This document shows, piece after piece, positions 1-64,000 of a DNA stretch of 64,000 nucleotides; the stretch's first letter is position 1, and each line of letters begins with the position of its first letter. The translations under genes and the position numbers were made by a program. A model generated the notes under the pieces. The model saw only the letters and a list, made by a program, of their open reading frames with translations, did no database searches and was not told the origin of the DNA. This DNA comes from Variovorax sp. PAMC26660 (GTDB lineage: Bacteria; Pseudomonadota; Gammaproteobacteria; Burkholderiales; Burkholderiaceae_C), in assembly GCF_014302995.1 (NCBI RefSeq), contig NZ_CP060295.1, positions 5,571,501 through 5,635,500 on the forward strand. Reading direction: 5' to 3'.

Positions 1-2
1 AT

Positions 3-101
3 GCGAAAGACCTGCCGACCTGCGGCATCGTGCAGCAGCAGCCGTGCCGCAAGAACGAGATTGCGGTGCCGGCGGGCGTGGGTCCGAGGGCGCCGGTTTA
101 G
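3..101 (+). CDS. C-terminal end of an unidentified protein (5' truncated)
   Basis: An open frame enters from the left edge and ends at TAG 99-101. It encodes 32 residues, beginning AKDLPTCGIVQQQPCRKNEI. Nearly every codon ends in G or C, as in the real genes around it, which supports coding. The tail converges on the amidohydrolase gene 25 bp away. No family can be assigned from so short a piece; the rest of the gene lies outside the window. Confidence 0.45.
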   Translation, partial: AKDLPTCGIVQQQPCRKNEIAVPAGVGPRAPV

Positions 102-126
102 TCGGCGCGAAATCCGGCGCTGTCGT

Positions 127-1632
127 TCAGCGCTGGATGCCGATGTCGGTCGCCTTGCAGCGCCGGATGACTTCAGAAAAGTAAGGCTCGAACACCCGGT
201 TGGCAACTTCCCACCGGCCGTGTTCTTCCAGGTACGCGGGAAGGAGCTGGTTCAGTTCGTCCCACACCTCCTTCTCGCGCACTGTGGCAAGCTGGCCGTT
301 GCGGCAGACGACGTGGCCGGCCACCACCACGAGCTCGATCGAGCTGCCGTTCTCGCAATAGGCCAACTGCTTGACGATGTCGTTCTTCGGCCGGAAGTTG
401 TCGTTGTCCAGATCGAGCATCACGAGGTCGGCGGCCTTGCCGACTTCGAGCGAACCGGTCACGTCGTCGAGCATCGCGGTGCGGGCGCCGTCCAGCGTGG
501 CCATGCGCAGCGTCTCGATGGCGCTCAGCCATTGCGCGGGCGGCGTGCCGCCCGTGTTGTGCATCAGCGCAGCGAAGCGGATCAGGTCGAACACGCGTGC
601 GCTGTCGTTGGACGAGAGGCCATCGGTGCCCAGCCCGATCGCCACGCCGGCGTCCAGCAGCTTGCGGATGGGCGCAAGGCCCGAGCCCAGCTTGAGGTTG
701 CTCAGCGGGTTGTGCACCACCGAGCAGCCGGCCCGGCCCATCTGCGCGATGTCGTCGTCGGTGATCCAGATGGCGTGGGCCAGCGTGGTGTGCCGGTCCA
801 GCACGCCGATGTCGTGCATGTGGGCCAGCAGCGTCTTGCCGTAGAACATCTGGCCGGCCACGGCCTGCACTCTGGTTTCGAGCAGGTGGGTGTGCAAGGG
901 CACGCCGTGCTGCACGGCCAGCGCGTGGCAGGCCTGCAGCATGTCGGTGGTGCAGCGCTGCGGCGCCGACGGCGTGATGGCAAAGCGCAGGCGGCCATCC
1001 GCCTGCCCGTGGAATCGACGGAAGGCTTCCTGGCAATAGGCCGTGTAGTCGGCCGCCGTGGTGGGCGCGCCGAAGTTGAGTTGGTTGCGCAGGTGTTCTG
1101 GAAACACCTCGCGGCCGAAGGGCGTGGAGTCGAGCACCGGCGTGTTGAGCACGGCACTGGACACGTTCACGCGAATGCCGGCGTCGCGATAGGCCTGGAA
1201 GACAATGCCCAGGCGCTTGGTGCTGTGCGCCATCGGGTCGAAGAAGTCGTCGCACAGCGTGGTCACGCCGTTCTTCAGCGACTGCATCGCCAGCAGCAGC
1301 GTGCGCAGGTAGAGCAGGCGGTCGGGGATAGGGGCGCCCGAGATGTACGTGTAGGCGTACAGCAGCCATGCCTCCAGCGGCATCTGTTCGTAGCGGCCCT
1401 TGAAGAAGGTCTCGCTCGAATGGGTGTGCGCGTTGACGAGGCCCGGCATCAGCAGCTTGCCGTGCGCCGCGATGACTTCGCATGATTCCGGGATCGGGAG
1501 GTTGTTGCCGATGGCCGCGATCTTGCCGCCCTGCAGCAGCACGTCGGCCTGCACGGGGCGCTCGCCATGCGGGCGGGCCATGGCCAGGACTTCCGCGCCC
1601 TGGATCAGGATGGACTTCGATGATGTCGTCAT
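127..1632 (-). CDS. Amidohydrolase family protein (ATZ/TRZ, cytosine/guanine-deaminase-like)
   Basis: A 501-residue metal-dependent hydrolase of the amidohydrolase superfamily. The metal site is complete: the HTH motif at H69/H71 (LVNAHTHSSETFF), later histidines in PLHTHLLETR and TTLAHAIWI, and the aspartate in GLGTDGLSSNDS. The family deaminates or dechlorinates ring amines, as in guanine deaminase, SAH deaminase and TrzN/AtzA. The start at 1632 is chosen because GAGGAG lies just upstream; the frame stays open further upstream over the permease gene, but only as a shadow. It is the last gene of a nucleoside-type ABC uptake operon, so a purine or pyrimidine derivative is the likely substrate. 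That substrate is inference. Confidence 0.85.
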   Translation of the reverse strand: MTTSSKSILIQGAEVLAMARPHGERPVQADVLLQGGKIAAIGNNLPIPESCEVIAAHGKLLMPGLVNAHTHSSETFFKGRYEQMPLEAWLLYAYTYISGAPIPDRLLYLRTLLLAMQSLKNGVTTLCDDFFDPMAHSTKRLGIVFQAYRDAGIRVNVSSAVLNTPVLDSTPFGREVFPEHLRNQLNFGAPTTAADYTAYCQEAFRRFHGQADGRLRFAITPSAPQRCTTDMLQACHALAVQHGVPLHTHLLETRVQAVAGQMFYGKTLLAHMHDIGVLDRHTTLAHAIWITDDDIAQMGRAGCSVVHNPLSNLKLGSGLAPIRKLLDAGVAIGLGTDGLSSNDSARVFDLIRFAALMHNTGGTPPAQWLSAIETLRMATLDGARTAMLDDVTGSLEVGKAADLVMLDLDNDNFRPKNDIVKQLAYCENGSSIELVVVAGHVVCRNGQLATVREKEVWDELNQLLPAYLEEHGRWEVANRVFEPYFSEVIRRCKATDIGIQR

Positions 1633-1658
1633 GCGTTGCTGCTCCTCATGCGCGCTGT

Positions 1659-2561
1659 TCAGTCGCGCATCTCCGCCGTGCCCCGGATGGAGCCCAGCCC
1701 TCCGCGCAGCTTGGTGCTGAGCCACACGCCGAAGACCGTGGCAAGGTAGGGCAGGGCCTGCAGCAGGTCGTTGGAGATCGCACCGCCGTAGATCAACTGC
1801 GCCCGAATGCCCAGGGCCGAGACGATGGCGAAGAACAGCGCCGCCGCTGTCGCGCCGAGCGCGCTGCCGGCACCGAAGATCACGGCTGCGAAGGCCATGA
1901 AGCCGCGGCCGGCCGTCATGTTCTGCGAAAAGATCTGCAGGCTGCCGCCGGCCAGCTCGGCGCCGCCCATGGCGCACAGGATGCCGCCGAGCGCCAACGC
2001 AAGCAGGCGCATGCGGCTGGGGTTCACGCCCACGCTGCGCGCCGCGAACGGATGCTCGCCCGAGGCCGACATCTGCAGGCCCAGGCGCGTGCGCTCCAGC
2101 AGCAGCCACACCAGCCAGACGGCCACCGGCATGAACAGCACGAACACCGACAGGCTGCCCAGCGGGCCGAGGTCGGCATCGAACAGGCTGTTGAGCTTGG
2201 GAATGCCGAAGGGCGCCGTCACCGTGGCTTCGCTGTCGTACAGCGCCTGAATGGCCAGCGACGTGCCGCCCAGACCCAGCCCGGTCAGGCCCAGGCCCGC
2301 GATGATCGGGTTGGCCTTGAGCTTCTCGACCACGTACCACAGCAGCACCGAGGCCAGCACGCACAGTGCGCAGGCGATCAGCATGGCCTGCACGAAAGAT
2401 TCGGTCTGCACGATGCCCACGATCAGTGCGCAGCTTCCGATGATCATCAGCCCTTCGAGGCCCAGGTTCCAGACGCCCGCGCGCTGGGCCAGCACTCCCG
2501 CCAGCGTGACGTAGATCAGCGGTGTGCCCGAAATCAGGATGGAAACGAGGGTGTCTGTCAT
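1659..2561 (-). CDS. ABC transporter permease, nucleoside/BMP type (second subunit)
   Basis: A 300-residue, strongly hydrophobic inner-membrane permease of the branched-chain-amino-acid/ribose/nucleoside superfamily, like YufQ/NupQ. Conserved features include the N-terminal GVWNLGLEGLMIIG segment and a C-terminal GGAISNDLLQALPYLATV segment. The start at 2561 overlaps the stop of the preceding permease by four bases (ATGA), indicating translational coupling. It would pair with the other permease to form the membrane channel for the BMP receptor at 5183-6235. Confidence 0.88.
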   Translation of the reverse strand: MTDTLVSILISGTPLIYVTLAGVLAQRAGVWNLGLEGLMIIGSCALIVGIVQTESFVQAMLIACALCVLASVLLWYVVEKLKANPIIAGLGLTGLGLGGTSLAIQALYDSEATVTAPFGIPKLNSLFDADLGPLGSLSVFVLFMPVAVWLVWLLLERTRLGLQMSASGEHPFAARSVGVNPSRMRLLALALGGILCAMGGAELAGGSLQIFSQNMTAGRGFMAFAAVIFGAGSALGATAAALFFAIVSALGIRAQLIYGGAISNDLLQALPYLATVFGVWLSTKLRGGLGSIRGTAEMRD

Positions 2562-3616
2562 GCCGGCTTTCGGGTCAGGAGCTTGTCCAGCCACTTGGCG
2601 CGGGACGTGATGAAGAGGGCGATGGTGGCGTTGATCACCTCGATGGCGGCCGCCGGCATGCCGACCATCACCGGCAGGTACAGCGCGGCCGACGCCAGCG
2701 CGCCGAAGAAGAGCGCGGAGACGGCCGTGCCCACGATGGACAACTGCGCCACCAGCGCGATCAGGATGGCGGTGAAGCCGTGCGCGGGCAGGAAGCCGCT
2801 CGCAAGGCGGCCGTTGGGCCCCAGCAGCTCGATGCCACCGGCCAGCCCGGCCAGGGCACCGCTCACGAGAAAGCTGAACAGGCCGATCCGCCCGACGCGT
2901 GCGCCTTGCCACGCCACCATGGTCGGGTTGCGCCCGGCCAGGTTGGCCACGATGCCCAGCGCCGTGCGGTTGGCCAGCAGCCACGACAGCACGAACACCA
3001 GCAGCGTCAGGATGATGATGAGCGGCGACACGCCCAGCGAATCGGAGATGCGGTACGCATCCGCAATCGGGCGGCTGGAGGCCTGTTGCCCCGAGCCCGT
3101 CGGGTCTTTCAGCGGGCCGGAAGTCACGTACACCAGCAGCAGGCCCGCGAGGAAGTTGCCCATCAGCGTGGTGATGACTTCGTCGGTGCCCGAGCGCAGG
3201 CGCAGCAGCCCTGGCCACATGGCCCACAGCGCGCCGCCCAGCATGCCCGCGAGCAGGCAGCACGACACGACGATCCATGCCGGTGCGCCCGACAGCCATT
3301 CGGCCGTGAACGCCGCAAAGATCGAGCCGATGTAGAACTGCCCCTGTGCGCCGATGTTGAAGAAGCCCGCGCGGAATGCGATGGCCACTCCCGTCGCGGT
3401 GATGAACAGCGGCATGGCCCAGCGCAGGCCCTGGTGCAGCGCACCGTCACGCAGGAACGCACCTTCGAGGATGCCGGTGAACAGCTCGCCGACCGGCAGC
3501 CCCGCGCAGAAGAACGCGAGCGCGCACAGCAACAGCGCGAAGCAGACGAAGAGCAGCACGCGCAGCACAGGCAGCATGCGCGCCAAAGAAAGGGAAGACA
3601 GGGCGTTGGGCGTCAT
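2558..3616 (-). CDS. ABC transporter permease, nucleoside/BMP type (first subunit)
   Basis: A 352-residue polytopic permease resembling YufP/NupP. It has an N-terminal membrane anchor (LLFVCFALLLCALAFFCAG), the family segment FRAGFFNIGAQGQFYIG, and the EAA-like loop region RSGTDEVITTLMGNF. Start 3616 overlaps the stop of the ATPase gene by four bases, and its own stop overlaps the next permease, so three transporter genes are translationally coupled. It transports the ligand delivered by the BMP lipoprotein-like receptor, likely a nucleoside or nucleobase. Confidence 0.88.
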   Translation of the reverse strand: MTPNALSSLSLARMLPVLRVLLFVCFALLLCALAFFCAGLPVGELFTGILEGAFLRDGALHQGLRWAMPLFITATGVAIAFRAGFFNIGAQGQFYIGSIFAAFTAEWLSGAPAWIVVSCCLLAGMLGGALWAMWPGLLRLRSGTDEVITTLMGNFLAGLLLVYVTSGPLKDPTGSGQQASSRPIADAYRISDSLGVSPLIIILTLLVFVLSWLLANRTALGIVANLAGRNPTMVAWQGARVGRIGLFSFLVSGALAGLAGGIELLGPNGRLASGFLPAHGFTAILIALVAQLSIVGTAVSALFFGALASAALYLPVMVGMPAAAIEVINATIALFITSRAKWLDKLLTRKPA

Positions 3617-5166
3617 GCGTGCGCTCCCACCATCGCCTGGCCGACCTGGCGCAGATCGTAGGGTGCGCTGTAGTCGCCGACGACCTGCCCGCGCAGCATG
3701 ACCAGCACGCGGTCGCTGATGTCGAAGAGTTCGTCGAGGTCGGAAGAGATCAGGATGATCGCGGCACCCCGGTCGCGCGCCTGGCGCAATGCCTTCCACA
3801 CATAGGCGGTGGCGCCGATGTCCAGGCCGCGCGTGGGTTGGGCCGCGATGATGAGGCGGGCGCTGTCGTCCACCTCCCGCGCGAAGATGACCTTCTGCGC
3901 GTTGCCGCCCGAGAGCGAGCCCGCGGGCTGGCTGCAGGTGGCGTAGCGCACGTCCCACTGCGTGAGGGCGGTGTCGCACTCGGCCTGCAGCTTCTTTGGT
4001 CGAACGAAGGACAGCAGGCCGTCTTTCAGCAGGCGGCCCATGGCCCAGTTCTCCCACAGGCTGCTGTTCAGCGAGAGGCCTTCCACGTTGCGCTCGAAGG
4101 GAATGATGCGAAGGCCGGCTGCGCGGCGCGTGGCAAGGTCGCTGTGCGTCAGGTCCTTGCCGTCGAAGCTGAGGGTGCCGCTGGCGGTTTCCGCCAATGC
4201 GGCGATGGCGCGCACGAGGGTGCGTTGCCCGTTGCCTTCGACGCCGGCGATGCCGATGATTTCTCCGGCGCGGATGTCCAGGCTCACATGGGCCAGCGCG
4301 GCGCCTTCGGCATCGGGCCTGGTCGACAGGTCGTGCATCCGCATGACGGTCGGTGCGGCGAGATTGGGCTTTCGGGTGACAGGCTCGCTGCCGGCCGGCG
4401 GCGGCGCCTTGGCATCGCCCATGATCCACTGGCTCAGGTCGGCGGCGCTGATCGAGGCGCAGGGCACCGGGCCCATGACATGTTCGCCGCGCCGCAGCAC
4501 GCTCACGGTGTCGGCAATGGCCATCATTTCGCGGATCTTGTGCAGGATGAGCACGACGGTCACGCCGCGCTTCTTCAATATGCGGATGCGCTCGAACAGC
4601 GTCTCGACACCGGCGGGTGCGAGCACGGCCGTCGGCTCGTCGAGGATGAGCACCTTGGCATCGGTCACCAGTGCCCGCGCGATCTCGATGCCTTGCTGCG
4701 TCTCGATCGGCAGGTTGCGAATGATCTCGCGCGGACTCACCGCAAGGCCCAGCCCGTCGAGGTGCGACTGCCAGCGCTTTTCGAGTTGGCGCGAGGTGAA
4801 AAGGCCCCGGTGCCGGTTCGATCCGAACTCCATCGCCTGCGCGACCGTGAACGAGGCCGGCAGGGCGAAGCTCTGGTGCACCAGCTCGACGCCGGCCGCG
4901 CGCGCCGCGCTCACATGGCCGGTGCGGATCTCGTGGTCACCGATGCGCACGCGCCCGTGCGTGGGCTTCACCAGCCCCGAGCAGACACGCGCAAAGGTGG
5001 TCTTGCCCGCACCGTTCTGGCCGACGACTGCATGAATCAGTCCTTGCTCGAAGGCGATGGAAACATCCGACAGCGCCTTCACGGTGTCGTACTGCACCGT
5101 GACGCCATCGAGGACCAGCGCGGCGCCTGCAGGGGCGGCCTCGCCGTTCAAGGAACTTCTGTTCAT
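3613..5166 (-). CDS. ABC transporter ATP-binding protein with two nucleotide-binding domains
   Basis: A 517-residue duplicated ATPase of the sugar/nucleoside uptake type (YufO/NupO-like). Domain 1 has Walker A GQNGAGKTT at 49-57 and Walker B LILDEPTA near 173-180, but its signature is degenerate (LPIETQQGIEIARAL). Domain 2 has a degenerate P-loop (GVEGNGQRTL) but a good LSGGNAQK signature. This asymmetry is normal in the family. It powers the two permeases encoded immediately downstream and sits 16 bp after the binding-protein gene. Confidence 0.9.
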   Translation of the reverse strand: MNRSSLNGEAAPAGAALVLDGVTVQYDTVKALSDVSIAFEQGLIHAVVGQNGAGKTTFARVCSGLVKPTHGRVRIGDHEIRTGHVSAARAAGVELVHQSFALPASFTVAQAMEFGSNRHRGLFTSRQLEKRWQSHLDGLGLAVSPREIIRNLPIETQQGIEIARALVTDAKVLILDEPTAVLAPAGVETLFERIRILKKRGVTVVLILHKIREMMAIADTVSVLRRGEHVMGPVPCASISAADLSQWIMGDAKAPPPAGSEPVTRKPNLAAPTVMRMHDLSTRPDAEGAALAHVSLDIRAGEIIGIAGVEGNGQRTLVRAIAALAETASGTLSFDGKDLTHSDLATRRAAGLRIIPFERNVEGLSLNSSLWENWAMGRLLKDGLLSFVRPKKLQAECDTALTQWDVRYATCSQPAGSLSGGNAQKVIFAREVDDSARLIIAAQPTRGLDIGATAYVWKALRQARDRGAAIILISSDLDELFDISDRVLVMLRGQVVGDYSAPYDLRQVGQAMVGAHA

Positions 5167-5182
5167 GCTGCAGCCGGAAGAA

Positions 5183-6235
5183 TCAAAGGACGGTGTTGAA
5201 CGGCACCTTGAGGGCGCCGCTGAGGATGGCCGCCTGCGCGGTGCGGATCTCGGCCATCGTCGCTTCGGCCTTGGCCGCGACCGCCTTGTCGCCGTCCTTC
5301 TGGAACAGCGGCGAGAGTTCGAGCGCGACGACGCCGGTGCCCAGGCCGGTGTGCAGGTGCGAGCCGCCCTTGCCGGTCTTCATGATGCGCGAGGCTTCGT
5401 CGTACAGCGACTTGCCGAAGTGCAGGCTGACGATGGAGATCAGCGACTTGGTGCCTTGCGGATACTGCGCCGGGTCGAGGCAGCTCACGAGGCGGCCGGG
5501 CTTGTCGTTGGCGGCGGCGATGATGCCCGCGTCGGTGGCGGCCGCATCGGTCTGGATGAAGTCGATGCCGCTGTTGTACATCTGCGTGGCGATCTCGCGG
5601 CCCTTCACCGGGTCCTGGAATGAGCCCGCGAAGGCCACCGTGACGGCCGCGTCCTTGCGCACCGACAGCACGCCGGCCTTGAAGGCGTTGAAGTCGGCGT
5701 TCAGCGGCGGGATCGACATGCCGCCGATGAAGCCGATCTTGCCGGTGGTCGACATGCGCCCCGCGAAGATGCCGGCGAGGTAGGTGCCCAGGTAGTAGTC
5801 GTACGACACCGTGGTCACGTTCGGGATCGCCGGCTTCATCTCGTCGCCGAACAGTTGCAGCCACTGCGTCTTCGGGTACTTGGGCGCCAGCGCCTTGAAT
5901 GGCTCCGTGACTTCGTTGAAGGTCGACACGATGACGGCCGCGCCGGCGTCGGCCAGCGTGCGGAAGATGGTCTCGTAGGTCGACGGGTCCTTGGCGTAGA
6001 TCGCGCGGGTCTGCATGCCCGTTTCCTTGCCCAGCAGTTTCAGGCGCGCAATCATCGCGTCGACTGCGCTGGCATCGCCGGCAGCCTGCGTGTGCACCAG
6101 CGCGATCAGTCCGCCCTTGGCGTGGGCGATCAACGGGAAGAGCGCGCTGGCCATGGCCACGCCGCTCAGGCTGGCTGCAGCTTTCAGGATCTGCCGGCGT
6201 GGGGTGGCGGCGCGAGAGGTGGCGTTGGTTGTCAT
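5183..6235 (-). CDS. BMP family ABC transporter substrate-binding protein
   Basis: A 350-residue periplasmic receptor with an N-terminal export signal (RRQILKAAASLSGVAMASALFPLIAHA). The RR followed by hydrophobic residues suggests Tat export, but a Sec signal is not excluded. The body matches basic membrane protein/PnrA-like nucleoside receptors (AAVIVSTFNEVTEPFKALAPKYP..., GTYLAGIFAGRMSTTGKIGF). No lipobox is visible. It precedes the ATPase and permease genes and should supply their substrate. Specificity is not readable from sequence; nucleosides or purine derivatives are the family norm. Confidence 0.9.
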   Translation of the reverse strand: MTTNATSRAATPRRQILKAAASLSGVAMASALFPLIAHAKGGLIALVHTQAAGDASAVDAMIARLKLLGKETGMQTRAIYAKDPSTYETIFRTLADAGAAVIVSTFNEVTEPFKALAPKYPKTQWLQLFGDEMKPAIPNVTTVSYDYYLGTYLAGIFAGRMSTTGKIGFIGGMSIPPLNADFNAFKAGVLSVRKDAAVTVAFAGSFQDPVKGREIATQMYNSGIDFIQTDAAATDAGIIAAANDKPGRLVSCLDPAQYPQGTKSLISIVSLHFGKSLYDEASRIMKTGKGGSHLHTGLGTGVVALELSPLFQKDGDKAVAAKAEATMAEIRTAQAAILSGALKVPFNTVL

Positions 6236-6287
6236 GCGGATATCTCTGGGGTTGAGGAACGGGCGGACTTGCGGGGAAAGGAAAGGC

Positions 6288-6611
6288 TCAGGGCGTGGGC
6301 GAGCTGGGGGCGGGATTCATGATCATCACGTCCTGGCTCTGGATGGCGTCCAGCGCCCACACGCTCTTGATGAAGGACTGCCAGTCGGGGTCGGCGTACA
6401 TCGCGGCGCGCCTGGCTTCGCGGTCGGCAAGGCTGTCGTAGGCCCAGATCAGCACGGTGGTGTGCAGCCGCCCGATCTCCGAGATGTAGAGGCCCACGAA
6501 CTTGTTCAGGTGCCGCTTCTGCACGGGCAGGCCTTCGCGTTCGTACTTCTCGCGCCACTGGTCGATGGTGCCGGGGCGGAAGGTATAGAGGCGGTGTTCG
6601 ATGATCATCAA
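6288..6611 (-). CDS. NIPSNAP family protein
   Basis: A 107-residue ferredoxin-like (dimeric alpha/beta barrel) protein. It starts MMIIEHRLYTFRPGTIDQW and carries the NIPSNAP-type segments KFVGLYISEIGRLHTTVLIWAYDSLADREARRAAM and DPDWQSFIKSV. Members are small cytoplasmic proteins of unclear biochemical role that often sit in catabolic operons. Here it lies 22 bp after the GMC oxidoreductase and 52 bp before the binding-protein gene, so it probably belongs to this nucleobase-type operon. Confidence 0.85.
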   Translation of the reverse strand: MMIIEHRLYTFRPGTIDQWREKYEREGLPVQKRHLNKFVGLYISEIGRLHTTVLIWAYDSLADREARRAAMYADPDWQSFIKSVWALDAIQSQDVMIMNPAPSSPTP

Positions 6612-6633
6612 GTGCTCTTTCTGTCCTGTGGAT

Positions 6634-8259
6634 CTACTGGCCGGCCAGGATGAATTCGGCGCACTTCTCGCCGATCATGATGGCCGGAGCATTGGTGTTG
6701 CCGCTCGAGATGATCGGCATGATCGAAGCGTCGGCCACGCGCAGGTTGGCGATGCCGTGCACCTTGAGGCGGTGGTCGACCACCGCCATGTCGTCGTTGC
6801 CCATCTTGCAGGTGCCGACCGGGTGGAAGGTCGTCATGGCGGTGGCGCGCAGCCAGGCCATCAGGTCTTCGTCGCTTTGCTTGTCCGGGCCGGGTGCAAT
6901 TTCCTTGCCACGGTAGGCGTCGAACGCGGGTTGATCGATGACCTGTCGCGTTGCGCGGATCGCATTGACCATGGTCTTGCGGTCGAAGTCGGTGTCCAGG
7001 TAGTTGGGCTGGATCAGCGGTGCGTCGGTGGGGCGACCCGAGCGCAGGCGGATGCGGCCCTTGCTGTTGGGGTTGACCGGCCCCACGCGCAGCGTGAAGC
7101 CATGCTTGGCCTCGATGCTGGTCTTCTTGAACGGGTTCGGAAAATACAGGTTGGCCGTCTTCTCAAGCGCGGGCATGAAGTGCAGTTGCACATCGGGGTT
7201 CGCAAGCCCGGGCGAGGTCTTGATGAAGGCGCCGGCCTCGTACGGAAAGGTGGTGGTGATGCCTTCCCCGAACAGCATGCCTTGCACGACCGAGAACGCG
7301 ATCTTGTCGAAGCGCAGATCCTTGTAGAGCGTGACGGGCTGCTTGCATTCGTAGGCCATGACGCAATCGACATGGTCCTGCAGGTTGCCGCCCACGCCGG
7401 GCAGGGCCTTCAGCACCGGAATGTCGTGCTGTTCCAGCTCGGCCCGCGGGCCAACGCCGGACAGCATCAGCAGATGTGGCGAGCCGACGACGCCGGCGCA
7501 AAGAATCACTTCCTTGCGGGCGCGCACCGTCTGCATCTGGCCCTGGACTTCGTAGGCCACGCCCACGGCCTTCGACTTCTCGATGATCACCTTGTGCGTC
7601 AGGGCGCGCGTGACGACCTTGAGGTTGCTGCGCTTGAGCGCTGGCCGCAGGAAGGCGAACGACGTGGACCAGCGCTTGCCCTTCTTGATGGTGAAGTCGT
7701 AGCGCCCGAAGCCCAGTTGGGTAGGGCCGTTGAAGTCGTCGTTCAGCGGGTAGCCGGCCTGCTTGCCCGCTTCGCAGAACACGTCGAGCAATGCATTCCA
7801 GCCGCGCGCGCGGCACACCGTCAGCTCGCCTTGCGTGTTGTGGAACACGCCTTCGCGCTGGATGTGGCCTTCGGAGCGCTTGAAGGCTGGCAGCACGTCC
7901 TTGTACGACCAGCCGGGGTTGCCCATGGCGGCCCAGCCGTCGTAGTCCTGCCTGCCGCCACGCACATAGATCATTCCGTTGATGGTCGACGTGCCGCCCA
8001 GCACCTTGCCGCGCGGCCAGTAGAGCTTGCGGCCGTTGAGGTTGGGCTCGGGCTCGGTGTGGAAGTGCCAGTTGTAGATGCCGGACTGGAACAGCTTGCC
8101 CATCAGCATCGGCAGGCGGAACAGCGGGTTCGAGTCTTTGCCGCCGGCTTCGAGCAGCAGCACACGCGTGGCGGGCCGGGCGCTGAGCCGCGCGGCGAGG
8201 GCGCAGCCGGCAGAGCCCGCGCCCACGATGATGTAGTCGTAGTCGTTCGCGTCGTTCAT
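6634..8259 (-). CDS. GMC family FAD-dependent oxidoreductase (choline-dehydrogenase-like)
   Basis: A 541-residue flavoprotein. The N-terminal FAD-binding motif IIVGAGSAGCALAARLS is at about 10-26. The GMC signature GGTSTINGMIYVRG follows near residue 90. The C-terminal catalytic segment is FHPVGTCKMG, followed by SSGNTNAPAIMIGEKCA (His/Asn active-site pair). GMC enzymes oxidise alcohols, choline or glycosides. Its place directly after the UDG-like gene (4-bp gap) and before the NIPSNAP and transporter genes suggests it oxidises the imported compound or a derivative. The substrate is unknown. Confidence 0.9.
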   Translation of the reverse strand: MNDANDYDYIIVGAGSAGCALAARLSARPATRVLLLEAGGKDSNPLFRLPMLMGKLFQSGIYNWHFHTEPEPNLNGRKLYWPRGKVLGGTSTINGMIYVRGGRQDYDGWAAMGNPGWSYKDVLPAFKRSEGHIQREGVFHNTQGELTVCRARGWNALLDVFCEAGKQAGYPLNDDFNGPTQLGFGRYDFTIKKGKRWSTSFAFLRPALKRSNLKVVTRALTHKVIIEKSKAVGVAYEVQGQMQTVRARKEVILCAGVVGSPHLLMLSGVGPRAELEQHDIPVLKALPGVGGNLQDHVDCVMAYECKQPVTLYKDLRFDKIAFSVVQGMLFGEGITTTFPYEAGAFIKTSPGLANPDVQLHFMPALEKTANLYFPNPFKKTSIEAKHGFTLRVGPVNPNSKGRIRLRSGRPTDAPLIQPNYLDTDFDRKTMVNAIRATRQVIDQPAFDAYRGKEIAPGPDKQSDEDLMAWLRATAMTTFHPVGTCKMGNDDMAVVDHRLKVHGIANLRVADASIMPIISSGNTNAPAIMIGEKCAEFILAGQ

Positions 8260-8263
8260 GAAA

Positions 8264-9115
8264 TCACCAGTTCAGGGGGGCGCCGCCCATCTCCGCGAGA
8301 TAGGCGTTGCACAGTGCAAAGGGGTTGGGCAGGGCGAGCACGGCATCGGCGCTGGCGGGGTGCTCGCGCAGGATGCAGGCGACGTTGTGGCGACGCCCTT
8401 CGACCACGCCGGCCGATTGCAGGGCCTGCGCGGCGGAGGCGCCGAAGCCCATGAAGACCAATGGCTCGTCGCGTTCCAGCAGGTGGTTCAGCACTGCATC
8501 GATCAGCGGCTTCCACAGCACCAGATGGCCGTGCGACTGGTGCGGATCGATGCCCACCTGGAAGCGGCTGAGCGTGAAGGAGGTGTTGAGCAGCAGCACG
8601 CCTTGTTCGCACCAGCGGTCGCTCAAGGTCTCGGGTGTCTCGAAGGGCAGCGCGCCCGATTCGATCGCCTGCAGCGTGTGCGGCCAGTTGGCGAATGCGC
8701 CGCCGTAGCGGGCATTGCCGGTGCGTGCCTCGGCCACCATCTGCACCCAGGCGCGGATGCTCTTGGTGAACATCTTGTCGAGCTCGCGCCATTCGGCCAC
8801 GTTGCCGACCTCGAAGGCGCGGCCGGTGGCGATGTCGATCGACGGATACGGGTCTTGCCCCAGCACCACGCAGCGCACCTGCGAAGGCGCCACGCTGTCG
8901 AAGGCCTTGAGCATGTGCGCGCCGGCAGGCATGCCGGGCAGGCGCCGGCCCTTTCGCGCCGGGAAGATAGGCTCCCACGCTTCGAGCGCCAGGGCTGCGT
9001 CGACACCGTCGAAATCCAGTTGCACATCACCCAGCGCGGCGCGCCAGGCATCGGGCAGATCGGCGGGCCAGTCCGTCAGTGTTTCTTGCAGGGCGGTGCG
9101 CAGGGTTTGGGGCAT
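8264..9115 (-). CDS. Uracil-DNA glycosylase superfamily protein
   Basis: About 283 residues. Motif A is VVLGQDPYPS, with the catalytic aspartate present but proline instead of the histidine of classical GQDPYH. A core strand is VLLLNTSFTL. The C-terminal motif is LREHPASADAV, corresponding to HPSPLS. These show the UDG fold, but it is not the housekeeping family 1 form. Two in-frame ATGs (9124 and 9115) exist and neither has a clear Shine-Dalgarno; 9115 is chosen. It is the first gene downstream of the twin palindromic operators and leads an operon for nucleobase-like transport, an unusual place for a repair enzyme. The real activity could be repair or something repurposed. Confidence 0.8.
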   Translation of the reverse strand: MPQTLRTALQETLTDWPADLPDAWRAALGDVQLDFDGVDAALALEAWEPIFPARKGRRLPGMPAGAHMLKAFDSVAPSQVRCVVLGQDPYPSIDIATGRAFEVGNVAEWRELDKMFTKSIRAWVQMVAEARTGNARYGGAFANWPHTLQAIESGALPFETPETLSDRWCEQGVLLLNTSFTLSRFQVGIDPHQSHGHLVLWKPLIDAVLNHLLERDEPLVFMGFGASAAQALQSAGVVEGRRHNVACILREHPASADAVLALPNPFALCNAYLAEMGGAPLNW

Positions 9116-9138
9116 GGAGTACATTCAAACGCTAAAAA

Positions 9139-9154
9139 CTGACCAGTTCGTCAG
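9139..9154. promoter_or_regulatory. Candidate TetR (RutR-type) operator 1
   Basis: CTGACCAGTTCGTCAG is an imperfect palindrome resembling the RutR site (TGACCA-N2-TGGTCA). It lies between the divergent UDG-like gene and the tetR gene, on the UDG side of a possible -10 (TAGAAT on the minus strand, 9158-9163). Binding by the adjacent TetR protein is inference. Confidence 0.65.
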
Positions 9155-9157
9155 GAA

Positions 9158-9163
9158 ATTCTA
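9158..9163 (-). promoter_or_regulatory. Possible -10 box for the minus-strand operon
   Basis: The minus strand reads TAGAAT, framed by the two palindromes at 9139-9154 and 9173-9188. Repressor bound to either would occlude polymerase. No convincing -35 is seen at the usual distance; CTGACC inside operator 2 is 19 bp away. The call is tentative. Confidence 0.3.
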
Positions 9164-9172
9164 AAGAATAAA

Positions 9173-9188
9173 CTGACGAGTTGGTCAG
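9173..9188. promoter_or_regulatory. Candidate TetR (RutR-type) operator 2
   Basis: CTGACGAGTTGGTCAG is the reverse complement of operator 1 except for the two central bases. Together the sites contain two good TGACCA half-sites (TGACCA in the first, TGGTCA in the second) and two weaker ones. The site starts are 34 bp apart, about three helical turns, which would allow cooperative binding on one DNA face. Confidence 0.65.
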
Positions 9189-9269
9189 AAATTTTTGCTA
9201 GGTGATTTCCCGCTGCCCGTTGGGGCCGCCCCTAGAATTTGTTCCCGGTAAAAAGTGACACCATTGCCC

Positions 9270-9923
9270 ATGCGCGACACCAAACCTGCACCATCCACGA
9301 CGCCGGAAACCACCGCGGACAGAGAGATCAGGGCGGGCAACAAACGCAAGATCCTGAAAGCGGCCAGCGAGGTGTTTGCGGCCAAGGGCTTCGACGGTGC
9401 ACGCATCGCCGAGATCGCCACCGTCGCGGGCCTGCCCAAGGCCAACGTCTATTACTACTACGCGACCAAGGAAGAGCTGTACAGCGCCACCTTCGCGCCG
9501 CTGCTGGAAGAGTGGGACAGCGCACTGCGAATCCTCAAGGTCGAGACCGAGCCCGCCGTGGCATTGCGTGCGTATGTCGAAGCCAAGCTGAAGCTGGGCC
9601 GCAAGAACCCGCTGGAGGCGCGGCTGTTCGCCAACGAGGTGGTGCGCGGCGGTGCCTTCCTGTCAGCGGCGGACCGCGCGCACATCGCCAAGAGCACGGC
9701 CGCCAGCATCGAGGTCTTCGAGGCCTGGATGGCCGCCAAGAAGATCCGCAAGATCGACCCGCAGCACTTTCTGTTTCTGCTCTGGGCCTCGACCCAGTTC
9801 TATGCCGACTACGAACCCATCGTGAACGCGGTGTTGCAGGTGAAGAAGATGACCGCCGCGCACTACGACAAGGCGCTCGAAAGCATCGTCAGCACGGTGC
9901 TGGGCGGCGTGCTGCTCGACTGA
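9270..9923 (+). CDS. TetR family transcriptional regulator, RutR-like
   Basis: A 217-residue repressor. The N-terminal helix-turn-helix is IAEIATVAGLPKANVYYYYATKEEL, about residues 45-70. The C-terminal region (EARLFANEVVRGGAFL, LFLLWASTQFYADYEPIVNAVL) looks like the RutR-type ligand domain; RutR in Escherichia coli senses uracil/thymine. ATG 9270 is preferred over an in-frame GTG at 9255. It is divergent from the eight-gene minus operon, and the shared intergenic region carries two RutR-like palindromes. It probably represses the operon and itself in response to a pyrimidine- or purine-type ligand. Confidence 0.85.
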   Translation: MRDTKPAPSTTPETTADREIRAGNKRKILKAASEVFAAKGFDGARIAEIATVAGLPKANVYYYYATKEELYSATFAPLLEEWDSALRILKVETEPAVALRAYVEAKLKLGRKNPLEARLFANEVVRGGAFLSAADRAHIAKSTAASIEVFEAWMAAKKIRKIDPQHFLFLLWASTQFYADYEPIVNAVLQVKKMTAAHYDKALESIVSTVLGGVLLD

Positions 9924-9940
9924 GGTTGCAGCGCTGAGCG

Positions 9941-11620
9941 CTAGCGGATCGGCTGCAGTTGCTCGTCCGCCATGCCCACCAGCAGGGCCGAGCCGTTGGG
10001 CAGGATGCGGAACTCGCCGTAGCGCGCATGCGTGAACCGTTCCGCATCGCCCTCCTTGAAGAACCATGCATCGGTGACGAAGACCCAGTTGCCGTCTTTC
10101 GCGCTGAGCGGCACTTCGAGGTCGCCGTCCTGCCGCGGCTCGTCGGCCGAGGGCAGATGCAGGGTGTAGGCCGACGGCAGGGCCGGATCGGGCCGCACCA
10201 GCACGGTCGGGCGATGGCCGCCATCCGGGCGCTCGCTCAGGCTCCATCGGTCAGGCAATGCGAAGTTCAGCCGCATGTAGTCGCCCTGCATGAGCGAGCG
10301 CGGATCGACCGGTGCCAGCCGCACGAACACGGGCCGGCCGTTGCGGATGGTGTTTTCCTTGTCGAAGATCGCGACGTTGGCCACCAGCAGCGTGGCCACG
10401 CCTGCCAAAGCGATGCCCGCGAGCTGCTTGTTCTTCCACCAGACGCTGGTGACGGGCGCCGCGTGTGCAACAGGCGCAGCGGTCGCCGCATCGGCGGACG
10501 ATGCGCTGCGCGATGCCAGCCAGGCCAACGCCCCCAGCGCAGCGCCGATGGCGACCATCAGCAGCGCCTTGTCCGCCAGCGACCAGGTGAGCTGGTAGTA
10601 GAAGCTGCCCACGATCCACAGCGCCGCCGCGCAACCCAGCGCGGCGAGCCGCCAGCGCCGCGTGACGGCCAGTGCAGCAGCGCAAAGGCAGACTGCGCCG
10701 AGGTTGGGCACGAAGCCGCACAGCACCGCCAGCAGCAGGGCCACGCCCAGGCCCAGCACGGGGGCTTGGCGCAGCGCCGGCCAGCCACGGCCCAGCAGCA
10801 CGGCCGCACCTGCCGCGCACAGCACCGACACCAGGTTCTGGAGCTTGGCTGTCGCGCCTGACATGGCATCGACGCCGACGAGTTCTTGCCCCATGTCGCC
10901 GCCCGGGACCATGCCGCCCAGCATGAAGGTGGCACCCGACAGCAGCACCAGTGTCAGCAGGAGCTGCACGCACCAGCCGTCCGCCAGGCTCGTCAGCAGG
11001 CTGCCGGTGCGCGCGCCCGGCAACCGTGGCAGGAGGTACAGCACCAGCAACCACACGGCCAGGCCGACATGGGCGTAGAGCCACCAGGTCCAGCGCAAGC
11101 GCTCGAGCCAGAGCAGATCCCAGAAGCTCTTGTCGTCACTCGACCAGGCCATGGCGGCGACGGTCAGGAACACGCCCAGCAACAGGCCCAGCAGCGTGCG
11201 CAGCCAGTGCAGCGGCGCGAGCCAAGCCAGCACCAGGCTGACGACGCACATGCCCAGCGCGCCAATGAAAATCGAACTGTCGCGGAACAGCGCCCACCCC
11301 AGGCAGCACAGGCCCAGCACCATGGCCGGCAGGCAGAGCTGTTCGACGAACAGCGCCACGCCGCGCTGGCGCAGGATGAGCACGCTGGCCGCCAGCAGGC
11401 CGAGGCCGAGCACATACAGGGCAGGGCCCTGTTTCAGCAACGTGTCGCCGAAGGCCAGGCCCACCGCGCCCAGCAGCGGCAGCACGGCGAGCCAGGCGCC
11501 CAGCGCGGTCAGCAGCAGCACCGGCCAGGGGCGGGATTCGTCCTGCGGCCATTGCGCGTCCGGCGGCAGCAGGCCATCGTCGATCGCGCGTTGCATGAGG
11601 AGTGGGGACGGTGCGGTCAT
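9941..11620 (-). CDS. Membrane protein with GDYXXLXY motif (DUF4401-type)
   Basis: A 559-residue protein with roughly a dozen hydrophobic segments over residues 30-400. A soluble C-terminal domain holds the family motif QGDYMRLNF near residue 445, followed by beta-rich sequence. The family is widespread in proteobacteria and uncharacterised. The start at 11620 overlaps the stop of the DUF2157 gene by four bases (ATGA); DUF2157 and GDYXXLXY proteins commonly occur together, so they likely act as one membrane unit. Function is unknown. Confidence 0.85.
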   Translation of the reverse strand: MTAPSPLLMQRAIDDGLLPPDAQWPQDESRPWPVLLLTALGAWLAVLPLLGAVGLAFGDTLLKQGPALYVLGLGLLAASVLILRQRGVALFVEQLCLPAMVLGLCCLGWALFRDSSIFIGALGMCVVSLVLAWLAPLHWLRTLLGLLLGVFLTVAAMAWSSDDKSFWDLLWLERLRWTWWLYAHVGLAVWLLVLYLLPRLPGARTGSLLTSLADGWCVQLLLTLVLLSGATFMLGGMVPGGDMGQELVGVDAMSGATAKLQNLVSVLCAAGAAVLLGRGWPALRQAPVLGLGVALLLAVLCGFVPNLGAVCLCAAALAVTRRWRLAALGCAAALWIVGSFYYQLTWSLADKALLMVAIGAALGALAWLASRSASSADAATAAPVAHAAPVTSVWWKNKQLAGIALAGVATLLVANVAIFDKENTIRNGRPVFVRLAPVDPRSLMQGDYMRLNFALPDRWSLSERPDGGHRPTVLVRPDPALPSAYTLHLPSADEPRQDGDLEVPLSAKDGNWVFVTDAWFFKEGDAERFTHARYGEFRILPNGSALLVGMADEQLQPIR

Positions 11621-12609
11621 GCCGTTGCTCCGTCTTGCTGCACAGCCGCCAGCACGGTGCTCTGGCGCCGCATGACCCAGGCCACCGAAGCCGCCAATAT
11701 CCCCGCAGCCACCAGCCCGATTACCAGCAGCAGGAACGTCGTGTCACCGCCGCTGCTGTCGAAAAGAATGCGCACCAGGCCGGCGACCAGCAAGGTGTCG
11801 ACACACAGCACCGCGACGCTCAGGCCCACGATGTCGAACCAGCGCCGCTGCATCAGCAGGCCGCTGGCGCCGCCCATCAGCGCGAGACCCAGAACGTAGT
11901 GCAGCGCGACCTCGGAGCGAAAGAACAGGCCGGCCAGCGCGGCCAGCGTCACGGTCACGGCCATGACCAGCAGGGCCAGCCGGCGCGACCAGTGCGTGGT
12001 TCCGACCCAGCGTTGTGCCCATGGGCTCAGCGCAACCACGAGCAGTGCGCCCAGTGCCCAGCTCGCCAGGTGAATCGGCAGGTCCTGGTTGCCGGTCCGC
12101 CAGCGGTGTCCTGTGTGCGTATAGGCCCAGAGGCTGATCGCGCTGCAAGTGACCACCACCCATGGAAACCACAGCACGTCGCTGCGCACGCCCAGGCACA
12201 ACGGCAGGGTGAGCACCGCCCACAGCGCGAACAACTGCCATGCATCGGCACCGGTCTGGTAGGTCTGGCCGTAGTAGGCAAACAGGGCGCCTGTGCCCAG
12301 AAGGCACAGCAGGCCCATCGGTGTCCGCAAGGCCGCGCTGCGCCATGCGGCCAGCGCGGTCAGCAGCACCCAGCCCTGCAGCAGTGCGAACTGCCCGGTG
12401 CGGCCCAGGGCGCCCCAGTTGGCCGCCACCCACATCACAAGGCCGAAGCCGCCGAGCCCGGCGGCAAACAGCGCGACCGTGCGCCAGAAACGCTGCGCCA
12501 GGTGCGGCGGCGGCGCATCGAGTTCCGCGAGCGCGAACAGCGCATGCATCTGCGGCTGCGGCAGTCGATGGGCGCGGGCCAGTTCGTAGAGTGCGAGTCG
12601 GATGTTCAT
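11617..12609 (-). CDS. DUF2157 domain-containing membrane protein
   Basis: A 330-residue protein with a short soluble N-terminus (to about residue 40) and then some eight to ten membrane segments. It shows the DUF2157-like pattern FWRTVALFAAGLGGFGLVMW and GALFAYYGQTYQTGADAWQL. It is translationally coupled to the GDYXXLXY protein downstream. No biochemical role is known for the family. The upstream gene (DUF427) is 84 bp away on the same strand and may or may not share a transcript. Confidence 0.85.
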   Translation of the reverse strand: MNIRLALYELARAHRLPQPQMHALFALAELDAPPPHLAQRFWRTVALFAAGLGGFGLVMWVAANWGALGRTGQFALLQGWVLLTALAAWRSAALRTPMGLLCLLGTGALFAYYGQTYQTGADAWQLFALWAVLTLPLCLGVRSDVLWFPWVVVTCSAISLWAYTHTGHRWRTGNQDLPIHLASWALGALLVVALSPWAQRWVGTTHWSRRLALLVMAVTVTLAALAGLFFRSEVALHYVLGLALMGGASGLLMQRRWFDIVGLSVAVLCVDTLLVAGLVRILFDSSGGDTTFLLLVIGLVAAGILAASVAWVMRRQSTVLAAVQQDGATA

Positions 12610-12693
12610 GGATGTGGAGGATGGTTGCCGATGCCATTCTCCACATGGTGAATCCAGCCGCCTGTGCTGGAACGATGCCGAAGTTTTCTTCGG

Positions 12694-13083
12694 CTAGTGC
12701 ACGCGCTCTTCGATCGGTCCCACGCGATCGGGATAGAACGCCACGTGGTCCTTGATCTGCGCGACCGGCCCGTAGGGCGACTCGTAGGTCCACACTGCAT
12801 TCACCGAGCGCTCGCCGCCGGCCGGAATGCTGTAGTAGTTGCATTCGCCCTTGTAGGGGCAGTAGGTTGCATGCGCCGTGCGCTCCAGCAAGGACATCTT
12901 CACGTCCTTGCGGGGGATGTAGTGCACGGTTCCGAAGTGCGCTTCGCGCAGTGTCAGCGCGTCGCGTGTGTCGGCGATGACGAGGCCGTCGACCGACACC
13001 ACCACGCGCAGCGGATTGCGCGCAATGGCGATCGGGTGGTCGGGGCCGGGGGTCTTGATGGTGCGTTCGGGCGTGGCGAACAT
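12694..13083 (-). CDS. DUF427 domain-containing protein
   Basis: A 129-residue protein with the DUF427 hallmarks HYIPRKDV, CPYKGECNYYSI and VWTYESPYGPVAQIKDHVAFYPDRV. The fold is a small beta-rich barrel; molecular function is not established. Start 13083 has a good ribosome-binding site (GAAGGAG seven bases upstream). The cysteine-containing CPYKGEC segment is conserved in the family. Confidence 0.9.
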   Translation of the reverse strand: MFATPERTIKTPGPDHPIAIARNPLRVVVSVDGLVIADTRDALTLREAHFGTVHYIPRKDVKMSLLERTAHATYCPYKGECNYYSIPAGGERSVNAVWTYESPYGPVAQIKDHVAFYPDRVGPIEERVH

Positions 13084-13448
13084 GGGCAAGCTCCTTCAGC
13101 AGGTCGGGGTGACGCAAGCATCGGCGGATGCGCATCTTGCCGCGATGTCGCGGCGGTTTGAAGTCCCCCCGAAATCGGCATGCTCGCGAAATGGTTAAAG
13201 CCCCGACCCCGTCGGATCGGCTCTGGAAGCCTTTCGGATTCATTTCATGCCTGCGCGAGCCCATTGGAGATCTCGCCGGGCAGCACGACTATCTCGATGT
13301 AGTGCTTCAGTTTGCAACAGGCACCGAAGTTCCCGGATGGGCCACCAGGCCGACGCGAACCACCGCCCGACCGGGGCTACGCAGCGCGAGGTGTAAGAAC
13401 GGTGATAAAACTTTGCACGAACCCACCTGTGCCCATCGAAAGACCGAA
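13084..13448. other. 365-bp divergent intergenic region
   Basis: This stretch separates the DUF427 gene (minus) from the Bug receptor gene (plus) and should hold both promoters. I see no convincing open frame with its own ribosome-binding site, no strong inverted repeat and no RNA gene. The last 60 bases are relatively AT-rich, as expected for a promoter. Confidence 0.4.
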
Positions 13449-14417
13449 GTGAAGAAGAACAAGCTCGCCACCTTCCTGCTCGCCAGCCTGTTCGCCTCCG
13501 GCGCCTGCGCGCAGGCATGGCCCTCGAAACCCGTGCGCGTGATCGTGCCCGCGCCGGCCGGCAGCTCGCTCGACGTGATCGCGCGCACGCTGGCCGACCG
13601 GCTGCGCGTGATGTGGAAGCAGCCCGTGGTGATCGAGACCAAGGCCGGCGCCGGCGGCCTGATCGGCATGGAGGCAGTGGCCAGGGCGCCGCACGACGGC
13701 TACACGCTGGGCATCGGCTTCAATGGGCCGATTGCCTTCGGCCCGTACATGTATGCGCGCATGCCCTATGTGCCGGCGCGCGACCTTGTGCCGATCGTGC
13801 TCACGACCTCGCAGCCCAACGTGCTGGCGGTGCAAGCCAACAATCCGGCGAACACGTTGCCCGAGTTCGTGGCCTGGGCGAAGAAGCAGGGCCACCAGTT
13901 CAGCTATGCGTCGGTGGGGGCAGGCAGTTCGTCGCACCTCACGATGGAGCTGCTTCGCAGCGTGGCGGGCATCGAAGCGGTGCACGTTCCCTATTCGGGC
14001 TCGCCGCCCGCGGGGCTGTCGGTGGCGGCGGGTGATACGCAGGCGCTGTTCACGGTCGCGCCCGCGCTGCTGCCGTTGATCCAGGGCCAGCGCGTGAAGC
14101 TGATCGCGGTCACCAGCGCCACGCGCTCCGAGCTGATGAAAGACCTGCCCACCGTGGCCGAGTCGGGTTACCCCGGCTTCGAGTCGCTGGCATGGAACGG
14201 CTTCTTCACCGCCGCCGGCACGCCGCCCGAGGTGGTGCGCCGCATCAACGCCGACGTGAACACGGTGCTGCAGGAGCCGGCCGTGCGCGAGCTGCTGGCC
14301 AACCAGGGGCTGGTGCCGGGCGGTGGCTCGCCCGAAGAGTTCAAGACCTTCATCGACAGCGAAGGCCGCAAGTGGGGCGCGATCATCGCCAAGGTCGGCA
14401 TACGGCTCGACCGGTGA
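13449..14417 (+). CDS. Bug family tripartite tricarboxylate transporter substrate-binding protein
   Basis: A 322-residue periplasmic receptor with a GTG start and a clear signal peptide (KKNKLATFLLASLFASGACAQ) followed by the mature WPSKPVRVIVPAPAGSSLDVIAR. Bug hallmarks include KAGAGGLIGMEAVARAPHDGYT and the HVPYSGSPPAG loop. Bug proteins bind small carboxylates or aromatics for TctAB-type transporters. No membrane subunits are encoded nearby, so it is an orphan receptor, which is normal in Comamonadaceae. The heme-binding protein gene follows after 33 bp. Confidence 0.9.
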   Translation: MKKNKLATFLLASLFASGACAQAWPSKPVRVIVPAPAGSSLDVIARTLADRLRVMWKQPVVIETKAGAGGLIGMEAVARAPHDGYTLGIGFNGPIAFGPYMYARMPYVPARDLVPIVLTTSQPNVLAVQANNPANTLPEFVAWAKKQGHQFSYASVGAGSSSHLTMELLRSVAGIEAVHVPYSGSPPAGLSVAAGDTQALFTVAPALLPLIQGQRVKLIAVTSATRSELMKDLPTVAESGYPGFESLAWNGFFTAAGTPPEVVRRINADVNTVLQEPAVRELLANQGLVPGGGSPEEFKTFIDSEGRKWGAIIAKVGIRLDR

Positions 14418-14450
14418 TACTTCGGGCGCCAGAATTTCAGGAGGAACCCC

Positions 14451-15134
14451 ATGAGTGAATATCCCGAAGACATCTACACCGAGGCCGAGCCCGACCCTTA
14501 CACGCTCGCCAACCTGGGCCCGCTCGCTGGCCTGGCCGGCATCTGGACCAGCGCGGCCGGCCAGGACGTTGCCCCGAAGGCCGAGGGCCCCGAGACCTCG
14601 GTCTACATCGAGCACGCCGAGTTCCAGCCCATCGATGCGCAGACCAACGGGCCGCAAATCTTCTACGGACTGCGCTATCACCTGCGCATCGTGAAGCCGG
14701 ACGAGGTCGAGAGCTTTCACGACCAGGTCGGCTATTGGCTGTGGGAAGCCGCCACGGGCACGCTGATCCAGACGCTGTCGATTCCGCGCGGGCAGACCGC
14801 CATGGCCATGGGGCACGCGCAGCCCGATGCGAAGTCTTTCAAGCTCGAAGCGGTGCGCGGCGCCGAGACCAACGGCATCCTGTCGAACCCCTTCCTGGAG
14901 CATGCGTTCAAGACGCTGAGCTACAACATCGCCGTGACGATCCATGACGACGGCAGTTGGTCGTACGAGCAGGAAACGCTGATGAGCGTACGGGGCAAGG
15001 CCGAGCCCTTTCGTCACACCGACCGCAACACGTTGCGCAAGATCGGCGAGCCCACGCCGAACCCGACGGCGCGGGCCGCGATGGCGGAGGCCGCCGCTGC
15101 TGCTGCGACGGCCGAAGGCAACGTAGCGGCCTGA
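14451..15134 (+). CDS. Heme-binding beta-barrel domain protein (nitrobindin/THAP4-like)
   Basis: A 227-residue soluble protein. It contains the fatty-acid-binding-protein-like barrel pattern LGPLAGLAGIWTS, GLRYHLRI, FHDQVGYWLWE, LIQTLSIPRGQTAMAMGHA and FKTLSYNIAVTIHDDGSWSYEQET. The pattern fits the heme-binding beta-barrel family. The last 30 residues are alanine-rich and probably disordered. RBS AGGAGG lies upstream of ATG 14451. Its role here is unknown; it could bind heme, a fatty acid or a similar ligand. Confidence 0.8.
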   Translation: MSEYPEDIYTEAEPDPYTLANLGPLAGLAGIWTSAAGQDVAPKAEGPETSVYIEHAEFQPIDAQTNGPQIFYGLRYHLRIVKPDEVESFHDQVGYWLWEAATGTLIQTLSIPRGQTAMAMGHAQPDAKSFKLEAVRGAETNGILSNPFLEHAFKTLSYNIAVTIHDDGSWSYEQETLMSVRGKAEPFRHTDRNTLRKIGEPTPNPTARAAMAEAAAAAATAEGNVAA

Positions 15135-15155
15135 TCTGCGCGGTGTGGACGCGCG

Positions 15156-16301
15156 CTATGCGAGCGCTGCCTCCACATCCGCATGAAACTTCGCCGAGCA
15201 CCACTCGGTGGCGCCGAAGTACAGCGAAGACTGCGCACCGCTGGCCAGCGTCGATTGCGACGACACGCCGAGCGCGAAGTCTTCATCGAGCGCGCCCCAG
15301 AACGACGCGACGTTCTTGCGCCAATAGCTGATCGACTTCTCCGTCTTCGGCAGTTCGGGAATCAGCGTGCTCGCGATCACGCGCGAGCGGCCCGGCGAAT
15401 CGGGCAGCACCGTGAATGCGTTGGCATGGTCGCCTTCATGAAGGACGAAGGTCGCCGGGAAGAAGTAGTAAATGATGTTCGAGTGCGGCCCTACCTGCCA
15501 TTCGTGCTGCGGCTGCGCGCGCAACCCTTCGATGCTGCGCTTGGGCAGAAACAGCCGCTGGTGCTGCCGGTCGTGGTCGGCCATCAGCAGGTTGTCGTAG
15601 AACAGCGCCGCGATGCTGTTGCGGTGCGCGTACTGGAAGTGATAAGTCTCTAGGTTGGCCTCGAACGGAATCTTCCAGTTGGCCGCGTTGTCGAACGCAT
15701 GCTCGTGAAACGGCACCCAACTGTCGTAGCCCCATGAGCGCAGGTCGGTGCCGAAGCGGCCCAGCCAGGCGTCGATGTCGAGCGTGGCGCTTTCTCCCTC
15801 GGGCAGCACGCGTGGAATGGCCCACACGAAGCCCAGCGCTTCGGCCACTGGCACACGCGCGAGGCTGCAGCCCGATGCGGGCGCATGCGGAAAGTCTTCG
15901 CCCGAGGGGCGGCCGCGCAGCGTGCCGTCGAGCCCGTAGGTCCAGCTGTGGTACGGGCAGATGAGGGCGCGTTGATTCGACAGGCCCGGCGTCTTCAGCC
16001 GCGCACCGCGGTGGCGGCAGGCGTTGACGAAGCCGTTGAGCTGGCCGTCCTGCCCGCGCACCAGCACCAGCGGCAGGCCGGCCACGTCGATCGCGAAAGA
16101 GTCGCCGGCCTTCGCGAGCGACGCCGAAGGGCACAGCGCCAGCGGGTAGCGGCGAAAGATGCGTTCCACCTCGCGTTCGTGGCGCTCGGGGTCGAGGTAA
16201 CGCGACACCGGGCTGGTGCCGGGCTCGCCGCGTTCGCTGCCACCGGTCTCGATCAGCGCGAGCGCGCGCTCGATCAATGCGATCTGTTCTTCATGCTGCA
16301 T
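15156..16301 (-). CDS. Rieske (2Fe-2S) aromatic-ring-hydroxylating oxygenase alpha subunit
   Basis: A 381-residue oxygenase. The Rieske cluster motif is CRHRGA followed by CPYHSWTYG, about residues 93-120. The catalytic domain carries the mononuclear iron motif NLETYHFQYAH (two histidines), as in CntA/GbcA-type and other single-component alpha subunits. Start 16301 is supported by GGAG upstream. No reductase or ferredoxin gene lies next to it. The divergent LysR/AtuA cluster suggests catabolism of a hydrophobic or quaternary compound. The substrate is unknown. Confidence 0.88.
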   Translation of the reverse strand: MQHEEQIALIERALALIETGGSERGEPGTSPVSRYLDPERHEREVERIFRRYPLALCPSASLAKAGDSFAIDVAGLPLVLVRGQDGQLNGFVNACRHRGARLKTPGLSNQRALICPYHSWTYGLDGTLRGRPSGEDFPHAPASGCSLARVPVAEALGFVWAIPRVLPEGESATLDIDAWLGRFGTDLRSWGYDSWVPFHEHAFDNAANWKIPFEANLETYHFQYAHRNSIAALFYDNLLMADHDRQHQRLFLPKRSIEGLRAQPQHEWQVGPHSNIIYYFFPATFVLHEGDHANAFTVLPDSPGRSRVIASTLIPELPKTEKSISYWRKNVASFWGALDEDFALGVSSQSTLASGAQSSLYFGATEWCSAKFHADVEAALA

Positions 16302-16389
16302 GGTCTGTCTCCGCCATTCTTGTTTGTTGTCTCCGTGCCATCGGGGGGCACGGGACATTATTGCGGCGGACCCGAACAGGCCGGGTTCT

Positions 16390-17307
16390 TCAGTCGAGCT
16401 TCAGCGTGCCCAGCCGTTCGACAATCAGGTCGTGCAGCGTTTGCGCTGCCACTGAAAGGCTGCCCTCGCGGCGCTGCACCAGGTACACGGTGCGCGTGAG
16501 CGCGGGCAGCGGCAGCGGGCGCGTGGCCAGCGTGTCGCGGCGAAAGTGGAACAGCGTGAGCGCCGGCACGACGCTGATGCCCAGGCCTGCTTCGACCAGT
16601 CCCATGACGGTGGCCAGATGTTCCACCTCGAACACCGCATTCAGCCGCTGCGGATGCACGGCCACATCGAGCGCCTGCCGCACGCTGCTGTTGCGCGCCA
16701 TCTGGATGAAGGGCCAGGGCGCGAGCTTCTTCAGCGTCAGGCGCGGCTCGTGCGCCAGCGGATGGTCGGCGCGGCACACCAGGTGAAAACGGTCGGTGCA
16801 GAGCTTGCGTGCGCGCAGGTCGCTGTCGGCCGCGGCGCCCGCGCCCGAGGCGGCCAGTGCAAAGTCGGCCTGTCCGCTGCGCACCAGCGCAATGCACGCG
16901 TCGGAGAGCGCATCGTCCAGGTCGATGCGGATGCCCGGCCAGGCCTGCATGAATTCCGCGAACACCGATGGCAGCCAGCCGGCTGCGAGCGAGGGCAGGG
17001 CGGCCACGTGCACGCGGCCCTTGCGGCGCTCCACGTGGTCCGCCAGGTCGCCCATCGCGCTGCCCATGTCGTCGAGCAGCCGCCGTGCCGCGCCCTCGAA
17101 CAGCCGGCCCTCGGGCGTGAGCTGCACGCTGCGCGTGTCGCGATCGAACAGGCGCGTGCCGACCGCGTCTTCGAGCGTGCGAATCAGCGCGCTGAAGGCG
17201 GGTTGCGAAAGGTGGCTGGCCTGCGCCGCCCGCGTGAAGTTGCGGTGCTCGGTCAGCATGAGAAAGGCGCGCAGTTGCCGCGTCGAAAGGTCGGGCGTCT
17301 TTCTCAT
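16390..17307 (-). CDS. LysR family transcriptional regulator
   Basis: A 305-residue regulator. The N-terminal winged HTH is LSTRQLRAFLMLTEHRNFTRAAQASHLSQPAFSALIRTLE. The effector-binding domain contains GLVEAGLGISVVPALTL near residue 240. ATG 17307 is preferred over an in-frame GTG at 17310. It is divergent from the AtuA gene with a 21-bp inverted repeat between them and is upstream of the Rieske oxygenase on the same strand. It probably controls both sides of the locus. Confidence 0.9.
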   Translation of the reverse strand: MRKTPDLSTRQLRAFLMLTEHRNFTRAAQASHLSQPAFSALIRTLEDAVGTRLFDRDTRSVQLTPEGRLFEGAARRLLDDMGSAMGDLADHVERRKGRVHVAALPSLAAGWLPSVFAEFMQAWPGIRIDLDDALSDACIALVRSGQADFALAASGAGAAADSDLRARKLCTDRFHLVCRADHPLAHEPRLTLKKLAPWPFIQMARNSSVRQALDVAVHPQRLNAVFEVEHLATVMGLVEAGLGISVVPALTLFHFRRDTLATRPLPLPALTRTVYLVQRREGSLSVAAQTLHDLIVERLGTLKLD

Positions 17308-17339
17308 CACTTGGGCCTTGGCTATTTGAAAAGCAGATC

Positions 17340-17360
17340 AATCGATCCGGATTTTCGATT
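17340..17360. promoter_or_regulatory. Candidate LysR operator between lysR and atuA
   Basis: AATCGA-N9-TCGATT is a perfect 6-bp inverted repeat in the 89-bp divergent region, 37 bp upstream of the AtuA start. LysR-type regulators usually bind such dyads of the T-N11-A class upstream of the divergent target gene. Assignment is by position and symmetry only. Confidence 0.5.
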
Positions 17361-17396
17361 TTACGGATGACGGGCGCCTGCCTACAGTGCACGGCA

Positions 17397-18788
17397 ATGA
17401 ATCCCAATGAATCGCCCAGGCTGTTGATCGGATGCGCCGCCGGCTTCTCGGGCGACCGCACCGATGCGGCGGGCCCGGTGGTCGACACGCTCATCGCGCG
17501 GCTGCAGAACGGCCCGAAAGAACAACGCGCCTTCCTGATCTTCGAGACGCTGGCCGAACGCACGCTGGCCCTGGCGCAATTGCGTCGCCGCGACAACCCA
17601 GATGCGGGCTACGAACCGCTGCTCGACGCGATGCTGCGGCCCGTGCTCGCGCGCTGCCTGGCGCACGGCATCCGCATCGTCAGCAACTTCGGCGCCGCCA
17701 ACCCGCGCGCCGCCGCCCGGCACATCGCCCGCATGGCGCACGAGCTGGGGGCTGGCGCACCGCGCATCGCGGTGGTGGAGGGCGACGATCTTTCCGGCCC
17801 CGAGCACCGCGCCGTGCTGCGCGAGGCGCTGGGCGCACAGATGGACGGTTTGCGCGTGGTCAGCGCCAATGCGTACATCGGCGCCGAGCCGATTGCCGCC
17901 GCACTTGATGCCGGCGCGCAGATCGTGGTGTGCGGCCGCGTGGCCGACCCGTCGCTTACCGTCGGGCCGGCCATGTCGCACTTCGGCTGGCGCGCCGACG
18001 ACTGGAACCGCCTGGGCCGCGCCACCATGGCAGGCCATTTGCTTGAATGCGGCGCGCAGGTGTGCGGCGGCTACTTTGCCGACCCCGGCTACAAGGATGT
18101 GCCGGGCCTGGAAGCGGTGGGTTTTCCCATTGCCGAGATCGACGCCGACGGCGGCTGCGTGATCGGCAAGTCCGACGGCACCGGCGGGCTCGTGAGCGAG
18201 GCCACGGTGAAAGAGCAACTGCTCTACGAAGTGCACGACCCCGCCGCCTACCTGACGCCCGACGTGGTCGCGGACATCGCCAATGCCGAGGTACGTGCGT
18301 TGCCCGGTGCCGACCGTGTCGAGCTGTCGGGCGTGCGTGGCCACGAGCGGCCGGGCCGCTACAAGGTCAATGTCTGCCATGAAGGCGGCTGGCTGGCCGA
18401 GGGAGAAATCTCTTACGCCGGCCCTCGCGCCGAGTCGCGCGCAAGGCTCGCGGCCGATGTGCTGCGCAAGCGCCTCGACGGCTTGACGCTGCGCGTCGAC
18501 TTGATCGGTGCGCTGAGCATCCTCGGCGACGACGCCGGCCGCGCGTTGGCGGACCTTGCCGATGCCGGGCTGCGCGACGTGCGCTTGCGCGTTGCCGCCA
18601 CGCATGCCGATCGCGCGCAGGCCGAACGCCTGGCGCGCGAAGTCATGGCGCTCTACACCTGCGGGCCCGCAGGCGGCGGCGGTGTGCGCACCGCGCTCAC
18701 GCCCCGGCTCAACACGCTGTCTTGTCTGCTGCCGCGCGACGCTGTGCCAGTGCGTTTTGAACTGCTCGATGCAAAGGCGCTGGCATGA
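17397..18788 (+). CDS. AtuA family protein (acyclic terpene utilization, DUF1446)
   Basis: A 463-residue protein with the AtuA core: LLIGCAAGFSGDRTDAA at the start, RIVSNFGAANPRAAARHIA, GAQIVVCGRVADPSLTVGPA, HLLECGAQVCGGYFADPGYKDVPGLE and GGGGVRTALTPR at the end. AtuA is needed for citronellol/geraniol breakdown in Pseudomonas, but the family is broader and its reaction is unproven. ATG 17397 is chosen over 17367 because homology begins just after it and it leaves room for the operator. It overlaps the next gene by four bases. Confidence 0.88.
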   Translation: MNPNESPRLLIGCAAGFSGDRTDAAGPVVDTLIARLQNGPKEQRAFLIFETLAERTLALAQLRRRDNPDAGYEPLLDAMLRPVLARCLAHGIRIVSNFGAANPRAAARHIARMAHELGAGAPRIAVVEGDDLSGPEHRAVLREALGAQMDGLRVVSANAYIGAEPIAAALDAGAQIVVCGRVADPSLTVGPAMSHFGWRADDWNRLGRATMAGHLLECGAQVCGGYFADPGYKDVPGLEAVGFPIAEIDADGGCVIGKSDGTGGLVSEATVKEQLLYEVHDPAAYLTPDVVADIANAEVRALPGADRVELSGVRGHERPGRYKVNVCHEGGWLAEGEISYAGPRAESRARLAADVLRKRLDGLTLRVDLIGALSILGDDAGRALADLADAGLRDVRLRVAATHADRAQAERLAREVMALYTCGPAGGGGVRTALTPRLNTLSCLLPRDAVPVRFELLDAKALA

Positions 18789-19159
18789 ACGACACCACAA
18801 ACATGACAGACACGATCGAGGTGCCGCTCTACCGCGCCGCCCACGGCCGCACCGGCGACAAGGGCGACCGCTCCAACATCAGCGTCATCGCCTGGCACGC
18901 CGACCTTTACCCTTTGCTGCTTGAACAGCTCACACCCGAGCGCGTGGCGGAACAGTTCCAGCATCGCAAGCCCTCGCAGGTACAGCGCTTCGCTCTGCCG
19001 AAACTGCACGCGATGAACTTCGTGCTCGATGCGGTGCTCGACGGCGGCGTCAACGACGCGCTGAACCTCGATGCACACGGCAAGGCGCTGTCTTTCCTGC
19101 TGCTCGACATGCCGATCCAGATACCGCGCGCGCTCGAACCGCTGCTGGCAGGGCCGTAG
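18785..19159 (+). CDS. AtuA-associated small protein (AtuA-like C-terminal ferredoxin-fold domain)
   Basis: A 124-residue partner protein (VPLYRAAHGRTGDKGDRSNISVIAW ... FALPKLHAMNFVLDAVLDGGV). It corresponds to the small domain that is fused to AtuA in some species and separate in others. The ATGA overlap with the AtuA stop implies co-translation in equal amounts. The highly conserved GRTGDKGD segment probably forms part of a shared active site. Function is unproven. Confidence 0.85.
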   Translation: MNDTTNMTDTIEVPLYRAAHGRTGDKGDRSNISVIAWHADLYPLLLEQLTPERVAEQFQHRKPSQVQRFALPKLHAMNFVLDAVLDGGVNDALNLDAHGKALSFLLLDMPIQIPRALEPLLAGP

Positions 19160-19204
19160 CGGCGGCATCCCTTTTTTCTTACCCATCCATCCGGAGACAA
19201 AACA

Positions 19205-20170
19205 ATGAAACGATTTCCCCTCACCGTGCTGACCACCGCATTGGCCCTGATGCCACTGCTGGGCCACGCACAGGCCTTCCCTGAAAAGTCCATCACCTTC
19301 GTCGTGCCCTTCGCGGCCGGCACCGCCACCGACCAGATCGCACGCGCGCTCGGCAACCAGATCGCGACCGAAACCAAGCAGGCCGTCATCATCGACAACA
19401 AGGCCGGCGCCAGCGGCTTCATCGCCTCGCAGAGCGTGGCGAAGGCGCCTGCCGATGGCTACACGGTGCTGATCACCACCAACACCACGCACGCAGCCAA
19501 TGAGCACCTGTTCAAGAGGCTGCCCTACGACCCGGTGAAGGACTACGCGCCCATCGCCGCGCTCGGCAAGGGCGGGCAGATCATGGTGGTGAACCCGTCC
19601 TTCCCCGCGAAAAGCGTGGCCGAGTTCATCGCGCTCGCGAAGAAGGACCCGGGCAAGTACAGCTTCGGCAGCGGCAGCAGTTCGAGCCGCATGGCCGGCG
19701 AACTGCTGCAGCAGATGGCCGACATCAAGCTGCTGCACGTGCCTTACAAGAGCAACACGCTCGCGATTACCGACCTGCTGGGCAGCCAGATCAACATGAT
19801 GATCACCGACACGGCCACCGGCCTGCCGCAGGTCAAGGCGGGCAAGCTGCGCGCGCTGGGCATTTCCAGCGCGGCGCGCTCGCCGCTGGCACCCGACGTG
19901 CCCACCATTTCCGAGGCCGGCGTGAAGGGCTACGAAATGGGCTACTGGTTCGCGGCTTATGCGCCCGCGAAGACGCCACCGGCCGTGGTCAAGCGGCTCA
20001 ACGAACTGCTGGTGAAGGCCGCGAAGAGCGAAGCCGCCAAGACCGCCTTTTACGAACCGACCGGCACCGAGGTGTTCACCACTTCGCCCGAAGAGCTGGC
20101 GAAGTTCCAGACCGCCGAGTCGCAGAAGTGGGGCCGCATCGTGAAGGCCGCCGGCATCGAAGCCGAATAG
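19205..20170 (+). CDS. Bug family tripartite tricarboxylate transporter substrate-binding protein
   Basis: A 321-residue periplasmic receptor with signal peptide MKRFPLTVLTTALALMPLLGHAQ. Typical Bug sequences follow (FPEKSITFVVPFAAGTATDQIAR, DNKAGASGFIASQSVAKAPADGYT, LPYDPVKDYAPIA, HVPYKSNTLAITDLLGSQINMMI). RBS GGAGAC lies just upstream. It is the third gene of the AtuA transcription unit and probably delivers or senses the substrate of this pathway. No membrane subunits are nearby. Confidence 0.92.
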   Translation: MKRFPLTVLTTALALMPLLGHAQAFPEKSITFVVPFAAGTATDQIARALGNQIATETKQAVIIDNKAGASGFIASQSVAKAPADGYTVLITTNTTHAANEHLFKRLPYDPVKDYAPIAALGKGGQIMVVNPSFPAKSVAEFIALAKKDPGKYSFGSGSSSSRMAGELLQQMADIKLLHVPYKSNTLAITDLLGSQINMMITDTATGLPQVKAGKLRALGISSAARSPLAPDVPTISEAGVKGYEMGYWFAAYAPAKTPPAVVKRLNELLVKAAKSEAAKTAFYEPTGTEVFTTSPEELAKFQTAESQKWGRIVKAAGIEAE

Positions 20171-20231
20171 CGCCATCGCCGTAGCGGGGATCGGCGCCGC
20201 GCAAAGAACACCATAACGAAGGAGACAAACC

Positions 20232-22325
20232 ATGAAACGCTGGAGCCTTGCGGCTGCCACGGTGGCTTCGGCCGCCCTTTTTCTTCTGAGCGCCTGCGGT
20301 GGAAGCGGCGGGGGAGGCGGCTTCGTGCTGCCACCATCGACCGTCGCACCACCCGCGACAACACCCCCGGCCGCCACCGCGCCGAAATTCAAGCTCGCCA
20401 TATCGAAGACCGAGGACGTGCCCGGCACCTTCGGCACCGTGGGCGCCTACGAGAAGATCAGCGGCACCTTCACCGGCGAGGTCGATCCGAAGGACGCGCG
20501 CAACGCGATCATCCAAGACCTGCAGCTCGCGCCGCTCAACGCCAACGGCAAGGTCGAGTACAGCTCCGACTTCGTGCTCTTCAAACCCAAGGACATGAGC
20601 AAGGCCAGCGGCGTGTTGCGCTATGACGCACCGAACCGCGGCAACATCGTGAACCTCGACCCGTACTTCGCCTCGCGCGGCTACGTGTTCCTTACCGCCG
20701 CGTGGCAGGGTGACGTGCCCGCAGCGGCCGGCAAGCTCACGTTGCAGGTGCCGGTGGCGAAGAACACCGACGGCAGCACCATCACCGGCACTTACCGCGC
20801 CGAACTGCTGCCCACGGTGGCGACGAACGATTCGCTCCCGCTGCCCGGCGGCCCGTTCAACGCAGCCATGCAGGCCTATGCGACCGCAAGCCTCGACAAC
20901 ACGAAGCCCGGCTACGTGCTCACGCGCCGCATCAACGAGGGCGATGCGCGCCAACTGATTCCAGCGAGCGAGTGGAAATTTGCGAAGTGCGGCGCGGGCG
21001 CTCCGTTCCCCGGCACGCCCGACGAAACCAGCGTGTGCCTGAAGGACGCATGGGACCCGGCCTACATGTACGAGCTGGTCTACATCGCGAAAGACCCGAA
21101 GGTCATGGGCCTGGGTCTTGCGGCGCTGCGCGACATGATCACCTTCTTCCATCGCGACGCGAGCGACGCTGTGGGCACGGCCAACCCCGTGGCCACGGCG
21201 ATCCGGAACACCATCGCCTCCGGTGTTTCGCAGTGCGGCAACTTCATGAAGACCTTCGTGCACCTGGGCTTCAACGAGGACCGCGCGGGCCAGAAGGTGT
21301 TCGACGGCGTGTTCGCGCAGATCGCGGCGCGGCAGACCAACATCAACATGCGCTTTTCGATCCCCGGTGGTGGCGGCGGTGTGCGCACTGACCACACGGC
21401 CTTCGGACAGACCGGCACGCGTGGTCTTTCGAAGGACTATGTGGACGACGTGGCCCAACGGCGCGGCGGCATCCTCTCGCGCTGCGAGGCCAGCGGCACC
21501 TGCCCCAAGCTCTTCATCGGCTTCAGCGGCACGGAGTTCTGGACCTTGCAGGGCTCGCCGTTGCTGACCGATGCCTGGGGCACGGCCGACCTGGTGCAGC
21601 CGGGCAACGCGCGCATCTACTACTACGCGAGCACCCACCACTTGCTGGGCCTGCCGTCGATGCCGGGCACCAACGCAGGCGCGCTGTACACGACCAATGC
21701 GAACACGGGCGTGATTCCGGTCGTGCGCGCCCTGTACCAACGCCTGGAGGAATGGGTCGTGCAGGGCACCACGCCGCCCGACAACCAGGTGCCCAAGCTG
21801 GCAGATGCCACGCTGGTGCGGCCGGCACAAGTCAAGTTCCCGGCCATTCCGGGCGCGAACTACACAGGCCTTGTCAACACGTATTCGCTGCTCGACTGGG
21901 GCCCCAACTACCGGCCGCAGGACGAGAGCGGCATCGCCACACAGGTGCCGCCCGCCTACCTGGGCCGCGACTACGCGATCCTGGTGCCGCAGGTGGATGC
22001 GGACGGCAACGACATCGCCGGCATTCGCAGCCTCGACGTGGCCGTGCCCGTGGGCACCAACACCGGCTGGAACTCCACCAACAAGCCGGGCACCATCGAC
22101 CAGGCGGGGCTCTTCGGCGCGTACTTCCCGTTCGTGAAGACGGCCGCGCTGCGTGCCGGCACGACAGACCCGCGCCTGTCGCTGCAGGAGCGCTACACCG
22201 ACCAGGCCGGCTACGTCGCCGCAGTGACCAGCGCGGCCAACGACTTGGTGGCGAAGCGCTTCATGCTGCGCGTGGATGCCGATGCAGCCATTGCGAATGC
22301 GAGCGCCAACCCGGTGCTGCCTTAG
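20232..22325 (+). CDS. Alpha/beta hydrolase domain-containing lipoprotein
   Basis: A 697-residue secreted lipoprotein: signal peptide ending in the lipobox LLSAC (Cys about 23), then a Gly-rich and Thr/Pro/Ala linker. The body resembles the large alpha/beta-hydrolase-domain family seen in terpene/ester catabolic loci (GFLAAWQGD-like strand VFLTAAWQGDVP, a nucleophile-elbow candidate ASGVSQCGNFMKTF with Ser-Gln-Cys-Gly, PSMPGTNAG). It lies 61 bp after the Bug receptor with its own RBS (GGAGAC). Placement suggests hydrolysis of an extracellular ester feeding the AtuA pathway. That role is inference. Confidence 0.8.
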   Translation: MKRWSLAAATVASAALFLLSACGGSGGGGGFVLPPSTVAPPATTPPAATAPKFKLAISKTEDVPGTFGTVGAYEKISGTFTGEVDPKDARNAIIQDLQLAPLNANGKVEYSSDFVLFKPKDMSKASGVLRYDAPNRGNIVNLDPYFASRGYVFLTAAWQGDVPAAAGKLTLQVPVAKNTDGSTITGTYRAELLPTVATNDSLPLPGGPFNAAMQAYATASLDNTKPGYVLTRRINEGDARQLIPASEWKFAKCGAGAPFPGTPDETSVCLKDAWDPAYMYELVYIAKDPKVMGLGLAALRDMITFFHRDASDAVGTANPVATAIRNTIASGVSQCGNFMKTFVHLGFNEDRAGQKVFDGVFAQIAARQTNINMRFSIPGGGGGVRTDHTAFGQTGTRGLSKDYVDDVAQRRGGILSRCEASGTCPKLFIGFSGTEFWTLQGSPLLTDAWGTADLVQPGNARIYYYASTHHLLGLPSMPGTNAGALYTTNANTGVIPVVRALYQRLEEWVVQGTTPPDNQVPKLADATLVRPAQVKFPAIPGANYTGLVNTYSLLDWGPNYRPQDESGIATQVPPAYLGRDYAILVPQVDADGNDIAGIRSLDVAVPVGTNTGWNSTNKPGTIDQAGLFGAYFPFVKTAALRAGTTDPRLSLQERYTDQAGYVAAVTSAANDLVAKRFMLRVDADAAIANASANPVLP

Positions 22326-22418
22326 AGCCGGTGGGTGTCGAGCTTGCGCTCGCGATGTTTCGCGAGTGGGCTCGATCGGCGCGTGATCGATTCGGCAATG
22401 AAGGCTTCGCCAGCGTTC

Positions 22419-23231
22419 TCAGGTGTTGCTTGCAATCCAGCGATAGACAGGGTGCGCTGGATCCAGCATCAGCTTGATGGCAATTGCGCAGCAGACCACC
22501 ATGAGCAATGGCCGAATGAGTTTTGCGCCACCCCAGATGGCCAGCCTGGAGCCCACTTGCGCACCGACAAAGGCTCCCAACCCCATCACTATGCCGATGC
22601 GCCAATGAACGAGGCCTTGAAAGACATAGATGGAGAGCGAGCCCAGGATGGACGCAAGGTTCAGCAGCTTCGTGTGGGCCGTTGCGCGGACGACGCCATA
22701 GCCCAGCAGGAGGACGAAGGCGATCATGAAGAATGAGCCGGTGCCAGGGCCGAACGCGCCGTCATAGAAACCGATCACGACCGCCGCGGTCACGCAAAAG
22801 GCCGCCATGGAAATTCTCTGTTCGGCATCGTCGTCGGTCATCTTGGGTGACAAGGCGAAATAGAGTGCCATGACGATCAAGAGAAATGGCAGGCCGGTCT
22901 TTACCAGTTGCTGGGGAACCGAGCTGACCACCAGCGCCCCGGCGATGGAGCCCAGGCAGGCCAGCACGGCTGCCGGCCAGATTCGCTTCCATTCGATCAA
23001 GCCAGCTCGCGCGAAATTTGCCGTCGAGGAAACTGCGCCGAGCGTCGCCTGCAGCTTGCTCGTTGCGATCGCGGAGACTGGGTCGAGACCCGCAATGACA
23101 AGCGCGGGAACCGTCACCAGTCCGCCGCCGCCGGCGATGGCATCGAAGGCTCCTGCCAGAAATGCAACGCCCGCGAGGATGCAGAGAATGGAAAGCGAGT
23201 AGTCGCCGAGCAGGAAATTGATGGTGTTCAT
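22419..23231 (-). CDS. Sulfite exporter TauE/SafE family membrane protein
   Basis: A 270-residue protein with eight or so membrane spans. TauE/SafE hallmarks are FLAGAFDAIAGGGGLVTVPAL near the N-terminus and the second-half repeat GFYDGAFGPGTGSFFMIAF. Members export sulfoacetate, sulfite or other small organic anions. The start is ATG 23231; the frame continues upstream only through non-coding shadow. It is 31 bp downstream of the damaged dioxygenase gene, and the pair may once have served organosulfonate or amino-acid metabolism. Confidence 0.9.
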   Translation of the reverse strand: MNTINFLLGDYSLSILCILAGVAFLAGAFDAIAGGGGLVTVPALVIAGLDPVSAIATSKLQATLGAVSSTANFARAGLIEWKRIWPAAVLACLGSIAGALVVSSVPQQLVKTGLPFLLIVMALYFALSPKMTDDDAEQRISMAAFCVTAAVVIGFYDGAFGPGTGSFFMIAFVLLLGYGVVRATAHTKLLNLASILGSLSIYVFQGLVHWRIGIVMGLGAFVGAQVGSRLAIWGGAKLIRPLLMVVCCAIAIKLMLDPAHPVYRWIASNT

Positions 23232-23262
23232 GAGCGAGGTGCTTGCGGGATAGACGAGGGCT

Positions 23263-24137
23263 TCATCCCTGCACAAGCAGAGGGTCGTCGGACAGGGCGA
23301 TCTCCTGCGCCGCAGGTGAATATCCGAACATGCGAATGAGGAGCCGGCGGTTGTCTTCGACCACGTCACGGCAATGCAAGGCCTTGTGATTGTTGAGCAC
23401 GATCGCCGTGGAGGGTTGAAGGGGTATGCGCAGCATCTCTGCGCGGCGAACCTCGTCGGTCAAGATCTCGAAGGCGTTCTTGATGGGCGGCGGTGCCTCG
23501 TCGTTCACAGAAAAACGATAGGAGTTGTACCGAAGCGCGAAGGTGCCGCAAAGGAGCAGTGGTAAGGAGGTTCCGTGTGCGCGCTGAGTGCCAGGCCTGT
23601 GTGCGAGGAAAGCTCCACAGCGTCTGAGACTGGCTCGTCCTTGAGCTTGGTTTTTCCGCCACCCTTGAAATTGCCGACCAATCGAACAAGTTCATTGCCG
23701 TCCAGGTCGAAAGCAAATGCGCGGTGCTCGACGATGTTCAGCAGGATCTGGCTGCGTGACGCAAGCCTCAGGCAATGAAAGTCATCCCGGAGCACGCTGA
23801 GTGTCGGAAGATCCGCAGGCGTGCTGCGACCAGTGGGATCGAGCATCCCTTCGAAGATCAGAAGGGCGAGTTCCCCGTTCGCAAAGCGCTTCGCGGTAGC
23901 AGCCTGCTGCACATCGAAGGTCTCGCACATTGCTGCGGCAAACTGCAGGGCCCTGGATTTGGTGCCCGGTGCCTGTGGCCCGCCGTTCCGGGCGATCTCC
24001 ACGGCCGAGGCTTCCAACATCGCGGCCTGCGGGCCGGTGAACGTGAAGACATCAACGTCCGAGAAACGACGTTCTGCTGGCTTGGTCGCTTTGACGGATG
24101 ACGAGCGGCCTTCAAGCAGTTCCTGCTGAATTTTCAT
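23263..24137 (-). pseudogene. Broken TauD/AsnO-like Fe(II)/2-oxoglutarate dioxygenase
   Basis: Two frames form one damaged gene. The first runs 24137-23505 with an excellent RBS (GAGGGAGGAAAG) and encodes 210 residues. They include SSHTGLALSAHTEPPYH, matching the first iron-ligand motif (HxE), and then a stop. The second frame (usable from the reverse complement of about 23575 to 23263) gives ALRYNSYRF..., then IVLNNHKALHCRDV, which matches the NN-x3-LHGR iron/2OG motif at the C-terminus. The stretch between the motifs is about 60-70 residues shorter than in homologues I recall, so a deletion plus frameshift is likely. No catalytic protein is expected. Confidence 0.65.
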
Positions 24138-24270
24138 TCTTTCCTCCCTCTTGTGATACTCAAGCCCTCTCGATGAAAGATCCTCGATGACGCTGCCGAA
24201 TTGCCAGGTTGCCATCGAGCATCGGTGTCTGGGCGAGGCGCAGTATCGTGTTCGGTTTGCTTGCTTCCAA

Positions 24271-24301
24271 GCGTCGATTCCCACCGATTGGGAATCGACG
24301 C
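24271..24301. repeat. Perfect 13-bp inverted repeat with 5-base loop
   Basis: Arms GCGTCGATTCCCA and TGGGAATCGACGC with loop CCGAT lie in the 349-bp gap (24138-24486) between the quinone reductase and the dioxygenase. No T-run follows on either strand, so it is not a classical terminator. It lies 134 bp upstream of the dioxygenase start and could be an operator or an mRNA-end hairpin. I see no gene in the rest of the gap. Confidence 0.6.
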
Positions 24302-24486
24302 ATATTTCGCGAAAGCGGTCGGAACACCAGGCCGAGGAAGGTGCGCGGGCATGCGGTCTGCGTAATGCTTTTGCATGAAGCACCAGAGCCTTGGCATGGC
24401 CGCTGACGAGATCGCGCAGTACGAGAAGTACCGCAGGTCGACATCGTCGCGCTCACGTGGAATGCGACGGCTTGTTCCGCTTTTCC

Positions 24487-25266
24487 CTAACCGGCGACGT
24501 GCGCCGCGAACCCCGAGCGGCCCGGTGCAATATCGGGCCGCAGCGTGAGGGCAGGAATCTCGTAGTCGCCCGCGTTCTGCGGACGGAATGCGATCGGTGC
24601 CATCGTCCACAGCGCATCGAGCCGGTCGCCCAGGTCTTCGGTGATCCGCGCATAGGCCGCATCGTCGACCTTGCCCGTGCGGTAGACCACGAAGGGCGGC
24701 AGCACCTCGAAGCCCGGGTAGTACAGGATGCCGTGGTGAACGGGAAACAGCAGGTCGTCCATCGGCCCGTTGATGCCGCGCGGGCTGTAGTGCGGCGCCC
24801 AGCCGCCGGTGGTGACCACCAGCATCGCGCGCTTGCCGGCCATCACGCCCTGGCCGAAGCGGTCGCCCCAGTGCGTGTCGGAATGCTCGCCCACGCCGTA
24901 GGCAAAGCCATAGGCATACACGCGCTCGACCCAGCCCTTGAGGATGGCGGGCATCGAATACCACCAGAGCGGAAACTGGAAGATCACCGCATCGGCCCAC
25001 CGCAGCTTGGCCTGCTCGGCCGCGATGTCGTCGGGCTGCGTGCCGGCTTCGAAGGCGCGCTGTGAATCCATGACGGGATCGAAGTGCGCCCCGGGCTCCA
25101 CGTGCGCAAAGTCGTCGGCCGCCAGCGGTGCCTTCCATTGCATGGTGTAGAGATCGGACACGCGCACTTCGTGCCCCGATTGCGTGAGGCGTTCCACCAT
25201 GAAGTTTTTCAGCGACCCGTTGAGCGACCGGGCTTCGGGGTGGGCGTGAACGAGGAGGACTTTCAT
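24487..25266 (-). CDS. NAD(P)H-dependent oxidoreductase (quinone reductase/MdaB-like flavodoxin fold)
   Basis: A 259-residue flavodoxin-fold enzyme: MKVLLVHAHPEARSLNGSLK (phosphate-binding loop), then the family motif FQFPLWWYSMPAILKGWVERVYAYGFAYG and VTTGGWAPHYSPRGINGPMDDLLFPV. Homologues are NQO1/NQO2-type and MdaB/KefF-type NAD(P)H:quinone reductases using FMN or FAD. It is divergent from a LysR gene with a 92-bp shared promoter, the usual pattern for a LysR-induced quinone or electrophile detoxification gene. Confidence 0.9.
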   Translation of the reverse strand: MKVLLVHAHPEARSLNGSLKNFMVERLTQSGHEVRVSDLYTMQWKAPLAADDFAHVEPGAHFDPVMDSQRAFEAGTQPDDIAAEQAKLRWADAVIFQFPLWWYSMPAILKGWVERVYAYGFAYGVGEHSDTHWGDRFGQGVMAGKRAMLVVTTGGWAPHYSPRGINGPMDDLLFPVHHGILYYPGFEVLPPFVVYRTGKVDDAAYARITEDLGDRLDALWTMAPIAFRPQNAGDYEIPALTLRPDIAPGRSGFAAHVAG

Positions 25267-25319
25267 GACGGATGAACCTGTGGAATGAAGAACATGCACG
25301 CAGGTTAGAAAAGATGGCG

Positions 25320-25338
25320 CTATATTGGAAATGAATAG
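25320..25338. promoter_or_regulatory. Candidate LysR operator (CTAT-N11-ATAG)
   Basis: The dyad CTAT...ATAG with an 11-base spacer fits the T-N11-A pattern of LysR operators. It lies midway between the quinone reductase start (25266) and the LysR start (25359). It is short and AT-rich, so chance occurrence is possible. Confidence 0.35.
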
Positions 25339-25358
25339 TTTGAATTCCAGCCATTGCC

Positions 25359-26252
25359 ATGAACAATTTCAGCCGCATCGACCTCAACCTGCTCATCACG
25401 CTCGACGTGCTGCTGACCGAGCGCAACGTGACCCGTGCGGCCGAGCGCCTGAACCTCTCGCAGCCTTCGGTGAGCGTGCAACTCGCCAAACTGCGCGAGA
25501 TGTTCAACGACCCGTTGCTGGTGCCCGCGCAACGCGGCATGCGGCCCACCACGCGCGCCGACGAACTGCGCGAGCCGCTGCGCGAGGCGCTCGAATCATT
25601 GGGCCGCGCGGTGGCACCCACCAAACCGTTCGACCCTGCGGATGCCACCACCACCTGGCGCGTGGCAGCGGCCGACTATGCCGAATCGGCCATCTTGTTG
25701 CCGGCGCTGGCTGGCCTGCGCAAGGCGGCACCGAACACGCGGCTTGCCGTGGTCGAGGCGGTGCCGTCACGTATGGCGCGGCAGTTGGAGCAGGGGGAGA
25801 TCGATCTGTTCTTTCACACCAGCGTTGGGGCGCCGCCCGGGTTGCATCGGCGGGTGCTGTTCAACGAGCGCTATGTGCTGGCGGGGAGGGCGGGGCACCC
25901 ACGGTTGAAGCGCCGGCCCACGCTCGCGCAGTTCTGCGCGCTGGAGCATGTGGTGGTGTCGCTGGGCGGTGGCGGCTTCGTCGGCCCCACCGATGAGGCG
26001 CTGGCGCAGGAGGGTTTGACGCGGCGCGTGGCGCTGTCGGTGCCGCACTTCCTTTTCATGATGTCGGTGCTGGCCGAGACCGACATGGTGGCGATGCTGC
26101 CCGAGCGGCTGGCACGCGGCGCGCCGGGACTGCGGGTGGTGGAGGCACCGCTGGAGGTACCGGGGTATGAGATGGCGATGCTGTGGCACGAGCGGCGGCA
26201 TCGGGATGCGGGGCATCGGTGGGTGCGGGAGTGGATTGTGGGGAGTTTGTAG
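25359..26252 (+). CDS. LysR family transcriptional regulator (NodD/PcpR-like group)
   Basis: A 297-residue regulator starting FSRIDLNLLITLDVLLTERNVTRAAERLNLSQPSVSVQLAKLRE (winged HTH). The effector domain has the NodD-group features WRVAAADYAESAILLPAL and GEIDLFFHT. It is transcribed away from the NAD(P)H quinone reductase and most likely activates it. The signature residues MMSVLAETDMVAMLPERLA are the usual C-terminal half of the effector pocket. Confidence 0.9.
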   Translation: MNNFSRIDLNLLITLDVLLTERNVTRAAERLNLSQPSVSVQLAKLREMFNDPLLVPAQRGMRPTTRADELREPLREALESLGRAVAPTKPFDPADATTTWRVAAADYAESAILLPALAGLRKAAPNTRLAVVEAVPSRMARQLEQGEIDLFFHTSVGAPPGLHRRVLFNERYVLAGRAGHPRLKRRPTLAQFCALEHVVVSLGGGGFVGPTDEALAQEGLTRRVALSVPHFLFMMSVLAETDMVAMLPERLARGAPGLRVVEAPLEVPGYEMAMLWHERRHRDAGHRWVREWIVGSL

Positions 26253-26436
26253 GCGGTCTTCAACGACCGGAGTCGGGTGGAACTTCGCGAAGCGATTGAT
26301 AGGATCTGCCTTCAAGGCCGTCGTCTCAAAGTCGATCCAAAACTGGGTGACGGCGCCTGAACGGGGGCGACCCGAGGCATGGCAAGGGCCAGCAATCAAG
26401 ACGAGCAGCAGCTAATCAACTTGGAGGGAAACGCCG

Positions 26437-26934
26437 ATGAAACGCTTCCTGGTGACTCATAACTACGGGATGGGCGCGCTGTATTGGTGGATCGAGGCTC
26501 CGTCCTCGGACGCGATCATTCAGCGCTATGCAGAAGTTGAAGTCGTTGATCTGAATGGGATCGATCCAAGTCGATTCGCGAGTACCGCGTCGCTGAGCAT
26601 CGACGACCCTGCACCTCCTGACCTTGCCGGGCTGGAAGATCAACGCCGCGTTCAACGAGGCAAGCCTGGCTACGGGGCACTGGTGGGGCGGGGCAAGGTT
26701 TATTTGAAGCAGGACTATGCCGAAGAAGATGAGACCTATCTCACCGAGTGCGACGAGGCCGGCTACCGCACACGTCAGATCGTGCAATCTGCCGACGGCA
26801 GCATGGAAAGAAGTGGCCCCGACGATTGGCTCTTCAATCCACCCGAGGACCTTTGGAATCCAGATCTCGCGCCTTGCGAGATCTCCCGCGAAGAGTTTGA
26901 TTCCCTGTGGGACCGCGCTCGTGACGGAGAGTGA
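26437..26934 (+). CDS. Hypothetical protein, small acidic
   Basis: A 165-residue, acidic, soluble protein with no signal peptide (MKRFLVTHNYGMGALYWWIE... EISREEFDSLWDRARDGE). RBS GGAGGGAAA is well placed. I do not recognise a family. The size, acidity and lone accessory setting recall immunity-type or regulatory proteins, but nothing in the sequence proves that. Codon use is slightly less GC-rich than in the core genes. The TonB-domain lipoprotein gene follows after 40 bp. Confidence 0.7.
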   Translation: MKRFLVTHNYGMGALYWWIEAPSSDAIIQRYAEVEVVDLNGIDPSRFASTASLSIDDPAPPDLAGLEDQRRVQRGKPGYGALVGRGKVYLKQDYAEEDETYLTECDEAGYRTRQIVQSADGSMERSGPDDWLFNPPEDLWNPDLAPCEISREEFDSLWDRARDGE

Positions 26935-26974
26935 GGGATGTTTGCCGCCGCTTGGCGCATCTTTGGGAAGCACC

Positions 26975-27964
26975 ATGCTGAAAAGATTCAAGGCGCTTGA
27001 ACCCTTCGATGCGTCCGGTGCGTTGCACGGCGTCTTGGTTGCCGCGTTGCTGGCAGCCAACGCATGTTCCGCACAACAGCCGGTGGCCGGTCCGACGGTG
27101 AAGAGGGACATTTGCGCGACCGCGATCAATGACCCAGCGCAGACCATCGACGACGCAACCCGCGAGCGCTTCACCAAGGAATTCAACGACGAGGTCGCTC
27201 GCGGCGGCGGCGCGCTGCTTGACGTCTTCGACCGGCCGCCCAAGGCGCTGTATTCGGTTCCCCCAAGGTATCCGGCGTGGGCCAGGCGCTGCGAGGTTCA
27301 GAGCAGAGTCATCGTCGAACTTGTGATTGGCCCGGAAGGAGAGGTCGTTCGCACGAGAGTGCTTGGCAATCCACCGCGAGTGCTTGCTGACGCCGCCGTT
27401 CTTGCCGTGCGCCAATGGAGGTTTCAACCGCAAACGCTCGGTGGTGAACCCACAAGCGCAAGGTTTCTGCAGCCCTTCAATTTCCTGCTCACGCCTGCTT
27501 CTGAGGAGGACGGTTCGCGAGCCGTTATCGGGCACCGGGATCTTTCGGCAGGTGATGAAAAAAAGTCGTTGCAACTCAGCTATGCGATTGCGCAGCTGGA
27601 ATCGGACCTGGGGCCCGGCGTAAGGGTCGTCAACATGCAGACCATGGAGTTGCCGTTGGTCGATTACGCACGGTCGGTCCAATCCAGGATGGACAGCATC
27701 GAGGCAGAAGAAGGCACGCCCCTCGTCAATCAGAATCTTCGCGTTGCCCTTACGGTGAATGCGGACGGAAGCGTTGCCGACGTACGGGCTTGGGGGGCGG
27801 CCAATGAGGCGTCGCAGCAACGCGCGGAGCAGGCCGCTCGGCGAGCCGCAGCCTTGGGGCCGTTGCCGCGTACCCCTGGCGGCGAGATCAAGAAAATCGT
27901 GTTTGTTCTGCCGTTCGCATTCGAGGCTGATCGAGGCATGCAGATGCCGTCGAAGAGTCCGTGA
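26975..27964 (+). CDS. TonB C-terminal-domain lipoprotein
   Basis: A 329-residue protein. A hydrophobic segment ends in a lipobox-like LLAANAC near residue 29, so it is probably a lipoprotein. The middle has a TonB C-terminal fold pattern: PRYPAWARRCEVQSRVIVELVIGPEGEVVRTRVLGNPP...AVRQWRFQPQTLGGEP. A second, weaker repeat of the domain is near the C-terminus (LRVALTVNADGSVADVRAWG). It lacks the long proline-rich spacer and N-terminal anchor of true TonB. It may act in envelope protein contacts rather than energy transduction. Confidence 0.75.
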   Translation: MLKRFKALEPFDASGALHGVLVAALLAANACSAQQPVAGPTVKRDICATAINDPAQTIDDATRERFTKEFNDEVARGGGALLDVFDRPPKALYSVPPRYPAWARRCEVQSRVIVELVIGPEGEVVRTRVLGNPPRVLADAAVLAVRQWRFQPQTLGGEPTSARFLQPFNFLLTPASEEDGSRAVIGHRDLSAGDEKKSLQLSYAIAQLESDLGPGVRVVNMQTMELPLVDYARSVQSRMDSIEAEEGTPLVNQNLRVALTVNADGSVADVRAWGAANEASQQRAEQAARRAAALGPLPRTPGGEIKKIVFVLPFAFEADRGMQMPSKSP

Positions 27965-28011
27965 GTTCGTGGTGCGGCGGAACTGCCCGATGGCGACGCC
28001 CGGCGTCGACC

Positions 28012-28088
28012 GCATGGCCCGCGTCGATCAATTCCTGAACCACGACGGAGCCGACCCAACCGGTGGCGCCAGTGACAAAAACATGCAT
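28012..28088 (-). pseudogene. N-terminal remnant of an SDR/NAD-dependent epimerase gene
   Basis: On the minus strand ATG 28088 opens MHVFVTGATGWVGSVVVQEL, followed by IDAGHAV. This is an unmistakable Rossmann GxxGxxG start of an atypical short-chain dehydrogenase or epimerase. After about 26 residues the similarity stops and the frame runs on as a shadow of the TonB-domain gene to 27888. Only the first tenth of the gene remains. It lies 15 bp after the O-methyltransferase stop, so it was the second gene of that operon before a deletion. Confidence 0.7.
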
Positions 28089-28103
28089 GGCGCAGAGCCT
28101 TCC

Positions 28104-28763
28104 TCAACCCAAGCGCATGGACAGTTCGACATCGCCGGCGAACGGCACCGACAGGTATCCACCGTCAGGCGAGCGCACGCGTGCCAGGTACTCCGGGCTG
28201 CTGTCGGCGTTGTCCGCCACGATCAGCGCGCCCGGTCGCAGGCGGCCCTCGACCAGCGCCAGGATGTCGGGGTAGAGCGCCTTTGCGCCATCGAGCAGCA
28301 GCAGGTCGATGGACTCTGGCAGGCCGGTTGCCAGCGTCTTCAGTGCATCGCCTTCGCGGATCTCGACCAGGTCGCTCACGCCGCCCTCGGCCAGATGCTC
28401 GCGGGCCTTGGCGATCTTCGATGGCTCGAACTCGCTGCCGATCAGGCGGCCACCGCCGTTGTCGCGCAGCGCCGCGGCCATGTACAGGGTGGACAGGCCG
28501 AAGGAGGTGCCGAACTCGATGACGTTGCGCGCGTTCATGCTGCGCGCCAGTTGGTACAGCAGCACGCCGGTCTCACGCGACACCGGCAGCCACAGGTCTT
28601 TCATGCGGCTGTAGAGGTCGAGGTATTCGGTCTTGCTGCGCATCAGCCGTTCGCGTTCCTCACGGCTGATGCTGGCCAGGGCAGGGTTGGTTGCCGCGGC
28701 GGCTTGCAGGAACAGGCGGTCCAGCAAGGGGGCCATGGGTGCAGTGGTCAAGGTCGTTGTCAC
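28104..28763 (-). CDS. Class I SAM-dependent O-methyltransferase
   Basis: A 219-residue enzyme. SAM motif I is NVIEFGTSFGLSTLYMAAAL, followed by LIGSEFEPSKIAKAREHL and the acidic post-motif IDLLLLDGAKALYPDIL. This matches the caffeoyl-CoA/catechol O-methyltransferase-like family. It is divergent from a TetR gene across 81 bp, so probably repressed by it and induced by a small (possibly toxic, phenolic) compound. The downstream partner gene is reduced to a remnant. Confidence 0.88.
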   Translation of the reverse strand: MTTTLTTAPMAPLLDRLFLQAAAATNPALASISREERERLMRSKTEYLDLYSRMKDLWLPVSRETGVLLYQLARSMNARNVIEFGTSFGLSTLYMAAALRDNGGGRLIGSEFEPSKIAKAREHLAEGGVSDLVEIREGDALKTLATGLPESIDLLLLDGAKALYPDILALVEGRLRPGALIVADNADSSPEYLARVRSPDGGYLSVPFAGDVELSMRLG

Positions 28764-28844
28764 AGGGTTCTTTCGTTTGAAAAGCAGATGCGAAATAATA
28801 TGAAGAACCCTTCACGTTTGCTATTCGCGTTGCGGAACCCTCTC

Positions 28845-29477
28845 ATGCCCGACCGCCCAAGTGCCTCCATCTCCTCTCGCAGAAAGCCCAAGCAGGCGCG
28901 CTCGGCCGATCTTCTTGAGGCCATTCTTCAAGCAGCTATTCAGGTTTTGGCGAAAGAAGGCGTGCACCGCTTCACAACCACGCGCGTCGCCGAGAGGGCC
29001 GGCGTGAGCGTCGGGTCGGTTTATCAATACTTCCCGAACAAGGCGTCGATCTTGTTTCGCCTGCAGAGCGACGAATGGAGGCAGACCACGGAGTTGATGC
29101 GCGGCATCCTCGGGGACGCGCAACGCCCCGCGCTCGAGCGCCTGCGCATGCTCACGCACGCCTTCATCCGCTCCGAGTGCGAAGAAGCACAAGTGCGCAC
29201 CGCGCTCGGCGACGCCGCGCCGTTTTACCGCGATGCACCCGAGGCGCAGGAAGTGCGCGCCGCCGGCGATGAATTTGTGCGCGAGTTCATGCAGCAAGCC
29301 CTGCCAGCCGCCTCCGATGCCACACGTGACATGGCGGGCGACCTGATCGTGAGAACGCTCAGCACGGTGGGCAAAGACTTTTCCGAGAGTCCTCGAACCG
29401 ACGCCGAGATAGAGGCCTGGGCGGACTCGCTGGCCGACATGCTTTGTGCCTACATGGAAAGCCTTGCATCGCGCTGA
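28845..29477 (+). CDS. TetR family transcriptional regulator
   Basis: A 210-residue repressor. A basic N-terminus (RRKPKQARSADLLEAILQAAIQVLAKEG) precedes the HTH FTTTRVAERAGVSVGSVYQYFPNKASILF. ATG 28845 is chosen; an in-frame ATG at 28800 would add 15 residues and cannot be excluded. The C-terminal domain is helical and variable. It faces the O-methyltransferase gene and most likely controls it and itself. Confidence 0.88.
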   Translation: MPDRPSASISSRRKPKQARSADLLEAILQAAIQVLAKEGVHRFTTTRVAERAGVSVGSVYQYFPNKASILFRLQSDEWRQTTELMRGILGDAQRPALERLRMLTHAFIRSECEEAQVRTALGDAAPFYRDAPEAQEVRAAGDEFVREFMQQALPAASDATRDMAGDLIVRTLSTVGKDFSESPRTDAEIEAWADSLADMLCAYMESLASR

Positions 29478-29507
29478 GCCGGCGATCGCGTTGGCAGAAC
29501 CGCCTTT

Positions 29508-29640
29508 TCAGATGAGCCCCCTCGTCGCCGCCTTCAACGTCGCGGCTGCACGGGTCGAGCATTCGAGCTTGAGGAACACGCGTTCGACATGCGTTCGCAA
29601 TCGAAGGTGAGCTATCTCTTTGGCGTTAGTCGCTGTTGGG
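29508..29640 (-). pseudogene. Remnant of a LuxR-type HTH regulator at the island edge
   Basis: The minus strand encodes TNAKEIAHLRLRTHVERVFL, then KLECSTRAAATLKAATRGLI and a stop at 29508. This is the C-terminal LuxR/FixJ helix-turn-helix (TNxEIA ... THVxRVxxKL ... TRAxAxxKA), but about five residues of the turn and recognition helix (normally LSxxTV) are missing. Upstream of residue TN the frame shows no receiver domain. It is GC-rich, unlike the island that starts immediately to its right, so it belongs to the old chromosome. Confidence 0.6.
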
Positions 29641-29683
29641 AGGCTAATATCCATGAAAGTTGTAGCCAATTTCTTCAAATCAC

Positions 29684-30421
29684 ATGCAAGCCCTAGCCCC
29701 TCAAAATTCGACATCTCGATCCTTGCAGGAGCGTGAGCCCGAGGCCAAATTTGAGCATGTTGACACGTCGTTTTTATTCGAAGAACTCAGGCGTGTATAC
29801 CAATCTTCCCAAAAGCCGATTTCCGTAGATATGCGCCAACTTGTTTCTTGGCTTAAGGCGGGCGACCAAACAACTCATTTTCTACATCCCTATCCCGGAA
29901 AATTGTTGCCTCACATTGCGCATTTTTTTGTCCACGCCAGCGTGCTCAACAAAGCAAAAAAACCAATCCTTGATCCTTTTTGCGGCTCGGGCACAGTCGC
30001 TCTCGAGGCCTCATTAGCAGGAATCGAAACCTATGTCGCCGATGCAAACCCATTTGCGATATTGCTCACAGCAGTCAAAAGCTATCCTTACTCTTGTACA
30101 GAGCTTCAAGAGGAACTTGTTGCGCTGGCTCGGCGAGCCCGAGGTTATAGATCAGCACCGCCAGTGGAAATAGTGAATGCAACCACTTGGTATCACCCAG
30201 AGGTAAAGGCCAAGCTTGAGCGCGTGCATCGGGCGATTGTAAAAATCAGTGATGAAAAAATTCGCGCATTCTTCTTTATCGTATTCTCGGCAACAGCTAA
30301 AAAACTAAGCTACGCTGATCCAGCGATAGGTGTGCCAGTAAAATTGCGCGTTAAACCACAGTTTTCAACAGCCGAAAATCGGCGCATCGAAAAAAAAAAT
30401 CGCAGCCATCAACTCTTCTAA
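29684..30421 (+). CDS. DNA methyltransferase (N4/N6 amino-MTase), N-terminal part
   Basis: This frame encodes 245 residues. They include HPYPGKLLPHIAHFFV, the SAM-binding motif I DPFCGSGTVALEA (residues 97 on) and the target-proximal SYADPAIGVPVKLR seen in amino-methyltransferases. It ends 20 codons after frame loss in the A10 tract at 30390-30399. Removing one A would join it to the next frame, giving a 469-residue enzyme with motif IV TSPPYG. The DNA is much more AT-rich than the surroundings. It is the first gene of a tight four-gene operon; no restriction endonuclease is recognisable. No good RBS precedes ATG 29684. Confidence 0.8.
   Translation: MQALAPQNSTSRSLQEREPEAKFEHVDTSFLFEELRRVYQSSQKPISVDMRQLVSWLKAGDQTTHFLHPYPGKLLPHIAHFFVHASVLNKAKKPILDPFCGSGTVALEASLAGIETYVADANPFAILLTAVKSYPYSCTELQEELVALARRARGYRSAPPVEIVNATTWYHPEVKAKLERVHRAIVKISDEKIRAFFFIVFSATAKKLSYADPAIGVPVKLRVKPQFSTAENRRIEKKNRSHQLF
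30390..30399 (+). repeat. A10 homopolymer tract where the methyltransferase frame breaks
   Basis: Ten consecutive A residues. Read as nine, the frame continues R-I-E-K-K-I-A-A-I-N-S-S-N-V-L without a stop to 31094. Such tracts favour replication slippage, transcriptional slippage and base-calling error. Confidence 0.85.
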
Positions 30422-31094
30422 TGTACTTGCAGAGTTTGAGCTTCAGGCATTGGAAAGCATTGATAGAGTGCGAAAGGCCAATGTTCAAAAACCAACACGA
30501 AAGCCTGTCTCCGTGGTTGGATTTGACTGCAAATCTTTGCACGCACCTAATAACATTGCATGCGCGCTGCCTAGTAATTCAGTCGCACTGACGATCACTT
30601 CTCCTCCGTACGGAAGTGCACAAAAATATGTGCGAGCGACTAGTTTAGGTTTGAACTGGCTAGGTTTGGCGAAGCCTAATGAGTTGGCCCTCTTGGAATC
30701 GCGTTCAATAGGTCGAGAGCACGTGAAAATTCTTGCCAGTGGAAATATTTCTTTTGGCTCAAAAATAGATGGGCAATTAGAAAAAATCGAAAAACAAAGC
30801 CCTGTCCGCGCCGCAATAACTCGAGAGTATTTATGTGAAATGCGAAAATGTGTCGATGAACTAAGTCGTATTGCTATGCCCGGTGGGCGGGTTGTGATGA
30901 TCGTTGGGAATAATCGAGTTGCTGGTGAAATTGTCGAGAACGATGCTTTTTTAATTGACGAATTTAAAGCTCGAAATTTAAGTTTAGATCTTTGGCTTTT
31001 AGACAAAATTCGAGCTCGAAGATTGATGCGTAGCCGCCATGAAACAGCTGGGCTAATCGATTACGAATCCATTTTGGTTTTTCGAAAGCAATAA
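30399..31094 (+). CDS. DNA methyltransferase, C-terminal part (frameshifted)
   Basis: This is the continuation of the methyltransferase after the A10 tract. It is open from the tract to TAA 31092-31094 and carries the catalytic motif IV TSPPYG (30597-30614), followed by the C-terminal Rossmann half (MPGGRVVMIVGNN). Alone it lacks the SAM-binding motif and could not be active. A TTG at 30450 could in principle start it, but motif order shows that it is half of one enzyme. The TSPPY form is compatible with N4-cytosine or N6-adenine methylation. The next gene starts at the very next base. Confidence 0.75.
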   Translation: MAAINSSNVLAEFELQALESIDRVRKANVQKPTRKPVSVVGFDCKSLHAPNNIACALPSNSVALTITSPPYGSAQKYVRATSLGLNWLGLAKPNELALLESRSIGREHVKILASGNISFGSKIDGQLEKIEKQSPVRAAITREYLCEMRKCVDELSRIAMPGGRVVMIVGNNRVAGEIVENDAFLIDEFKARNLSLDLWLLDKIRARRLMRSRHETAGLIDYESILVFRKQ

Positions 31095-32054
31095 ATGGAT
31101 CGGGCCACTGTCAACAGAGTTTTGCGATCACTCTCGGAGCACGCTTGGGAAAATGAAATTAGATGGCCTCATATCCAGTCCTGGGAGGCCAATTTCACTG
31201 GGGAAGTTTACTCTGAAGACGAAGAGCGTCTGTACGCATTGTTCGCACTGACACGCTTCATGTATTTTGGGCGGCAGGCGATACTCGAAATGCTCAAATC
31301 TCTTTATCGAGATCATTTCAGATCACCATTAATTCAACGGGCTAGGCGAAATCACAACAACACCAAAGATTGGGGAATTCTCGAGGCTGCATTCAAGCAG
31401 GAGCTAGCTGCGACAAAGTTTCTCGGTGTCGGAAATCCTGCGGAAAGTGGGGCTCATCTGCTCTATCGATTCCGGCAAGTGAATCGCCTATCAAAAGAAT
31501 TATTTTCAGATATATCTACAGAATTCGTGTCAAGAGTGGTAGGCATCAATGGCGTTGCAACAGTGCAGCTTGAGCGCCGCCATGCTCAGATAAATCGTTA
31601 CGTATTTTTCGACGACTTAGTGGGGTCGGGGACTCAAGCATCGATTTATCTTGCAGATCAGCTCAAGAAAATTCGCCAAGCTAATGCGAATATCGATCTT
31701 CGTTTCATGTGCTTGTTTGCGACAACTGCAGGGCTGCAAAAATTAAATACAACCCCCCTTTTTGCCGGCAATGCGGTTGCTCTCTTTGAGCTGGATTCGA
31801 CATATCACTGTCTCACGTTAAATTCCCGGCATTTTAAAAATCCACCATCATGGTTTGACATCGGAAAAATGACAAAAATTGCCAGCCATTATGGTGCTGC
31901 CCTGCAGCCCCAGTTACCACTGGGCTATAAAAATGGTCAATTATTGCTCGGCTTTTCGCACAATACGCCCGATAACACATTGCCAATTTTTTGGGACGAA
32001 GGCGCTCTGCGCCCTTGGCAGGCTGTGTTCAAAAGGTTTGACAAAATTTATTGA
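31095..32054 (+). CDS. Phosphoribosyltransferase-like protein (conflict-system PRTase type)
   Basis: A 319-residue protein. The key segment is YVFFDDLVGSGTQ at 170-182, a PRPP-binding loop of the phosphoribosyltransferase fold (acidic pair D173/D174, then GSGT), as in ComF-like enzymes. A long helical N-terminal region precedes it. Families of this type have been described in predicted prokaryotic conflict operons beside ORC/CDC6-like ATPases; I recall this from the literature and could not check it. ATG 31095 abuts the methyltransferase stop. It could use PRPP or nucleotides as a signal or toxin activity, or be a nucleotide-sensing dead enzyme, though the loop looks intact. Confidence 0.75.
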   Translation: MDRATVNRVLRSLSEHAWENEIRWPHIQSWEANFTGEVYSEDEERLYALFALTRFMYFGRQAILEMLKSLYRDHFRSPLIQRARRNHNNTKDWGILEAAFKQELAATKFLGVGNPAESGAHLLYRFRQVNRLSKELFSDISTEFVSRVVGINGVATVQLERRHAQINRYVFFDDLVGSGTQASIYLADQLKKIRQANANIDLRFMCLFATTAGLQKLNTTPLFAGNAVALFELDSTYHCLTLNSRHFKNPPSWFDIGKMTKIASHYGAALQPQLPLGYKNGQLLLGFSHNTPDNTLPIFWDEGALRPWQAVFKRFDKIY

Positions 32055-32065
32055 GGGAGTAAGTT

Positions 32066-34060
32066 GTGGAAAAATCAAATCCCTTTACTCTTGTGCGGGC
32101 GTCGGACTATACGGATTCACAAATTAATGATTTGTGGGTTGAGTTGGGACCTGAAGTTATTAGCGCCGTACTTGAGCCAAAAGCTGTCCATTCGAAATAT
32201 ATCTTGGGTGGCAAGGGCTCGGGAAAGACACACATCCTACGCTATTACTCTTATACGGCCGCCCGCTTAAGGAAACCTGGGGAGTCTGGTATTTCGGTTG
32301 TCCGTCGTCTAAAATTCTTAGCGATATTTATGCGCGCTACCGCATTGGATGCCGCTCGGTTTGAGGTAGGCACTGATCGGCACAGTCGTTGGCAAACACT
32401 TTTCGGTGTTTATTTAGAATTGAGGCTTGTGGAAGGACTCCTAGATGCGCTCTGCGATATTAAGGCGTCTTCGCGCGATTTGGTATTTGACGACACCGCG
32501 TTCGTTGGCGTTTTAGCGCGCAACGTAACAGATCCAGAGCTCTTGCGGTGCGACAGCCTGGAGGATCTGCGGGATTGGGTGATCGAATGGCGTCGAATTA
32601 TTGACGAAGCCATAAACAATGCTGCGTTCACCGGGAAATTGGATTTGACAATTCCGTTTTCAGTGGGCTCACTGTGCTTGCCAGTTAAAGACGCCCTGTC
32701 AAAGTGGAGTAAGGAGCTGCAAGGGATACCTTTGATTTATTTGATCGATGAAATTGAGAATTTCTCTGTTGATCAGCAAAAAGTTATTAACTCTCTTCTC
32801 CGCTACGCCGAAGGAAAGGCTACGTTTAGAATTACTGGCCGGCTTTATGCCCGAAAAACATTCGAGACAATTGGCGGTGAGGAAAATCGTGAGGGCTCGG
32901 AATTTCGAACAACTAATCTCGATTTGATGTTGCGAAAATATCCCCGATACTCTGAGTTTGCGCAAAAATTTGTGCTTAAAAGGATAACTGCGGCTGGCGA
33001 GCGGATTGGACCAAAAAATATCGAGCCTCGACAGATTTTTGCAACCCTTAACTTCGACGAATTTTGCACTTCAGCTTTTTCTGTCTTGGGTATTGATGAG
33101 CTTGATAATTCGTTCGCAGAGGAGTTTTATTCTCTCTTGTCTCAATTCTCGGAACGTAAGCAGCCTAATAGCTCGCCTGAGGTTGCGGTATCGCGTTTGA
33201 TTGATGGATTTCCACTAATCTTGCAAAAACTGAATTTGCTCAGATTTTGCAAAGAGTTTGATCCCGAAGTGGATGTTTGCGCGTTGGCTGAGAAAATTTC
33301 TGAAGAGTGTATTTCTTTTTTGCTGGGCAAGAAAAAGGGAATTACGTATGCAAATGCATACGGGCACTATAAGGGTGATCTTTTTGCCCAAATTTGCAAA
33401 GAATCTAAGCGCCTTCGAATGGTTCCTTATGCGGGATTTGAAACATTTGTCAGCATGTCTTCAAGTAATCCTAGGAATTTGTTGATTATTTTAGGTCGAG
33501 CTTATGAAATAGCAGCATTTCGAGAGATCGAGTTTGGAAGTGGGGTTCCTCTTTCAATTGAGCTACAGACCGAAGCTGCACTTGAAGCTGCTCGATTTAT
33601 CTATGAGCGCGATACGAATCACGGAAGCGCTTCTGACCTTGCCCGTGCGGCAACCGAGCGATTGGCGACGATATTACGAACCGCACGCTACGCATTGAAT
33701 ATTCCTGAAGTCTCCCCCTTGGTGGTCAGTTTTTCCGACACCTCATTGACGGCGGAAGCTCGGGTGACATTGGAAGCGGCTCTAAATTATTCTTTCCTTA
33801 TAGAAATTTATTCAGGCCGGCCGGACCGAAATTCGGAGCAAATTCGGCGCAAGATGCAATTGAATCCGATGCTTTCACCCCATTGGGGGCTTTCGACTGG
33901 TCGGCGCGGCGATCTCAGCTTGAGCACGCAATTGGTGAACTCCATCTTTGACTCAAAACTCTCAAGTGAATTTGATGTACTGGGTAACGCTCTTCGTGTG
34001 AAGTGGAATCAGCCTTTTAAAGATTTTCAAAATCAGCCGGCACAGGAAGAGTTGTTCTAA
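32066..34060 (+). CDS. ORC/CDC6-like AAA+ P-loop ATPase
   Basis: A 664-residue ATPase. Walker A is GGKGSGKT at 48-55 and Walker B is IPLIYLIDEIENF with D228/E229. A candidate arginine-sensor region follows (FRITGRLYARKTFE). The C-terminal 350 residues are helical and may form winged-helix or other scaffold domains. GTG start 32066 has a strong RBS (GAGGGAG). The architecture fits ORC/CDC6-type or STAND-like ATPases that act as sensors or switches in defence operons. The next gene begins at the base after its stop. Confidence 0.75.
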   Translation: MEKSNPFTLVRASDYTDSQINDLWVELGPEVISAVLEPKAVHSKYILGGKGSGKTHILRYYSYTAARLRKPGESGISVVRRLKFLAIFMRATALDAARFEVGTDRHSRWQTLFGVYLELRLVEGLLDALCDIKASSRDLVFDDTAFVGVLARNVTDPELLRCDSLEDLRDWVIEWRRIIDEAINNAAFTGKLDLTIPFSVGSLCLPVKDALSKWSKELQGIPLIYLIDEIENFSVDQQKVINSLLRYAEGKATFRITGRLYARKTFETIGGEENREGSEFRTTNLDLMLRKYPRYSEFAQKFVLKRITAAGERIGPKNIEPRQIFATLNFDEFCTSAFSVLGIDELDNSFAEEFYSLLSQFSERKQPNSSPEVAVSRLIDGFPLILQKLNLLRFCKEFDPEVDVCALAEKISEECISFLLGKKKGITYANAYGHYKGDLFAQICKESKRLRMVPYAGFETFVSMSSSNPRNLLIILGRAYEIAAFREIEFGSGVPLSIELQTEAALEAARFIYERDTNHGSASDLARAATERLATILRTARYALNIPEVSPLVVSFSDTSLTAEARVTLEAALNYSFLIEIYSGRPDRNSEQIRRKMQLNPMLSPHWGLSTGRRGDLSLSTQLVNSIFDSKLSSEFDVLGNALRVKWNQPFKDFQNQPAQEELF

Positions 34061-34921
34061 ATGGATTACTCTTATTACTATCGGCGAACAATTAATGTTC
34101 AAAGAATTAAGGATGAATTACAGGGGTTTGATGTTTTTATTTCGGCATACAATTCCAGTGATCGAGTAAAAAATGTTTATGGCGAAGTTCGAGCTGCCAG
34201 AAGTTATTGGGTGATTCACCCTGAATACCAATATGCGGCAATAGAGCGCCCTCAGAATGGTGTTTTAATTTGTCCAGCCTCTTTAGATGAGGTGGCTCAA
34301 GTTGGTGCAATATTTGACGCTGTTGGGGATTTGTCCGGGTTGAGGGTTTGCATTGACATCACCGGATTTATGCGCCACGTGCTTACGTTCTTGATTGCAA
34401 AATTGGCTCGAGACAATTCGTGTAATTTATTCGCTTTGTACTCAGAGCCGGAGGCCTATCTTAAACAAGAAAACACGCAATTTGCTACGACTACTTCTGG
34501 AATCGTAAGACCTGTTCGTGGAATGGCTGGGCCGACTAAACCACAGGCGCTGGATCACTTGGTAATTGCGGTGGGCTATGATCACCGTCTAATCTCTGAA
34601 GTCGTGAACAGTAAAGACGATTCGCGTGTCTATCCAATATTCGCGTTCCCACCTTTGAGCGCCGATATGTATCAGCAAAGCGCAATTCGAGCTTCGGAAA
34701 GCGGCGACGTTGCGCAAAGTTCAGACTGGTTGAACAACCGACAGTTTGCGCCGGCAAACGATCCTTTTGCTACCGCGGAGATTTTGAGTTCCTTGATCGC
34801 TCAAATTGACCGTAGACCTGAGCCGGCTAATATATATATATATCTCCACTTTCAACGAAGGTTCAAGCATTGGGTTTCGCAATCTACTGGCATATTGAGG
34901 GCCGGCAGCGGGGGGCGGTGA
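34061..34921 (+). CDS. Unrecognised alpha/beta protein of the island operon (frame broken at (AT)7)
   Basis: As read, 286 residues; I do not recognise the family. It has Rossmann-like alternation: FDVFISAYNSSDRVKNVYGEV, WVIHPEYQY, LRVCIDITGFMRHVLTFLIA, LDHLVIAVGYDHRLIS. The DITGF strand-turn recalls CARF-like or other nucleotide-sensor folds, but that is only a resemblance. The last 27 residues after NIYIY look like noise. Losing one AT unit in the repeat at 34830-34843 restores a convincing end (see 34843-35007), for 314 residues in all. As the last gene of the operon it may be the effector or the sensor. Confidence 0.65.
   Translation: MDYSYYYRRTINVQRIKDELQGFDVFISAYNSSDRVKNVYGEVRAARSYWVIHPEYQYAAIERPQNGVLICPASLDEVAQVGAIFDAVGDLSGLRVCIDITGFMRHVLTFLIAKLARDNSCNLFALYSEPEAYLKQENTQFATTTSGIVRPVRGMAGPTKPQALDHLVIAVGYDHRLISEVVNSKDDSRVYPIFAFPPLSADMYQQSAIRASESGDVAQSSDWLNNRQFAPANDPFATAEILSSLIAQIDRRPEPANIYIYLHFQRRFKHWVSQSTGILRAGSGGR
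34830..34843 (+). repeat. (AT)7 dinucleotide repeat inside the last island gene
   Basis: Seven AT units encode N-I-Y-I-Y. With six units the frame switches to the one reading NIYISPLSTKVQALGF, which looks like real protein. With seven, the frame ends at TGA 34919-34921. Confidence 0.85.
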
Positions 34922-35007
34922 CAATTTTGCTGCCGGAGTGTTTGACGTATACTCGCGAAACTAGTATCGGATTAAAGAAGTTGTGGATGTACGAATTAGA
35001 GTTCTAA
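34843..35007 (+). pseudogene. Displaced C-terminus of the last island gene
   Basis: In the +1 frame the DNA reads SPLSTKVQALGFAIYWHIEG, followed by RQRGAVTILLPECLTYTRET, SIGLKKLWMYELEF and TAA 35005-35007. It is free of stops for 54 codons, with strand/helix-like composition and codon use matching the rest of the island. It is best read as the true C-terminus of the 34061 gene. It has no start codon of its own. Confidence 0.65.
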
Positions 35008-35175
35008 GGGATTTCTAAATTTCGGCCTACGTAACCGCCAATTGATTTTTATCGACTAAGCGATCAAGGGGCCTGCAACGCTTGTGTATGCGTTTAGGGA
35101 CTGGTTTTCGAGCAATAAGAAGGCCTACCGAGTACGGAGCCTCCTGTGCGTCTCATCGCTCGGCCGCTGCGAGCA

Positions 35176-35448
35176 CTAAGGTTGCGCAGCCCATTCACGC
35201 AGACACTGCTGATGTAACTCCCCCGCCTCATGCACCAGATCCGCCACCAGCCAGATCACGTTATCCAAATGCTTCGGTCCCGCGCCATCGAACCAGTCGA
35301 TGTCACTGCCATAGCAGCACCACACCAGCGACTTCAACTGCGCCAGCTTGTTCTCAAGAAGATCCGCCGCGCCGGGCCCGTCCGTGGTGGTGCTCGAGTT
35401 GCCACGGGATGCCGGCTTGCGACGCCCGGCCATAATTCGTTCAGCCAT
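35176..35448 (-). CDS. Hypothetical protein (DUF3077-like size)
   Basis: A 90-residue soluble protein: a basic disordered N-terminus (MAERIMAGRRKPASRG), then a helical part LENKLAQLKSLVWCCYGSDI...HLDNVIWLVADLVHEAGELHQQC. An RBS-like AGGA lies 11 bases upstream of ATG 35448; a second ATG at 35433 is possible. Codon use is that of the host chromosome rather than the AT-rich island beside it. No function can be assigned. Confidence 0.6.
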   Translation of the reverse strand: MAERIMAGRRKPASRGNSSTTTDGPGAADLLENKLAQLKSLVWCCYGSDIDWFDGAGPKHLDNVIWLVADLVHEAGELHQQCLREWAAQP

Positions 35449-35808
35449 TTGTTGTGCTTTCCTGAAAAGTTGTGCACGTCATGTGGTCAGACGGTCGGGG
35501 TGTGTCAGCACCTCGGCCGTCGCCTTTTGTGCCTCGCGTTTTCCATCGAATGTGCATGGCACCGATGGTCCGCCGCGAGGCGAAGCGGTTCGTCCATCAA
35601 AGCGTGTTGTGTGTGATGCCTTTCTTTCCCACTACAGTGGGTCGTCGAGCGACAGGGGCATTTACTTTAGAGAGGTGTAGCGCGGGCAGGGAAACTGAAT
35701 GCGCCAGTAAGTCTCGGATCGCGCGGGTTTCCGCTTCGCCATTGCAAGCACTTCACAGACGGCGCAATCCCACGCATCAACAGCGGCGCGAGCACATCGC
35801 CATTTAGC
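35449..35808. other. 360-bp intergenic region
   Basis: No gene is supported here. A small perfect palindrome CCCACT-AC-AGTGGG lies at 35628-35641. The region should contain the promoter of the minus-strand 90-residue gene and the 3' end of the serine hydrolase transcript, but no clear terminator is visible. Confidence 0.35.
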
Positions 35809-36975
35809 TCAGCGCGATGCGTCCGGCCCGATTCCCATCGCCCGCCACATCGCGCGAATGATGCGAAACGACCGCTCGTCGCCCACCATCCCGCGCTGCA
35901 TCTTGTTCATCGCGTAAGCGAAGCTCGTGCGCGCATCCATGTCGATGAGCGCAAACGATCCGCCGCCGCCAGACCAGAAAAGCGAGTTGGGATTCGGTAG
36001 CGAGAGCGACAAGATCGGGCTCGGCAAACCAAAGCCCAGGCCGAAGCGCACCTGCATGCCCCGCATCGCGAGGTCAGGCCCTTCGATCTGCTGCGCCAGC
36101 GCCTTGCGGCATCCGGCCTCCGACATGATCCGCTTGCCCTTCGCCATGCCACCATTGGCAAGCAGCGCATGAATCTCGGCAATGGCGCGTGCATTGCCAT
36201 GCCCGTTCACCGCCGGAATCTCCGCGCCGCGCCAAGCGCGCGTGCGCGTCGATGGCACATCGGTCTGCGTGTCGATGAAGGTCACTCGCTGGATGTCGCT
36301 GAGCTGCAGCTCGGCCGTGTTGCGCGTCACTTCAAAGCCTACGAGGTCCGCCACGCGATGGTCTTCCGAGGCCGGCAGGCCGATCCAGAAATCCGCGCCC
36401 AGCGGCTGTGCGATTTCTTCGCGGAACACGGTGCCGAGGCTCTTGCCGGTGACGCGGCGCACCACCTCGCCAACGAGAAAGCCGAAGGTGTAGATGTGAT
36501 AGCCCGAGGCCGTGCCCGGCTCCCACAGCGGCGCCTGGGCGGCGAGCATCGAGGTCACCTTGTCCCAGTCGTAGAAGTCTTCGCCGCTGCACGCCGGGCG
36601 CCAGCCGGAGAGGCCCGCGGAATGGCTGAGCAACTGCGCGACGGTGATGGCCGCCTTGCCGTTGGCGGCGAACTCGGGCCAGTACTTCGCAACGGGCGCC
36701 GCGATGTCGAGCACGCCACGGTCGGCCAGCAGCAGGGCCGTGAGCGCGGCCATGGTCTTGGTGACGGAGTAGACGTTGACGAGGGTGTCGCGCTCCCAGG
36801 CCCGGGTCTTCGCCTCGTCCGCGAAGCCGCCCCAGAGGTCGACCACGGTCTCGCCGTTCACCGTCGCGCAGAACGAGGCGCCGAGTTCTTCACCGTTGGC
36901 GAAGTTGGCTTCGAAGGCCTCCCTCGCGCCAGCGAAGCGGTCGTGTGCGAATCCGTGAACCGTGCCTTGGTGCAT
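35809..36975 (-). CDS. Serine hydrolase, beta-lactamase/EstB family
   Basis: A 388-residue enzyme of the class C beta-lactamase/DD-peptidase fold. The nucleophile motif is SVTK (NVYSVTKTMAALTALLLADRG). The family HxxG-type segment is LLSHSAGLSGWRP, and a Tyr region is GYHIYTFGFLVGEVVRRVTG. The C-terminal glycine-rich strand is WSGGGGSFALID. Without a signal peptide it is probably a cytoplasmic esterase rather than an antibiotic-resistance enzyme. Start 36975 has AGGAG upstream. It is divergent from the OmpA-domain gene. Confidence 0.88.
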   Translation of the reverse strand: MHQGTVHGFAHDRFAGAREAFEANFANGEELGASFCATVNGETVVDLWGGFADEAKTRAWERDTLVNVYSVTKTMAALTALLLADRGVLDIAAPVAKYWPEFAANGKAAITVAQLLSHSAGLSGWRPACSGEDFYDWDKVTSMLAAQAPLWEPGTASGYHIYTFGFLVGEVVRRVTGKSLGTVFREEIAQPLGADFWIGLPASEDHRVADLVGFEVTRNTAELQLSDIQRVTFIDTQTDVPSTRTRAWRGAEIPAVNGHGNARAIAEIHALLANGGMAKGKRIMSEAGCRKALAQQIEGPDLAMRGMQVRFGLGFGLPSPILSLSLPNPNSLFWSGGGGSFALIDMDARTSFAYAMNKMQRGMVGDERSFRIIRAMWRAMGIGPDASR

Positions 36976-37126
36976 GCGTGGGTTTCTCCTGAACGGGGAG
37001 GGGGCGGATTGTGGACCGCCCGCGAATGCAGCGCAAAGCCATCGGGTGGCATAGGCCGTCCGTCGAATGCACAGCAGCCTGTGCACTCTCTAGCATCGAG
37101 GTGTCGCCGCTTTTCCCGATATCCAG

Positions 37127-38137
37127 ATGAAACAGCTTGCCTCCTTCGCTGTCATGGCATGGCTTTCGCTGGCCGCCTTCGCCTGCACCTCGGCTTTCGC
37201 CGCCGCGCCGCCCGAGAAAGACCACCCCCTTGTCGGCCGTTATGAAGGCGCGGTGCTCGACGGCACCAAGGTCATGGCCTACGACGAGGTCGGCCTCATC
37301 AAGGAGCCGTTCCAGAACTGGGGCGGCGGCAAGCCCGATCTGCTGAAGCTCGAGGGCAAGATATCGCTGTATCACTACAAGCTGCCCGGCGACCGCTCGC
37401 TGCTCGAAGTGCAGCGCAACTACGAGTCAAGCCTGAAGGCCAAGGGTTTCGAGATTCTTTTTACCTGCGGTACGGCCAATGCCTCCTGCTACAAGAAGCG
37501 GCCCAACAGCGTGGACACCACCTCGCCTTACGATTTTGCGCTGGCCTTCGATGACCCCGAGTGGCCGCGCCTGGGCAGCCGCGGCGACTACATCCGCAAC
37601 TACTTTTCGGTGAGCGGCCGTTATCTGCTCGCGAAGAAGAGCGGCCCCACTGGCACGGTGTACGCCAGCATCGCGCTGGCCGAGCACAACGCCGAGGTCG
37701 GCAACCACGCCTTCGTGCGCGTGGTCGAGAGCAAGGCGATGGAGGGCGACAAGATCGTGTTCGTCGATGCCTCGGCGATGCAGAAGAGCCTGGCCGATAC
37801 AGGGCGCATCAACCTCTACGGCATTCAGTTCGACCTCGACAAGGACGTGATCCGGCCCGAGTCGCAGCCCACGCTCGATGAAATGACGAAGCTGATGCGC
37901 GGCAATCCGCCGCTGAAGCTCTCGGTGGTGGGGCACACCGATGCGCAAGGAGAGGCGAAGCACAACGACGATCTGTCGAAGCGCCGTGCGCTGGCGGTGA
38001 TCGCGGTGCTGGTAAAGGCCGGCGTGGACCCGCGCCGCTTCACGACCCGTGGCGCGGGCGCGGCCGAGCCGGTGGCGCCGAATGACAACGAGGCCGGGCG
38101 TGCGAAGAACCGGCGGGTGGAGTTGGTCCGGCTTTAG
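37127..38137 (+). CDS. OmpA family protein with N-terminal DUF4892-like domain
   Basis: A 336-residue secreted protein with signal peptide MKQLASFAVMAWLSLAAFACTSAFAA. The N-terminal domain (to about 200) resembles DUF4892. The C-terminal OmpA peptidoglycan-binding domain reads IQFDLDKDVIRPESQPTLDEM, LSVVGHTDAQG, LSKRRALAV and RFTTRGAGAAEPVAPNDNEAGRAKNRRVEL. It should sit in the periplasm or outer membrane, anchored to peptidoglycan. Confidence 0.9.
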   Translation: MKQLASFAVMAWLSLAAFACTSAFAAAPPEKDHPLVGRYEGAVLDGTKVMAYDEVGLIKEPFQNWGGGKPDLLKLEGKISLYHYKLPGDRSLLEVQRNYESSLKAKGFEILFTCGTANASCYKKRPNSVDTTSPYDFALAFDDPEWPRLGSRGDYIRNYFSVSGRYLLAKKSGPTGTVYASIALAEHNAEVGNHAFVRVVESKAMEGDKIVFVDASAMQKSLADTGRINLYGIQFDLDKDVIRPESQPTLDEMTKLMRGNPPLKLSVVGHTDAQGEAKHNDDLSKRRALAVIAVLVKAGVDPRRFTTRGAGAAEPVAPNDNEAGRAKNRRVELVRL

Positions 38138-38180
38138 CGGCTTGAGAACGGTCGGTCGGGCAGGGCGAGGCGGTGGTGCC

Positions 38181-38813
38181 TCAACTTTTCAGCACGGCGA
38201 ACAGCGTTGCCCAGTTGCCCGGCGCGGCATCGACCAGCGCATTCAGGTGTCTTTGCAGCCGCGCCGCCACATCGGACAGCGACACGCCCTCGGGTACGGG
38301 CGCCGCACCGGCAATGAGGCGGATCCACGCGTCGGCATCTTCATCGCCGGCTTCTTCCGGCACTTCCCAGCCACCAGCGGCGCCCAGCAGGTAGCGCAGG
38401 TGGTATTCGATGGCAAAGCCCGGTTCGGGCGTGCCTTCGCGCTGCACCCGACCGAGGCTGGCAATGGCCGCGGCCAGCGCCTGGCTGTCGAAGCTGCGGC
38501 TGGTTTCGTCGCTGCACAGTTCGGAGTTGTCGACGGCGTAGCCCACGAGTTCGCGCCAGTAGGTCTCGTCGTGCACGCCGTCGCGTTGTTCCATGTGTTC
38601 GGCGGCAAAGCGTGCCATGAGGGCCGCATCGGGAATCAGCGGCGACACGACGAGGTCGCTGCGAAAGTCGAAGCCGAAGAAGTACAGAGTGCCGTCGAGC
38701 GTCAGCGCCTCGATGCCGCCGATGTGTCCTTTGCGGCCGGCCAGTGGCTGCGGGGTCGTGGACGCTGGGGGTGGTTCGGGAACTGGTGGCTTTTTCTTGA
38801 AGAAGTCGAACAT
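38181..38813 (-). CDS. Hypothetical protein
   Basis: A 210-residue soluble protein beginning MFDFFKKKPPVPEPPPASTT, a short basic/proline-rich leader with no signal peptide, followed by a mixed alpha/beta body (HIGGIEALTLDGTLYFFGFDF...WRELVGYAVDNSELCSDE). ATG 38813 has AAAGGA upstream. I do not recognise the family. It converges on the OmpA-domain gene with a 43-bp gap. Confidence 0.75.
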   Translation of the reverse strand: MFDFFKKKPPVPEPPPASTTPQPLAGRKGHIGGIEALTLDGTLYFFGFDFRSDLVVSPLIPDAALMARFAAEHMEQRDGVHDETYWRELVGYAVDNSELCSDETSRSFDSQALAAAIASLGRVQREGTPEPGFAIEYHLRYLLGAAGGWEVPEEAGDEDADAWIRLIAGAAPVPEGVSLSDVAARLQRHLNALVDAAPGNWATLFAVLKS

Positions 38814-38956
38814 CCGAAGATCCTTTCTGGGGAAAGTTTCAGTTCTCGGCGATGTTCGCACTCATGGATGAAAACTTGCTCTTCTGTTCGTCGCGTTGTG
38901 CGTTGGGTGCTTGGTTTTGGCGCTGCCGTTCAGGGCGTCGCTCACGCCGACACGGT

Positions 38957-39012
38957 GCTCTTTTTCGCGAATGTCCCCCGCTTCGCTCCTCCTTTATTTC
39001 GCGAAAAAGAGC
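38957..39012. repeat. Hairpin repeat element, copy 1
   Basis: Outer arms GCTCTTTTTCGCGA (38957-38970) and TCGCGAAAAAGAGC (38999-39012) pair perfectly. They enclose and overlap a 37-bp core (38966-39002) whose exact reverse complement is at 39101-39137. It lies between the hypothetical gene and the Lrp gene, in DNA with no supported coding. It looks like a dispersed intergenic repeat unit. Confidence 0.75.
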
Positions 39013-39073
39013 CCCGTATCGACGTGAGCGCTCAGAGCGGTGGTTGATCGGCGGTACACCAGCAGCGCGTCCT

Positions 39074-39164
39074 GTGCGAATGACACCAGGTGCTCCCGCA
39101 GCGAAATAAAGGAGGAGCGAAGCGGGGGACATTCGCGGAGGGGAGCACCTGGTGTCATTCGCAC
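39074..39164. repeat. Hairpin repeat element, copy 2 (inverted core)
   Basis: Perfect 24-bp outer arms (39074-39097 and 39141-39164, starting GTGCGAATGACACCAGGTGC) flank a 37-bp core (39101-39137) that is the reverse complement of the core at 38966-39002. Two copies with different outer stems but the same core suggest a mobile or recombining intergenic repeat family. The two cores could also pair with each other in RNA or as a cruciform. Confidence 0.75.
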
Positions 39165-39206
39165 CCGCCCTGAAGAACAGCAGCGCAAAAAAAGCCGCAC
39201 AAAAAC

Positions 39207-39701
39207 TCAGATACCCAGCACGCTGCTCTCCTTCAGCACCCGCAAAACAAAATGCGACTTGCTATGCCGAATGCCAGGAATCTTGTACAGCTTCTCGCGC
39301 AACAGCCGTTCGTAGTCACGCGTGTCCCGCACCGCAATGCGGATGTAGTAGTCGTAGTCCCCAGACACCAGGTACGCCTCCTGAATCTCGGGAATGGTCG
39401 CAAGCACGCGCCCGAAGTCGTACAGCGTTTCGTCCGTGTGGCTCTCCAGCGTGACCTGCACGATCACCGAGTCGTGATAGCCGAGCTTGGCCGGGTCCAC
39501 GTCAATCGTGTAGCGCTTGATCACCCCCGAGGCTTCGAGCTTCTTGATGCGTGTCCAGCAACTCGTGGGCGACAGGCCGACCTCGTTGCCGATCTCCTGC
39601 AGCGTCTTGCGGGAGTCGAGCAGCAGCACCCGCAGGATCGCCAGGTCGATCTTGTCGAAAGATCCTTCGTTGTCACTACCGCTTTGCCGATTGTTCTTCA
39701 T
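39207..39701 (-). CDS. Lrp/AsnC family transcriptional regulator
   Basis: A 164-residue regulator. The HTH is [32 protein letters not shown], then the RAM effector domain ([40 protein letters not shown]). It is divergent from the acetolactate synthase gene over 65 bp, so branched-chain amino-acid sensing and control of that gene is the natural inference. Confidence 0.92.
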
Positions 39702-39730
39702 TAATCAGGTCCAAAGAGCCAAAAGAAAGA

Positions 39731-39743
39731 AGCATATTTTGCT
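39731..39743. promoter_or_regulatory. Candidate Lrp-type site
   Basis: AGCATATTTTGCT is a near-palindrome with an AT-rich centre in the 65-bp region between the divergent Lrp and acetolactate synthase genes. Lrp sites are degenerate, so this is suggestive only. Confidence 0.4.
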
Positions 39744-39766
39744 CTCAAACCGGAAGAATTGACGGC

Positions 39767-41548
39767 ATGCGACTGCTCGACCTTCCCCTCACGCCTTCCC
39801 TGTCCCTCCACCCCGAGGCCGCACCGCGCGTGCGCAACGGGGCCGAGGCCCTGCTCGACACGCTAGTTGAATGCGGCGTCGACACCATCTTCGGCTACCC
39901 CGGCGGTGCGGCGCTGCCCCTGTACGACGCGCTGCATGGCGAACCCCGGCTGCGCCATGTGCTGGTGCGGCACGAGCAGGCGGCTGTGCATGCGGCCGAA
40001 GGCTATGCGCGCAGCACCGGCCGCGTCGGCGTGGTGCTGGTCACCTCGGGGCCGGGCGTGGGCAACACCATCAGCGGCTTGCTCGACGCGATGAGCGATT
40101 CGATCCCGGTGCTGTGCATCAGCGGCCAGGTGGCCACCGCCGTGATCGGCACGCAGGCCTTTCAGGAGAGCGACGCGCTCGGCATGTCGCGCCCCGTGAC
40201 CAAGTGGAACCGGCAGGTGCGCTCGGCCGACGACGTGCCGGCACTGGTGCGGCGCGCGCTCGAAATCGCCAGCTCGGGCCGGCCGGGGCCGGTGCTGCTC
40301 GACGTGCCGAAGGACATCCAGCTCCTGCGCCTGAGCCACGCCGCCGAACCCGTGCAGCTGCGCGCGCTGCGCACGGGCAGGGCGCCGCTGCCGCCGAAGG
40401 CGATGCTGCAGCGTGCGGTCGACCTGCTGTCGACTGCGCGCCGGCCGGTGCTCTACGGCGGCGGTGGGCTCATCAATTCGGGCCCGGCTGCCTGCGAAGC
40501 TTTCACGCAACTGGTGCATCGCCTGCACGCACCTTGCACGCTCACGCTGATGGGGCTGGGCGCCTTCCCCGCATCCGACCCGAAGTTCATCGGCATGCTG
40601 GGCATGCACGGCATGCTGGAGGCTAACCTCGCAATGCACGAGGCCGATCTCGTGGTGTGCATCGGCGCGCGCTTCGACGACCGCGTGACCGGCAAGCTCG
40701 ACGAGTTCTGCCCGCATGCACGCAAGATCCACATCGACATCGACCCCGGCAGCATCAACAAGGTGGTGCATGTGGACGTGCCGATGGTGGGCGATTGCGG
40801 CGCCATCGTCGACGCCTTGCTGGCGATGCTGCCGGCCGAGGGCTTCGCGCCCGAACGGCTTGCACCCTGGTGGGAACGCATCGAACGCTGGCGTGCCGAA
40901 GACTGCCTGGCCTTCACGCCGCGCGCCGATTCGATCCTGCCGCAGCAACTGATGTCGTCGCTGCAACGGGCCATCGGCGGGCGCGATGCGATCGTGTCGA
41001 CCGACGTGGGCCAGCACCAGATGTGGGCCGCGCAGTACCTGCGCTTCGACAGCCCGCGCCACTGGCTCACCTCGGGCGGCGCCGGCACCATGGGCTACGG
41101 CCTGCCGGCCGCCATCGGCGCGCAGATCGGACACCCGGACGCGCTGACCGTCTGCGTGAGCGGCGACGCCTCGGTGCTCATGAACATCCAGGAGCTGTCG
41201 ACGGCCATGCAGCACCGCGTGCCGGTGAAGCTGGTGCTGTGCAACAACGGTTACATGGGCATGGTGCGCCAGTGGCAGGAGCTGAACCACGGCAACCGCC
41301 TGAGCCATAGCTGGAACGAGGCGCTGCCCGATTTCGTGGCGCTGGCCAAGGCCTTCGGCTGGGGCGCGCGGCGTGTGTCGGACCCGGCCGAGCTGGAGGC
41401 TGCGCTGGCCGAGTGCTTGGCGAGCGATGGGCCGTTCTTTCTCGACGTGCAGGTCGCGGCGCAGGAGAACTGCTTTCCGATGATGCCGTCGGGGCACGGG
41501 CACCACCGCGTGATGCTGGCGAAGGAGCGTTGGTACGAGGAGGCCTGA
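39767..41548 (+). CDS. ilvB: Acetolactate synthase, large (catalytic) subunit
   Basis: A 593-residue ThDP enzyme: the N-terminal [15 protein letters not shown], the catalytic glutamate in [17 protein letters not shown], the substrate region [22 protein letters not shown], the FAD-domain motifs GMLGMHG and [11 protein letters not shown], and the ThDP/Mg motif [12 protein letters not shown]...[14 protein letters not shown]. It condenses two pyruvates, or pyruvate and 2-oxobutyrate, for Val/Leu/Ile synthesis. No small regulatory subunit (IlvN/IlvH) follows, so it may be a second, Lrp-controlled isozyme. ATG 39767 lies 65 bp from the divergent lrp gene. Confidence 0.92.
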
Positions 41549-41572
41549 GGCCGACGCGTCGGTGCAGGCCAC

Positions 41573-41956
41573 TCAGCGGCTGGGCGAGATGTTCAGCGCC
41601 TTGCAGAAATCGTAGAAGGCTTCGAGCTGCAGCGACTTGTCGAACACCGCATCCACGCCGGCGGACTGTGCGCCTTCGCGCACTTCGGAGCTGGCGTAGT
41701 TCATGAGCACGACGGCGCGTTGTGCCGGCGACTTGTGTTCCTTGAGGTAGTTCGCCACCGTCAGGCCGTTGCCTTTGGCGAGGAAGACGTCGATCACCGC
41801 CGCGTCCCATGCCTCGGGGTTGGCGTCCAGCCAGTGGATGGCTTCGTCGGAAGTGGTGGCGACGCCGACAACATCGCATTCGGAAAATGCCTGCAGCCCG
41901 TCGGTCACCGTTGCTGCGATCAGGGGGTTGTCTTCTATCAGGTAGATGCGGGTCAT
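41573..41956 (-). CDS. Single-domain response regulator (CheY-like receiver)
   Basis: A 127-residue receiver only. The acidic pocket is E8/D9, the phosphoacceptor D56 (AAVIDVFLAKG) and the conserved lysine K107 (VFDKS). The usual Thr/Ser after strand 4 is replaced (VLMNYAS), which may slow or alter signalling. It converges on the acetolactate synthase gene and is divergent from another lone receiver gene 167 bp away. It has no output domain, so it would act by protein contact or in a phosphorelay. Confidence 0.85.
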   Translation of the reverse strand: MTRIYLIEDNPLIAATVTDGLQAFSECDVVGVATTSDEAIHWLDANPEAWDAAVIDVFLAKGNGLTVANYLKEHKSPAQRAVVLMNYASSEVREGAQSAGVDAVFDKSLQLEAFYDFCKALNISPSR

Positions 41957-42123
41957 CGTTCAGTGCTTTTTTGTTCTCGTCGGCTTGTCTCGGCCGGTGA
42001 AAGGAATTTCCTCTCCGGGCGAGGGGCGTCGAGTCAGACAACACCGCCATCTGCCGTAGATATCAGAAGGGGGTTCCGTTTTGGCCCCGCACGTCGGCGG
42101 TTTGTCTGGAAAAATGCATTTCA

Positions 42124-42510
42124 ATGACAACCGAATCGCTTCCATCGCCAGAACGACAACAAAAGCTGCGGGTGCTGCTTGTGGAGGACGACGCCGACAC
42201 GCTCGCCACGACCCTGAAACTGCTCGAAGCCCTGGGCCATTGGGCGACCGGCGTGAAGAGCGCGGAGGCCGCGATGGCGCGCTTTTTCGACGGCGCGTTC
42301 GACGTGGTGATGGTGGACATCGGCCTGCCCGCGCTGTCGGGCCATGACTTCGCGGAGAAGCTGCTGAGCGAACACAACGTGCCGGTGATCTTCGTGACGG
42401 GTCAGGCGCAGCCGGCCACGGCCATGCGCGGAACGGCATGGCTGCGCAAGCCCTACACGGTCGATCAACTGACGGATGCGCTCGATCACGCGATGGTGCC
42501 GCAGGCGTAG
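42124..42510 (+). CDS. Single-domain response regulator (CheY-like receiver)
   Basis: A 128-residue receiver with a complete active site: E21/D22/D23, D65 in VVMVDIGLPALSG, the Thr in VIFVTGQ, and the Lys in LRKPYT. There is no output domain. It is transcribed away from the other receiver gene at 41573-41956, and neither has a kinase gene beside it. The orphan histidine kinase at 45738 is the nearest candidate, but it is of the HisKA_3 type, which usually pairs with LuxR-type regulators. Confidence 0.88.
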   Translation: MTTESLPSPERQQKLRVLLVEDDADTLATTLKLLEALGHWATGVKSAEAAMARFFDGAFDVVMVDIGLPALSGHDFAEKLLSEHNVPVIFVTGQAQPATAMRGTAWLRKPYTVDQLTDALDHAMVPQA

Positions 42511-42584
42511 CGGGATCACTGGCGTACAAGACGGGCCCGGACGGCGGGCCTATCGTGCAATGGTCTTGTACTCGCCAACATCCG

Positions 42585-43364
42585 ATGCCGTCCTCTTTCA
42601 CACCGCCTTTCACTTCTTCCGGCCGCAGCGCACTCGTGCAGGCACCGCCCTGGCACTACGCCGGCTGGCTCGTCAACATCGCCTTCGCGTTCGATGCCGC
42701 GCGCGGCGGCGCACTGGTGCCGCCGGAAGTGGGGCGACCGACCGGGCGCGGCTGCGTTCATTTCGCGGACTGGCAGTCCTGCGGCAACGACGGGCAGGAA
42801 CTGCTCGACCCGGTCTACGCGCAGTACCGCGAGACCATCGTGGTGCTGGAGGTCGAAGCCGGGCAGGGCGGCGACGCGCGCTTCTTTTGCCCCTTGATCT
42901 ACGTCGACCAGGACATCTCGCTGCTGCGCGGCTGGCTGCAGGGCTGGCCCAAGAAGATCGGCCAGACCTGGGTGACGCGCAGCCTGCCGCTGGTGCATCC
43001 CGCCGCCGCGCCCGTGACGGCGGGGAGCCGCCTCGGCGCGAGCCTCAGCGTCAAGGAACGGCGGCTGGTCGATGCGACGGTCACGCTGAACGGTGAGAAG
43101 GCCGACCCCCTGGGCTTCCTGGCCGCGCCGACCATCGGCGCCATCGGCTGGCCCGACCTGACGCAGCCCCACGTTCCGGCAACCCCGCGCTATCTGCGCG
43201 CCGACATCGTGGACCGCGTCGAGTCGGGCTGGACGGGCGGCAGTGCGACGCTGCAGTTTCACGCTCACCCGGTCGAAGAACTGGCCCTGCTCGGCGAGGT
43301 GCAGGCGACACAGGCCAGCGCGGGCTGGATGGGCCTCACCGTTCGCGGCGCCCTTGCGGTGTGA
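42585..43364 (+). CDS. Acetoacetate decarboxylase family protein
   Basis: A 259-residue protein of the ADC fold (IYVDQDISLLRGWLQGWPKKIGQTW). The lysine pair in GWPKKIG corresponds to the Schiff-base/pKa-tuning lysines of acetoacetate decarboxylase. Many family members are not true decarboxylases but related aldolase/dehydratases. ATG 42585 is chosen by homology start. An AraC regulator follows 28 bp downstream on the same strand and may control it. Confidence 0.8.
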   Translation: MPSSFTPPFTSSGRSALVQAPPWHYAGWLVNIAFAFDAARGGALVPPEVGRPTGRGCVHFADWQSCGNDGQELLDPVYAQYRETIVVLEVEAGQGGDARFFCPLIYVDQDISLLRGWLQGWPKKIGQTWVTRSLPLVHPAAAPVTAGSRLGASLSVKERRLVDATVTLNGEKADPLGFLAAPTIGAIGWPDLTQPHVPATPRYLRADIVDRVESGWTGGSATLQFHAHPVEELALLGEVQATQASAGWMGLTVRGALAV

Positions 43365-43392
43365 TGCCGTTGCCGACGCTACGCTTGGCGGA

Positions 43393-44211
43393 ATGAATCC
43401 CCCCGCCACTATGGCCTCGCACGTCATCGGCCTGCCGATGGACGGTGGCGCGCAGGTCGAGGCGATGTTCTCGGCCGATCCCAAGGCGCGCTTTGAACTG
43501 CACTGGCATGCGGAGTGGAGCGTGGGCGCCATCCTTGAAGGCCGCTGCGAGTTCACCTGCGGCGGCGAGCGACAGGTAGCGCAGACGGGCGATCTGGTCG
43601 TGATGGCGCCGTTCGCGCTGCACACGGCCGGCGTCAGCCCGCAGGGCTTTCGCATGGTGATGCTGTATGTGCCGCATGCGTGGGTCGCGGCGCGCTTCGG
43701 CTGGCCCGAGGATCGGCGCGGCGTGCTGCATCGCGGGGTCTGGCAGGACAGGGCCAAGGCCGATGCGTTGGGCGACGCCGCGCTGTCGCAAGACGGCGAG
43801 CAGGTCGGTCGCCTGCTGGAGCAAATTCTTCGCGCCCAGAGCGGCCGCGAACTGATGGCGGTCGAGCGCCGGATGGGCGACGCCCGTGTCGAAGCGGTCT
43901 GCAATGCCCTGGAACTGGAAGACGCCTGCCGCATCGACCCCGGCGCGCTGGCGCAGCGGCTGGGCGTGTCGCGCGAGCACTTTCATCGCCTGTTCCGCAT
44001 GGCCGTCGGCATGACGCCGGCCCACTATGCGCGGCTCGCGCGGATCGGACGGGCCAAGGTGCTGCTGCGAGAAGGCCGCGCGCAGGCCGATGTGGCGGCG
44101 CAGTGCGGCTTCACCGACCAGGCCCATTTCTCGCGGTGGTTTCGCCGCTGCTTCGGCGTGACGCCGGGCAACTACATGGCCGAGCGGCAGCGGGTGACAA
44201 GGGCTGCGTGA
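43393..44211 (+). CDS. AraC family transcriptional regulator
   Basis: A 272-residue regulator. An N-terminal cupin sensor domain (FELHWHAEWSVGAILEGRCEFTCGG...GDLVVMAPFALHTA) precedes a C-terminal double HTH (LAQRLGVSREHFHRLFRMAVGMTPAHY and QADVAAQCGFTDQAHFSRWFRRCFGVTPGNY). The last 81 bp lie within a 137-bp sequence repeated at 50244-50380 upstream of dusA. This suggests that araC and dusA were once neighbours. Confidence 0.9.
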   Translation: MNPPATMASHVIGLPMDGGAQVEAMFSADPKARFELHWHAEWSVGAILEGRCEFTCGGERQVAQTGDLVVMAPFALHTAGVSPQGFRMVMLYVPHAWVAARFGWPEDRRGVLHRGVWQDRAKADALGDAALSQDGEQVGRLLEQILRAQSGRELMAVERRMGDARVEAVCNALELEDACRIDPGALAQRLGVSREHFHRLFRMAVGMTPAHYARLARIGRAKVLLREGRAQADVAAQCGFTDQAHFSRWFRRCFGVTPGNYMAERQRVTRAA

Positions 44212-44267
44212 GAAAACCGGGGCCTTGTGCGCCCGATGTCAGGGCCGATGCCCACGACAGGAACCCG
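44131..44267 (+). repeat. 137-bp direct repeat, left copy
   Basis: It covers the araC 3' end and the bases after it. Aligned with 50244-50380 without gaps I count 7 mismatches in 137 (about 95% identity). The right half of this copy resembles the dusA start (MRPMSGPMPTTG-like codons) but leads nowhere, so this is a broken junction. Confidence 0.85.
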
Positions 44268-44342
44268 GCCGGACAGGCCGACCCACTGTCCTTGGCTCAC
44301 CGCGCTGACTCCGCGACGAATGGGAGCCTTCATGCTTGGCTG

Positions 44343-45368
44343 TCAAGGTGGGGCGGCTTGGAGGCGCTTCAACGCTTCTTCCGAATAAGGCTTGCATCCT
44401 TCGAGGCGCGGCAGCTGGTTCGAATCCATGATCGTGAGGTGGATCTGCGTGAACCCGTAGTGGCACAGGCGGGTCGGATGCAGCGGGGTGACGATCGCCT
44501 CGCTGCGCGTGCGCGAATCCAACATGAACGGCGCCTGGGGGCGGTCGACTTCGTCGAAGAGCGCGCGTGTCTTGGGGGAGCCGTTCAGGGTCTGGCGGCT
44601 CCTGAAAACCACGACCGGGTCGCCGAAGGTTGGGCGTTGAGCGGTTTTTTCGTCCTGGTAGAGCAACACCATGGGCGTGCGGATGAGTGCTTCGGATGCG
44701 GCGTCCAGGCCCTCGAATGTCAGGACGTCGATGGGCGCGAACAGGTCGTAAGGCGCCAACGGCCTGGCGCAGGTGGGCGGATCGGCGAAGACCCAGAGAT
44801 GATGGTCGTCGAAGACCACGAGCCGCGGCACGGGTGAGACGAGGCCGTCCCCGCACTGCTGCTTGTCGTTGTGCCACACGTCGAAGCGACGCTGGGCGAC
44901 CTCGCCGTACTTCGGGCGACTGGCCTGCGACGCGGTCGCCACAAGAATGATCTCGCCTTGTGCCAGGTCGGCGTTCCTGCTGGATGTCGCGCTGATGCCC
45001 AGCAGGCGGAAGCCGGTGTCCCGATGCGCGGACATTGGCCGATGGAAATAGTCGCCAAGATTCACGAATCCGATGGGACTCACGATGTCGAGGGCGAGGT
45101 TCCAGTCCGGATGCGCTCCTTGCGGCAGGCCCAGCAATTCGAGATGTCCGCAGGGTTCGTTGCGCAGCACTGTGACATAGCAATCGTGGAAGCCGTGGAA
45201 GTCGAGGCCGTTGTCCAGACGGATCAAGGGGGCGGCGGCGGGAGTTTCGTCGACCGCATAGGCGCTGTCTCTCTCCGTGTGCTCAACGTGCGGGATGAAC
45301 GGGAAGCAGCCTTGCAGCACAAAGAGGGGCAGCAGGATCGACCAGCGGAGAAAGTGCGCGAGGGTCAT
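44343..45368 (-). CDS. Hypothetical lipoprotein
   Basis: A 341-residue protein. The N-terminal signal ends with a lipobox-like VLQGC (Cys about 21). No domain is recognised. Several cysteines occur (HDCYVTVLRNEPCGH, QQCGDG, PTCARP, LCHYG), suggesting a disulfide-stabilised envelope protein. It is the first gene inside the 6-kb segment bounded by the direct repeats. Confidence 0.75.
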   Translation of the reverse strand: MTLAHFLRWSILLPLFVLQGCFPFIPHVEHTERDSAYAVDETPAAAPLIRLDNGLDFHGFHDCYVTVLRNEPCGHLELLGLPQGAHPDWNLALDIVSPIGFVNLGDYFHRPMSAHRDTGFRLLGISATSSRNADLAQGEIILVATASQASRPKYGEVAQRRFDVWHNDKQQCGDGLVSPVPRLVVFDDHHLWVFADPPTCARPLAPYDLFAPIDVLTFEGLDAASEALIRTPMVLLYQDEKTAQRPTFGDPVVVFRSRQTLNGSPKTRALFDEVDRPQAPFMLDSRTRSEAIVTPLHPTRLCHYGFTQIHLTIMDSNQLPRLEGCKPYSEEALKRLQAAPP

Positions 45369-45737
45369 GGGGCTTTGGGGATTCGTCTTGTAGGCGCGTA
45401 CCAGGAGGAAGATCGTTCACGCGTCTAGGCATCGGCCCAGAGCTTGAACGCGCATTGCGTGGGCAGGTCGACACCGGAGATGTGATCGCGAAGTTTAGGG
45501 CTGCGCTGATCAAGTCCCCTGTTGGCCTGCGAGGGCGCGCTGCTGGAGAGCACAGCGCTGTTCTGCAGGCCAGCGGCTTGAAGGTGGGCACCGGCACGAT
45601 CGTGGACGCCATGCACCATGTCGCCGGTGCGGCAATAGCGTGGGTTGTGCGGCTTCGCCAAGCTCGAGGGAACTTGCGGCGCCGATTGATTCGCGGCGCG
45701 GGTTCTGTAAGTAAATGCAGTTACAGTTGGCCGCGTC
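45369..45737. other. 369-bp gap holding an IS remnant
   Basis: No intact gene is present. The central part (45484-45610) is a fragment of an IS5-type transposase, described separately. The rest, including the 70 bases before the histidine kinase start, shows no clear promoter, terminator or inverted repeat. Confidence 0.4.
45484..45610 (+). mobile_element. IS5-family transposase remnant
   Basis: The plus strand encodes KFRAALIKSPVGLRG and then AVLQASGLKVGTGTIVDA. This matches the IS5-family pattern (V-x-KFRxLLE ... GLKVGTGTIVDATII...) just before the second catalytic Asp region. Both ends of the transposase and any terminal repeats are missing, and the frame after VDA no longer fits. It is a decayed fragment, not a functional element. 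Confidence 0.55.
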
Positions 45738-47627
45738 ATGGGTCTACGAAATGAAGCGCTCGGGTGGCGCTTGCTGCTGCTGCTGCTGCTGATGCTCGCG
45801 GTCATGGGACTGGGGTGGAGCGCCCCGGCGCGTGCTGCGGTGCTTGTGGAGCAGGCACAGCTGACGCTGGCCCTGCGCGGCCAGGCCCCTGCTGACCCCC
45901 AAAAGCCGCAGACTGTCACGCTGCCTTATCACTGGGATCAGCGGCAAGGTGCGGTCGATGGCGAGGCACGGTTTTCGTTCGAGATACCGGCAGACGATCC
46001 CACCACGCCTGTGGCGCTGTTCGTGCCGCGTGTGGGCAACAGTTTTCGTGTGTCGGTGAATGGCCAGGAACTGACGCGGTTTGGCGCCTTCCCACCGGGG
46101 CCCTACGACGATGCCTCCTTTGCGCCGCAGTATTTTGTGCTGCCAGCTTCGGGCTCAGCGTCGCCGCAGCGCGTGGAGATCGTCATCGCGGCGCAGGCCG
46201 CACGGCAGGGCGGGCTGTCGCCGGTGGTGGCGGGCCGAGAGGCCGAGATACGCCCGTTGTACGAGCGTGCCTTGTTCTGGCAAATCAGCGGTGGGCGCTT
46301 CATCACCATCGTGAGTGGCGTGCTGGGGGCGCTGTCGCTGCTGGTGTGGCTGCGCCAGCGCGAATCGATCTACCTGTACTACGGTCTGGGTGAATTGTTC
46401 TGGTCGCTGCAGACGGCACGCGTGCTGTTCACGCATGCACCGTTGCCCTGGCCCTGGTGGGGCGTGCTGCCGCTGGCGGCCTTCCAGGCGGCAGTGCCAC
46501 TGGTGTGCCGCTTCGCCCTGGCGGTGGTGGGCCGCGACGATACCCCTCTGGCACGCCTCCTGGGCCTGATGGCGTGGTTGGCGCCGGTTGTGGCCGGGTT
46601 GGGCATCATGGTGCCATGGCTGTGGCTGATGCCGCTGTGGCAGGGGCTGAACCTCGCGGCGGGACTTGCGATGACGGTTGTGGTCGTGCGCGTGGCGCTG
46701 CGCAGTGCCGTCCTGGAGCACCGCGTGCTGGGCTTGGCCGTGCTGTTGATCGTGTTGTGCGCTGCGCGCGACATCTGGGTCATGCGCACCTCGCCTCAAG
46801 CCTACGAGATGGTGCCCTGGATCCGCTTCGCCTGGGTTGGGTTCGCCATTTCGCTGGCCTGGGTCATCGCCGAGCGCATGCGCAAGGACGCCCGGGCGAT
46901 GGTGGAAATGAACGTCACGCTGGAGGCGGAGCTCGCCGAGCGCAACAGCGCTCTGGAGGCTTCCTTCGTGCGCGAACGAGAAGGAGAGAAAGCGCGCGGC
47001 GCTCTCGAGGAACGCCAGCGCCTGGTGCAGGACCTGCATGATGGTCTTGGGGGGCAACTCGTGGGGCTGCTGCGGATGGCCCAGCAGCCAGGGGCGGCGC
47101 GCGAGGATGTCACGCTGCACCTGCGCGATGCGGTGGATCAACTGAAGCTCACGGTGGACGCCATGCACGCCGATGAGGGCGACGTGGCCTCGACCCTGGG
47201 CAGCGTGCGCTACCGGCTGGGACCGCGCCTGCAGGCGGCCGGCATCGATCTGCACTGGAATGTCAGCCGGCTGCCAATGATGACCGGTTGGAGTTCACGT
47301 GAGTCCCACCAGCTGCAGATGCTGTTGTTCGAAGCGTTCGCCAACATGATGGCGCACTCGGCCGCGACGCGGGCCAGCCTGACCGCGCGCCTGGTGCCCG
47401 TCGGCGGCGCCGACGGTGCGACGGGGGAGGCCATCGAGGTCAGACTGTGCGACAACGGCTGCGGCTTCGATGCAAACGCCAGGTTCGCCGGCAGAGGATT
47501 GACGAACATGCGCGCGCGCGCTGCCGCGCTCGGGTGCACGCTCACGCTGTGCTCGCAGCCTGGGGAGACCTCCCTTTGCTTGCATCTGGTCGTGTCGGCG
47601 GCGATGGTCCCGAAGTTGGAGCCGTAG
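45738..47627 (+). CDS. Sensor histidine kinase (7TMR-DISM-like sensor, HisKA_3)
   Basis: A 629-residue membrane kinase. A signal/anchor rich in leucines (encoded by six CTG repeats) is followed by a periplasmic beta-sandwich domain (40-190) like 7TMR-DISM extracellular domains and about seven membrane segments (190-390). A coiled coil leads to the dimerisation motif ERQRLVQDLHDGLGGQLVGLL with H434. The ATPase motifs are EAFANMMAHSAA and LCDNGCGFD...GRGLTNMRARAAALG. HisKA_3 kinases normally pair with LuxR-type regulators; none is adjacent. Confidence 0.9.
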   Translation: MGLRNEALGWRLLLLLLLMLAVMGLGWSAPARAAVLVEQAQLTLALRGQAPADPQKPQTVTLPYHWDQRQGAVDGEARFSFEIPADDPTTPVALFVPRVGNSFRVSVNGQELTRFGAFPPGPYDDASFAPQYFVLPASGSASPQRVEIVIAAQAARQGGLSPVVAGREAEIRPLYERALFWQISGGRFITIVSGVLGALSLLVWLRQRESIYLYYGLGELFWSLQTARVLFTHAPLPWPWWGVLPLAAFQAAVPLVCRFALAVVGRDDTPLARLLGLMAWLAPVVAGLGIMVPWLWLMPLWQGLNLAAGLAMTVVVVRVALRSAVLEHRVLGLAVLLIVLCAARDIWVMRTSPQAYEMVPWIRFAWVGFAISLAWVIAERMRKDARAMVEMNVTLEAELAERNSALEASFVREREGEKARGALEERQRLVQDLHDGLGGQLVGLLRMAQQPGAAREDVTLHLRDAVDQLKLTVDAMHADEGDVASTLGSVRYRLGPRLQAAGIDLHWNVSRLPMMTGWSSRESHQLQMLLFEAFANMMAHSAATRASLTARLVPVGGADGATGEAIEVRLCDNGCGFDANARFAGRGLTNMRARAAALGCTLTLCSQPGETSLCLHLVVSAAMVPKLEP

Positions 47628-47652
47628 CTTCAAGGTCGAGGCTTGAATGCAA

Positions 47653-48579
47653 TCATGGCGCTCTTGTTTGCTCATTCAGCGGCCGGCAAACCTCCAGCAC
47701 CACCCCGCGCAGCCACCGATGCGCGGGGTCCCGATCAAGACGCGGATGCCACATCTGCGACACGGTGATCTGCTCGGTGGGCATCGGTAGTGGGAACGAG
47801 CACAGCGTGCCCCGTGCCCTCAGGTGCTCGAAGTACGAAGACGGTATCAGCGCCACCAGGTCGGTCGCGGCCGCTATCGACAAGGCAGTGCTGAAGCTGG
47901 GCACCACGACGGCGGTATTGCGCACCAGCCCCATCGCCGCGAGCGCGTCGTCCACCGGTCCCACCGTCCGGCCGTGGCGTGACGTGACCACGTGGTTGCA
48001 GGCGGCGTAGCGTTCGGCAGTGATCTCGGGCCCGGCGAGCAGGGGATGGCCCTCGCGCACTGCGGCGACGAAGCGGTCGCGGTAGAGCGCCTGAACGCGC
48101 ACCTCCGGGCCCGACTCGCCGAGAACGCCGACATCCAGATCTATCAATCCCTCGCGAAGGGGACGAACGTCCTTGTCCGGCTTGGGCGCGAAGCGCAGGC
48201 GAACGCCTGGTGCTTCGTGCGCGGCGCGAGCCACGAGCTGATGCGCGAAGCCCTCGATGAAGCCGTCGTTGGCCCGTATGGTGAACAGTTGCTGGAGCGT
48301 GCGCGGGTCCATGCTCTCGCCGGCGGACTGAAGCACCGCGCGTGACGCCTGCACCAACTCCCTGACGCGGTCGCGCAGTGCCAGCGCATGCGGCGTGAGC
48401 ACCATCGCGCGACCAGCGCGCACGAGCAATTCATCTCCGGTCGATTCCCGCAATCGCGCGAGCGCCCGGCTCATGGCCGATTCGCTCAAACCCAGGCGCT
48501 CGGCGGCCTTGGCGACGCTGCTCTCGGAAAGAAGTGCGTTCAACGCAAACAGCAGGTTCAGGTCGGCTTCTGTCGGCAT
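47653..48579 (-). CDS. LysR family transcriptional regulator
   Basis: A 308-residue regulator: DLNLLFALNALLSESSVAKAAERLGLSESAMSRALARLRES (winged HTH), then an effector domain with the second-lobe segment LSIAAATDLVALIPSSYFEHL. It is divergent from an MFS exporter with 140 bp between starts, so it most likely controls the exporter. Confidence 0.9.
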   Translation of the reverse strand: MPTEADLNLLFALNALLSESSVAKAAERLGLSESAMSRALARLRESTGDELLVRAGRAMVLTPHALALRDRVRELVQASRAVLQSAGESMDPRTLQQLFTIRANDGFIEGFAHQLVARAAHEAPGVRLRFAPKPDKDVRPLREGLIDLDVGVLGESGPEVRVQALYRDRFVAAVREGHPLLAGPEITAERYAACNHVVTSRHGRTVGPVDDALAAMGLVRNTAVVVPSFSTALSIAAATDLVALIPSSYFEHLRARGTLCSFPLPMPTEQITVSQMWHPRLDRDPAHRWLRGVVLEVCRPLNEQTRAP

Positions 48580-48719
48580 GCCCGAACCTATCACGGCTGC
48601 GATGGTTTCGACAGGCGCCACATGCAGGGACAAGCTGCGCGCCACGCGCTGTGCAAGCCATTCGCGCAGTCCTAAGCTGGCTTGGCGCAATAGAGCGTGC
48701 CTCTCCCGATTGCCCAATC

Positions 48720-50141
48720 ATGTTGTCTTCTACGCTTCGACCGAACTCTTCTTTCACCCTGCCTCGCACCGTCGAAACCCAGGAGGTGAATGCGGATGGC
48801 CTGCCTCTGCCGCGGCGCTTCGCAGCCGTCGCCGCGATCCTTGGTGCAGGCGTGCTGGTGGTGCTCGACGGCGCCATCGCCAACATCGCGCTGCCAGGCA
48901 TTGCCCGGCAACTGCAGGCGACACCCACCGATGCCGTCTGGATCATCACTGCCTACCAGCTGGCCGTGGTCATGTTCCTGTTGCCGGCTTCCGCTGTCGG
49001 GGAGCGGTTCGGGTATCGGCGCGTGTTCGCCGGTGGTGTCGCGCTATTCACCGCGGCGTCGGTGTTGTGCGCGTTGGCCCCATCGCTGCCATGGCTCGTG
49101 GCCGCGAGGTGCCTTCAGGGCCTGGGCAGTGCAGCCGTGATGCCCCTTGGGTTGGCGCTCTTGCGCTTCACCTATCCACGTCGATTGCTGGCGCGCTCTA
49201 TCGCCTGGAATGCGCTTGCCATCGCGGCCGCTTCCGCAGCGGGCCCCACCCTTGGCGCTTTCATACTCTCCGCGGCGAGTTGGCCATGGCTCTTTGCGGT
49301 GAACCTGCCGATCGGCCTCCTCGTGCTCGTCGCCTGTGCAGGGTTGCCGAGCCCGGCGCGCTCGATGCGCCCCATCGACGTGTGGAGCATCGCGCTCAAC
49401 GCAGTCATGTTCGCCGCCTTCGTGCTCGGGAGTGACCGGCTGGTGGCGCATCCGTTGCAGGGCGGCGCGTTGCTCGCCTTGTCGATCGTTTGCATGGTCT
49501 TGCTGGTACGACGCGAAATGCCGAAGGCGGCGCCGTTGATCCCGCTCGACCTGCTGCGCGTGCATTCATTTCGGCTCTCGGTCATTGCCTCCGTGTGCTG
49601 CTTCACCGGCCAGATGGCCAGCCTTGTGGCACTGCCGTTCTACATCCAGCACGAACTCGGCCAGAGCGCGGTGACCGCCGGCCTCTTGATGACCCCGTGG
49701 CCTTTGGCGGTGATGCTGGCTGCGCCGCTGTCGGCACGTCTGGCCCGGCGCGTGCCGAGCGCCTGGCTGTGCGCGGTCGGAGGCGCGTGTTTCGCGAGCG
49801 GCCTGGCCCTGTGCGCCCTGTGGCCGTTGCATGGCGACGCGGCCTTGCCGATCGCGTTGTTCACCGGTCTCGCCGGCCTGGGCTTCGGCTTCTTCCAGAC
49901 GCCGAACAACCAGAACATGCTGCTCTCGGCACCCAAGGAACGCAGCGGAGCGGCCGGTGGCGCGCAAGGCACCGCCCGGCTCACGGGGTTGACGCTCGGC
50001 AGCCTGATGATGAGTCTGATGTTCGGGCTGCTGCCGGCGCACAGCGCCGTGCACTGGGGCCTGGCGGTGGCGGCACTGGCTGCTTTGGCCGGAAGTGGGG
50101 TGAGCTTGCTCAGGAGCCCTGCACGCGCCGGGGGCGTCTGA
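48720..50141 (+). CDS. MFS transporter, DHA2 (EmrB/QacA-like) family
   Basis: A 473-residue drug:proton antiporter with about 14 membrane spans. Motifs include VVLDGAIANIALPGIARQL (motif D1), GERFGYRRVFAGGV (motif A) and the motif C-like GPTLGAFILSAASWPWLFAVNLPIG. It is probably an efflux pump under the divergent LysR. It lies at the right end of the 6-kb segment bounded by the direct repeats. Confidence 0.9.
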   Translation: MLSSTLRPNSSFTLPRTVETQEVNADGLPLPRRFAAVAAILGAGVLVVLDGAIANIALPGIARQLQATPTDAVWIITAYQLAVVMFLLPASAVGERFGYRRVFAGGVALFTAASVLCALAPSLPWLVAARCLQGLGSAAVMPLGLALLRFTYPRRLLARSIAWNALAIAAASAAGPTLGAFILSAASWPWLFAVNLPIGLLVLVACAGLPSPARSMRPIDVWSIALNAVMFAAFVLGSDRLVAHPLQGGALLALSIVCMVLLVRREMPKAAPLIPLDLLRVHSFRLSVIASVCCFTGQMASLVALPFYIQHELGQSAVTAGLLMTPWPLAVMLAAPLSARLARRVPSAWLCAVGGACFASGLALCALWPLHGDAALPIALFTGLAGLGFGFFQTPNNQNMLLSAPKERSGAAGGAQGTARLTGLTLGSLMMSLMFGLLPAHSAVHWGLAVAALAALAGSGVSLLRSPARAGGV

Positions 50142-50243
50142 CCGGCATCGGCAGTCGATGGCGCGCATCGCTGCCGAAACAATCGGCAAGCGCTTGCAGT
50201 TCGTCGAGGGTGGGGTGGCGATCGCGCTGCCGGCCCTTGCCGA

Positions 50244-50380
50244 TCGCGGTGGTTTCGCCGCTGCTTCGGCGTGACGCCGGGCAACTACATGACCGGGCGG
50301 CAGCGGGTGACAAGGGCCGCGTGAGAAAATCCGGGCCTTGTGCGCCCGATGTCCGGGCCGATGCCCACGACAGGATCCCG
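50244..50380 (+). repeat. 137-bp direct repeat, right copy
   Basis: About 95% identical to 44131-44267. It begins with the last codons of an araC gene (WFRRCFGVTPGNYM-like, then TGA) that has no upstream part here and runs into the dusA start. It is therefore the tail of the ancestral araC next to dusA. Confidence 0.85.
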
Positions 50381-51371
50381 CGTTTTGGAAGAGAAGGTCA
50401 TCTCCGTTGCCCCGATGATGGATTGGACAGACCGTCATTGCCGGTACTTCCATCGCCTGTTGTCGCGCCATGCGCTGCTCTACACCGAGATGGTGACCAC
50501 GGGTGCGCTGATCCACGGCGACGTGCCCCGGCACCTTCGCTTTCATGCCGAAGAACACCCCGTGGCGCTGCAACTCGGCGGCAGCGAGCCGAACGACCTG
50601 GCGCATTGCGCCAAGCTGGGCGAAGAGTGGGGTTACGACGAGATCAACCTGAACTGCGGCTGCCCCAGCGAGCGCGTGCAGCGCGGTGCCTTCGGTGCCT
50701 GCCTGATGAACGAGCCTCAGCTTGTGGCCGGCTGCGTGAAGGCGATGGTCGACGTGACGAACGTGCCGGTCACGGTCAAGCACCGCATCGGCATCGACAA
50801 GATCGAGAGCTACGAGTTCGTGCGCGACTTCGTCGGCAAGGTCAGCGAGGCGGGTTGCCAGACCTTCATCGTGCATGCGCGCAATGCGTGGCTCCAAGGC
50901 CTGAGCCCGAAGCAGAACCGCGAGATTCCGCCGCTGCGCTACGCGCTGGTGCACCGGCTCAAGCACGACTTTCCGGCGCTGAATTTTTCCATCAACGGCG
51001 GCATCTCGGTCAACGAACAGGTGCACGAGCACCTGCGGTTGCTCGATGGCGTGATGGTTGGGCGCGAGGCGTACCACAACCCCTGGTGGCTGGCCGAGTG
51101 GGACGCCGAGTTCTTCGGCGCCGCGCCGCAGTCGCTCACGCGCGAAGAAGTCGAGTCGCTGATGTGCGACTACATGGTGCGCGATGCTGCGGAGCATGGC
51201 ACCAACTGGTGGTCGATTGCGCGGCACATGCTGGGCCTGCGCAACGGCCTGCCAGGCGCACGCCGCTGGCGCCAGGTCTGGAGCGATCACAAGCTCAAGA
51301 CGCGCCCACCGCACGAGGTGATGGCGCTCGCGCACGAGCCTGTGGCGCAGGCTGCCGAACCGGCCGTCTGA
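50349..51371 (+). CDS. dusA: tRNA-dihydrouridine(20/20a) synthase DusA
   Basis: About 340 residues. It has the DusA hallmarks SVAPMMDWTDRHCRYFHRLL, ALQLGGSEP, NLNCGCPSERVQRGAFGACLM (catalytic Cys), VKHRIGID and the DusA-specific HARNAWLQGLSPKQNREIPPL. FMN-dependent, it reduces U20/U20a in tRNA D-loops. Starts at GTG 50340, ATG 50349 or ATG 50361 are possible; 50349 is chosen and none has a clear RBS. Its first 32 bases are part of the duplicated 137-bp repeat. Confidence 0.92.
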   Translation: MSGPMPTTGSRVLEEKVISVAPMMDWTDRHCRYFHRLLSRHALLYTEMVTTGALIHGDVPRHLRFHAEEHPVALQLGGSEPNDLAHCAKLGEEWGYDEINLNCGCPSERVQRGAFGACLMNEPQLVAGCVKAMVDVTNVPVTVKHRIGIDKIESYEFVRDFVGKVSEAGCQTFIVHARNAWLQGLSPKQNREIPPLRYALVHRLKHDFPALNFSINGGISVNEQVHEHLRLLDGVMVGREAYHNPWWLAEWDAEFFGAAPQSLTREEVESLMCDYMVRDAAEHGTNWWSIARHMLGLRNGLPGARRWRQVWSDHKLKTRPPHEVMALAHEPVAQAAEPAV

Positions 51372-51515
51372 GCGCGCGTCGGCACAGCCGACACACACCT
51401 TCTCCGAATGACCAGGAACGCGCCCAGGCGTGTTTCGTGGGGACGCGCGCGCCATACGAAGGGCTGCAGAAGCCCATTCCCCGGGCATTTCGACTTCTTT
51501 TTATAGAACGGTGTT

Positions 51516-51529
51516 TTGAAACATTTCAA
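51516..51529. promoter_or_regulatory. Candidate IclR-type operator
   Basis: TTGAAACATTTCAA has perfect TTGAAA/TTTCAA arms around CA. It resembles the KdgR/IclR-family consensus (TGAAAC-type half-sites around an AT centre) and lies 76 bp before the IclR gene start. Autoregulation is the likely role. Confidence 0.5.
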
Positions 51530-51604
51530 TAACAAGTGTGAGTGTTCCGCCACTTTTTGCTGAAGAATAAAGAGCGTCAGGGGAAACACAAAAAAAGGTT
51601 CTGC

Positions 51605-52396
51605 ATGCATATGAGCGAAGCTGTTGGCAGCAAGGAAGAAGTGAGCGCGCTGGCACGTGGCTTGGCATTACTCAAGGTGATCGGCATGGCCGGCACATCG
51701 ATGGGCAACCGGGAATTGGCTGACACGACGGGCATTCCCAAGGCCACCGTGTCGCGCCTCACGTCGACGCTGGTGGGCGCGGGCTATTTGCGCCAGTCGC
51801 AAGACAGCGAGCGTTTCAGCCTGGGGCCGGCGCTGCTCGACATGAGCAGCCGCTACCTGCGGCATTTCGACCTGCGGACGGTGGCCCGTCCGCATCTGGC
51901 GGAACTGGCCGAATTCGCGGGGGCCAGCGTGCACATCGGCGTGCGCGACGAACTGGACGTGCTTGTGATCGATTCGCTGCGGCCGCGCTCGGCGGTCATC
52001 AGCTCGCGCATCGAGGTCGGCACACGCCTGGCCATCGTCACCTCGGCGGGCGGTCGCGCCTATCTCGCGGCGTTGCCCGCCGTCGAGCAGGCGGCGCTGC
52101 TGGAGGAGATCCGCCTCGAAAGCGGCGAGAACTGGCCGGCGATGGAGCCCCGGCTGATGGCCGGGCTCGAGGAGTACGCCCGCGAGGGCTACTGCAGCTC
52201 GTTCGGCGAATGGCACCCCCACATTCACGCCCTGGGCTTTGCCCTGGAGGGGCCGCGCGGCGAACGCTACGCCGTGAGCTGCGGCGGCCCCGCCTACCTG
52301 CTGCCCAGGGAAATGATGCTGACGCGCGTGGCACCCCACCTGCTGGTCACGGCCCAACGCATCGCCGCCGAGGCCGGGACGGCCAAGACGGGCTGA
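51605..52396 (+). CDS. IclR family transcriptional regulator
   Basis: A 263-residue regulator. The HTH is SALARGLALLKVIGMAGTSMGNRELADTTGIPKATVSRLTSTLVGAGYL. The C-terminal IclR effector (GAF-like) domain runs RTVARPHLAELAEFAGASVHIGVRDELDVLVI...SAGGRAYLAALP. RBS AAGG lies six bases before ATG 51605. No metabolic gene shares its orientation immediately downstream; the GntR gene converges on it. Targets are unknown. Confidence 0.88.
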   Translation: MHMSEAVGSKEEVSALARGLALLKVIGMAGTSMGNRELADTTGIPKATVSRLTSTLVGAGYLRQSQDSERFSLGPALLDMSSRYLRHFDLRTVARPHLAELAEFAGASVHIGVRDELDVLVIDSLRPRSAVISSRIEVGTRLAIVTSAGGRAYLAALPAVEQAALLEEIRLESGENWPAMEPRLMAGLEEYAREGYCSSFGEWHPHIHALGFALEGPRGERYAVSCGGPAYLLPREMMLTRVAPHLLVTAQRIAAEAGTAKTG

Positions 52397-52404
52397 AGAC
52401 GCGG

Positions 52405-53040
52405 CTAGATCGCCGCTTCCAGGCCGTTCTTGAAGTGCTCGCGCATGCGTGCCATCGCGGTGGCGGCATCGCGTGTCTCGATGGCGGCCATCACCGAGCG
52501 GTGCTCCGCCAGGGATTCGGCGATGCGGCCGGCCTTCAGCAGCGAGTTGTGGCGGTTGAGCTTCATCACCTTGCGCAGGTCGGCCACCATCTGGTCACGC
52601 CACTTGTTGTCCGCGATGGCCAGCAGCCGCATGTGAAAACGCTCGTTGAGCGCGAAGAAGTGCTCGCGGTCGCCGACCGCGGCTTCCAACTCGGCATGCA
52701 GCGCCTTCAGCTCGGCGCGCTCGGCCTCGGTGGCGCGCTCGGCCACCACGCCCGCAGCATCGCTCTCCAACAGGGAGAGCAGGTGGTAGACGTCGGCCAG
52801 GTCCTGTTCGGACACCTCGGTCACATAGGCGCCGCGGCGCACCTTCATCGTCACCAGGCCTTCGGCCGCCAGCACCTTCAGCGCTTCGCGCAGGGGCGTG
52901 CGGCTGATGCCGTATTCCTCGGCGAGCTTGAGTTCGTCGATCCAGCTGCCAGGCTCCAGCTCGCGGCGGAAAATCCGCTGGCGCAGCAGCTCGGCCACCT
53001 CTTCATAAAGGGCGCGGGGGGTGAGTGTGACAGCGGACAT
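52405..53040 (-). CDS. GntR family transcriptional regulator (FadR/FCD subgroup)
   Basis: A 211-residue regulator. The winged HTH is ALYEEVAELLRQRIFRRELEPGSWIDELKLAEEYGISRTPLREALKVLAAEGLV. The helical FCD ligand domain contains HFFALNERFHMRLL and EHRSVMAAIETRDA, with metal/acid-binding histidines. ATG 53040 is preferred over an in-frame GTG at 53049. It is divergent from the methylmalonyl-CoA mutase operon (130 bp) and probably regulates it in response to an acyl-CoA or organic acid. Confidence 0.9.
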   Translation of the reverse strand: MSAVTLTPRALYEEVAELLRQRIFRRELEPGSWIDELKLAEEYGISRTPLREALKVLAAEGLVTMKVRRGAYVTEVSEQDLADVYHLLSLLESDAAGVVAERATEAERAELKALHAELEAAVGDREHFFALNERFHMRLLAIADNKWRDQMVADLRKVMKLNRHNSLLKAGRIAESLAEHRSVMAAIETRDAATAMARMREHFKNGLEAAI

Positions 53041-53068
53041 GGGCCGCACTGTACTTCAAAAATAGCGT

Positions 53069-53098
53069 TTGAATTAATAATTACGGATGGGTTAGACT
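53069..53098 (+). promoter_or_regulatory. Possible promoter of the propionate operon
   Basis: TTGAAT (53069-53074) and TAGACT (53093-53098) are separated by 18 bp in the only AT-rich part of the 130-bp region between gntR and the mutase gene. The segment AATTAATAATTA inside it could also be the GntR operator. The call rests on a weak consensus match. Confidence 0.35.
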
Positions 53099-53170
53099 CG
53101 CGGCCGGCTTGCAAATCCGTGCGAGCGAATCTGCGAATACCAGACAGACAACAGCAAAGCGGCGCCTTTC

Positions 53171-55333
<2,163 letters not shown>

Positions 55334-55341
55334 GAACAGAC

Positions 55342-55815
55342 GTGGGCGATCTCTTGTCGCGGCTGTCGCTGCAGCCGGTGGATTCCAGCGATTTCGAGGA
55401 CATGCTGGCCGTTCGCATCGATGCGATGCGACCGAGCCTGGAGCGCGTCGGGCGCTTCGACCTCGCGCGTTCACGTGAACGCCTGAGCGCCGGCTTCGTC
55501 GTGCCTTTCATGCACCACATCGTGCTCGACGGTGACCAGCGCGTGGGCTTCGTCACGCTCAAGCCCGAGGGCGCGGATGCGCTGCGGCTCGATCATCTCT
55601 ACCTGCGCACCGGCTTCCAGGGCAGCGGCATCGGCGAATGGGTGTTGCGCTGGGCCAAGGCGCGGGCGCGCGAGAAGCAACTCGACATCAAGCTCACCGC
55701 GCTCGTGCAGAGCGACGCCAACCGCTTCTACCTGCGGCACGGCTTCGTGCTCGAAGGCGAAGAGGGCGTTGACCTGCACTACCGCTGGCGCGTGGCGACG
55801 GAGGCCGCGTGCTGA
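55342..55815 (+). CDS. GNAT family N-acetyltransferase
   Basis: A 157-residue acyltransferase starting at GTG 55342, 8 bp after the mutase stop. The acetyl-CoA loop is [24 protein letters not shown] (motif A, Q-x-x-G-x-G-like). The C-terminal part is [24 protein letters not shown]. It overlaps meaB by 7 bp. In this operon it might acylate or regulate one of the CoA enzymes, but no substrate can be inferred from sequence. Confidence 0.85.
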
Positions 55816-56843
55816 ACACCGTGCAGGCGCTGGAAACCGCCGTCACCGATTCGCCCGGCATGGCGCAACGCCGCGCCATCGCCAAGGCGATCACGCTGCT
55901 CGAATCGACCCGCACCGATCATCGCGCGCAGGCCGATGAATTGCTCACGGCGCTGCTGCCGCGCACCGGCCAGTCATTTCGCCTTGGCATCTCGGGCGTG
56001 CCGGGCGTCGGCAAATCGACCTTCATCGAAACGCTGGGCCTGCTGCTGATCGACAAGGGGCATCGCGTGGCGGTGCTCACCATCGATCCGTCGTCCACCG
56101 TGTCCGGCGGCTCCATTCTTGGCGACAAGACGCGCATGGAAAAGCTCTCGGTGCACGAGCGCGCCTACATCCGCCCCAGTCCGTCGAGTGGCACGCTCGG
56201 CGGCGTGGCCGAGAAGACGCGCGAAGCCATGCTGGTGTGCGAGGCCGCCGGCTACGACATCGTGATCGTCGAGACCGTGGGCGTGGGCCAGAGCGAAACG
56301 GCGGTGTCCGGCATGACCGACATGTTCGTGCTGATGCAGTTGCCCAACGCCGGCGACGACCTGCAGGCGATCAAAAAGGGCGTGATGGAGCTGGCCGACC
56401 TCGTGGTCATCAACAAGGCCGACATCGACGCCTCGGCCGCCACGCGCGCACAGGCGCAGATCACTTCGGCGCTGCGGCTCTTCGGCCAGCATGGCCATCC
56501 GAATCACGCCCATCACGACGAGACCTTCTGGCATCCACAAGCCATCCAGCTGAGCGCGTTGCTGGGGCAGGGCGTCGAGGCGTTCTGGACGCAGGTCGAA
56601 CGCTTTCGCGCGCTGCAGGCTGCCAACGGCCGGCTCATGGCGCGCCGCCAACTGCAGGCCAAGTCGTGGATGTGGGACCGCATCGAAGCGGGGCTGCGCC
56701 ATGCCTTCCGCCACCATCCGCGGGTGAAGGAAGAGCTGCCGGCATTGCTGGGCCAGGTCGGCGCGCTCGAGCTGGCGCCGTCCACCGCGGCACGCCGTTT
56801 GCTCGGCCTCTACGCAGGCGACGAAACCGCATGGACTGGCTGA
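55809..56843 (+). CDS. meaB: Methylmalonyl-CoA mutase-associated GTPase MeaB
   Basis: A 344-residue G3E-family GTPase that loads and protects B12 in the mutase. The P-loop is [15 protein letters not shown] near residue 60, the switch region is [16 protein letters not shown], the Walker B-like segment is [13 protein letters not shown], and the base-recognition motif is INKAD. GTG start 55809 overlaps the GNAT gene. It ends inside the start of the next gene (13-bp overlap), so the operon is tightly coupled. Confidence 0.93.
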
Positions 56844-57844
56844 ACCCCGACAGCATCGCGCGCGGCTTCGACACTGCGGCGGGCACCTTCGCCTGGGGAA
56901 CGACCTTCGAGCAGTTGGAGGCGCTGGGCGTGCGGCCCGCGTATGCGGAATTTGGTGTCAGCGCCTGGCAGGTGCCGGGCGTGGATGTGCTCGGGTTGCG
57001 CAGCCGCCGCATGGAACTCATGGTGCCGTACCGGGGGCGTCCGGTGATGAGCGTGTGGCACCGGCTCGATCTGCCCGAGGGCGAGTCGCACGTCGACTTC
57101 GTGCTGCGGGCGCATGCGCAGCTCGTCTCGCAACTCGGTGTGCCCGAGCACGGCGAAATGCAGCCAGCGCGCTTCAAGGAAGAGAACGCCTGGAATGTTG
57201 CCGTGAGCGCCGGGTGGCGCGTGGGCAGTGTGAGCGTGGGCGTCTCCTGGTACGGCGCGCCACGCAACGACGAAGCCGAGGGGAAGACCAGCGGCATCCT
57301 GTGCCTGGATTGGGACGACGAGATCGCCGCAGCCGCGCCTTGGGTCGATGCGTGGCAGCAGGAACAAGTGGCGCTCGACGCCATGCTGCGCCAGGCCCAT
57401 GCGGTGGCGAAGCTGCAGGCCGGCCTTGCGCACGAACAGGCGCTGCAACGCGGCAACCCACAGGACATCCGTGCGCTGATCGCGGCGCAACGCGTGTTGC
57501 GCGGGCCGTCGCTGCACTTTACCGTGCCCGACTTCGCGCTGCTGAAGGGCGATGGCGCCGCCAACCACCAACTGGTGCTGTGGTCCACGGCCTCTGGCGA
57601 TGCCTGGGGCGTATCGGACATCCACAACACCATGTATTGCCGCCAAGGCGAAACACTCCGCGCGCAATGGGTGCAGGTGCTGCCGGCCAAGGGTGGCGGC
57701 AGCACCGACCTGTCGTTCGGACGGCTCTTCAACTCGCAGTCCTACTGCCCGCGCGAGCGCTGCGGCGCCATCATGCAATTCATGGACATCCTGGCCACCA
57801 TGCCGGGTGCGTCGTTCCAGTACAGCGAAACCTACGACTGCTGA
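56831..57844 (+). CDS. Hypothetical protein in the propionate operon
   Basis: A 337-residue soluble protein starting [29 protein letters not shown], overlapping meaB by 13 bp. No known domain is recognised. It is rich in Trp and Ala, ends in [17 protein letters not shown], and contains [16 protein letters not shown] and [20 protein letters not shown]. The position between meaB and pccB suggests a role with the CoA enzymes, possibly as an accessory factor, but nothing in the sequence shows it. Confidence 0.75.
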
Positions 57845-57865
57845 TTTTTCAAAGAGGCTTTTCTC

Positions 57866-59410
57866 ATGCAAGAACTGATCGAACAACTCGAAGAGCGCCG
57901 CGCCAAGGCGCGCCTTGGCGGTGGGCAAAAGCGCATCGACGCGCAGCATGCCAAGGGCAAGCTCACCGCGCGCGAGCGCATCGAGCTGCTGCTCGACGAC
58001 AACACGTTTGAAGAATGGGACATGTTCGTCGAGCACCGCTCGGTCGACTTCGGCATGGCCGAGCAGAAGATTCCGGGCGACGGCGTGGTCACTGGCTACG
58101 GGATGATCAACGGCCGCCTGGTGTTCGTGTTCAGCCAGGACTTCACCGTCTTCGGCGGCGCGCTCAGCGAAGCGCATGCCGAAAAAATCTGCAAGGTGAT
58201 GGACCAGGCCATGAAGGTCGGCGCACCCGTTATCGGCCTGAACGACTCGGGCGGCGCGCGCATCCAGGAAGGCGTGGCTTCGCTCGGCGGCTATGCCGAC
58301 GTGTTCCAGCGCAACGTGATGGCCTCGGGCGTGGTGCCGCAGATCAGCATGGTCATGGGCCCCTGCGCGGGCGGCGCGGTGTATTCGCCGGCCATGACCG
58401 ACTTCATCTTCATGGTGAAGGACAGCAGCTACATGTTCGTCACCGGCCCCGACGTGGTGAAGACCGTGACGCACGAGAGCGTGACGGCCGAAGAGCTGGG
58501 TGGCGCCATCACCCACACCACGCGCAGCGGCGTGGCCGACATGGCGTTCGAGAACGACGTCGAGGCGCTGATGATGCTGCGCCGCCTGTACAACTACCTG
58601 CCGCTGAACAACCGCGAAAAGCCGCCGGTGCGCCTGGGCAACAACGGCCAGGGCGATCCGGCCGACCGGCCCGACTACTCGCTCGACACGCTGGTGCCGG
58701 ACAACCCGAACAAGCCCTACGACATCAAGGAACTGATCCTCAAGGTGGTGGACGACGGCGACTTCTTCGAGCTGCAGCCCGACTACGCGAAGAACATCGT
58801 GATCGGCTTCGCACGCATGGAAGGCCAGACCATCGGCATCGTGGCCAACCAGCCGCTGGTGCTGGCGGGTTGCCTGGACATCAAGAGCAGCATCAAGGCC
58901 GCGCGCTTCGTGCGCTTTTGCGATGCCTTCAACATCCCGGTCGTCACCTTCGTCGACGTGCCCGGCTTCATGCCCGGCACGGGGCAGGAGTACGGCGGCA
59001 TCATCAAGCACGGTGCCAAGCTGCTCTACGCCTATGCGGAGTGCACGGTGCCGAAGATCACCGTCATCACGCGCAAGGCCTACGGCGGCGCGTACGACGT
59101 GATGGCCTCCAAGCATCTGCGCGGTGACGTCAATCTCGCGTGGCCGCGTGCAGAGATCGCGGTGATGGGCGCGAAGGGCGCAGTGGAAATCATCTTCCGC
59201 GAAGACAAGAACGACCCCGAGAAGTTGGCCGCCCGCGAGGCCGAATACAAGGCACGCTTCGCGAACCCCTATGTGGCCAGCGCACGCGGCTACATCGACG
59301 ACGTGATCCTGCCGCACGAGACGCGCAAGCGCATCTGCCGTTCGCTGGTGATGCTGCGCGAGAAGAAGCTCGAGAACCCGTGGCGCAAGCACGGCAACAT
59401 TCCCCTGTGA
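57866..59410 (+). CDS. pccB: Propionyl-CoA carboxylase beta (carboxyltransferase) subunit
   Basis: A 514-residue carboxyltransferase of the crotonase-like double domain. The N half has [24 protein letters not shown] and [17 protein letters not shown]. The C half has [30 protein letters not shown] and [18 protein letters not shown]. It transfers CO2 from biotin to propionyl-CoA, giving (S)-methylmalonyl-CoA. RBS AAAGAGG lies upstream. pccA follows 20 bp later. Confidence 0.95.
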
Positions 59411-59430
59411 GCGGCCCGGAGAAGAAGAAC

Positions 59431-61479
59431 ATGTTCAAGAAAATCCTGATCGCCAACCGTGGCGAGATCGCCTGCCGCGTCATCCAGACCGCGAAGAAGA
59501 TGGGCATCCTGACCGTCGCCGTCTATTCCGACGCCGACAAGGAAGCCCGCCACGTCGAGCTGGCCGACGAGGCCGTGCATATCGGCGCCGCACCCAGCCG
59601 TGAGAGCTATCTGCAAGCCGACCGCATCATCGCGGCCTGCAAGCAGACGGGCGCCGAGGCGGTGCACCCGGGCTACGGCTTTCTGTCGGAGAACGAAGCC
59701 TTCGCGCGCAAGGTCGAGGAAGAGGGCATTGCCTTCATCGGTCCCAAGCACTATTCGATCGCGGCGATGGGCGACAAGATCGCCTCGAAGAAGCTCGCGA
59801 ACGAGGCCAAGGTCAACACGATTCCGGGCTGGAACGACGCCATCGAGACGGCAGAGCGTGCCGTCGAGATCGCCAAGGACATCGGCTATCCGGTGATGAT
59901 CAAGGCCTCGGCCGGCGGTGGCGGCAAGGGCCTGCGCGTGGCCTTCAACGACAAGGAGGCCTTCGAGGGCTTCACCTCGTGCCGCAACGAGGCGCGCAAC
60001 AGCTTCGGCGACGACCGCGTGTTCATCGAGAAATTCGTCGAGGAGCCGCGCCACATCGAGATCCAGGTGCTGGGCGATTCGCATGGCAACGTCATCTATC
60101 TGAACGAGCGCGAATGCTCGATCCAGCGCCGCCACCAGAAGGTGATCGAGGAGGCGCCTTCGCCTTTCATCAGCGATGCCACGCGCAAGGCAATGGGCGA
60201 GCAGGCGGTGCAGCTGGCCAAGGCCGTGAACTACCAGAGCGCTGGCACGGTGGAGTTCGTGGTCGGCAAGGACCAGAGCTTCTTCTTCCTGGAGATGAAC
60301 ACGCGCCTGCAGGTGGAGCACCCGGTCACCGAATGCATCACGGGGCTCGATCTGGTCGAGCTGATGATCCGCGTGGCGGCCGGCGAGGAGCTGCCGCTGA
60401 CGCAAGCTGAAGTCAAGCGCGACGGCTGGGCCATCGAATGCCGCATCAACGCCGAAGACCCGTTCCGCAACTTCCTGCCGTCGACCGGTCGGTTGGTGAG
60501 GTTCCAGCCGCCCGCCGAGACCATGTTCGCAAGCGACACCGAGCACCTGCAAGGCGTGCGCGTGGACACCGGCGTGTATGACGGCGGCGAGATCCCGATG
60601 TACTACGACTCGATGATCGCCAAGCTCATCGTGCACGGCAAAGACCGCCAGCATGCGATTGCCCGCATGCGCGAGGCGCTCAACGGTTTCGTGATTCGCG
60701 GTGTCAGCAGCAACATTCCGTTCCAGGCGGCGTTGCTGGCGCATCCGAAATTCGTGGCGGGCGACTTCAATACCGGCTTCATCGCCGAGCACTACGGCAA
60801 GGGCTTCCACGCGGAAGACGTGCCGCACACCGACCCGTCCTTCCTGGTTGCGCTCGCAGCCTATGTGCACCGCCGCTATCGCGCGCGTGCCTCGGGCATC
60901 AGCGGTCAGCTCGAAGGCCACGGCGTGAAGGTCGGCGAGCAGTTCGTGGTGGTGGAGATGGGGCCGCAAGGCAAGCATGTGCACCACCCGGTGTCGGTGT
61001 CCGACTTCCAGGGCAAGACCGGCGCGAGCGCGGTGGCCGTGGGCGACAAGAACTACAAGATCGACAGCAGCTTTGCACTGGGTGCGATCCGCGTGCAGGG
61101 CATCGTCAACGACAAGCCCTTCACCGCGCAGGTCGAGCGTGGCGCGGGCAAGAACCCGCTGGCGCTGCGCGTGTCGCACGACGGCACGCAGATCGAGACG
61201 ATGGTGCTGTCGCCGCTGGGTGCGCGCCTGCTGGACCTGATGCCCTACAAGGCACCGCCTGACTTGAGCAAGTTCCTGATGTCGCCGATGCCGGGGCTGC
61301 TGGTCGAGGTGTCGGTGCAGACGGGGCAGCAGGTGCAGGCCGGCGAGAAGCTGGCCGTGATCGAGGCGATGAAGATGGAGAACGTGCTGTTCGCCACGCA
61401 GGACGGCGTGGTCGGCAAGGTCTCCGCCACCAAGGGCGAGTCGCTCGCGGTCGACCAAATCATTCTGGAGTTCAACTGA
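59431..61479 (+). CDS. pccA: Propionyl-CoA carboxylase alpha subunit (biotin carboxylase + BCCP)
   Basis: A 682-residue subunit. The biotin carboxylase domain begins [22 protein letters not shown] and includes the ATP-grasp loop [14 protein letters not shown] and [17 protein letters not shown] linker domain follows. The C-terminal biotin carrier domain has EAMKMEN with the biotinylated Lys648. ATG 59431 is chosen by homology. Its stop TGA shares one base with the bioB ATG at 61479. Confidence 0.95.
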
Positions 61480-62510
61480 TGGGAGCCAACGACTTGCAAC
61501 AGACGATCACGCTGCACAAGCCCGCCAAGGCCGTGGCACCGCAAGGGCCGTGGACGGTCGAGGCGATTCAGGCGCTGCTCGACAAGCCGCTGATGGACCT
61601 GCTGTTCGAGGCGCAGACAGTGCACCGCCAGCACTTTCCCGAAGGCGATATCGAGCTGGCCACGCTGCTGTCGGTCAAGACCGGCGGCTGCCCCGAGAAC
61701 TGCGGCTACTGCCCGCAGTCGGCCGAGTTCGACACCGGCGTGAAGGCGCAAAAGCTCATGGAGATCGACGAGGTGGTGCGCGCCGCGCAGGCCGCCAAGG
61801 ACGCCGGCGCCACGCGCTTCTGCATGGGCGCCGCATGGCGAGCGCCCAAGGACCGCGACGTCGAGAAGGTGGCTGTGTTGGTCGAAGCCGTGAAGGGCCT
61901 GGGCCTGCAGACCTGCGCCACGCTGGGCATGCTGGAGCCGCACCACGCGCACCAGCTCAAGGCCGCGGGCTTGGACTACTACAACCACAACCTGGACACC
62001 GCGCCCGAGTACTACACCGACATCGTCGACACGCGCACCTACCAGGACCGGCTCGACACGCTGGCCCATGTGCGCAGTGCCGGCATCAGCGTGTGCTGCG
62101 GCGGCATCGTCGGCATGGGCGAAGCGCCGGTGCATCGCGCGGGGCTGATCGCGCAGTTGGCCAACCTGAACCCGTACCCGGAGTCGGTGCCGATCAACAG
62201 CCTGGTGCGCGTGCCGGGCACGCCTCTGGCCGATTCGGAGCCAGTCGATCCCTTCGACTTCGTGCGCATGATCGCGGTCGCGCGCATCACGATGCCGACC
62301 GCGCGCGTGCGGCTGTCGGCGGGCCGCCAGCAGATGGGCGATGCGGTGCAGGCGCTGTGCTTCATGGCGGGTGCGAATTCGATCTTCTACGGCGACAAGC
62401 TGCTGGTCACCGGCAACCCCGATGTGGATGCCGACGTGCAACTGCTGCGCAAGCTGGGCTTGCAATCGCGCCGCACCACGACGACTGAAAAAGTGGAGGT
62501 CTGCGCATGA
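61479..62510 (+). CDS. bioB: Biotin synthase BioB
   Basis: A 343-residue radical-SAM enzyme that inserts sulfur into dethiobiotin. The SAM cluster is C71-x3-C75-x2-C78 ([13 protein letters not shown]). Other family segments are [44 protein letters not shown] and [39 protein letters not shown]. It sits one base after pccA, whose product needs biotin, and is separated from any other bio genes in this window. It overlaps the next gene by 4 bp. Confidence 0.95.
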
Positions 62511-63004
62511 CGGGCACGACCGCCATCGCGCGCCCGTTCAAGGTGCTGGGCATCCAGCAGATCGCCATTGGCGGGCCCGACAAGCTGCGGCTGCAGAAGC
62601 TGTGGGTCGACATGCTGGGGCTCGAAGTCACGGGCACCTTCAAGAGCGAGCGCGAGAACGTCGACGAGGACATCTGCTCGATGGGCAGCGGGCCGTTCAA
62701 GGTCGAGGTCGACCTGATGCAGCCGCTGGACCCGGAGAAGAAGCCCGCCGTGCACACGACGCCGCTCAACCATGTGGGGCTGTGGATCGACGACCTGCCC
62801 AAGGCCGTCGAGTGGCTCACCGCGCAGGGCGTTCGCTTTGCGCCGGGCGGCATCCGCAAGGGCGCGGCCGGCTTCGACATCTGCTTTCTGCACCCGAAGG
62901 CGAACGACGAATTTCCGATTGCGGGCGAGGGTGTGCTGATCGAGATTGTGCAGGCGCCGCCCGAAGTGGTGACGGCGTTCAACGCGCTCGCTGCTACGCG
63001 TTGA
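62507..63004 (+). CDS. VOC family protein, probable methylmalonyl-CoA epimerase-like
   Basis: A 165-residue vicinal-oxygen-chelate protein ([25 protein letters not shown] ... [25 protein letters not shown] ... VLIEIVQAP). Metal ligands seem to be Gln (QQIAI), His (NHVGL) and Glu (LIEIV); classical epimerases have His at the first position. Position at the end of the mutase/carboxylase operon favours the (S)/(R)-methylmalonyl-CoA epimerase step, but sequence alone only supports the superfamily. Its 3' end overlaps the convergent Lrp gene by 11 bp. Confidence 0.75.
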
Positions 63005-63491
63005 GTACTTTCCTGATCGGCGGCTTCACGTCGGCACGCTGAGGCGGCAGCATCGGCAGATGCTCGCGCGCCGGGTTCAGGATGATCGAGGTCGCGGTCT
63101 CCGTGAGGATGCAGAACTTGGTGACCACCGCATCGAGATGGCTCACGTCGATCACCGCGATCTCGAGAATCCAGCTGTCTTCGCCAGTCACGTTGTAGGC
63201 ATTGATGCACTCGGGCGTGTCCTGCACCAGCGCGACCACGCGGTCGTAGTCGGCCCGGCCGACGCGGATGATCGCGCGAATGCCGTAGCCCAGCCGCGTG
63301 AGGTCGACCGTCGCGCGGTAGCCGGTGATGACACCTGCTGCTTCGAGCTTCTTCACGCGCTCGGTCACGGCCGGCTGGCTCAGGTGCACGCGGCGGCCGA
63401 GTTCGGCCATGGTCAGGCGTGCGTCGCTTTGCAGCTCGGCCAGGATGCGGGTGTCGTGGGCGTCCAGCGTGGGGTTCAAGGCGAAGTCCAT
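62994..63491 (-). CDS. Lrp/AsnC family transcriptional regulator
   Basis: A 165-residue regulator. The HTH is [33 protein letters not shown], then the effector domain [30 protein letters not shown]. It converges on the VOC gene with an 11-bp overlap of coding ends and is divergent from the EamA exporter gene (116 bp), so the likely target is that transporter. Confidence 0.9.
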
Positions 63492-63607
63492 GCAAGTCCT
63501 TTAAATCGACGGTGTGGTGCGGGCAGAACCATGAAATCTGCATGGCAGACAGCGGGTGGCTTTCATACCATGGGCGGCATCCAACACCAAGAAGAGACAC
63601 CCTCGAC

Positions 63608-64000
63608 ATGTCGACACTCGCGTCCCCCGCCCACGTCGGGCCTGCCTCCGCGCGCCCTCGGTTGACGCCCCTGCTATGGCTGTGCCTGGCCGCCACCTGG
63701 GTGGTCTGGGGCTCGACCTACCTGGGCATCAAGTACGCGCTGATCAGCTTTCCGCCGTTCCTGCAGATGGGCTCGCGCTTTCTGTTCGCGGGTGTGCTGC
63801 TGGCGGTGTGGATGCGCTGGCGCGGCGCGCCGTGGCCGACGCTCGTGCAGTGGCGCAATGCCTTGGTCGTCGGGGCACTGATGCTCGGAGGCGGCATGGG
63901 CGGTACGGCCAACGCCGAGGTGTCGATCGGCTCGGGGCTGGTGGTGGCCTTCATCGCGGTCATTCCATTGCTGATCGCGCTGCTGAACCTGATCTGGAGC
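63608..64000 (+). CDS. EamA/DMT family transporter (3' truncated by window end)
   Basis: The first 131 residues of a 10-TM drug/metabolite transporter: LLWLCLAATWVVWGSTYLGIKYALISFPPFLQMGSRFLFAGVLLAVW, then AEVSIGSGLVVAFIAVIPLLIALLNLIWS. It is like YedA-type amino-acid or metabolite exporters. ATG 63608 has AAGAGA upstream. It is probably regulated by the divergent Lrp protein. The rest lies beyond the window. Confidence 0.88.
   Translation, partial: MSTLASPAHVGPASARPRLTPLLWLCLAATWVVWGSTYLGIKYALISFPPFLQMGSRFLFAGVLLAVWMRWRGAPWPTLVQWRNALVVGALMLGGGMGGTANAEVSIGSGLVVAFIAVIPLLIALLNLIWS

Follow-up and report, generated by a model that had tools for sequence, protein, structure and literature searches.

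In the current understanding, CARF and SAVED receptors read messages that Cas10 or CD-NTases make. Among the effectors of this kind, Cap4, Cap5, Can1, Card1 and Csm6 share a tandem CARF-like fold and a ligand motif with the fourth protein of an operon from Variovorax sp. PAMC26660, located in a window of 64,000 nucleotides (the whole stretch of DNA that was analysed). In contrast to these effectors, the window protein has no visible nuclease or protease domain, and its operon contains no synthase. The protein matches the CARF6 clade of PADLOC (CARF_CARF_CARF, PDLC01910-01924), here however beside an ORC/CDC6-like ATPase and in a unit without CRISPR polymerase. Pfam holds the families ORC-CDC6-like (PF24389), PRTase-CE (PF24390) and HD-CE (PF24391); the first two occur in the window operon, and an HD-CE protein occupies the position of the phosphoribosyltransferase (PRTase) in a relative. 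The consecutive accessions suggest that one shared source had linked the three families already; their names are silent on the CARF partner, the exchange of methyltransferases and the thymidylate enzymes described below.

BREX is a further related system. As described in passages of one paper, it likewise pairs a methyltransferase with an AAA+ ATPase of ORC/Cdc6 type and has no restriction nuclease, and its BrxC belongs to the ORC/Cdc6 clade with a length of 1200-1300 aa (PMC12839542). The window unit differs from what these passages describe by its CARF and PRTase genes and by an ATPase of only 664 aa, and no match to PglZ or BrxC was found in its five open reading frames (for the first, among the best 25 of 27 families). 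With regard to the PRTase, NCBIfam names a PRTase-like anti-phage protein DS-32 (NF053875, DS32_1), which the window protein matches with 18.4 bits against a cut-off of 250. The DefensePredictor paper gives its validated systems the name DS, and a figure legend on these lists a PRTase (PMC13092281); we infer that the DS32 name derives from there, with “DS-32” itself absent from the text examined. In ShosTA a PRTase is the toxic partner of a phage-defence pair, the other partner being DprA-like, and CARF, ORC and methyltransferase proteins are not mentioned in the passages concerned (PMC11878078).

A sequence-only reading of the locus had known of no described mechanism for such a set. This agrees with the literature examined: our searches, with the key CARF and conflict-system surveys outside their reach, returned no paper recognised as describing the four genes. 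However, the components already carry conflict or defence names in Pfam and PADLOC. Therefore, the set has probably been noticed before, and a prior description is likely.

Architecture of the operon and its interrupted frames

The operon lies on a low-GC island at 29600..35050 (no strand), which is delimited by the GC content per kb and, on the left, by the end of same-genus homology. The GC content is 45.6% across 29601-35050 in comparison to ~65% in the surrounding DNA. Per kb it amounts to 0.447-0.471 between 30 and 35 kb, 0.573 and 0.584 in the edge windows and 0.606-0.707 in the remaining ones, so that the AT-rich, foreign-looking island of the sequence-only reading was borne out by composition. 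The reading frames, all on the + strand, are 29684-30421, 30450-31094, 31095-32054, 32066-34060 and 34061-34921. As had been claimed for three of the four, the genes abut or nearly abut: methyltransferase and PRTase abut, ATPase and CARF gene abut, and 11 bp separate PRTase and ATPase. The four genes counted by the same reading lie in five open reading frames, because the methyltransferase is spread over two frames here; it did not report that this gene and the CARF gene are out of frame.

The N-terminal piece of the DNA amino-methyltransferase (29684..30421, +) carries motifs X and I, and the C-terminal piece (30450..31094, +) carries motif IV (SPPY) in a different frame that is already open slightly upstream of 30450. 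The first piece matches the UPF0020 profile (E=3e-9), PADLOC assigns MTase_II, and both pieces score under the cut-off of the N6_N4_Mtase profile. Uncut relatives encode the enzyme as a single gene of 441-501 aa; motifs X and SPPY are present in all 25 relatives and the motif I pattern in 21. No nuclease family was found among the window frames and no further conserved gene in the unit that could represent a cognate restriction nuclease. The PRTase (31095..32054, +) is a full-length PRTase-CE member (PF24390, E=1.2e-56) and PRTase_III-A in PADLOC. It has the predicted fold of a type I PRTase and a PRPP loop with invariant D173-D174, and we propose it as effector. Purine, uracil and orotate PRTases tie with modest Z in the fold comparison. 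The ORC/CDC6-like AAA+ ATPase (32066..34060, +) is a full-length PF24389 member (411 bits, cut-off 27; E=1e-122), and an alignment of 22 ATPases shows conserved Walker A (GKGSGK) and Walker B (DE), both intact here. Sequence comparison with solved structures yielded no convincing relative of either protein, the best matches being unrelated (E 0.17 for the PRTase, 0.078 for the ATPase). Profile matches confirmed all three identities given by the sequence-only reading. It had also named matches to housekeeping families as an argument against itself; the conflict-system profiles of ATPase and PRTase together with the conserved operon rule out housekeeping enzymes.

The fourth gene had been described as an unrecognised alpha/beta protein; it can be named. 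The frame at 34061..34921 (+) is homologous to its family up to ~34830, with an out-of-frame tail beyond, and its residues 1-260 match PADLOC CARF6 with E=4.9e-100. The remainder of the gene continues to the stop in another frame (34828..35007, +), where a second match (34828-35004, E=1.3e-23) covers profile positions 258-315. The ligand motif of CARF domains is [DN]x[ST]xxx[RK]. This motif is present in the CARF6 alignment, where D101, T103, G104 and F105 are invariant and R107 nearly so among 36 sequences, and the predicted structure of an intact relative has the CARF Rossmann fold. CARF and SAVED chains lead the second of two Foldseek comparisons, while KaiC entries of the first, five of its six rows at E<=0.001, were set aside for low probability and TM values. 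No Pfam family matches the window protein at E<=1, leaving it outside SAVED at Pfam level, and no relative was found by sequence among solved structures. The fourth protein belongs to the tandem-CARF receptors (CARF6, SAVED-like) and lacks an effector domain.

Both interruptions fall on simple repeats, an A(10) tract at 30390..30399 (+) in the methyltransferase and an (AT)7 tract at 34830..34843 (+) in the CARF gene. With these two frames interrupted, the operon as read in this genome is off or reduced, and the copy is phase-off, decaying or misread. The chances stand about level that it is dead or decaying, or carries two sequencing errors at these tracts, and is not phase-variable. Two genes are out of frame, and broken copies exist elsewhere, with the PRTase split in L016, the ATPase in L026 and several genes in L065. 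On the other hand, the breaks coincide with the two longest simple repeats that the island contains, and coding remains recognisable on both sides, as slippage predicts. A sample of 458,550 bases of host DNA from beyond the island contains no homopolymer of more than 8 and no repeats as long as these two, and is therefore uninformative on error rates at such tracts.

Conservation, mobility and genomic neighbours

Gene order and strand are identical in all 31 loci of named genomes in which the ATPase was found, and many distant microbes share the arrangement. All four genes are present in 29 of them, the other two being without one gene at a contig edge. Because the arrangement recurs in every locus, it is far beyond chance. 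In a Mantel test with 25 of the 31 loci (L016, L019, L020, L026, L028 and L029 were excluded as split, truncated or of uncertain start) CARF distances track ATPase distances best. A broader sample of 398 genomes contained 14 above the PF24389 cut-off, and the neighbourhoods of nine, the window among them, were read: seven contain a CARF protein (at G274 with a very weak match of 17 bits) and seven a PRTase or HD protein. No clear CARF was found at G187 and G287, and no PRTase or HD at G274 and G287. Conserved neighbourhoods, which the sequence-only reading had proposed as a check, were thus found, and the scattered homologues that would have spoken against it were not, since the partners co-occur in close and middling relatives and in most of the nine broader neighbourhoods. 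There is no fifth conserved gene; only two groups recur in at least 3 of 31 flanks, and we read them as transposase and integrase. Among E. coli genomes the divergent ATPase gene L069 was unmatched at the DNA level.

The composition of the unit varies around a constant pair. In L101, L133, L138, L139 and L141 an HD protein replaces the PRTase while CARF6 stays. The methyltransferase class switches in divergent relatives that retain ATPase and CARF, and all ten divergent proteins scanned from the CARF position match the CARF6 profiles. The constancy of ATPase and CARF while the PRTase is swapped for HD-CE suggests that the former constitute a switch and the latter an exchangeable effector. For HD, C5 and CARF of L138/L139 and for the N6 set, the neighbourhood profiles drew in part on proteins that had been assigned by their annotation or location; single outside queries confirmed the HD, C5, CARF, ThyX and dUTPase assignments.

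In the stretches fetched, the left flank is common to five same-genus genomes with homology ending at 29453-29484; these match the left flank only, so that no clean empty site was obtained. The right flank, with a beta-lactamase-fold gene, matches a genome of another family (G170). Scans for tRNAs, Rfam families and repeats gave no insertion signature at the island, and at L072 and L141 the GC content is not below that of the flanks. Relatives of the operon occur in 12 of 72,556 plasmid records and on viral contigs, and their neighbours include type I and type IV restriction systems and Gabija GajA (among the best 25 families each in Pfam and PADLOC). Plasmid and viral locations and these neighbours support the claim of a conflict system, which, together with co-occurrence and conflict profiles, is partly upheld.

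Of 59 loci, 12 have ThyX or one of two unrelated dUTPases adjoining the operon, corresponding to ~7 independent lineages by manual count; the dUTPase gene of L100 runs on the opposite strand and possibly serves housekeeping. Elsewhere in the scanned flanks no enzyme of the dUTP-dUMP-dTMP path was found. Thus, the pyrimidine nucleotide pool is the likely target.

Proposed function and competing explanations

The window genome has no match to Csm1-type Cas10 (TIGR02578), and no linked CD-NTase lies within the operon. Among 32 host genomes, TIGR02578 and the SMODS synthase (PF18144) each score above cut-off in one. Weaker TIGR02578 matches occur in seven more, of which G422 (E=2.6e-38) and G415 (E=3.5e-14) are possibly true Cas10. 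Judged by Csm1-type Cas10, a type III CRISPR accessory is thereby rejected for most hosts, and the predicted CARF ligand has no known maker in most of them.

We propose, with about as much confidence as doubt, a mobile anti-invader operon composed of a methyltransferase, an ATPase switch, a CARF gate and a PRTase effector acting on the nucleotide pool. The methyltransferase would mark self DNA, while the ATPase would assemble on invading or replicating DNA, gated by the tandem-CARF protein upon binding of a nucleotide ligand. The released PRTase might then act on PRPP or pyrimidine nucleotides and disturb the pool, most likely in its dUMP/dTMP branch, which would stop the phage from synthesising DNA. 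Adjoining ThyX and dUTPase genes could tune or spare the thymidylate supply of the host. The anti-phage function, the DNA sensing, the ligand and the PRTase substrate are here deduced from genes and their company. More tentatively, we speculate that the operon represents a class of nucleotide-signalling immunity in which the ATPase and an orphan tandem-CARF protein form a plug-in switch with no need of a CRISPR polymerase or CD-NTase, directing swappable PRTase or HD effectors against the thymidylate branch, with ThyX and dUTPases repeatedly recruited by hosts and with slippage control in this copy. A widespread tandem-CARF family here has an ORC/CDC6-like ATPase as its usual partner and a message without known writer. 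The exchange of effectors and the repeated recruitment of three unrelated dTMP-path enzymes make the role of the PRTase testable via pyrimidine pools during infection.

The scarcity of Csm1-type Cas10 and SMODS synthases could also mean that the PRTase itself is an alarm synthase which makes the CARF nucleotide, with the ATPase or another factor killing, and the formation of nucleotides from PRPP is indeed PRTase chemistry. However, CARF6 is retained in the five HD loci, where its ligand cannot depend on a PRTase, and we regard this explanation as improbable. Somewhat less probable still is a system for modifying DNA or nucleotides that relies on PRTase, ThyX and dUTPase to supply an unusual pyrimidine, so that the operon would mark DNA instead of depleting the pool. 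The methyltransferase of most loci and the 12 loci with thymidylate enzymes agree with it, but such enzymes are not seen at the other 47, L134 and L137 have an unrelated protein of ~640 aa beside the remaining trio and no methyltransferase match, and signalling fits the CARF and AAA+ parts better. In comparison to the anti-invader operon that we favor, a module for maintenance or replication of mobile elements, with the ORC-like ATPase as initiator or plasmid replication partner, is very unlikely in spite of the ORC/CDC6 resemblance and the plasmid-borne relatives. We know of no replication role for CARF or PRTase proteins, for several of the 31 genome loci the contig is 0.5-5 Mb long, and the three plasmids examined carry their own RepA/RepC near the operon.

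The operon as a conserved unit

The island at about 29.6-35.05 kb of the window has a GC content of 45.6%, compared with 0.606-0.707 per kb in the remainder of the window, two edge windows excepted, in keeping with the AT-rich island described in the sequence-only reading. Its five open reading frames, all on the plus strand, represent four genes, ORFs 1 and 2 being a single DNA amino-methyltransferase gene with motif X (HxYPxK) and motif I (DPFCGSGT) in the N part and motif IV (SPPY) in the C part. The SPPY motif suggests N4-cytosine chemistry. In relatives, the methyltransferase gene is undivided; motif X and SPPY are present in all 25 proteins compared, and the motif-I pattern as defined here in 21 of 25. 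According to Pfam, the third frame encodes a PRTase-CE protein and the next one an ORC-CDC6-like ATPase. The protein of the fourth gene found no match in the Pfam scan and matches the PADLOC CARF6 profile with E=4.9e-100; thus, the predicted set of four genes is present, but the fourth protein, formerly called unrecognised, is a CARF6 protein.

A scan of genome contigs with the ATPase alignment yielded 31 loci from Pseudomonadota, Bacteroidota, Nitrospirae, Verrucomicrobia, Chlorobiota, Acidobacteriota-type MAGs and one Heimdallarchaeota MAG, the last on a 6.8 kb contig, so that a binning error is possible. Partner genes have identical order and strand in 31/31 loci, and the co-occurrence of homologues implied by the earlier reading is borne out. 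All four genes are visible in 29 loci; the other two (L028, L029) end ahead of the missing gene. A fifth conserved gene was looked for at the loci and none was found. The protein distance matrices, which took in 25 of the 31 loci, correlate at 0.80-0.92 (0/2000 permutations as high), which shows that the genes travel together, though co-evolution and common descent cannot be told apart on this basis. Anchoring the search on the CARF protein gave five viral contigs, four with full operons and one beginning within the ATPase gene. The ATPase occurs on 12 of 72,556 plasmid records, eight of which cover at least 80% of it, and the five loci read from this first group (L063-L067) have all four genes, several being split in L065. 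In a sample of 398 genomes, 14 passed the ATPase cut-off; among the nine neighbourhoods read from these, the CARF gene adjoins the ATPase gene in seven (with only 17 bits in genome G274) and a PRTase gene, or the HD gene that takes its place in divergent relatives, lies upstream in seven. The CARF profile alone matched in three of the 398 genomes, with the ATPase adjoining every time.

Operon GC is lower than flank GC in 26/26 loci with enough flank and in 17 of 19 further loci (exceptions L072 and L141). From a PADLOC scan of 57 operon neighbours, ten were inspected singly: five match defence or modification proteins, namely type I restriction (L012), part of MzaA (L013), type IV/GmrSD-like (L003), methylases (L032) and GajA (L018), one matches TniQ (L029) and four gave no PADLOC match. 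Left of the island, a TetR-type gene (27759-29477) is common to five same-genus genomes, whose fetched DNA past this gene does not match the window. On the right, a beta-lactamase-fold gene (35809-37086) has an 83% match to a genome of another family, in which DNA of window 24.5-26.2 kb adjoins that gene. As the flanks match different genomes, the region around the island is variable as a whole.

Broken frames

In the window copy, the reading frame is lost at A(10) (30390-30399) in the methyltransferase gene and at (AT)7 (34830-34843) in the CARF gene, and beyond both breaks recognisable coding goes on in another frame. Across 458,550 bases of host sequence sampled outside the island, homopolymers reach a maximum length of 8, and AT dinucleotide arrays of at least five were not seen. 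Slippage is the natural cause of both breaks, which may represent reversible phase variation, decay of the operon or a read error. Other split copies concern ThyX, methyltransferase and ATPase in L065 (4732-9996), the PRTase in L016 (6928-7971) and the ATPase in L026 (7842-10051); given these, loss or switching-off of the operon may be common.

Exchangeable partners and thymidylate neighbours

Divergent relatives retain PRTase, ATPase and CARF with an N6-type methyltransferase instead, located before the trio in L068 and L073, after it in L069, L070, L100 and, weakly, L071, and on the other strand in L072. L073 lies on Klebsiella plasmid pKP048 and represents a group of 148 plasmid records. 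In 147 of these the match spans at least 80% of the query ATPase, and Klebsiella accounts for 130, pKP048 being the one Klebsiella locus read. In a second exchange, an HD protein replaces the PRTase, together with a C5 methyltransferase in L101, L138, L139 and L141 and without a methyltransferase hit in L133. Pfam confirmed HD-CE in L101 only; as single queries, the L101 HD protein matches the other HD loci (E 2e-27 to 4e-93) and the L101 CARF protein their CARFs (E 4e-16 to 2e-68). In L134 (7035-8975, minus strand) and L137 (7329-9248, plus strand), where no methyltransferase was found, the retained trio is accompanied by a homologous protein of ~640 aa without methyltransferase motifs; the two share 26% identity. 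Of the divergent proteins at the CARF position, ten were scanned, and all of them matched CARF6 profiles. Weak hits of the L070 CARF and the L101 ATPase to PADLOC PDLC01925 (CARF6--CARF_STK_AAA, a profile named after a CARF-kinase-AAA fusion) make a fused form with a kinase effector possible. A 1250-aa open frame in L136 (3461-7213) comprises an ORC-CDC6-like ATPase and a long unassigned N-terminal region.

A thymidylate enzyme adjoins the operon in 12 of 59 loci: ThyX in L015, L023, L064, L065, L066, L067, L138 and L141, all-alpha dUTPase in L069 and L070, and trimeric dUTPase in L026 and L100. All 12 genes lie no more than 1.2 kb from the operon, a zone that totals 126 kb, and the other 409 kb of flank contain none; a uniform draw gives p ~3e-8 for 12 cases that are not independent, and p ~4e-5 by the same rule after our own collapse to ~7 lineages (0.236 to the 7th power, by hand). 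Position and strand of these genes vary between lineages, and they accompany both PRTase- and HD-type operons. In L026, the methyltransferase starts a few bases past the dUTPase stop; in L066, a small annotated gene separates ThyX from the operon. We regard these neighbours as the strongest pointer to the operon's target and know of no report of ThyX or dUTPase beside such operons. On a Moraxella plasmid, the dUTPase-PRTase-ATPase-CARF-methyltransferase operon of L070 is immediately preceded by a NACHT-domain gene (2182-4281).

Proposed mechanism and signal source

The combination of a constant ATPase-CARF pair with exchangeable effector and methyltransferase is consistent with an immune system of switch and effector. 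As CARF persists in loci that lack a PRTase, an effector role of the PRTase is more likely than synthesis of the ligand. Judging from the thymidylate neighbours and the family chemistry, the effector would hit pyrimidine pools. The ATPase would be the DNA sensor.

Concerning the signal, TIGR02578 (Csm1-type Cas10) exceeded its cut-off in one of the 32 genomes, and seven others gave weaker matches; SMODS likewise exceeded its cut-off in one of 32. These counts cover the two profiles only and include drafts, which can miss genes. Genuine Cas10 proteins may underlie two of the weaker TIGR02578 matches (E=2.6e-38 and 3.5e-14); neither profile was found in the window genome.

We infer an anti-phage function of the operon. 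The window PRTase is distantly related to NCBIfam DS32_1, named anti-phage (18.4 bits vs a cut-off of 250). The DefensePredictor study validated 42 of 94 transcription units in E. coli (PMC13092281), and DS32_1, to judge by its name, may be one of them; the text searched does not mention 'DS-32'.
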